DNA of 64,000 nt from Argopecten irradians (taxonomy: Eukaryota; Mollusca; Bivalvia; Pectinida; Pectinidae): contig NC_091135.1 in NCBI RefSeq assembly GCF_041381155.1, positions 53,891,997 to 53,955,996 of the forward strand. The letters are read 5' to 3'. Of this stretch, positions 1 through 64,000 are shown in pieces. The translations under genes were made by a program, and so were the position numbers. The notes under the pieces are model-generated. The model saw only the letters and a program-made list of their open reading frames with translations, did no database searches and was not told where the DNA came from. The first letter of the stretch is position 1. Every line of letters starts with the position of its first letter.

Positions 1-231
1 AAAGTATGGGAGAAAAAGAATAAAACATGGGCCTGTCAGGTGGACAGAAATATCTCAATCCTTGTGAAAGATTTTGACCATTAACCCTCAGTAAGCCTTG
101 GGTTGACCAGCCAAAATCTTTCACTTGGGTTGAGATATCCCTGTCCACCTGACAGGCCAATGAAGATTCTATTACTCTCATTGGTAGTAAATAAACATAT
201 TTTTGTGTAAGTAAAACATTGTAGCACATAC

Positions 232-3026
232 GCTGCTTTATCCACAACTTGCTGTGCTGCTTGAAGATCGCCACATCTCAGACAATAGTAGATCATGGCC
301 CAGGTAGGGTGGCCGTCCACTGTCTCGTCCTGGAGGAGAATTGATAAGGAGCAGGATGTTAATCCACAAAGGCAAGACAGGACATATTTCAGCAAAGTAT
401 TAATACAGATTAATGTAGGTTAATGACATCCTAGTGTGTTCAGACTATGGTAGGTATATAACTTTTTGTCTTGAAAGGGTACATATAGACAGATTCAATA
501 TCATTTATCAATTTAATAGATGATTTTTAAGCATTTTAATCTTCAATGTTGAAATACAATATACTATCACTTTCATTCAAAATTGTTTAAGAATGATTTC
601 AATTAAGATGGCTTAAGAATGTATGTTAAAACTAAGCATTAGAACAATTGGTTTTTTTTTTTAATTCTGGCCTCCACAGAATGTCAATACTAATGTTATC
701 TGGAACTTATCCCTCACCTCTAGTCCTCTCATGTTGGGAGGTTTCACGTTAAGGAAGCTACGGACTAAGTTGTAGGTACCTGGGACTCCGCCCAGCTGTG
801 CCTGTTGGAGGTTACCATATATGGTGTTGGTAATATACTTTGTGTACCTGTAATGAGAAATAACCATATATGATGTTGGTGGTATACTTTGTGTACCTGT
901 AATGAGAAATAACCATAAATGGTGTTGGTGACATACTTTTTGTACCTGTCAAGAGAAATAACCATATATGATGTTGGTGATATACTTTGTGTACCTGTAA
1001 TGAGAAATAACCATAAATAGTGTTGGTGATATACTTTGTGTACCTGTAATGAGAAAATACCATATATGGTGTTGGTAATATACTTTGTGTACCTGTAATG
1101 AGAAATAACCATATATGGTGTTGGTAATATACTTTGTGGACCTGTAATGAGAAAATACCATATATGGTGTTGGTGACATACTTTGTGTACCTGTAATGAG
1201 AAATAACCATAAATGGTGTTGGTGATATACTTTGTGTACCTGTAATGAGAAAATAACATATATGGTGTTGGTGATATACTTTGTGTACCTGTAATGAGAA
1301 AATACCATATATGGTGTTGGTGACATACTTTTTGTACCTGTAATGATAAATAACCATATATGATGTTGGTGATTTACTTTGTGGACCTGTAATTTGAAAA
1401 TACCATATATGGTGTTGGTGATATACTTTGTGGACCTGTAATTTGAAAATACCACATATGGTGTTGGTGATATACTTTGTGTACACCATGTGGTATTAGT
1501 GATATATTTTGTGTATCTCTAATGAGAAACGTAATTTGTAATTGTTTAATGCATTGCATACAAATGACCAAGCATAAAAGTTAAATCATTCTTGTATTTC
1601 ATTATCACCCCACTGCATAGAATGTACATAGTAATCCAGTAACAAACACACAGGGTCCCTTCTGAATTCCCCAGAGATTCCAAGTTTCAGGGAAGTCGCT
1701 AGCCTTGTCCATAAAAAGCCACAGAAGTCCTGTGCTTACTGTGATTCCAAGTAGTCCCTAGCCTTGTCCACAAAAGCCATGTGAGTCCTGTAGTCGGAGC
1801 GAGTCTGACTGATGCTACTGGTCGACACAAGGGGCACTTCTACCATACATTTTACCATCTCCCATAGATCTACCACATGCTACAACCGACAAAAACATTT
1901 CAAAATTATATCGAATATATGGCGGCCTTATATCCCTTCAGGACAAATTGTTTCAATAGATAATATTGTAGTAGTTAAGAAACATTGAGACAGTTTTTAG
2001 GAATATCTCCTTTATTTATACATTGTATCTGCAGATTAAGCACTAAATATTACTTTCAAGCTTAAGTATCTCATTAAAACAGGACACAAGACGATCATAC
2101 CTATAAATATCACGTTACAAAGTGTTTTTGTCAGTACCAGTTAAAATGTATAAACAAAAGTTATAGAAATAATTATAGAAGGGAATTGTGTCCTGTATCT
2201 CCTCCATACCTTGTCATCCAGTTTCTTTGCCACATCCAGGAACATATCCACAAGACAAGGCCTCAGACTGCCCTGTACAATATGTTCGTTGTACTGGAAT
2301 ACCTAAACAATAAAATAGACTGACAGTTTAATCTCCTCAGAGGAAAACAGTCATAAAATTCACGATTTATTTCAGTAATTTAATGTCTGATATTTTTTAC
2401 ACTAATCCTTGAGTTTCTGGGACATGAACATGATTAATTTACAATGTCAGTTGTTCTTCAGCCATTGAAATTTATTACATCTCCATAAATTTGGTAAAGC
2501 AGTTTTGGATAAATTGAAAACATAGAAAGTTTACAAATGCACAACAGACTATACATGCATGATGACAATAGGCAGAAGGCAATTTGAGGAGGAAACTAGA
2601 GATTTTATCTTGAATGATCTGTATATGACTTTGTGTTCAAGCTTCAATATTTCATCAGTTAAACTAATAGCTAAACAATTATACTTTATTACTGTACATT
2701 GATTTAAGATATCTCAATAGATTTTAAGTGCAATACCTGGTACTATTTTTGATTCTTTCTTTTGCAATGATCATTTCATGATTTAAAAGGGATTAAAAAT
2801 TTTGGACTGCGTACAGATTCTAACCATAGATGTACGAATATTTCCATGAATAATTCTTCACACTTTTGAATATTTTTCAAGACTATGTATGATATTAATA
2901 CAATACATGTTTGACAAAACACAACAGGCATCAATAAAGATATACACATACCTGTCTGGCATATGCAGCTTCTATGTTGTCTAGACTACTACGGCCCTGC
3001 ATATTGACTGGATCGGCAAGGAAACT
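232..3026 (-). CDS. NUP93: NUP93 exons 5-9, duplicate copy (partial)
   Basis: Five exons on the minus strand repeat those of the main gene: 2952-3026, 2210-2302, 1740-1879, 718-847 and 232-329, in transcription order. All have AG/GT borders and the same coding phases as 11193-11267, 10451-10543, 9981-10120, 8959-9088 and 8474-8571. No coding difference was seen in the exons checked. Exons 1-4 have no duplicate here, so this copy cannot make a protein from its own start. If the duplication is an assembly artefact, this is simply the same gene and its real continuation lies to the left of the window. It should not be counted as a paralogue. Confidence 0.85.
811..1535. repeat. 49-bp minisatellite, left copy
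   Basis: Unit starts marked by ACCATA fall at 814, 863, 912 and 961, exactly 49 bp apart, and about 14 units follow before the array decays near 1500. On the minus strand each unit reads a pyrimidine-rich stretch, ATTACAG, then GTACACAAAG, which is the intron-exon junction of NUP93 exon 8. It is the same array as at 9052-9776. Long reading frames through it reflect a unit without stop codons, not a gene. Confidence 0.95.
1673..1729 (-). repeat. Degenerate copy of the NUP93 exon 7 end (left copy)
   Basis: This stretch repeats, with changes, the coding end of the adjacent exon (1740-1790): the GCTAGCCTTGTCCA core and the AGAAGTCCTGTG/TGAGTCCTGTAG segment occur in both. It lies just inside the intron, downstream of the donor on the minus strand, and looks like a decayed local duplication of the exon border. 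The right copy carries the same thing at 9914-9970. Confidence 0.6.
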
Positions 3027-3045
3027 CTGTAAATACAAATATTAG

Positions 3046-4391
3046 CAGGGTTCACACCAGCTTTTTAAATTCTGTCGCCAAAATTTTCGCCAAAGTGAAA
3101 TTTCTTTCGCCAAATAAGATTTTTTGGAGGAGCCACAATAAAGAAATGTAAATTTGATTGTTGAAATGAATAATTATCTCCCTAAATGTTAGTTTACGTT
3201 TCGATAAGTATGGAAATGTATTGATTAAACAAACACGAATGAAAGGTTTCATTTTAAGGATGTATCATTTAGTAGAAATCTTTCTAAGCATTTTTTTTTC
3301 TACAGATTAAAAAATATGAACATTAATTTATTGAATTTCATACCTACATTACAGATATTCTTTAAATCAATCCCCAATAATTATACTCAAAATAGGTGAT
3401 TAATTATAACAACATTGAAAGCGAAATTTTATTATTTTGATTTATTTAAAATAATTCTGATTTTTTTTGGCTGTAAAAACGCCTGTGCACTGACAGCACT
3501 TATATTAAAAATGTGTTGATTTTTTTAAAATCCTAATATTATTGTTGATTTTTTTTTTAAATCCTAATATTATTAGTATTATTTAATGGATAAATCATAT
3601 TTCTTAAAATCGTAATTTGTTGAGGTTTGGAACTTGAAAAAGAAAACTATGTGTTAATTTTCATTTTCTTGGTGTTTAATGTTGAAAAATATGAACGAAA
3701 ATCCGGAATTTATTGACTTCCGGTTCCAGATATTAGTGTTGACTGTTTCTTACCGCAAGCAACAAATGCCAAAATGGGCAGAGCAATGAAGCCATGTGTA
3801 CTCAAGTCGATCCTTGTCTGACTTTGCATTCAAAGACATCAGGTCTATGTTAAAATGGTTTTGGATATGGACTAGTATGTGATCAATGATTTTCACCACG
3901 CTTTGTTTTGATCTTTTGTGGATCGATTGGTATAATTTGTCCAACTTAGAGCTTCTCGGTAAGGCTGTAAACATAGCTTCCAGTTTGAACGGCTATACTG
4001 ATAATCGGCCGAGTAGAGTAACTGTTGTTTGTGTAAACAAACTCGACACGTTGGTCACTGTGGGTTGCCCTCTGGTAATTGACAGCTTAGCATGCTAGCC
4101 TAAGCTACCCAAGGTCCTGAACACTAATTAATAAGACATACCTGGACTGTACAAATTACCTGGATTCAGATCCAATATCTAAATCCTGTACACAACTATG
4201 ATATTAATGGTGAAGCAGATACTGAAAGCACATGGCTCTCAATTTTGGAATAAATGGGTCAGATTTAGTCTAGTCGGTGCCTGCCCAGAAAAAATCGCTT
4301 CAAAAGTCCCATAATATTATCGGGCCACTCAGAAAATATTTATTTTCCGCAGTGAATGCGAGCAGTTGGCGACCTGCTTTCGTGAACCCAG
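3046..4391. mobile_element. TIR element with TCGCCAAA motifs, left (degraded) copy
   Basis: This is the counterpart of the element at 11287-12474. The left end CAGGGTTCACACCAGC and the flanking ATTAG are intact. The right end at about 4380-4391 is corrupted by insertions. The copy is about 150 bp longer than its twin because of scattered extra bases, which fits consensus errors at a contig end. Confidence 0.65.
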
Positions 4392-4499
4392 ATTATTATT
4401 ATACGCACATCCTATCTGAGGATTACTATTGGCAGTAATCTCTGTAAGTACCAGTAACATATGATATATGCACCATCTTCAGTTTATATGGCTGTACAG

Positions 4500-7010
4500 T
4501 TCACATAAATATAGGCATACTAATAGACAGCCAGGTGAAGTTCGCCCCCCGCGCTGGTTGGTGAGAACGGTTAATGAGTTGTGGAGAATAGTCTAAGGGT
4601 TATAACACCCTATTTATACCAGCTGCAGTGAAAAGCAGAGCCCACGTGTGCCTCCTGGTGGGATATAAGGTGATGAGGGTTGTGGAATGTCTTAATATCT
4701 TTATTTTTGGATTGCGGGGGAGGGTGGTGAGGGGATGGGGTTAACATCCCTAATTTAACAGCCCAGATGAAGGGCGACCTATCCATGTGTGAATCGTCCT
4801 ATAGGGTTTACATTCCTAATTAACATGCACCAGTGAAGGGGGTCCTTCCATGTGTGAAATCGTCTGAGGTTTTACAGCAACCCTATTGTAACAGGCCAGT
4901 GAAAGAGCGGCCTCCCCTGTAGCGGATATGTGAGTGATGGTCGTGTGTATGTCTATGGATTTTTACATCCTATTAACAGCGCAAGTGAAGAGGGGCCTGC
5001 CCCTGTGCGAATGTCTTATGGTTTTGACATCCGTTACTTAACCTAGCTCAGTGAAGGGGGTGGCCTCTCCCATGGTTGGAAATGTTCTTATAAGTTTTAC
5101 ATCCTATTAATGCAGAGATACAAGTGAAAGGGGTCTCCCCTGTGCGAATGTCTATGGTTTTACATCCTATTAACAGCCAATGAAAGGGGCCTTCCCTGTG
5201 GGCAATGGATAGTGTGTGAAGTCTATGTTTTACATCCTATTAACAGCCTGTGAAGGCGGCCTTCCATGTGTGAATGTCTATAGTTTTATATCCTATTAAC
5301 AGCCAGTGAAAGAGGCCTCCTGTGTGAATGTCTATGGTTTTTACATCCTATTAACAGCCAATGAAGGGGGCCTTCCATTGTGAATGTCTATAGTTTTATA
5401 TCCTATTAACAGCCAGTGTAGGCGGGGTTCCATGTGTGAATGTCTATAGTTTTACATCCTATTAACAGACAGTGAAGGGGGCCTTCCCTGTGGAAAATGT
5501 ATGGCATTCTCTCATGTGTGAATGTCTATAGTTTTATATCCTATTAACAGCCAGTGAAGGGGGCCTTCCCTGTGTGAATGTCTATAGTTTATATCCTATT
5601 AACACTGAAGGCCTCCATGTGTGAATGTCTATGATTTTACATCCTATTAACAGCCAGTGAAGGGGCCTTCATTGAGTGTGTGTGAATGTCTATGATTTAC
5701 ATCCTATTAACAGCCTGTGAAGGCGGCCTTCCAGGTGTGTGAATGTCTATAGTTTTATATCCTATTAACAGCCAGTGAAAGAGGCCTCCCCTGTGTGAAA
5801 ATGTGATGAGGTGTGTAATGTCTATGATTTTTACATCCTATTAACAGCCAATGAAGGGGGCCTTCCATGTGTGAATGTCTATAGTTTTACATCCTATTAA
5901 CAGCCAGTGAAGGCAGGGTGGTTCCATGTGTGAATGTCTATAGTTTTACATCCTATTAACAGCAGTGAAGGGGGCCTTCCTGTGTGAATGTCTATAGTTT
6001 TACATCCTATTAACAGCCAATGAAAGGGGGCCTTCCATGTGGGAATGTCAATAGTTTTATATCCTATTAACAGCCAGTGAAGGGGGCCTTCCATGTCTGT
6101 TACATGTCATATAGTTTTTTATATCCTATTAACAGCCAGTGAAGGGGGGCCTTCCATGTGTGGTTTGTTTTTTTATTTGTTTTTTTTTTTTTTTTTGTGT
6201 TTTTTTTTTGGTTTTGTGTTTTGGTTTTGTTTTTTTTTTTTGTTTTTATCCTAGTTTTGTTTGGTTTGTTTTTTTTTTTTGGTGTGGTTGTTTTTTTTGT
6301 TTGTGTTTTTGTTTTTTGTTGTTTTAACAGCCAGCGATGAGGCAGCCTTCCATGTGAGCAATGTGATGTGGTGTGTGAATGTCTATGGTTTTACATCCTA
6401 TTAAACTTAGCCGGTGAAGGCGGCCTGCTCCCTGTGGGAAATGTGTTATGAGGTGTGTGAATGTCTATAGTTTTATATCCTATTCAACAGCCAGTGAAGG
6501 TTGCCCTCCCCTGCGGAAAATGTGATCGAGTGTGTGTAAATGTCTATGATTTTTACATCCTATTTAACAGCCAATGAAGGGGGCCTTCCATGTGTGAATG
6601 TCTATAGTTTTACATCCTATTAACAGCCAGTGAAGGCAGCCTCACCCCCTGTGGGAAATGTGATGAGGTGTGTGAATGTCTATGATTTTTACATCCTATT
6701 AACAGCTAATGAAGGGGGGCCTTCCATGTGTGAATGTCTATAGTTTTACATCCTATTAACAGCCAGTGAAGGGGCCTTCCATGTGTGAATGTCTATAGTT
6801 TTACATCCTATTAACAGCCAGTGAAGGGGGGCCTTCCATGTGTGAATGTCTATAGTTTTACATCCTATTAAACAGACAGTGAAGGGGGGGCCTTCCATGT
6901 ATGAATGTCTATAGTTTTATATCCTATTAACAGCCAGTGAAGGGGGCCTTCCCTGTGGGCAATGTCTATGGTTTTAAATACTATTAACAGCCAGTGAAGG
7001 CGGCCTTGAT
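4500..7010. repeat. 55/74-bp satellite, left (noisy) copy
   Basis: This tandem array has the repeating core CCTATTAACAGCCAGTGAAG and corresponds to 12585-14335. It is about 750 bp longer here. Extra single bases and short insertions break up almost every unit between 4500 and 5300. A T/G-only stretch of about 160 bp (about 6165-6327) replaces a few bases of the right copy. No gene is present. Confidence 0.85.
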
Positions 7011-8060
7011 CACGTTTATAGCAATACATACAATGACAAGAGATCCCAGAGGGAATCTTGGCGCCCACCAAAGAATGATCTATATCTGACAAAGGAAAGA
7101 TGGATCTTTTCTCTACTTTTTTAAACTTTTTCAAACATACTACATATAAAATTTTGCTTTCAGTGCCTTTTGAGAAATAGCGGTAACAAACTTCAACTAT
7201 CAAAATCCAAGATGACTCCTTGGTGGCCATCTTGTTGATCAATCGGTCCCAAATCACAATATGCACAACTAGGGCCCTAGGGGAACCTACAATATGAATT
7301 TTGAGACAGATCCCTTCAGTACTATTTCTGACAAAATAGCGATAACAAACTTTGAATAACAAAATCCAAGATGGCTGCCTGGCGGCCATCTTGTTAACAT
7401 GCCGATCGGTCCCAAAATGCAATATGGCACAACAAGGTCCCTAGGGGAACCTACATATGAAATTTGAGACAGATCCCTTCAGTACTATCTGAGAAATAGC
7501 CATAACAAACTTTAACTATCGAAATCCAAGATGGCGGATCGCCTGGCAGCCATCTTGTTTCACCGATCGTGTCATCCCAAAATGCAATATACACAACTAG
7601 GTCCCTAGGGGAAACTTACATATGAATTTTGAGACTAGTATCCCTTCAGTACTATCTGAGAAATAATGCCATAACAAACTTTGAATAACAAAATCCAAGA
7701 TGGCGGCCTGGCAGCCATCTTGTTCACCGATTGTTTCCAAAATGCAATATGCACAGACAAGGTCCCTAGGGGAACCTACATATGAAATTTGAGACAGATC
7801 CCTTCAGTACTAATCTGAAGAAATAGCTATAACAGAACTTAACTATCGAAAATCTCAAGTATGGCGTGCCTGGCAGCCATCTTGTTCACAATTCGATCGT
7901 GCAGCATTCCCAAAAGTGCAATATACACAACTAGGTCCCTAGGGGAACCTATATATGAAATTTTGAAACAGATCCCTTCAGTACTATCTGAGAAATAGCC
8001 ATAACAAACTTTAAAAACTATCGAAATCCAAGATGGCTGCCTGGCGGCCATCTTGTTTCC
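7011..8060. repeat. 155-bp satellite, left copy, cut by the gap
   Basis: The units carry AATCCAAGATGGC and GCCATCTTGTT in inverted orientation, with GGTCCCTAGGGGAACCTA between units, as at 14336-15920. The array stops abruptly at the run of Ns. Insertions relative to the right copy continue throughout. Confidence 0.9.
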
Positions 8061-8070
8061 NNNNNNNNNN
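8061..8070. other. Assembly gap (10 N)
   Basis: Ten consecutive Ns separate the two copies of the NUP93 3' region. The sequence to the left ends within a satellite; the sequence to the right restarts in unique DNA upstream of the duplicated start. A fixed short N run is typical of a join of unknown size made by scaffolding. Confidence 0.98.
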
Positions 8071-8154
8071 AATTCATCCTACAGTAACACAGATTGTGTA
8101 AATTCCTCTTTATCCCCAATACTGAAAACAAATTATTCTATCTAATGTTATGAA

Positions 8155-8402
8155 TGTCAGCTCACATGCGCTAGACAGTGACGTCATCAATACATGTAGC
8201 GACCATTTTTACGAACAGAGACATTCTGCACAATTTCTTGTAAAAGTATGGGAGAAAAAGAATAAAACATGGGCCTGTCAGGTGGACAGAAATATCTCAA
8301 TCCTTGTGAAAGATTTTGACCATTAACCCTCAGTAAGCCTTGGGTTGACCAGCCAAAATCTTTCACTTGGGTTGAGATATCCCTGTCCACCTGACAGGCC
8401 AA
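8155..8402. mobile_element. Inverted-repeat element (GGGCCTGTCAGGTGGACA family)
   Basis: Arms at about 8271-8318 and 8355-8401 are imperfect inverted repeats containing GGGCCTGTCAGGTGGACA and TCCACCTGACAGGCC. The outer part includes GACGTCATCAATACATG. The same pieces in the same order occur at 39286-39950, so this is a dispersed non-autonomous repeat. The left copy (1-160) is cut by the window edge. It lies about 70 bp from NUP93 exon 9, on the donor side. Confidence 0.65.
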
Positions 8403-8473
8403 TGAAGATTCTATTACTCTCATTGGTAGTAAATAAACATATTTTTGTGTAAGTAAAACATTGTAGCACATAC

Positions 8474-11400
8474 GCTGCTTTATCCACAACTTGCTGTGCT
8501 GCTTGAAGATCGCCACATCTCAGACAATAGTAGATCATGGCCCAGGTAGGGTGGCCGTCCACTGTCTCGTCCTGGAGGAGAATTGATAAGGAGCAGGATG
8601 TTAATCCACAAAGGCAAGACAGGACATATTTCAGCAAAGTATTAATACAGATTAATGTAGGTTAATGACATCCTAGTGTGTTCAGACTATGGTAGGTATA
8701 TAACTTTTTGTCTTGAAAGGGTACATATAGACAGATTCAATATCATTTATCAATTTAATAGATGATTTTTAAGCATTTTAATCTTCAATGTTGAAATACA
8801 ATATACTATCACTTTCATTCAAAATTGTTTAAGAATGATTTCAATTAAGATGGCTTAAGAATGTATGTTAAAACTAAGCATTAGAACAATTGGTTTTTTT
8901 TTTAATTCTGGCCTCCACAGAATGTCAATACTAATGTTATCTGGAACTTATCCCTCACCTCTAGTCCTCTCATGTTGGGAGGTTTCACGTTAAGGAAGCT
9001 ACGGACTAAGTTGTAGGTACCTGGGACTCCGCCCAGCTGTGCCTGTTGGAGGTTACCATATATGGTGTTGGTAATATACTTTGTGTACCTGTAATGAGAA
9101 ATAACCATATATGATGTTGGTGGTATACTTTGTGTACCTGTAATGAGAAATAACCATAAATGGTGTTGGTGACATACTTTTTGTACCTGTCAAGAGAAAT
9201 AACCATATATGATGTTGGTGATATACTTTGTGTACCTGTAATGAGAAATAACCATAAATAGTGTTGGTGATATACTTTGTGTACCTGTAATGAGAAAATA
9301 CCATATATGGTGTTGGTAATATACTTTGTGTACCTGTAATGAGAAATAACCATATATGGTGTTGGTAATATACTTTGTGGACCTGTAATGAGAAAATACC
9401 ATATATGGTGTTGGTGACATACTTTGTGTACCTGTAATGAGAAATAACCATAAATGGTGTTGGTGATATACTTTGTGTACCTGTAATGAGAAAATAACAT
9501 ATATGGTGTTGGTGATATACTTTGTGTACCTGTAATGAGAAAATACCATATATGGTGTTGGTGACATACTTTTTGTACCTGTAATGATAAATAACCATAT
9601 ATGATGTTGGTGATTTACTTTGTGGACCTGTAATTTGAAAATACCATATATGGTGTTGGTGATATACTTTGTGGACCTGTAATTTGAAAATACCACATAT
9701 GGTGTTGGTGATATACTTTGTGTACACCATGTGGTATTAGTGATATATTTTGTGTATCTCTAATGAGAAACGTAATTTGTAATTGTTTAATGCATTGCAT
9801 ACAAATGACCAAGCATAAAAGTTAAATCATTCTTGTATTTCATTATCACCCCACTGCATAGAATGTACATAGTAATCCAGTAACAAACACACAGGGTCCC
9901 TTCTGAATTCCCCAGAGATTCCAAGTTTCAGGGAAGTCGCTAGCCTTGTCCATAAAAAGCCACAGAAGTCCTGTGCTTACTGTGATTCCAAGTAGTCCCT
10001 AGCCTTGTCCACAAAAGCCATGTGAGTCCTGTAGTCGGAGCGAGTCTGACTGATGCTACTGGTCGACACAAGGGGCACTTCTACCATACATTTTACCATC
10101 TCCCATAGATCTACCACATGCTACAACCGACAAAAACATTTCAAAATTATATCGAATATATGGCGGCCTTATATCCCTTCAGGACAAATTGTTTCAATAG
10201 ATAATATTGTAGTAGTTAAGAAACATTGAGACAGTTTTTAGGAATATCTCCTTTATTTATACATTGTATCTGCAGATTAAGCACTAAATATTACTTTCAA
10301 GCTTAAGTATCTCATTAAAACAGGACACAAGACGATCATACCTATAAATATCACGTTACAAAGTGTTTTTGTCAGTACCAGTTAAAATGTATAAACAAAA
10401 GTTATAGAAATAATTATAGAAGGGAATTGTGTCCTGTATCTCCTCCATACCTTGTCATCCAGTTTCTTTGCCACATCCAGGAACATATCCACAAGACAAG
10501 GCCTCAGACTGCCCTGTACAATATGTTCGTTGTACTGGAATACCTAAACAATAAAATAGACTGACAGTTTAATCTCCTCAGAGGAAAACAGTCATAAAAT
10601 TCACGATTTATTTCAGTAATTTAATGTCTGATATTTTTTACACTAATCCTTGAGTTTCTGGGACATGAACATGATTAATTTACAATGTCAGTTGTTCTTC
10701 AGCCATTGAAATTTATTACATCTCCATAAATTTGGTAAAGCAGTTTTGGATAAATTGAAAACATAGAAAGTTTACAAATGCACAACAGACTATACATGCA
10801 TGATGACAATAGGCAGAAGGCAATTTGAGGAGGAAACTAGAGATTTTATCTTGAATGATCTGTATATGACTTTGTGTTCAAGCTTCAATATTTCATCAGT
10901 TAAACTAATAGCTAAACAATTATACTTTATTACTGTACATTGATTTAAGATATCTCAATAGATTTTAAGTGCAATACCTGGTACTATTTTTGATTCTTTC
11001 TTTTGCAATGATCATTTCATGATTTAAAAGGGATTAAAAATTTTGGACTGCGTACAGATTCTAACCATAGATGTACGAATATTTCCATGAATAATTCTTC
11101 ACACTTTTGAATATTTTTCAAGACTATGTATGATATTAATACAATACATGTTTGACAAAACACAACAGGCATCAATAAAGATATACACATACCTGTCTGG
11201 CATATGCAGCTTCTATGTTGTCTAGACTACTACGGCCCTGCATATTGACTGGATCGGCAAGGAAACTCTGTAAATACAAATATTAGCAGGGTTCACACCA
11301 GCTTTTTAAATTCTGTCGCCAAAATTTTCGCCAAAGTGAAATTTCTTTCGCCAAATAAGATTTTTTGGAGCCAAATAAAGAAATGTAAATTTGATTGTTG

Positions 11401-14400
11401 AAATGAATAATTATCTCCCTAAATGTTAGTTTACGTTTCGATAAGTATGGAAATGTATTGATTAAACAAACACGAATGAAAGGTTCATTTTAAGGATGTA
11501 TCATTTAGTAGAAATCTTTCTAAGCATTTTTTTTTCTTTAAAAAATATGAACATTAATTTATTGAATTTCATACCTACATTACAGATATTCTTAAATCAA
11601 TCCCCAAATAGGTGATTAATTATAACATTGAAAGCGAAATTTTATTATTTTGATTTATTTAAAATAATTCTGATTTTTTTTGGCTGTAAAAATGCCTGTG
11701 CACTGACAGCACTTATATTAAAAATGTGTTGATTTTTTTAAAATCCTAATATTATTGTTGATTTTTTTTTTAAATCCTAATATTATTAGTATTATTTAAT
11801 GGATAAATCATATTTCTTAAAATCGTAATTTGTTGAGGTTTGGAACTTGAAAAAGAAAACTATGTGTTAATTTTCATTTTCTTGGTGTTTAATGTTGAAA
11901 AATATGAACGAAAATCCGGAATTTATTGACTTCCGGTTCAGATATTAGTGTTGACTTCTACCCAAAACAAACCAAAATGGCGGCTGAGCCATGTGCTCAG
12001 TCGATCTTGTCTGCTTTGCATTCAAAGACACAGTAAGTAAAATGGTTTTGATTGATATATGTGACAATGATTTTCACACCTTGTTTTGTTCTTTGTGATG
12101 ATTTTATTGTCAACTAAGCTTACCAAGCTGTAACAAGCTTCCAGGTGAACGGCTAGACGATCACCGGTAGAGTAACAGTGTTGTGTAAACAAACCGACAT
12201 GGGTCACTGCCTCTGGTAATTGACAGCTTACATGCTAGCCTACCAAGTCATGACACTAATTAATAAACAACCTGGACTGTAATTTACCTGGATCAGACCA
12301 ATTTCTACCTGTACAACTTATGATATTATGGGTGAACAGTACTGAACACATGGCTTCAATTTTTGAATGGGCGATTTTTCTGTCGCCAAAAAAATCGCCA
12401 AAGTCATAATTTTATCGCCAATGAAATATTTTTTTCGCAAAATGCGACATTGGCGACCGCTGGCGTGAACCCTGATTAGTATTATACACATCCTATCAGG
12501 TTTCTATGGCTGTATCTCTGTAAGTACAGTATCAGTGTTATACACTTCTTAGGTTATATGGCTGTAGGTTCAATAAATTTACATACTATTAACAGCCAGT
12601 GAAGGCGGCCTCCCCTGTGGGAAACGTGATGAGGTGTGAGAATGTCTATGGTTTTACACCCTATTAACAGCCAGTGAAAGCGGCCTCCCCTGTGGGATAT
12701 GTGATGAGGTGTGTGAATGTCTATGATTTTACATCCTATTAACAGCCAGTGAAGGGGGCCTTCCATGTGTGAATGTCTATGGTTTTACATCCTATTAACA
12801 GCCAGTGAAGGGGGCCTTCCATGTGTGAATGTCTATGGTTTTACACCCTATTAACAGCCAGTGAAAGCGGCCTCCCCTGTGGGATATGTGATGAGGTGTG
12901 TGAATGTCTATGATTTTACATCCTATTAACAGCCAGTGAAAGGGGCCTCCCCTGTGCGAATGTCTATGGTTTTACATCCTATTAACAGCCAGTGAAGGGG
13001 GCCTTCCATGTGTGAATGTCTATAGTTTTACATCCTATTAACAGACAGTGAAAGGGGCCTCCCCTGTGCGAATGTCTATGGTTTTACATCCTATTAACAG
13101 CCAGTGAAAGGGGCCTCCCCTGTGCGAATGTCTATGATTTTACATCCTATTAACAGCCAATGAAGGGGGCCTTCCATGTGGGCAATGTGATGAGGTGTGT
13201 GAATGTCTATGATTTTACATCCTATTAACAGCCTGTGAAGGCGGCCTTCCATGTGTGAATGTCTATAGTTTTATATCCTATTAACAGCCAGTGAAAGAGG
13301 CCTCCCCTGTGTGAATGTCTATGGTTTTACATCCTATTAACAGCCAATGAAGGGGGCCTTCCACGTGTGAATGTCTATAGTTTTATATCCTATTAACAGC
13401 CAGTGTAGGCGGGGTTCCATGTGTGAATGTCTATAGTTTTACATCCTATTAACAGACAGTGAAGGGGGCCTTCCCTGTGGAAAATGTCTATGGTTTTATA
13501 TCATATTAACAGCCAATGAAAGGGGCCTTCCATGTGGGAATGTCAATAGTTTTATATCCTATTAACAGCTAGTGAAGGGGGCCTTCCATGTGTGAATGTC
13601 TATAGTTTTATATCCTATTAACAGCCAGTGAAGGGGGCCTTCCATGTGTGGTTTTACATCCTATTAACAGCCAGCAAAGGCAGCCTTCCATGTGAGCAAT
13701 GTGATGTGGTGTGTGAATGTCTATGGTTTTACATCCTATTAACAGCCGGTGAAGGCGGCCTCCCCTGTGGGAAATGTGATGAGGTGTGTGAATGTCTATA
13801 GTTTTATATCCTATCAACAGCCAGTGAAGGTTGCCTCCCCTGCGGAAAATGTGATGAGGTGTGTGAATGTCTATGATTTTTACATCCTATTAACAGCCAA
13901 TGAAGGGGGCCTTCCATGTGTGAATGTCTATAGTTTTACATCCTATTAACAGCCAGTGAAGGCAGCCTCCCCTGTGGGAAATGTGATGAGGTGTGTGAAT
14001 GTCTATGATTTTTACATCCTATTAACAGCTAATGAAGGGGGCCTTCCATGTGTGAATGTCTATAGTTTTACATCCTATTAACAGCCAGTGAAGGGGGCCT
14101 TCCATGTGTGAATGTCTATAGTTTTACATCCTATTAACAGCCAGTGAAACAGCCAGTGAAGGGGGCCTTCCATGTGTGAATGTCTATAGTTTTACATCCT
14201 ATTAACAGCCAGTGAAGGGGGCCTTCCATGTGTGAATGTCTATAGTTTTACATCCTATTAACAGCCAGTGAAGGGGGCCTTCCCTGTGGGCAATGTCTAT
14301 GGTTTTAAATACTATTAACAGCCAGTGAAGGCGGCCTTGATCACGTTTATAGCAATACATACAATGACAAGAGATCCCAGAGGGATCTTGGCGCCCACCA

Positions 14401-17400
14401 AAGAATGATCTATATCTGACAAAGGAAAGATGGATCTTTTCTCTACTTTTTAAACTTTTCAAACATACTACATATAAAATTTTGCTTCAGTGCCTTTTGA
14501 GAAATAGCGGTAACAAACTTCAACTATCAAAATCCAAGATGACTCCTTGGTGGCCATCTTGTTGATCAATCGGTCCCAAATCACAATATGCACAACTAGG
14601 GCCCTAGGGGAACCTACATATGAATTTTGAGACAGATCCCTTCAGTACTTTCTGACAAATAGCGATAACAAACTTTGAATAACAAAATCCAAGATGGCTG
14701 CCTGGCGGCCATCTTGTTAACCGATCGGTCCCAAAATGCAATATGCACAACAAGGTCCCTAGGGGAACCTACATATGAAATTTGAGACAGATCCCTTCAG
14801 TACTATCTGAGAAATAGCCATAACAAACTTTAACTATCGAAATCCAAGATGGCGGCCTGGCAGCCATCTTGTTCACCGATCGGTCCCAAAATGCAATATA
14901 CACAACTAGGTCCCTAGGGGAACTTACATATGAATTTTGAGACAGATCCCTTCAGTACTATCTGAGAAATAGCCATAACAAACTTTGAATAACAAAATCC
15001 AAGATGGCGGCCTGGCAGCCATCTTGTTCACCGATTGGTCCAAAAATGCAATATGCACAACAAGGTCCCTAGGGGAACCTACATATGAAATTTGAGACAG
15101 ATCCCTTCAGTACTATCTGAGAAATAGCTATAACAAACTTTAACTATCGAAATCCAAGATGGCGGCCTGGCAGCCATCTTGTTCACCGATCGGTCCCAAA
15201 ATGCAATATACACAACTAGGTCCCTAGGGGAACCTATATATGAAATTTGAAACAGATCCCTTCAGTACTATCTGAGAAATAGCCATAACAAACTTTAACT
15301 ATCGAAATCCAAGATGGCTGCCTGGCGGCCATCTTGTTTTTCCGATCAGCCTCAAAATCTGTATGGCACAACTAGGGACCAAGGGTAACCTACATGTGAA
15401 GTTTGAACAAAATCCCTTCAGTAGTTCTCAAGAAATATCGATAACAAACTTCAACTGCCAAAATCAAAGATGGCTGCCTGGGGGCCATCTTGTTTTTCCG
15501 ATCAGCCTCAAAATCTGTATGGCACAACTAGGGACCAAGGGTACCCTCCATGTGAAGTTTGAACAAAATCCCTTCATCAGTTCTCAAGAAATATTGATAA
15601 CAAACTTCAACTGCCAAAATCAAAGATGGCTGCCTGGCGGCCATCTTGTTTTTTCCGATCAGCCTCAAAATCTGTATGGCACAACTAGGGACCAAGGCTA
15701 ACTTCCATGTGAAGTTTGAACAAAATCCCTTCAGTAGTTCTCAAGAAATATCGATAACAAAATTCAACTGCCAAAATCAAAGATGGCTGCCTGGCGGCCA
15801 TCTTGTTTTTCCGATCAGCCTCAAAATCTGTATGGCACAAATATGGAGCAAGGGGACCCTCCATGTGAAGTTTGAACAAAATCCCTGCAGCAGTTTTTAA
15901 GAAATAGTGATAACAATTATTGTTTACGGACGGACGACAGACGACGGACCACGGACGCAGGACGATTTGAATAGCCCACCATCTGATGATGGTGGGCTAA
16001 AAATGAAAGTCTGCCGTTTCCACTCACTTCTGATTCTGGTTGAAAGTCAAAGGTATCCTGTCCTGGTCCTCTCATTGAGTTGAGGATTTTCTGTTTCTCT
16101 CTTTCCCATTCATTCTCCATACATTCCCAGTGTCTCCTTTCCGTCTCCTCAAAGGTCTGAAATCAAATTGGGGCAAAATTCCTTCGGATTAATTATTTAT
16201 CTAGACTTGGCCAATCAGACTTATTAGTACTATTTCTTAATTTTGGGGTCTAGAATATAATTATGGCAAATGGATCATTTAAGTCTTGAAATTGCCCATA
16301 GGAAATCATAAATGAAGCTTTAAAATACCTCTAAATTAAAGTTTCCTTTATTTTCAACATAAAATGTTTTCCTTTGAAGAATATCTGGTCCTGAAGTTTC
16401 TGCTCAGATATAATTAAGCTATTTAAGGATACCATGTAATGATGTTAATCCATAAAACATATTTTCCAATGTGAATCAAAAAATAACTACAATGTAAATA
16501 AATTTCTCACATTTCTCCTGGTCTGTTCAATAATTGCAAGTAGTGCATTTTCTCTTTCATTTCTCAAGAAACCCTGAAAAATAAATAACTTTGAATAAAA
16601 CACTCACAAAATAAGGTACCTAAAGTACCAAATGACATCATCATGGTATTTCTGTTATAACATGATATGGCTCAAAAGAGGTCCAGCTAGGATGTGAAGT
16701 GCTCGGCAAAACAAAAATGCATTTTTACATGTGACATCCTTATCTAGGGCATGTGCATGTACATGACATTGCCATTTGTGTCTGCATTACAGATAGTAGT
16801 TAAAATAAGTTAAAATTCTAGTTTGAATAGTATGTGTATAGAACTGTATACCTCTATGTCTGTATCACTAATGGGTTCTAATGGCTCATAAGACTTGGCA
16901 ACACTCAGACTTTCCAGTTTCTGGGCTGTCCTTGGCACATCATATCCCTTTGTTCCCAGGAGAATAGAGCTACAAAATATTCCATTCATTAAAAGTGTTT
17001 TACTTGAAATCTGTACAAGTCAAATTTGATGGGATTGCTGAAACTACAAAACAGTTCTAACATTTTTTTACGTGAAAAAGGGTAAAACATCTATCAACTA
17101 ATTATAAAATTTCTGAAATATAGATTCCATAATTAGATACCACAGGTATTGAGCAACAAAATTATGAATTCAATATCTTCAACATACACTCAGTCTGGAT
17201 AACACTAGCTAACTGGGTACTTACGCCTTGACGTCTGTAGAATCCTGACTGATTGGTGCCACTTTAGACAGGAGTCTTTGTCCTGCCTCCAGGATTTGTG
17301 TAAGGTTACGCGACACTCGCGGCAAGTCAGTACCACTCTCCATCTCAGCAGTAAGCTGCTCAGCCTGCTGCTGCAGGTCCCCAAAGTCATTTCCATCCTC

Positions 17401-17412
17401 ATCCATATTCAT
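8474..17412 (-). CDS. NUP93: Nuclear pore protein NUP93, exons 1-9 (C-terminus missing)
   Basis: Exons in transcription order: 17225-17412, 16852-16969, 16511-16573, 16028-16156, 11193-11267, 10451-10543, 9981-10120, 8959-9088, 8474-8571. All borders are AG/GT and every phase joins in frame. The start ATG at 17412 opens the reading [12 protein letters not shown], closely matching vertebrate NUP93 (the ELLQQAEQLAAE region). Later matches include the [32 protein letters not shown] and [16 protein letters not shown] regions and [19 protein letters not shown]93 is a scaffold subunit of the inner ring of the nuclear pore; its N-terminal region binds NUP62-complex proteins and its C-terminal part is alpha-helical solenoid. 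About 344 codons are present of roughly 820 in the family. The rest should follow exon 9, but the 10-N gap and duplicated block interrupt it. Intron 4 is bloated by satellites, and exon 8 has an acceptor-bearing minisatellite at its 5' edge. Confidence 0.95.
9052..9776. repeat. 49-bp minisatellite made from the NUP93 exon 8 splice acceptor
   Basis: About 14 units of 49 bp run from the first bases of exon 8 into intron 7. On the minus strand each unit contains TTATTTCTCATTACAG followed by GTACACAAAGTATATYACC, the end of the intron and the first codons of the exon. The exon-proximal unit is the one whose reading ([17 protein letters not shown] across the splice) aligns with vertebrate NUP93 (LEQSYKNYTLVTVFGNL). 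Variants include TTTGAAAATACC and CATAAATAG forms. The last units near 9720-9776 are decayed. Confidence 0.95.
9914..9970 (-). repeat. Degenerate copy of the NUP93 exon 7 end
   Basis: This resembles bases 9982-10034, the coding end of exon 7, with substitutions and an in-frame stop in the copied reading. It lies immediately downstream of the exon 7 donor on the minus strand. It appears to be a partial local duplication of the exon-intron border. Confidence 0.6.
11287..12474. mobile_element. Non-autonomous DNA transposon, ATTAG flanks
   Basis: The ends CAGGGTTCACACCAGC and GCTGGCGTGAACCCTG are inverted repeats. Direct ATTAG lies on both sides (11282-11286 and 12475-12479). Subterminal DNA on both arms is rich in TCGCCAAA motifs. 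The CAGGG start resembles hAT ends, but hAT elements make 8-bp target duplications and I see only 5 bp, so the superfamily is uncertain. No transposase reading frame is present. It sits in NUP93 intron 4. Confidence 0.75.
12585..14335. repeat. 55/74-bp satellite in NUP93 intron 4
   Basis: This tandem array is built on CCTATTAACAGCCAGTGAAG, followed by GGGGGCCTTCCATGTGTGAA in short units (about 55 bp) or GCGGCCTCCCCTGTGGGAAA plus TGTGATGAGGTGTG in long units (about 74 bp). The two forms alternate irregularly. The array leads directly into the next satellite at TTGATCACGTTTATAGC. No coding sequence is recognised; small open frames follow the repeat. Confidence 0.9.
14336..15998. repeat. 155-bp satellite element with hairpin end
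   Basis: Units are spaced 155-157 bp (AAGAT at 14846, 15001, 15156, 15311, 15467, 15623, 15780). Each holds CCAAGATGGC and GCCATCTTG facing each other. The right end is a GACGGACGACAGACG-rich tract (about 15929-15963), then GAATAG, then the hairpin AGCCCACCATC/GATGGTGGGCT (15973-15998), followed by AAAA. This tandem-core plus hairpin architecture resembles Helentron-derived non-autonomous elements of molluscs, as an inference from structure only. Confidence 0.8.
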
Positions 17413-17629
17413 GATAGGCTACAACTATCAACCAATCATAAAATTATACATTTACAGCCATCATCATAATTGGCTACAATCATAAGATACATTTTACATT
17501 TATTGCAAATATCATCATCATCATCATCATCATGACTACAGTTTGATGCCATAATAAACAAAACAGTGTTACTGATACTACAAACTAGATGTGATGGTGT
17601 GTACCCCTGGATGACTGTAGATTTTTAAC

Positions 17630-17710
17630 AGATGGCCGTCATCAAAGCAATGATTCCATCCTATTAACCTAGATGGCCGTCATCAAAGCTGTGATTCCAT
17701 CCTATTGCCC
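17630..17710. repeat. 41-bp direct duplication
   Basis: Two adjacent units begin AGATGGCCGTCATCAAAGC at 17630 and 17671 and both include TGATTCCATCCTATT. A short CAT-triplet run (17515-17533) lies just upstream. Both are in the 5' flank of NUP93, about 100-300 bp from its start codon. Confidence 0.85.
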
Positions 17711-17769
17711 AAAGTGTTTTGGTACAAAGTTGTTTCTTTACTTGCAGAAGTCGTCTTGTTACTTTTATA

Positions 17770-18965
17770 CAGTGGACCCTTGATAATCCGGACACCTTGG
17801 TTCCCAGCCTAAACCGTCCGGATTACGAGTTTTCCGGACTGCCGAATTCTGTGTTCTTAGTCAATTAAATTGTCATGTACGAGTTACGCCCCTTGACCTT
17901 GTAATCGATGATAGGCTTTTATGTAACATACGTGTATTATAATTAATACTTCCTTTGTTATATTGTATAGGTATTCTTATATCATTACGTTAAGAATATT
18001 AAATAAACGTATTTCTTTTTCAAAATACGAAACATAAAGCCGTCGTTAATTGTGTACTATGTATGCATATAACTATGTATCCCACTCTTGATCTGTTGTA
18101 CGGCAAATTGCCTAACCAAGGATCAATATCATCTACGTTCTTGGCATAAAAAACTATGATAACAAATAGTTGTGAACATTTTATGAACTCATATAATTGT
18201 TATTTTGTATAATGTGTGTTTTTAATAACCATTTCAACAAGTCTTTGCTTTCTGACTTACAGACGTGTGTAACAACCACGCGCCCGTTCACGTCTAACTT
18301 CGTGCACAATGTCACACACGTGTAAATGGCATGTGCCGTAGCCTTTATATCTTATACCACAGACGATGAATTCGAATAGATTCACATACATTTAAAATTC
18401 TTATTAATTTTGTGAGTATTATCTCACTTTATTGTATCTGATACTCATAGCGATATATTCTGCATGCGAAACAAGTAAGGTATCTACAACATACGTACCC
18501 ATACTCAAACTCAAACTGCATGTTTAAAAGCGTGTGGCTAAAAATATATTGCGTATCTCAATTACAAGTAAAAACACTGAAGTTTGATCTCCTATAGAAA
18601 ACCAATGAACCGTTACATGACTGCATGTACCCGTATGATAGGTGTTCAGGTAAACGCCCGTGGCTATGACCTGGCAGTCGTTGTTATGACAACACACACT
18701 AACTAGTGCTATTTGGCAGTGTATATTTTACACATGACTGTAGCTGGCCTTGGATTTTCTCGCCACGTGGCGACAACAAATTGTCCGGATTATTGCGAGA
18801 ATTTATTAACGAAAATTACATTCTGTTCTCAAAATGGAGCTCCGGATTCAGAATATGAATTTCCGGACAAGTGAGTATAAATAACGTTACAGATCTTCCC
18901 TGACATTTCCGTCCAGATTGTGAGTTTTCCGGACTATCAGTGTCCGGATTATCGCGGGTGCACTG
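17770..18965. mobile_element. Pogo/Tigger-like MITE
   Basis: The ends CAGTGGACCCTTGATAATCC and, inverted, CAGTGCACCCGCGATAATCC are flanked by TA on both sides (17768-17769 and 18966-18967). TA target sites and CAGT...GATAATCCGGAC-type ends are characteristic of the pogo/Tigger branch of Tc1/mariner. TCCGGAC motifs recur inside both ends. The 1.2-kb interior has no DDE transposase reading frame, so it is non-autonomous. Confidence 0.8.
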
Positions 18966-18974
18966 TATTAAAAC

Positions 18975-20147
18975 TCAACTTCACTAGCCAAGGGTATTTG
19001 ATCTGATACTCTACCTGCAACCCTTTGCGGATGTTGTGTCAAAATTGGATTTCCAGCTTTCAAATTCTGATTGGATGGGTCTAGGTTCAGGCGACCAATG
19101 AAAATATTTTTTTATTATAAACAATTTTTTTATGTCAACAAAACTTAATCGAAGTGATAGTATTGACCTACATTTGTAGATTGAATTTGAAGCCTACCAT
19201 GACCGTCAACGACAGCTCCAAGCGGAGCCATATTTACTATTTAGTTAATTATTAAATGTTTTAGACCAGCTAGATGAAGTACATGGATACTTTGCTCTTT
19301 AAACAGATTGGATAAGTAAATAGGTGCATGGTTTCTGTTTCTCAAAGTTAAACAAATCATGCAAAGATAAACTGTGATCTCCTGACAAAATTGGACATTG
19401 AAGCAAAGCATGAAACATAAAAACCGGTGTTCAAACTGACAAATGAATCACAAACATGTTTATATTTGGTATTTTGAATCTGTCGTAATCAACATGTGCA
19501 TTTTAAAGGGCGCTGCCATTTTTCAATCCATACAACAATGATACAAGCTTTTTCATTGGTTGCTTATTACGAAAATGGAAGGGACTCAACTGCGTTGATC
19601 CACCAGGTGGCAGTGTGAGGAAATGTTACTTATGACATGACAAAGGGATTGATCTAGCTCTGATTTATTACCGTTTATGGGTAATTTCCCCTCAAGGAAT
19701 GAATTCCCCTCTGGCCTAAAATTCCCCTGAAGATTTTAAAAATTCCCCATTCGAAGCTAAATAATGACTGTTTTTATAACACAATTTCCCCTGTGACTTA
19801 TTTTTCATTAATTCTTAGACTTTTGTTTGCAAATTTCTTCATATTTATCATACAGCTACTGCATATTTTATGATAAACTCAAATTTTTCATTATTGAGCT
19901 GAAAATTTTGCTTTAGTAAATCTAAAAATAAAATTAGTTGCAATTGTTTTACAGTACTTTTTCATCAAAATGAATATATTTTTGGACCAAAATAAGAAGA
20001 TTCAATTTCCCCTATATTTCTCCAAACATTTCCCCTATTTTGAAAAAAGGGTAGTTTTACCCAAAAACCTAGAGTGTTCCCTGTGACATATGCCAAGGGT
20101 TCAGTATCTTAGATACTGTACCCTTGGCTAACGAAGTCGGAAGTTGA
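18975..20147. mobile_element. TIR element of the TAGCCAAGGGTA family
   Basis: The left end TCAACTTCACTAGCCAAGGG pairs with the right end, which reads TCAACTTCCGACTTCG then TTAGCCAAGGG on the minus strand. The right end also contains a small internal palindrome (AGTATCTTAGATACTG). A compact hairpin form of the same family is at 47885-47968. The interior is AT-rich and has no recognised coding sequence. Confidence 0.6.
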
Positions 20148-20338
20148 TTAAAACTGTGTGAAAACTATAAGTAATTGTTAAAATCAGTATACACATTGTG
20201 TTTACAAATTCAGCCTAAAGCTTTTTTTTAATAGTTGAAATAGACACCTCAGTATCACAACAATCAAAATCCTATTTTCAGTTAATTTTATTCCATGAAC
20301 CTTTGAATCTGACATGTATCCCAACAAAAACAGAATCC

Positions 20339-22036
20339 CAGTTAAAACGGCCCCACTGTTAAAACGGCCCCAGTCAGAACGGCCCCACTGCAATAACGGC
20401 CCCAGTCAAAACGGCCCCGTCACAAGAAATGTTTAAAAAAGGAACACATGTTTATTTCAGCTTATATTCAGCGTTGATTTTGTTTATTTTATTTATAAGA
20501 ATTTATATATTGTCTTGTACATTATAATGATAGAAAAATACGAAACACGGCACCCAAGGACGTATATGAGACATATAAATCCTTGACGGCACTAATTTGT
20601 AACTAATCATTTCATTATACATGTAGAATTTATGCCTAAATATTCTACAATGCTTATTAGAAAACCATTTTTTTTGTCCGATATTCCAACATGTTTAAGT
20701 TGGTTCAATTACTTAATGCTCAATTACTTAATGCACAAAATATAAAAGAATAAAATAATCTTTGTAACTATATTTCATTAGCCCTAGAAAAGAACATTAC
20801 TGTAATTAAGATTAAGACCAAGTTTTGTGCTCTCTTTCTCTACTACAATACATTTCAATTTTATGAAGAATGTATGTTTTTATCAAAGTTGTGTGAGTGT
20901 GGCGTATATCGTCACTGTAAACCCAAAGCAAATAGAGAATCTGAACCCATAACAAGTTATGATTGACAGTTGTCACCACAAGATGAATTAGCCGTGGTCG
21001 TGTAATTATATGGTAATTATATAGTGTATACGGTGTAATTGTAAAGGCGCTGATATCCCCACAAAATTACGGTAAACTGTACGGGAAAGAACAAATCAAA
21101 TCATGAATATTAGTAAATCAATACATGTCTATATATAAAGGATACAATTCAATTCTGCCTCATACATTCTGTTGGTCTCATGTAAAACTCAAGCCGTTCT
21201 CTTCGAAATTTCAGTGCATGTAATCATAATTCACATAATTAAAACTTATTTTAACGTCTTTCATAACTAAGAACAAACATTTGCTCAAATTCACTAAATT
21301 TTTGACACATGTACATTTGATTTCTAATAGTTTAACAAAATGTTTTCACATACTATCATTTGGACGTTTTCTATTTAATTAATGAGAAAGATAATCTATT
21401 TCTTGTAATTTCTTAGATACTGATATGTGAGCTACATGTAATTCGTTTTGTAAGATAATGTTACAAGCAAAACTTACCACATATTTTACAGTGAACATTT
21501 AGCAGACAAATGTATATAATCAACAACACACTGAACATATTGAAAAAATTTGCAATTATTAAAGATTTGAATATATTTATTACTTTAACTGCATTCTCAA
21601 TATTTTCCGTTTGTCAAAATATCAAAAACTCCTACTAAACAAGTACAAGTAATTTCCCAGTTAAATGCTAGCACTTCCCTTTACAACAATATCTTCGTCT
21701 CAACCATACGTGAATCGACGAGAAATCAATACTAAAAGTATTTTGAAGACATTTCAAATTGATTTCTTACTTGAATATTAGATCTATCAAACGCTGCTAG
21801 AGATCGTGAACGTAAAAAAAATCATCATTTGAAACATCATTTACTTGTATATGTAGGTATACAGTATTAACCTAACCAACCATCTTTAATAATATAGACA
21901 ACAAACATGTTCATTCATTTAAATTTACTTTTAATTAATCTCAATGTGTTCCGTCATAAACTTTGTCTTATATCTGCCTACATAAAAGTGAGGCCGTTTC
22001 GACTGGGGCCGTTATTGCAGTGGGGCCGTTTTAACC
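20339..22036. mobile_element. Foldback element with ACGGCCCC-repeat ends
   Basis: The left end has six tandem units of about 16 bp (GTTAAAACGGCCCCACT and variants, 20341-20428). The right end has three inverted units (about 21990-22036). On the minus strand the right end reads GGTTAAAACGGCCCC, then ACTGCAATAACGGCCCC, matching units of the left end. The 1.55-kb middle is AT-rich and shows no protein. Terminal inverted repeats themselves made of tandem repeats are the hallmark of foldback-type elements. Confidence 0.7.
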
Positions 22037-42286
<20,250 letters not shown>

Positions 42287-42342
42287 TTAGAAGGAAAAAA
42301 GGGAAGGGTGCACATGTTTTAAAAACTGAAAGTTATATTTTA

Positions 42343-42348
42343 AATAAA
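42343..42348 (+). terminator. Likely DUS2 polyadenylation signal
   Basis: AATAAA lies 57 bp after the DUS2 stop codon. The cleavage site was not determined. Later AATAAA-like words exist, so the 3' UTR could be longer. Confidence 0.55.
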
Positions 42349-42349
42349 C

Positions 42350-45300
42350 TTTGAATCTATTTTCATTCTTAAAAAGGTTTAGAGGAAACAGTTGAAAATT
42401 GTGATAAGGTACTTTTATGAGAAGGGATAGAGCAAAACACATGAAAGAATGCTCATTTTGTTATTTTATTCTTTTCCCAATTTACATGATTTGGTTAGCA
42501 AAATTCTACAGAATCTTTGTGATATTTCAGGATTTATTGCTTTGATTTGTAAAATTATTTCAAAGTGTGGTGTATGCTTAAAATGATATTAAAATAGACT
42601 GTAATAAAAAGTCAGTTATCCTTGTTCTAATTTTCATTAAACTGTTTAGTCACACCAGAATGATGATCCATTTATATCATACTGGTATTACAGCAATAAT
42701 TGGGGAAAACTGAATGGCTGCTTGTTGTAGGTATGCTTCTGATAATCGTTCCTGTACTATAGGGAAGACCTTTTTATTTTGTTGGTTTTTTATTACAAAA
42801 ATGTTGTTAGAATTTTGAGGTACAGAGTGATGGCTTATTTACTACATAATGTGTACTTGGTTACCAAGGCAACCAAAATATTTGAAAGAAAAATGTGTGT
42901 ACTTTTACACAGGATGCCCACCATTACAATTATTTTGGTGAAATCCTCCTGACATATTATATTCTATAAACCGTTTAGTTTGTGACCTGGTTACCATGGT
43001 AACAAAAAATGACAGGAGTAATGCATTCAGAATTGTTGTATTGGTATTGTTCACAAGCTTCAAATTTTAAATTGATATTCAAGCAGAGAGAGTGTCTTCA
43101 GAAAGGGAAGCTGAGCTTATATGCCATGTTGCGGTGTCTGTCTTCCATCTGTTCTTCTGTCTGTCTGTTCACTTGTTTCTGTCAACCTTACATTTAAATT
43201 GCTACTAGTCGTCATGATTTAGTGGAATGTTACCAAAGGCCTGAAACATCCTTCAGGGAGGAGGACCAAAATTGTATAAATCAGGGCCATGACCCCCTCC
43301 TTATGCTGTAGGTATGAAAGCATTTGGAAAGGGAATCAGTTTTGTATAAACCTGGTCTATTCTCCCAGGGTCCGGAGAGTGGTGGGGGTCAACAGGGGAA
43401 TATTGGACACACTTAAAAGCGTTCTGTTGTTGGAATCCAGTGAAAGGATTTGGTTCATATTTGGTCTGCTGCATCTGAAAGACTTTCTGATGTTGGATTC
43501 ATGAAAAAAACAAATATAGTTAGAAAACATCCTTTGAGAAAGGGGAACAGATGTTATATAAATGGTGAACCTGGCCCTTTTGGACCAGGTAGGGCAGGAA
43601 CCAATAGGGAAAATAGAGGAAAAGTCCTTTAAAATGCTTATAGTTATGAGGTTAACATTGGATTTTAACCAAATTTGGTCAGAAACAGATTTTGAATAGA
43701 TGGCCATGACCCTATTGACCATTAGGAATGGGAGTCAATAGTGGGAAATAGAATTAATTAATTAAATCAAGTTATAAAATTCTCAATGCATTTTAACCAA
43801 ATTTGATCAGAAAAGAATAAGAGTTGGGTCGGCTAGAGTGGGAATAAAAATATATCGACAGTAACTTAATAGTTAATTATTACATTTTACCAACATCTAG
43901 ATAGTAAGATAAAGATGTCCTTTATGTTTAGGGTAAAATGCTTCATGTAAAAAGTGAGAAAAAACGTCAGATCACATGTGTTTATATGTGAATATTATGA
44001 TTTTACTGTGCCTTTTCAAGACACTTGTCAAAATGATGCATTTCAAATGTGCTGTCAGATATGTACGTGTTACTTCTACAGAATTGATAGTATCTATAGA
44101 AAGGGAATATTGCAGTTTTACTTTATTGGCTCCTTAATTATATACATAATGTAGTTTATAAATAAAATGACACCGGGTTCAGAATATGTACATACAGTAA
44201 TAACACTATTATATAACACCAATGTAAATGGAAATCTCCCGATTGAGTACTAACATCTGCGATCCTATGCTATAGATACAATGTACATTGTATGTAAAAT
44301 TTATCAGGCCTGAAGGCGACTAAATCTAGAGACGTCGAATCAAAACTAATTACATGTATATATATGTGTGTGTGTGTGTAATAACCAAGGATTTATAAGT
44401 TGTTCTGTATATAAGATGAAATGTTCGTGATAAGATGGTCAGGTTTAATGACATTTAATCCTCGAGGTACTTAAAATCATAAGTGAGACACACTCGATAC
44501 TAGGGTGTGTATTAGCTGTGTGTACTTGCCTTTCTATTCTAATCCAGATGGACCTATTTTTATACCTGTATCGAACTGCCTGATCTATTTATAATTTCAC
44601 CAAAGTAAATAATATATCAGTAAACACTTTATATTATAACCCGACTACATTTCTTATTGAAGAAGTTGGCACAGGATTATTTTTATAAACAGTCATGTTG
44701 ATTTCCTCAATAGAAGTCAAGATATTGGATTAAGCGCGAAGAGATGGGAGGAGTCCGAGCGAGTCGAAGCACGTGGCGGCGGTTTTACCGGGTGAAAGGC
44801 GTAAAGTTCGGCTCCATGTACTAAATACTCGAGTTAAAAATTTTAGGTGTTCGTATACTGGTCACATAATGTAATTCAATTCGAGCTCGGCATAACTGGT
44901 CACAGAATTCAAGTTTATTATCTCCACCCAAGTTCACGAGATCAAAATAACAGTAAGCGGGATGAGCTATATAAGGTTAGCGACCTACCCAATTCTAACG
45001 CATAAGAGAGATTATCTATCTGATCATAATCATATCATCAAATACATCGTCATGTTTTAGTTGACATTTGATTTTATTACAAACAATTAAAATCAAGTAT
45101 TATGGATAATAACATGTGACATAAATTTAGTAGTATTAAATGGTATACTGGATGCGTCCTGTGGAAATTCAAAAACATTGATTGCTTAACATTTAATGGT
45201 GAAATAAAATTTCTCATTCACATTTTAGTATATCTGTCAATGCTATAAATGAATAAGTGCAATGTAGTTACAATTCAGTTAAACTAAAATGTTAGGTACT

Positions 45301-45398
45301 TTCTTCATTCTGCTTTACGTAGAATACATTGTCAATTACCTGATACAGTGTACGTAACCGACAGGAAGTGATACTCTTTTAAAGGGTGACACCCTTGA
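42350..45398. other. DUS2 downstream flank, no gene seen
   Basis: AT-rich sequence without a convincing protein. Bases about 43255-43810 are a degenerate repeat of TTGTATAAACCTGG / GATGGCCATGACCC / AACCAAATTTGGTCAGAA-type segments, about four units. A short (TG)n run lies near 44364-44380. A more GC-rich patch (44735-44815, with CACGTGGCGGCGG) could be regulatory, but nothing specific supports it. Confidence 0.5.
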
Positions 45399-46326
45399 AG
45401 GCCCGTTAGTCCGAAGGCCCAATAGTCCGAAGGCCCGTTAGTCCGAAGGCCCAATAGTCCGAAGGCCCGTTAGTCCGAAAATTAGTAAATATTGCAAGTT
45501 AGAGAGTTGTTATAATTAACGTATTTTGACGAAAACATTTTTCGGCACTGATGATCTGACAATTTCTGTGGACAGCAAGTTGTCATTTCTTCATGAGCAA
45601 TGCCAGGTCAAAATTACATCAAAATTAAAAAAAAATTGATAAAAAAATAATAAAATAACATCTTACATTTTATAGAATATCTCACAAGCATACATTCTAT
45701 GGATTATCTTACAAACATGCAAGCTTTAAAATGTCCGATTGTTAGCTTTTTGTACACTGTATTGCATTAGGATTAACATTGCTTCATGAATAAATGATGT
45801 ATATAATCAAATCTTATCGAAAAATGACTTTTATTATACCTGTAAACGTCGTTATTTTGTACAATATATACATGTATTTAAGGACTTATTTTTGCTTCCC
45901 CATTCTTTGAATTGTTTATTTTACCCATAATGATGGAAATGGTCCACATAATGATATTTTTTCGGGGAAATATTAAACAGGATCACATTGTACATATACA
46001 AAATAATACTCTTTAATATCAGATACGTTTATGTATTTCAAGATTATGCTCTTTTTGAAAATACGCTACATTTCGTTGTTTCATATCATTTTCCGTATCA
46101 ATTCTATAGTCACATACATGTAAGTATACCTTAGCAAGTTTACAACAAATCTTTTGCATCGAAAACTATAATAAACGTTTGTTTCATTTCAAGTACTATT
46201 CGCATATAAATCCAAATTGTATTATCTGTTTTCGGACTATCGGGCCTTCGGACTATTGGGCCTTCGGACTAACGGGCCTTAGGACTAATGGGCCTTCGGA
46301 CTGACGGGCCTTCGGACTATTGGGCC
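45399..46326. mobile_element. Foldback element with GGCCCGTTAGTCCGAA-repeat ends
   Basis: The left end has five tandem 16-bp units alternating GGCCCGTTAGTCCGAA and GGCCCAATAGTCCGAA (45400-45480). The right end has six to seven inverted units (TTCGGACTATTGGGCC, TTCGGACTAACGGGCC; about 46232-46326). The roughly 750-bp AT-rich middle has no recognised gene. The build is the same as at 20339-22036, but the repeat word is unrelated. Confidence 0.8.
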
Positions 46327-47884
46327 GTAGGGATATAAGGCGGTAACCTTTTAAAGTACACACTTATTTTAGGGCTTTGTGACAAAAACGCTTCTATCCA
46401 AAGGTAATTGCGGTATAGGCCAAAAAGGATAGGTTAACATAGACTAAAAGGTCATCGGGTTCTGTACAATGTGTCTTCCTGGTCACGTAAACACACCTAA
46501 CATTGATAAACAGGTGTTATTGTCTTCTTTTGTGACGTCATACACTGTACTGGCCAGCACACCTATTCATATCTATATATAATCATACTATCTAAATCTC
46601 TGATGTTATGAATAAATCATAAATATTACTGATGTGGTATGTTAAATGTATTTATATGCAATTCTTTGTACCAAAAATTACCTATGAACATTTGGTGTAA
46701 GCGTAATTTAATTCAGAAGAGGCACACGCGTAACAATCACCATGCTGTTGACATACATATGCTACCTAGCATATGTAAATATTATTGTCCCTGTATGGGT
46801 GTGACTACTAGAAGTAGTGATGTGTGTAGATTTTGGTATTATGTGGGAATAATGTTAACACACGGCATATAGATCTGTGTGTATTCAGTGTCATGGTCCA
46901 CTCGTTCAGAGCTGCCATCCTCCTTTAAATTTCTCATTTATGTATCTATAAAATACGAAATTTTGTACATATGTTTTATACAGGTTCACAAACCTTTGTA
47001 AATGATCTCGTAGTACAAGACTTTAGATCAGTTATGAATAACAAATTATAGATATTATCGAGTTTGTCTACGCGTTCAGATGACAATGCTACCATATCTT
47101 ATACAGTAGAGTCTATCTCGATCTAGGATTAACCACAATGGCTACTAAAAACTAAATGCGTCGCTGACTAAGTTTTAAAGTAGAACAGTTCACACTAGTC
47201 TTCCAGATGGGTGTGGTCAGCACATAGATTCACACCTGGCCATATACAGGTATGACGAGATGTGACGTCACAAACGTGTTCACGCCCTTCTGTGACGTTT
47301 TATCAACACACGTGGTCAGGAAACGCTTTTGGTTTCTTGTTGTTTATTTTATCTGCTTTCTTAAGTATGAGAAAGTCACAACGAGTATACTGCTAATTAA
47401 TTGAAATATATACATGTACCCGAAGTGGATACGGTAAATCGAATCGTTCATTTTTCTTCTCCTGGTGGATTCTCCTAGCTAATTCCTAAAATTGACTTGT
47501 CTTAGCTATTAAGTCCTGTCAAGCTTGCAGTGTTTTAATAAATTACGTTCTTACTAAAGAAAACTGGAATTAACTTTATTATAACTTCGTTTTGTATTGA
47601 TTTTGAAATGATGCTATGATAAAATTATGTAGTCAAACACTTAAACTGACGTTCTGCATGTTTGCATTTTGGGTGGGTACGAATGTACTGCTTGAGCTAA
47701 TCTGTTGTAGTGCACAGATTGTTCGAAAATAATTGATATGAATTTTAGATATTCATTAAAATCGATCAAACAAATTATATGCAACATTAAAAGGGCGTCT
47801 TCTCAAGTGACGATATTTGCCACGTGGCTAGGCTAAAATCACATGACCGATGGCTGGGCGATAATGTGAAGTCATAGCCTTGAC
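46327..47884. other. Intergenic DNA, no gene seen
   Basis: AT-rich, with only short open frames and no recognised similarity. A TGTGACGTCACAAACGTG stretch near 47261 contains a CRE-like palindrome. Nothing else supports a promoter there. Confidence 0.5.
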
Positions 47885-47968
47885 CAACTTCGCTAGCCAA
47901 GGGTATTAGGCCGATTCTCTTTCTAGTAGGAAGAGAATCGGACTTAATACCATTGGCTAGGCAAGTTG
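47885..47968. mobile_element. 84-bp hairpin of the TAGCCAAGGGTA family
   Basis: CAACTTCGCTAGCCAAGGGT at the left pairs with the inverted ACCATTGGCTAGGCAAGTTG at the right. The inner CCGATTCTC/GAGAATCGG also pairs around a loop of about 16 nt. The terminal words match the element at 18975-20147, so this may be a deletion derivative consisting of little more than its two ends. Confidence 0.65.
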
Positions 47969-48898
47969 AGCCTTGACATTCACCATAAATATAATCTTGC
48001 AAATTCTTTCTCTTTCTTTAAAAAATCTTTTGAATACTATAAGTACTGCAAACGCTTTACTATGCAAACCAATAAATCTAGCTGCAATATTGTAGCACAA
48101 GACTTTTTGACAGAAAATGGTGTCCGAAAGGTATAGTAGGCCGGGTACGTTATTCGTTCTACAATAAATCTAGCTTTAAATGTAAGTGCACGTTGACAAC
48201 AAAAAAAAGGATTGATTACATTTTACACGTCCATGCTTTCTTTGATGGTCTGTGCCTGTGTACATACAAATACTTATCTAAATCATTTTAGTTTTGTGGT
48301 AGTGCATCAGTCTTCCTTTTATAATAGACTTAGTCATTATCTCTATAATTTATTACTTTAATTGACTGAGCTTTACAGAGTATATCAATTTCCTGTATTG
48401 TATAAGTAATCGGTGCTTTATTTAAATAAAAGTAAGCTCATAATCGCGACATATATAGTTAATAAGCTAGACCACAACTAATCAATTATATGTTAATACA
48501 CTGTATAAGCATGTCTGTTAATAATGCCATAGGTAGGATAGATTACCAGTCGACACAGGATAATTTATGAATGACATTCATGAATTGTATCCATTAAAAG
48601 GATGTCTTTCTCTAATGTTTGAGAATTTTGTTACCCATTGAGATCCTTATATTCTTTACAGATTAAATTTTAATGAAAGCCTTCTCGAGCCAGTTTATAT
48701 GTATACCGATTTTAGTAGCTAGAGGAATGACCAACTCGTCACCATTTCGTATGTTAGCAAATCTAGGAGGACGAGTGTTCTGTAAGGTTGGCATAACCTT
48801 CAGTATGGTTTGTCGGTTTAATGAGGGTAGTCCGGTCAATATCTCTTCAGACATCTCTAAGGAAATTGTCTAACATAAACACTTCCATTTTTTTTTGC

Positions 48899-49205
48899 AG
48901 TAGACCGCATGACCTTTTCCCTGCAGGCGGCCACATATCCTCCCTCCAAATAGGCGACCAAAAAGTCCTTTCCCAGCAGGATAAATGACCGATTCCCACA
49001 GGAGGCCAAAGGTTTCATCCTCAAAAGGTAGTCAAAAGGTCTTACCAGCAGGTCAAAAGGTTCCTTCATGGCAGTAAGCCAAATTACCCTTCACAGTAGA
49101 AGGCGAAATAGTCTTTTACAAACAGAAGATTAAAGGTTTCCTTTATATTAAAGAGACCAAAAGACCCTTTCCAGAAGCAGGCAAAAAGTCTATTCCCCAT
49201 CAAGA
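48899..49205. repeat. Degenerate 25-35-bp repeat
   Basis: Recurring words such as CCAAAAAGTCCTTTCCCAGCAG, shortened in other units to GTCAAAAGGTCTTACCAGCA and GACCAAAAGACCCTTTCC, indicate an old tandem array. It gives an open frame on the minus strand that I do not regard as a gene. The neighbouring minus-strand frame at 48663-48854 is unrecognised. Confidence 0.5.
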
Positions 49206-52200
49206 GTCCGAATGAGCGAGTTGATACCAAGGCATTCAATTCAGCTGATAAGCAAGCATAATATAATTAAAAAACAATCAAACGCAGAACTTCAACATTT
49301 ATTAAAATTCCATTACTATACAGAAGAAACGCCAAAACGTAGCCTCACAGGAAACAATGGTAAGTGAACTTAACTTTTTACCATACAAACAATAAAACAA
49401 CCATAGGACACATTAAGTCGCTCAGAGCCTCAGACATGTGACAGTTAAATTTTGCACTCCTTACAAAATACGATCTGACATTTTGAATTGAATGAGCATG
49501 TCTTTCGTTCTTTCTTTTTCATAAATAATAATTGAACTTACATAATGGTTTAATCTTGAGTGTCAACTGACACAATTGTAAACAAGTCTTACAGATTTTT
49601 TATAGGTTAATTAATCTTTCTTTCACTTTCCTTTAAATGCACACAAATACCCAAACCATTCTTAATTTTGGAATTTTATATATATATATATATATAATTA
49701 TTAACTGCTATGTTGTATCATGTGTCAAGTTGATGATGATTCTACTAATTACAATAAATCAATCTCCTTTATATTGAACTCTACAAAAACTACAAGTTTT
49801 GAAGCATATTTGAGCTCTACTCATAGGAACGGAACATAATGAAAAACATTGAAGCTGAACTACATCAACAATCAAAACTCTCTCGACTCATTCTACAATA
49901 CACAGAAGTATTGATAACATTCAGTATTATTACACATATTAAAGAGATATAGAGTTAAGCTACTTCACAGAAATTGATAAGTAAATTCATAAAACACAAT
50001 CAGCCTTTGTTACATGTCTATCTATACATCGCACTGACATATTGTATCTATGTCCTTTTACATAATTAACACAGGTGCTTGATATGCTTGACCTAACTTA
50101 TTGCCAACAGTATCTAAATATGTTGATGTTGTAAAATTTAGTCCACAAGAATATCAAACGACAACAAACATTGAAAATATGTGCAACTCCTTTTAGAGTA
50201 GCACATTTGATGCAGTATGAGTTGTCAAATATACATATTAGGCAAACTATTAAGATGCAGTTTCGTACAGTTCAATTTATATATTTGCCTTGTCAATCCA
50301 TTTCAAGCAGCTGTGGCCCCAGTGAGGGACTATGTGGTACACATCTCTCTGTACCTTAATCAAACAGATGACCAATTCTTCAGGTAAACACTCAACAAAA
50401 TCATCACAGAATGGTGGAAATCAACAACAGGCAGTACATATACATCTACTGCACAAAACAAAAAGTAAGAGCCATCCACATCCAAATATCTTATTTCATA
50501 TTATCTATTTACCTATGCTATATCTATGCTATAGTAGATTCCAAATGAGACTAATCGAAAAGAAATCATAGCACAAAAACTTCATTTGAAATGATTACTT
50601 TATTCGAAAAGTAAAACTTTGAACAAGAATTTTTAATTTTTCCTTAATTATGAAAAAAAAAGTTAAATAAACAATGAGACATATATTTAACAGTGAACTG
50701 CTTCCCTATTGCTGGTAGAACTGACATTAACTATAACATATAATCGTCAAAGATAGAAGGTTAGGGCTCAACATATAAGGAAGAATTACAGTGAGCAAGT
50801 ACGTATACTAGCATCTCCTTTTCAGCTCTGGTGAAACACACAACATTGTATACACACACAATACCAGACAAGTGAACTACCGGTACGATGTCTGGGATAC
50901 TCAAGTCATTAAATTCATTTCATATTTATATACATAATTCTTACAATTTAAAATTCTACAACATTCTGCACTCCAGTATTGGTTTTTAACATATACCTTT
51001 TAATAAGGAATTGTTTTTACAATTTCACTTAAATGTTTGTTTTCAAAACATGTGTTACCATTGTAAGTCTGCAACACAGAAAATATCACTTAAATTTGTA
51101 CAGTTATGAAATCAAATGACAACATCAAAATTTGATGATAAGGAATACACGTCATAAAGCAACTGCTAAGTACATAACATGCTGAAGATGGACAATTACT
51201 TATCTGTTCATTCTACTTAAGGAGTTATAATGTTTGATAAGAGTATGATGGGCAGTTTCAGCTAAAATATATTTACAGAGGAGTTCACCACAAAAACAAG
51301 ATGTATATGAACTCTTGATGAAGAGTAAAGTTTACACATTATAATCATTTTAAACAAGAGGAAATGTGGTGAGGACTAAAATCAACAAAAACATATTTTC
51401 TCTTTTTTTCCTCACACTGTGAACCAATGACAGAAATATTCATGTGCAAAAAGGTTAATTACTTATTTCTGACAATACAAAAACTTTATTAAGGGATTTT
51501 TTGTGCATGATATTCATGAAACTTACTGTTCATTTACAAATACTGTGGAAATCTTTTTTGTAATGATGTGTAATCTGGAAAAACAAAGTTTGTTTTTAGT
51601 ATATTTTCACATAATTGTCCACAAAAATGTTCAATTAATAAAGAATGAATAATGGCAATTTTCAACAATAATTTAAATTTTGTAATAAAAGAACAGGGAA
51701 AGAAATGGAACAGTTGTATCATTTTGTATGCAATTAAAGGCCTGAACGAATCTCAAAAGTGTATAATACATGCAATACACATGAAGTATTCCCTAGACAA
51801 AATTGTCTTATTAAAAATAATATGGTCACTTAAAAAGTTTTATGAAATGAACTTAAATTTCACAAAATATGCATATGACCCTATCTTCAGTCCTGAAAAA
51901 ATTGTTGTGCCTAATTTGAACTTTACCACTTAATTAAGGAATCCTGGCCTTAAGACAAAAAGTCACCAAACTTTCATTTTTCACCATTAGTACTAATGGG
52001 TAGCATATATATATATGTAGCACAATAAAACATGTCGTAATAATTTACATACACAATGTACACTATTTACTTAACAGCACTACGTTTGGGTATTATACAT
52101 CATTATAATATACAAATGGCAATCTACTTCAAATCTGATTTTCAACTGCATTAACTGATGTGGTTATCTTGTTTAAAAACCACTATAAAAATTGACCAAA

Positions 52201-53382
52201 AAAAATGAAAACAGAAATTATTAAGGCTTGCTGATAACATCTTAACAAAAAGTGGCTAGTCTCTATACCAGGTACTTCAAATCAATATTAATGCAATTTT
52301 GTTTTTAATACTTCTTTTAAAAAAGACCAGTTACATATATATAGTATATGCAATACCTTTCGTTTTGCAATATTAATTGTATTTCTTTTAAAATATTACT
52401 ACACATACAGACGATATTATAATTACAACAAAGTTCAAAATGTTACAAAGCAGTTTACAATTTTATCACTTTTTAATAAATATATACAGTAATTAGCATA
52501 TAGTCTTTTTTTCTACTACATCAGTTATCTTGTATATATATATATGTACATTCAAGAAACTATTTAAGTTTCATGTACCACATAAATCAAACATACCACA
52601 AAATCAAGCGTGGGACATGTGATTAAATATGTACAGCATAATCAAAATGGATAAACCTCACCATTTCAAAAACAACTGTTTTGGCAATTAAATTCTTTCA
52701 ACTCATTTTCATCAGTACCAGTTCTTGTGAAATTTCTGGACTGTATATATAAATCTAGTCAAAAGCCTTTTCATATTATTCAATTTTTAAACAATATTAT
52801 CACTGAATCAATATATATATACTTCTCAATTTTTTACTCCATAAAATTTCAGAATAAAAAGAAGCCGCAAATTTTATATCCTGCCCTTCAAATTTGATCA
52901 CCATCAATGTAAAAAACAAGGTAATCAGAATGATCTTTCATTGTGTGCTGACAGTAATCGTGCGATTTCATAATAAGCATATACATTTGTTTTGTAGTAC
53001 ATATATACATCAAAAATGTACCAACATTACTTCACCAAAATAATTAATAAATTACAGATGTAGACTCCTGCCAAGGAATTCCTGTAATATAATATAAGAA
53101 GACCATACTCTATCCAGTTTAAAAGAGTAATACAATTGTTGTTAGACTTAAGCTTTCATGCAGTATCTTCTGGTAGTGTTATATTTACTCACAAACATAG
53201 GCAAGTATTTTAAATACTGTTTTCATGGTTACCCAATAATATTCACTGCTTTTCTATAGCCATTCACAATTCTTATCTTCAATACTTTTGTTAATCTTTA
53301 CACTTCATCTTCAGTTACACCATCTTTTATGCATGAACATATGCCAGTTTCTTTTTTTTCTTTGTGGTCATCTTCCAAGTTT
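49206..53382 (-). other. AT-rich flank downstream of CK1-alpha, no gene seen
   Basis: No coding sequence is recognised. It contains a (TA)n run at 49679-49697 and several TATATA stretches. CK1-alpha transcripts in other animals have long 3' UTRs, so part of this may be 3' UTR on the minus strand, but no single polyadenylation signal stands out. Confidence 0.45.
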
Positions 53383-54366
53383 TTACTTGTGTCCTGCAGT
53401 GGCTCCAGTAGGGATAGTTGCCCCAGAACTGGTCACATTTGCTGCTTTTTGCTTCAGCATTGTCCAATCAAATGTGTAGTCATATTGATAGTTCAATGTG
53501 CGGAACAGAATGCGGAATAGCTGTCGTAGATACATGTAGTCTGGGGCCTCCTCAAAACGTAGTCCTCTGCAGTAATTTAAATACATAGCAAACTCTGCAG
53601 GATAACCTTTGCACAGGACCTCAACTGGGGTTGACATCTTTTTCTCACTTATCTTTTCATATTTCTGCTTTTTCGTTGCAGCCTTCAATCCTTGCCATGG
53701 TAGTGATCCTCGGTTGAAGTACATTAACACGTAGCCAAGCGACTCCATGTCATCCCTTCTGCTTTGTTCAATACCCAAGTGTGCGTTGATACTTGCGTAT
53801 CTGGCAGTTCCTGTCAGGTTCTTGTCCTCTCTGTATGGGATGTGTTGTCTTGTCCGACTATCTCTGTATTTTTTGGCCAGACCATAATCAATGAGAAATA
53901 CTTTATTACAGTGACGACCAATACCCATCAAGAAATTGTCAGGTTTTATGTCTCTGTGGATAAAGTTTTTGTTGTGAACATATTCAATACGTCCAATCAT
54001 TTGGTCAGCAAGCATAAGCACAGTTTTCATTGTGAATCTTCTTGAGCAGAAGTTGAACAGATCCTCCAAACTGGGCCCAAGCAAGTCCATAACCAGGACA
54101 TTGTACTCTTTTTCTTGGTTATAATAACGGATGTGTGGAATACCTACTCCGCCAGCCAAAATTTTATATAACTTGCTTTCATACAACAGCTGAGGATGTC
54201 TTGCCTTAAGAGATTCAAGCTTAACTGCCACTTCCTCTCCGTTTGTTATGTTGATACCCAAATAAATGTCACCAAACGAGCCACTGCCTATTTTTCGAAC
54301 GAGACGATACTTTCCACCCACAATAAATTCGCTCTGTCCACTTGGGGTACCTTTAGTATTCTCCAT
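53383..54366 (-). CDS. CSNK1A1: Casein kinase I alpha, intronless
   Basis: One uninterrupted 327-codon frame starts with ATG at 54366 in a good context (CAAAATGG). It encodes a serine/threonine kinase of the CK1 family, which in animals phosphorylates beta-catenin (priming for GSK3), Period and many acidic or primed substrates. Visible features: [21 protein letters not shown] (glycine loop), EEVAVKLES (ATP lysine), [14 protein letters not shown] (catalytic loop), [32 protein letters not shown], and [20 protein letters not shown], the CK1 kinesin-homology region. Similarity to human CK1-alpha looks above 85 percent through the kinase domain. The metal-binding triplet is DYG, not DFG. The tail after the kinase domain is short (about 30 residues). 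Most animal orthologues have several introns, so this may be a retrocopy. It lies head to head with LPCAT. Confidence 0.96.
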
Positions 54367-54623
54367 TTTGGGCTTTGTTACCGATGTATCATCTATAATT
54401 TATCGTCTTTTAGAGTAAAACTATCCAAATATTTCACAATTTTATCTGTTCTGACTGGTTGCCATCTTGGGTGGTTGCATCGCAATAAGGATTACCCATA
54501 ATTCATTCGTCTCTGTCTACGTTGGATGGGAGCGCATGCGTACAGGACACCTATTATAATTCCGTTTCCGCCACTGAGCTCAACAATGTTGTAGGAGTCC
54601 TTTTAAATCAACACGTAAACACG
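54367..54623. promoter_or_regulatory. Bidirectional promoter between CK1-alpha and LPCAT
   Basis: Only 257 bp separate the two divergent start codons. GCGCATGCG at 54532-54540 matches the NRF1 core palindrome. GGTTGCCATCTTGG (about 54458-54471) is an inverted YY1-type CCAAGATGGC site on the CK1-alpha side, near the position expected for its 5' UTR. No TATA box is evident, as is usual for housekeeping divergent pairs. Motifs only; transcription starts are not known. Confidence 0.55.
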
Positions 54624-57600
54624 ATGAAAAGAAACGTCGGGATTCCTCGTCAGACATCACTGGCGACGCCAGTAGTTCCAAATCCATTTGTGCATCAGAT
54701 TGACCTTACAAATGCAGATAAAATCAGGGTACGATCTGACGACGATACTGATCATACGAGGATGTAGGAAGCTGTGATTCATCGCATCGGTTTTATTTAG
54801 TTTCGGTCTTTTTCCAACACTGAATCACAAGTTTTGAAAAAAAAGTATATATGTGTTACAGCAAATGGGTTAGCCATTTGAAGCTGCTGTATCTTAACCT
54901 AAAACCATAAATGATTAATTTTGCTGAAAATAGAGATTTTCTACCACACTAGATTTTTAAAGTTCTACATAACACTTAACAGCTTTAAAGTTAACTACTG
55001 CAGTAAGTTACGTAACAATGTTCCTGCAGTGTTAGTAATTCACATTTTTAGGGTTGATGTATTTAATGAATTATTATTGTATCAACTGAAATATCTTCCG
55101 AGAAATCGTAACAAAAAGTCTGTATATATATTATATATCTAAAATTAAAAGCTAGAATTTTATTCTTTGCCACACATATTATTGATAATAAATATCCATT
55201 ATTAAGAAACCATTAATAGTGGACAATCAACCTAACGGACATGCGCAACCCGGTAGGATACCAGTGAATGACGAATCAAGGTGGTCTAGAAGCTGAATTG
55301 CTTACTTAAGACCGAAGATCAGGTATATTAAAAAAGTACTGATTAAATTTTAATGTGTTACAGATTGCCCTGATGTCTGTGTTTGTAGTTCCCATCCGTC
55401 TGGTTTTTTGTGCCATCTTCCTTCTGTCTGGCTATCTCATAGCTACAATAGCCCTAGCATTCAGAACTCCAGAGGAGAAGAACAAACCTCTTTGTGGATG
55501 GAGAAAGTAAGTTTCTTAAAGTAAAACCTTTATTTTCATTGTTTTATTTACAGAGCAAAGTAATTAAAATTGATGATGTTATTGTAAGGACAGATGTGAA
55601 GCTGATGAGACAGTGACATTAGTAGGGGTGCGGCGGTTTACCGGTATATCGGCGACATTATCTACTATTATTGACACAAAACACAGTTGAATGTATATAC
55701 TCATCATATCTTTGATATTTAGAAATATTTATTAAGTGAAATTAAATAAAAAATTCCAGCATATCCATGCATGTACCGTATTTGACTCAATAAGCACCCA
55801 GAGTGGTGTATGATTGAAGGAAATAATGGGATGGTTATATTAATAGGACCAAAGCTGGACTACTGTTTCACAAAATTAAATCATTGCAAAAAGTAAGCCA
55901 TCAATCAATCTGTAAAATAAATCAAATATCAAATAAGGAAACTTTGGTTTTCATAATTTTGGTCTGTATTTACTTGGAGGTAAGTGAAATTTAGGCTTCA
56001 AAAAGGGGAGAGTGAATTATATCTTCAATAAACTACTCACCTTAGTCAGTCAAGAAGATGGGGATGTTGACTACCCCTGGCATACCTTTTTTATACCATT
56101 ACAATGTTATTTACTTTTTTTTTTTTTTTGTCGATATCAATTTTTAACAGTGATATTGATAAATAAATGATTATTATAGTCTCACCATTAAACATTGCTG
56201 TGAATTACATAACCTGTAATAAATATATGCCATTTAGGCCACACCAATTTGAAAAATAGTTCTTCGGGATTTTGGAGAGAGAAAAAGTGGGGCGAGAGGG
56301 TGGGTGTTTTCTTCTTTTTTATTTTATTTTTATTTTCCCAAAAAATGGGGCGAGCTGTATCAAAAATGAGAATATGATTTATACAAACATTAACACAAGG
56401 CTAAATCCATGATATTTGTGTTTTATGAACATGCAGGTTGTAGCATTTATGTTTTGAGAGTCAAAAGAAAAGATATAAATAACATCTTTGGCCTCTGTGC
56501 TATTGACTTGTTTGAAAGACTAATTGTTGTCTGAACAATGCTCATGTGCAAAAAGATATAAAGAGAACAAGGTAAAAACCAATATAATGATAAATTCAAC
56601 ATTTATCAACAACAACAATATGTGACTGCCATGCCTCGGCATTGAATAAAAAATCAATAATCAAATTCAAATGTAAATCAACAGTGTTTTCATTTACATA
56701 TGAACTCTACTAAAAACTCTTTAGGAGAATCATAAATATCGTTGATCTACAATATTGGGAACCTGTAAAATTATGCCACACCTAATAGAACAAAAGGTTA
56801 GCATTTTCACAGTATAGATATAATCTTGACTAGTCATTCAAAACTATAGAAGCATTCAATATCATCATAATAATTTCAATTACATTAATTCTTATATTAG
56901 TTTCTGTGACCTTGCTTTCATCTTTGTTAACAAACATTTAATACAAAAACATTCTAAAGTTGGAAGGAGATTTGTTCCATGTTTTGCTGTTGTTGGCATG
57001 ATATGAAGTAAAAGTAAAAAAAAAAAAGTAAACATTGACTTTGATACCAATATTCAGAAAAAGAAAATAGGTTCGTAATTTTAAGCTTTGGATCATCTAT
57101 AAAGCATGTAATTTTACGTCGACCACATCGATCACATTTTCGTCATTTGCGTTTATAGAATCGAACAAATCTTTAAAAGTCCACTGTTCAACTGTTCAAT
57201 CGCCATTACACATAGCCTTGTATGCCGAACCCTGACCCTTACCTGTGTTGTAAAGAATTTTTTGTCTAGAACTTCTCAAAACGCTCTTACAGTTGTGTTA
57301 ACATTATTAGATGCATATTCTTGTCTTAAAATAATTTCATCATCTCCTTAGTGGTTATGTATTGCTTTTGTTTAACATGCGTGACTTTGACTTGGGCAAG
57401 GGTACAGCGTACACGTTGTACCTGCTTAATCGTATTGATCAACGATTTGGAATTTAAAATATTAATTAAAATATTTAACAATGTTGTGGATTTTATCACT
57501 ATTTCTTGTCATATGTTTCATAAGGATTGTAGAACAATATATTTATGTCATATTTTGCTTCGTGGTTATATAACGAAATAGCCTCACTGAATTGTCCCTT

Positions 57601-60600
57601 TAAACCTCTTACAGTATAGGGAACAACAACATCTCGTCAAAAGTTCCCACAGTTGCAACATGAACACCTACCATTTTTTCATTCGTTTTTTCTTAATCTG
57701 GTTCCATTTTGCGCTTCAACTTTCTTTTTCTTACGGGTTTAAGCGCTCAAGTGATAAGGATTTCAGCGTGTCTAAAGCACAAAGCAGAAATGGGAAGGGA
57801 AAAATCGGACTTTTGTTCTTCGGATATCTGAGCATCTGAAATAGGGGCGGTAATTTTTTTAAAATTTTATTTTCTAGCTTTTCCATTTTAGGGGTGGGAA
57901 ATTCCGAAGAGCTAGGTTTCAAATTGGTGTGGCCTTATGTACATGTATCTTTCTGTGTTTCTAGTGAGTGGTGTGGTAGAAGTTTATAATGTTTATTCCT
58001 AATTCTATTCAGAATGTTGTATCATGTTTTTGTATAGGTTTTAAGATCTGCTGAAAAGTCCCAATACAAACTATGAAAAAAATAAATGATCAGAGTATAG
58101 AGCAGTATTTTATTATATTGTTATAAATATCTTATGATTTAAATATTCCTTATTTATACACATACCAAGCGCATGCCAGCATATGGATAGAAATATCTCT
58201 TCATAACAAATACAATGGTTATGATTGAAATATGCAAATTTATAAAGGAATTTTTCCTGTTTTACGCAATAAGTTGGTGTACAGGTGTATATATATATAC
58301 ATAAAATGGTGATCTATTATAATTCTGTACATACGCATTGTTTGGAATACCTGAAAGATCCTTTCATTCATACATGGTATCTGGCATGTCTTTGCACATT
58401 CAGATCTACCAGAGTTACTTCCCTTCATTTCACTCTGATTGAAACAAAAGGAATTCACTCTGATTGAAACAAAGGGAAGTAACACTTGAAGATTAATGGT
58501 TTTTGTTATAAAAACCAAATTGATTAATACATTGCTTTAAAGTTTTATTTTCTTTCGTAACAAATGTATAAATTTTAGTTTGATGTGGTGCATTTAACAA
58601 TGGTTATGATAAATTGTCAGAACTTCTAATTTTGAACTATGTAATGTTTAATATCCTTTCCAGTGATGTAATGTTCAGTTTGCTGTGACCATTCTCTAAC
58701 AGTGTAGGAACTGTATGTCAATTTTCAAGAAATTGATTCATTTCTACATTATATGTTTTGGTTGGTTAATTGATATTTGTGCATCCTTTAATACATTATG
58801 CCTGAAAGAAAGCTTCAGTTTTTAGTTGACATGATAAAGCTGGTCATCATGCATGGACAATAAGGTCAAACAAAGCCTAGATTTATTCTGCTTGCAAGTA
58901 TCTCTGGGTTTTGGAAGAACCAAACTTATGCAATGTGAAAAACAGTATTTGCAATACTGTGAAAATAAGGTGTTTTTTTATTATTATTATTTAATTAAGT
59001 TTGTCTAGCTAGTCTGTAGGAACAATACAAGTCTTTGCCATATCCTGGCATCCTTAGATATCATTCTCCCATGTCACTTATCATACATTAATTAAATTGG
59101 ATGGTTAAATTAGAAATTGTTCAAATGGTAGTCAGGATCCACAGCCCTGAACTCATGCTCAAGGGATGGGGTAATTGTTGTAAGCTAATTCTTATTTAAT
59201 TTGTTTAGTATAAGTCTTTTTAGATGACCTATAGTCATCATGTTTCGTCCGTCGTCGTGCGCCGTCCGCCGTGCGCCGTGCGTTAACTTTTCACATTTTG
59301 AACTTCTTCTCAAGTTTGACCAGTGGGATTGAGCTGAAACTTACCTGAAATGATCCTGAGATGGTCCCGACAAAGTGTTGTTATTTTTCGGGTTGATCCG
59401 AAATCCAAGATGGCCGCCACAGCTGCCATCTTGAAAACACATTTTGAACTTCTTCTCAAGTTCTACCGGTGCGATTTGGCTGAAACTCACCTGAAATGAT
59501 CCTGAGATGGTCCTGACAAAGTGCTGTTATTTTTCGGGTTGATCCGAAATCCAAGATGGCTGCCACAGCCGCCATCTTGAAAACACATTTTGAACTTCTT
59601 CTCAAGTTCTACCGGTGCGATTTGGCTGAAACTTGCATGAAATGATCCTGACATGGTCCCGACAAAGTGATGTTATTTTTCGGGTCGATCCGAAATCCAA
59701 GATGGCCGCCACAGCCGCCATCTTGAAAACACATTTTGAACTTCTTCTCAAGTTCTACTGGTGCGATTTGGCTGAAACTTGCATGAAATGATCCTGACAT
59801 GGTCCCAACAAAGTGTTGTTATTTTTCGGGTCAAACCGAAATCCAAGATGGCCGCCACAGCCACCATCTTGAAAACACATTTTAAACTTCTTCTCAAGTT
59901 CTACCAGTGCAATTTGGCTGAAACTTGCATAAAATGATCCTGACATGGTCCCGACAAAGTGTTGTTATTTTTCGGGTTGATCTGAAATCCAAGATGGCAG
60001 CCACAGCCGCCATCTTGAAAACACATTTTGAACTTCTTCTCAAGTTCTACCGGTGCGATTTGGCTGAAACTTGCATGAAATGATCCTGACATGGTCCCGA
60101 CAAAGTGTTGTTATTTTTCGGGTCGATCTGAAATCCAAGATGGCAGCCACAGCCGCCATCTTGAAAACACATTTTGAACTTCTTCTCAAGTTCTAACGGT
60201 ACGATTTGGCTGAAACTTGCATGAAATGATCTTGACATGGTCCCGACAAAGTGTTGTTATTTTTCAGGTCAATCTGAAATCCAAGATGGCCGCCACAGCC
60301 GCCATCTTGAAAACACATTTTGAACTTCTTCTCAAGTTCTACCGGTGCGATTTGGCTGAAACTTGCATGAAATGATCCTGACATGGTCTCGACAAAATGT
60401 TGTTATTTTTCGGGTCAATCAGAAATCCAAGATGGCCGCCACAGCCGCCATCTTGAAAACACATTTTGAACTTCTTCTCAAGTTCTACCTGTGGGATTTT
60501 GCTGAAACTTGCATGAAATGATCCTGACATGGTCCCGACAAAGTGTTGTTATTTTTCGGGTCGATCTGAAATCCAAGATGGCAGCCACAGTCTCCATCTT

Positions 60601-61677
60601 GAAAACACATTTTGAACTTCTTCTTTGAAGTTCTACCGGTGTAATTTGGCTGAAACTTGCATAAAATGATCCTGACATGGTCCCGACAAAGTGTTGTTAT
60701 TTTTCGGGTCAATCCGAAATCCAAGATGGCGGTCACAGCCGCCATCTTGAAAACACATTTTGAACTTCTCCTCAAGTTCTACCGGTGCGATTTGGCTGAA
60801 ACTTGCATGAAATGATCCTGACATGGTCCCGACAAAGTATTGTTACATCTCTGGTTGATCCCAAATCGAAGATGACTGCCATGACACTATATATCTAATT
60901 AATTTCCTATATTTAAAGGCCCTTGGGCCTCTTGTTTGAAATAAAATTTGTTAAAAGAAATTGAAAATGATCCTGACATGATCCTGACAAAGTGACACCA
61001 TATATATTTAATTTTACTATTGTCAAGGTAGTCAGATGACCGTTAAGGCCCTTTGGGCCTCTTGTTTTGAATTAGAGTCATATGATCAGCAGAATGTTAA
61101 ATGTATGTCTGCATTACCTGGTATTATGTATATGTTGAGGTAGATCCGTTCCTAGGAAAATGTTTGTAATATCACATCAGTAAAGTGTTTGCTGTATTAA
61201 AAGATATACTAGGCTACATATTAAATCATTCATAGGTCAGTGCTATTAAAAAGACTAAAAATCAGTTTAATACTACCGGTATGTGATGTGCAGAAGGAAC
61301 TTACCTTAAACTTTTGTCATTGATATGATATGCCTACTTGAGAATTGTCCAAATTGAGTGAGGTAGCTGCCTTTCCATGCAGACAGCTGGCGGATACTCT
61401 GTATAGACAAACCAAGCAAAAGTTTGAAGTATGTACAGGTTTACAACTTTTGTTTGTAGCTTATTACGACCGGTGGTAGTTCTGATGTGCAGAGGATTGT
61501 TCCTGGCAGGTGGATTCCACTGGGTAACAATTAAGGGCAAGAGGGTGCATGCCGCAGAGGCGCCTATACTGACACTCGTGCCCCATTCCACCTACTTTGA
61601 TGCCTTGCCAGTTGTAGCCCTGGATCTCACTACAATTGTCGCAAAGTCTCAAGCAGAAAAAGTGCCATTATTTGGAA
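54624..61677 (+). CDS. Lysophosphatidylcholine acyltransferase (LPCAT1/2-like), exons 1-3, 3' truncated by window
   Basis: Exons: 54624-54729, 55364-55506, 61460-61677, with GT-AG borders and in-frame joins. The enzyme family transfers acyl groups from acyl-CoA to lysophospholipids (Lands cycle) in ER and lipid-droplet membranes. Exon 1 contains VVPNPFVHQ, matching the APNPF/VPNPFV region of LPCAT1/2. Exon 2 encodes a hydrophobic segment (FVVPIRLVFCAIFLLSGYLI) and ends near WR. Exon 3 has LFLAGGFHWVTIKGKR and the acyltransferase motif HSTYFD (61584-61601), with catalytic His and Asp. The AGGFH...PHSxYFDA stretch is closer to LPCAT1 than LPCAT2. An in-frame ATG at 54522 is possible, but it lies upstream of the NRF1-like site, so 54624 is preferred. 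Motif EGT and the EF-hands must lie beyond 64000; intron 3 is open to the window end. Confidence 0.88.
56237..57934. mobile_element. TTA-flanked MITE (PIF/Harbinger-like)
   Basis: The ends GGCCACACCAATTTGAAA match in inverted orientation at 56237 and 57934. TTA lies directly outside on each side (56234-56236, 57935-57937), the 3-bp target preference of PIF/Harbinger elements. Similarity extends inward through CTTCGG. The 1.7-kb interior shows no transposase. It lies in LPCAT intron 2. Confidence 0.65.
58405..58490. repeat. Small inverted repeat with AGAGTTACTTCCCTT arm
   Basis: AGAGTTACTTCCCTT and the inverted AAGGGAAGTAACACTT flank a 26-bp duplication containing TCACTCTGATTGAAACAAA. The arm word is shared with the element at 23240-23465. 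Confidence 0.6.
59225..60935. repeat. 146-bp satellite element in LPCAT intron 2
   Basis: About ten to eleven units repeat at exactly 146 bp over most of the array. Each has TTTTCGGGTCGATCCGAAAT, then CCAAGATGGCCGCC facing GCCGCCATCTTG. The left boundary is the hairpin GATGAC/GTCATC (about 59225-59242) followed by a CGTCCGTCGTCGTGCGCCGT tract, the mirror image of the end at 15929-15998. The right side decays into AAAGGCCCTTGGGCCTCTTG, which recurs at 61046-61066. Confidence 0.93.
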
Positions 61678-64000
61678 GTAGGTCCTTCTGTATATGTACA
61701 TTGGTATTTCAGTTGGGCTTCAGTTTTAAGATATATTATGGTAAATAAAATTAATAATATCAATCTAGCCACAAGCTGATTTTAGTTTCACTACCTAGGT
61801 AATATAAATCCATAATATTTCATAGCAAACCTAGCCTGTGTTAATCAAATATCAACCATGTCCAAAGCTTATTACTTATAGGAATAAATAGAATTATTAT
61901 GATATTTCTACCAAGCCAGAAATATTTCTCCATGTCACTAAACCCCAGTAGATATAATGTGGACCCATAATGCTTTAATTTCGTAGTCTTCCAATTAAAT
62001 TCAAAATATTTTATTGTGTAATAAAAGGATTGGATAACAGGCAGTGCCTATATTGATCCTTTCCTGACAAGTCTTCATATTCTTTATTGGTTTGAAATAT
62101 GTATGTATGTGATATTTCCATATCAAAATAAAACAGACCCACGTGGACACTCTATTTAATCAATCTGGTGTGTGAATTTACTGACACTTTGAGGGCTTTT
62201 ATAACCCCCCCCCCCCCCCCCCCAAAAAAAAAAAAAAAAAAAAAATCCCCACAATGTAATTTGTTAAATCCTTAATACTGCTGTTGATGTGTTTGATGGA
62301 TTTTGTTTATTAATAATTTGCATGATTTTTTACCTTGTTGTAGATCAGAAAAATGGACACAGTCTTGGAATAGTTAATTTGATAGAGTATTTAAATGTGT
62401 GAGTTTTCTGTAATGTGTCATTTTTGTAATGACCATGTCAAAGAAATTTTGAATTTTTTGTTCTTTAACTGAAATACATGACATATAAAGCTCTTGTCTT
62501 TGTATATGTATATTATATCATAGCACTGAAAACAATGTTAGAAAGTGCTGAAATGTTCAGACTTCTGCAAACAAATACCACATATTTCGTCCATTTTTCT
62601 GATTTTAAAACTAACTAGCTTTATTGGGGATGGTTGCTGGAATGAACTGATATTTGCTGTTTGTTGTTTTGGCCCTGTCGAAGCTTTACAGTTTTGCTTT
62701 CATTATGGCTGGACTTTGATAACTCAAACCTTAATGTCCTTGATTGACCTTGTAAAATGTTTACATTAATGATATGATTTGGTAGATAATTCTGAGAAAA
62801 GTTAAATTAATGTGTATCATAATAACTATAGATATACAAATATATAATCACATTGTAGTTTAAATTATTTCTACTGGCTTAGATTTTTTTCTTCAAAATA
62901 TTGAACAATTTATGAAAATTTCAAAAATTACCTGTAAGTGATCAACAGTACATTGTTTATAATACATGTACTAAGTTATCTCCTTTTTGTTAAATTACAA
63001 CCTAATTGTAATAAATATTTTTTTTATGAGAAAATTTCTTGGTTCTGAAGAAAGATAAAAACATTTTTTTCCTCGCCAACAAAAGGTGAATTCATTGTCA
63101 AGGGCAGATAACTATGCAATATGAAAACATACATGTAAAATATTTTACCATAAGGCCAATGGTCTGTTTCTGTTGTCACGATTACAACGCTCCACCCACC
63201 ATTACTAATCTTGTATGGAATTACTTTTCTGCATGGTGGTCTGAAGCATGGTGCCTGTTTGGGTGGTGAATGACATGGGATGACTCCAAATTGCACCGCT
63301 GTTAAAATATCATGATAATTTGGTGTTAATATTCATCATTCATTTTACATGCTCATTACCATGTGCAGTGTTAATATTTTTTTTTTTTTTTGAGTACATT
63401 GTCATTTCTAGAGTCAAGATTTCCAAGATTATTTAGCAGCGACGAACCTAGACCTTTTTCATACTTTGTAAACATTATTTTGAATTGTTACTAGAAAACA
63501 GTTGATTTATGATTAATATGATTCTACCACATTGTATTCTCAAAGTGATTTTATTTGGTATTATTTATTTATAGTAGTATTGATTGCTTGATTACATGCT
63601 GCAAAGTGATTTATTTCTATTTATTAATAATTAGCACTGATTTGACTTTGCGATAGTGTTAATCACTGCTTACAATATAAAAAATAGTGCTTTTCAATTG
63701 CATAAGATTCAAAACTATAAACAACTTATCAGAAAGACCTTTTGATTTGTTTCTTGTTTCTTTTTTATGTATCAAAATCATGCTGTTAATCAGGGATCAC
63801 TCTTAGTGTAAGGACTTTCACTCATGTTTTTATTGAAATTCTCAGTATTATATACATGTAATTACAATACCGGTATATAATTCTCAGAATAATACATTCA
63901 AAATCCCACCCATTTTCTTCCAAACCCTGAAATTGTCCCATGTATGTATTGACTGAGAATGTTTCCTGTCTTACTGTTTGCATTTCTCTTTTACAAGGAC
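61678..64000 (+). other. LPCAT intron 3 (incomplete), no exon seen
   Basis: AT-rich intron sequence. C and A homopolymers lie together near 62207-62244. I looked for the next LPCAT exon (a segment around the conserved RPVxVSR region) and did not find it, so the gene continues beyond the window. No other gene is recognised. Confidence 0.6.

Follow-up and report, generated by a model that had tools for sequence, protein, structure and literature searches.

Minisatellites that duplicate an intron/exon boundary, known as mirages, have been described in the globin, Adh and TnC genes of amphioxus (PMC3087553, PMC3902484), and the available parts of one of these reports name Adh and TnC as further mirages and liken repeats in PGBD5 to them (PMC3902484). 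As far as the accessible text of both reports goes, the mirage of the globin gene BflGb6 combines the 3′ end of an intron with the 5′ part of an exon in many AG/GT units, its boundary units are excluded from homogenisation, and regular splicing is reported (PMC3087553, PMC3902484). In the literature that was consulted, mirages are found in two papers, both on lancelets, and a mollusc case may already be in print. Repeats within introns are also present in an abalone kinase gene, as a 27-bp minisatellite in intron 3 (PMC6905558), and in earthworm metallothionein (PMC12783039), and the portions of these two reports that were available do not mention a unit spanning a boundary. Introns can further arise when genomic segments that contain AGGT are duplicated in tandem, since AGGT can act as both donor and acceptor (PMC3443670).

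The array described here lies in a window of 64,000 nucleotides of Argopecten irradians (NC_091135.1, positions 53,891,997 to 53,955,996), on the minus strand of which homology places coding exons 1 to 9 of NUP93, which account for about 345 of its 826 codons. Coding exons 1-4 (A-D) occur once in the scaffold, at 15965-17412 (outer bounds of the protein matches), and the remaining exons, on the same strand, are coding exon 5 (E, 75 nt, 11193-11267), coding exon 6 (F, 93 nt, 10451-10543), coding exon 7 (G, 140 nt, 9981-10120, donor ACA|GTAAGC), coding exon 8 (H, 130 nt, 8959-9088, acceptor at 9089|9088 and donor GAG|GTGAGG at 8959|8958) and coding exon 9 (I, 98 nt, 8474-8571). The window exons align without a gap across the exon 7/8 joint with the NUP93 chains in the PDB, which we take to be those of vertebrates, the PDB match itself naming the molecule only. 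In a protein search, the exon translations are 100% identical to P0001, an 826-residue NCBI protein entitled 'nuclear pore complex protein Nup93-like [Argopecten irradians]', over a query of 341 residues from which only the H of the exon F/G joint was missing, a residue present in both the protein and the DNA. Exons E-I as read from the DNA are contained exactly in P0001, which carries one set of these exons and the joint of exon 7 to the authentic start of exon 8, and part of which is encoded by coding exon 8 (8959-9088). The cluster to which P0001 belongs has five members and four contigs, including a source labelled 'lgn'; the other 'lgn' matches are contigs about 2.5-3.7 kb long that carry complete frames of 820 residues and must be spliced transcripts.

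The exon 7/8 joint is free of insertions in all 26 aligned NUP93 sequences, which were hand-picked from 120 listed out of 478 hits and comprise P0001, other molluscs, further invertebrates, a frog and six entries without a species name. NUP93 of Mizuhopecten yessoensis is identical to the window from QYTKY to GNLQ. Because the start of exon 8 belongs to an old and conserved protein, the array must derive from the exon boundary, not the exon from a repeat unit. The original prediction had assigned the junction at 9088 to intron 7 and exon 8 of NUP93 and had held the unit nearest the exon to be truly coding; the first assignment is borne out by homology and by the joint in P0001, and the second by the gap-free PDB alignment and the complete match to P0001.

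In intron 7 and the adjoining start of exon 8, Tandem Repeats Finder reports a 49-bp minisatellite on the minus strand at 9055-9725, with 13.7 copies, 90% matches, 0% indels and a score of 1060, which is far beyond chance. Each unit combines the opening 34 nt of coding exon 8 with the closing 15 nt of intron 7. The unit consensus agrees with the start of the exon at 33 of these 34 positions and diverges thereafter. Counted from the splice junction, 14 units stand in register (n = 0-13), with the first base of each at 9088 + 49n. Unit 0 is the real start of exon 8, at the downstream edge of the array, and the intronic units 1-13 (9089-9725) occupy 637 nt of the 892-nt intron 7 (9980 to 9089). 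An AG precedes the junction in units n = 0-12 and is absent from n = 13, which leaves 13 near-identical acceptors in a row; AG|GT is likewise present at 13 of the 14 units. ATTACAG is found in 12 of 14 (unit n = 2 has TTGACAG, and n = 13 has neither) and GTACACAAAG in nine of 14. Beyond the last unit in register, unit alignment places a decayed outermost unit with a mutated acceptor (9726-9776, minus strand), from which 15 nt, corresponding to the intron part and the acceptor, are missing at the border with unit 13. The ladder of near-identical acceptors that had been predicted from about 14 copies of a unit lying across the splice site is thus present, whereas the statement that every unit carries these motifs was slightly too strong and applies to most of them.

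Variation is spread along the unit, the number of changed copies per position in units 1-12 being 0.61 in the first 33 positions and 0.94 in the last 16, and the mean identity between units is 0.89-0.92 up to eight units apart and 0.86-0.88 at distances of 9-11. Such spread variation, with a slight drop of identity with distance, is as expected of an array homogenised by exchange. The array has one genomic source: a 725-nt query against the whole assembly, for which repeat counts are lower bounds, returned two places (both of the two candidates were scored), which are the two array copies of the window. Dispersed copies of the 49-bp unit, which the original prediction had named as a refuting observation, were not seen with that query. 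Inside the window, the 20 listed matches of the unit outside the arrays are only 10-15 nt long (E >= 1.1), and Rfam and tRNA scans found nothing.

By its structure, the scallop NUP93 array can be classed as a mirage, and would be a new case in a mollusc and in a nucleoporin gene. Every unit spans the boundary, an authentic coding exon forms the edge unit, and many but not all of the units keep AG/GT. The array resembles the amphioxus mirages of BflGb6, BflGb9, Adh3 and TnC, and the similar repeats of PGBD5, in being a tandem duplication across an intron/exon boundary, at least as these are described in the available parts of the reports. It differs from BflGb6, for which units of 150-160 bp in numbers of six or three are given there, in its 49-bp unit and its 14 units, and from all of the amphioxus cases in its mollusc host and nucleoporin gene. 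The arrangement had been regarded as without precedent; it is instead of a rare kind already known from other genes of amphioxus (PMC3087553, PMC3902484), and a repeat type reported, in the sources consulted, from lancelets is extended to a mollusc and to an essential gene. Like the segments involved in intron gain, as far as that process is set out in the accessible text (PMC3443670), the duplicated segment holds AGGT, but here the acceptor of an existing intron is multiplied and a new intron is not shown.

We consider it probable (about 0.8) that the array is a mirage derived from the duplicated intron-7/exon-8 boundary, that the n = 0 acceptor is the one used, and that a second copy of the array in the window is an assembly error. 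A short stretch of the boundary, comprising 34 exonic and 15 intronic nt with AG|GT at the joint, would have been duplicated in tandem and then multiplied through slippage or unequal crossing-over. The original exon would have been kept as the most downstream unit, with every other copy turning into intron. The most downstream acceptor (n = 0, 9088) would then be spliced, with the strong exon-8 donor defining the 130-nt exon, and transcripts that combine an upstream acceptor with the normal donor would carry a stop and be expected to decay.

Splice sites were scored with a general weight matrix for human sites, from which scallop sites may differ. On this matrix the acceptors n = 0-9 score 9.4-11.3 (n = 8 being the highest) and n = 10-12 score 6.0-7.9, unit n = 13 being without AG, and n = 0 does not stand out by its local acceptor strength. 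Candidate branch points of the form yTnAy lie upstream of the AG at three of the 13 acceptors (n = 1, 3 and 7), n = 0 not among them, and do not separate the acceptors. Use of n = 0 is expected on the grounds of annotation and conservation; as annotated, P0001 uses the n = 0 joint and a second model, P0121, differs (n = 5). Because the exon-8 donor is strong (10.3 on the human matrix), exon definition with the nearest acceptor would be the simplest reason for the choice of n = 0. With 13 almost equal acceptors at a fixed spacing, the locus is a natural test of how the spliceosome chooses when the local signals are alike.

Exon 7 ends in GAA TCA CA and exon 8 begins with G, and an acceptor lying n units upstream adds 49n nt. 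When the normal exon-8 donor is used, n = 0 alone of the 13 acceptors gives an open reading. Acceptors n = 3, 6, 9 and 12 keep the frame but run into a TGA (9190-9192, minus strand), because the variant acceptor TTGACAG of unit 2 supplies a stop in the exon-8 frame that ends every in-frame extension; n = 1, 2, 4, 5, 7, 8 and 10 are frame-shifted and meet a stop in exon 8; and n = 11 meets one immediately. The array as an in-frame coding extension through the normal donor is rejected, since stops are found for 12 of 12 upstream acceptors (n = 1-12). The assertion that the array lacks stops accordingly fails in the frame that matters: long stop-free stretches do exist, in the form of open frames of 189, 202 and 227 codons, but the proposed extension of exon 8 is closed by the TGA at 9192-9190. 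That the upstream acceptors are all dead is true solely with the normal exon-8 donor, and P0121 and an enumeration of donors narrow the claim. Among 104 combinations of an acceptor with an exon-8 donor, 14 give an open, in-frame reading, and 10 of these start from an upstream acceptor (n = 1, 2, 4, 5, 7, 8 or 10). These 10 all use donors other than the normal one, at 9079, 9056 and 9020 with scores of 2.3-5.2, and each of them costs the conserved core of exon 8. Cassettes spliced by a donor inside the array (donor score of at least 3.5, minimum length 25 nt) keep an open frame in 16 of 77 combinations, seven of which are 147 nt long. The predicted addition of blocks from upstream acceptors would thus be cut off by stops with the normal donor, whereas alternative donors (10/104) and cassettes (16/77) would allow it on paper.

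These open combinations, together with the similar scores of acceptors n = 0-9, are what would be expected if the array were a working reservoir of alternative acceptors or three-unit cassettes that generates protein variants or sets the level of NUP93 through decay, a reading that we regard as unlikely. Also in its favour is P0121, an NCBI model prediction of 281 residues ('Nup93-like', A. irradians), which was the one protein matched when the 227-residue array frame was searched against 5.8 billion proteins (1941 candidates, about 125-397 aa long). Every residue of P0121 is accounted for by exon E from an inner methionine, exons F and G, exon 8 from acceptor n = 5, exon 9 and read-through into intron 9; its 'exon 8' (9021-9333, minus strand) ends at the internal donor CAG|GTACCT (9021|9020), with a net change of +183 nt. 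The protein nevertheless lacks the conserved core of exon 8, where its Pfam and PDB matches are interrupted, and terminates in intron 9; a larger, NUP93-sized protein with an array block was not found among 14 candidates of about 488-1552 aa, none of which reached E <= 0.01, the range of about 398-487 aa lying outside both searches. Furthermore, direct joining of an upstream acceptor to exon 8 never preserves the real frame without the TGA. P0121 can be read equally from either copy of a duplicated block in the window and, being a partial '-like' gene beside a gap, fits the products of false duplication, which, in the available parts of a survey of such errors, yield partial '-like' genes beside gaps (PMC9516828). 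It looks like a false '-like' gene and not like proof that acceptor n = 5 is used. P0001 and P0121 seem to derive from this same assembly and are thus not independent of it. That some tissues splice NUP93 to inner units or to three-unit AG|GT cassettes (147 nt, 49 residues) seems quite unlikely; if they did, the length of the array, which presumably differs between individuals, would tune the level or the sequence of NUP93.

Tandem NAGNAG acceptors and recursive splice sites are other arrangements in which several acceptors lie close together or AG|GT is found. The scallop ladder departs from both in its spacing of 49 nt, its 13 sites and its weak donor half. The AG|GT at 13 of 14 units had suggested a recursive layout, in which intron 7 would be removed in 49-nt steps by recursive or ratchet splicing. 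A recursive site has a good donor that is recreated after the first step, whereas on the human matrix the unit donors score 4.2 (GTACAC), 3.9 (GTACAA) and 0.2 (GTCCAC), and the exon-8 donor 10.3. Once the first step is completed, the recreated donor (ACA|GTACAC) would score -1.5, compared with 5.6 for the native exon-7 donor. Because the unit donors are weak and the recreated donor is weaker still, stepwise splicing is extremely improbable, and intron 7 is, moreover, just 892 nt long. A mirage spliced at n = 0 remains the preferred reading of the array itself. The array and coding exons 5-9 (E-I) are present twice, on either side of a 10-N assembly gap (8061-8070), a feature that the original prediction did not mention. 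Copy A (1-8060) contains exons E-I again and a second array (814-1484, minus strand) that is base-for-base identical to 9055-9725; where it stops at the gap, it has reached the equivalent of about 15339-15343 in copy B (8079-15343), the start of which corresponds to a place about 160 bp to the left of the window. A real tandem duplication of this 8.2-kb block, with the array twice in the animal, would agree with the order of both copies on one scaffold and with the annotation of two NUP93-like models by NCBI, and is very unlikely. Both copies end at the gap, copy A reaching up to it and copy B starting 8 bp after it, and gaps between copies are described as typical of false duplications in the parts of the report available (PMC9516828). 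Across 3124 aligned columns (A 1-3125) the copies show no substitution and a single difference of 1 nt, and their other differences are confined to the gap side of copy A: one substitution and eight insertions in A 3126-3743, 94 substitutions and 118 indels in the repeat-rich and badly alignable A 3744-6886, and 13 substitutions, 26 insertions and one deletion in A 6887-8060, with 108 substitutions and 131 extra compared with 22 missing stretches in copy A beyond the identical columns as a whole. Exons E-I total 536 nt, which is not divisible by 3, and a real duplication of them would therefore shift the frame; the other NUP93 exons occur once on the scaffold, with A-D lying on the right-hand side and the remaining ones on the left. 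Finally, a second version of the sequence that should follow the end of copy A sits on an unplaced contig of 19.8 kb (C1075), to which exon D is matched. The 10,314 bases taken from it align to 25065-15344 of the window at 91.8% (171 mismatches, 490 gap openings); the contig ends at 15344, next to the counterpart of the end of copy A (15339 or 15343, depending on the alignment), an abutment that falls within a 155-bp tandem array and could be off by a unit.

On our reading, a single alternative contig was broken, and a portion of it was attached to the primary contig. The near-identical adjacent copies, both ending at a gap, are as expected of a false duplication, and the second copy of the array and of exons E-I very probably arose in this way from overlapping contigs. 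False gene gain through assembly duplication errors, as portrayed in the accessible sections of its description (PMC9516828), applies to the second copy only and not to the array itself. The two array copies, identical over the array, probably represent one allele, and because the duplication is probably false, they do not show that two alleles share a stable length. For the 2020 draft genomes of A. irradians, which are distinct from this assembly, the text available reports that PacBio reads were used to fill gaps (PMC7090048). The locus also shows how a false duplication can place minisatellite-coded residues in a public protein record: P0121 (8323-11267 or copy A) includes such residues and is probably spurious.

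Several further features of the window were recorded. Tandem arrays with units of about 155-160 bp lie at 14485-15916 and 7171-8059, where the breakpoint of copy A and of contig C1075 falls, and others have units of about 66 bp (35209-36399) and about 146 bp (59292-60881). An uninterrupted protein kinase frame of 338 codons (Pfam Pkinase) at 53386-54399, presumably casein-kinase-1-like as judged by eye, is perhaps a retrocopy. An inverted repeat (27808-29207 and 32811-34210), 99.1% identical over 1404 aligned bp, lies at and beside a Pao-type retrotransposon frame (29597-33469) and is either a nested insertion or a palindromic assembly artefact.
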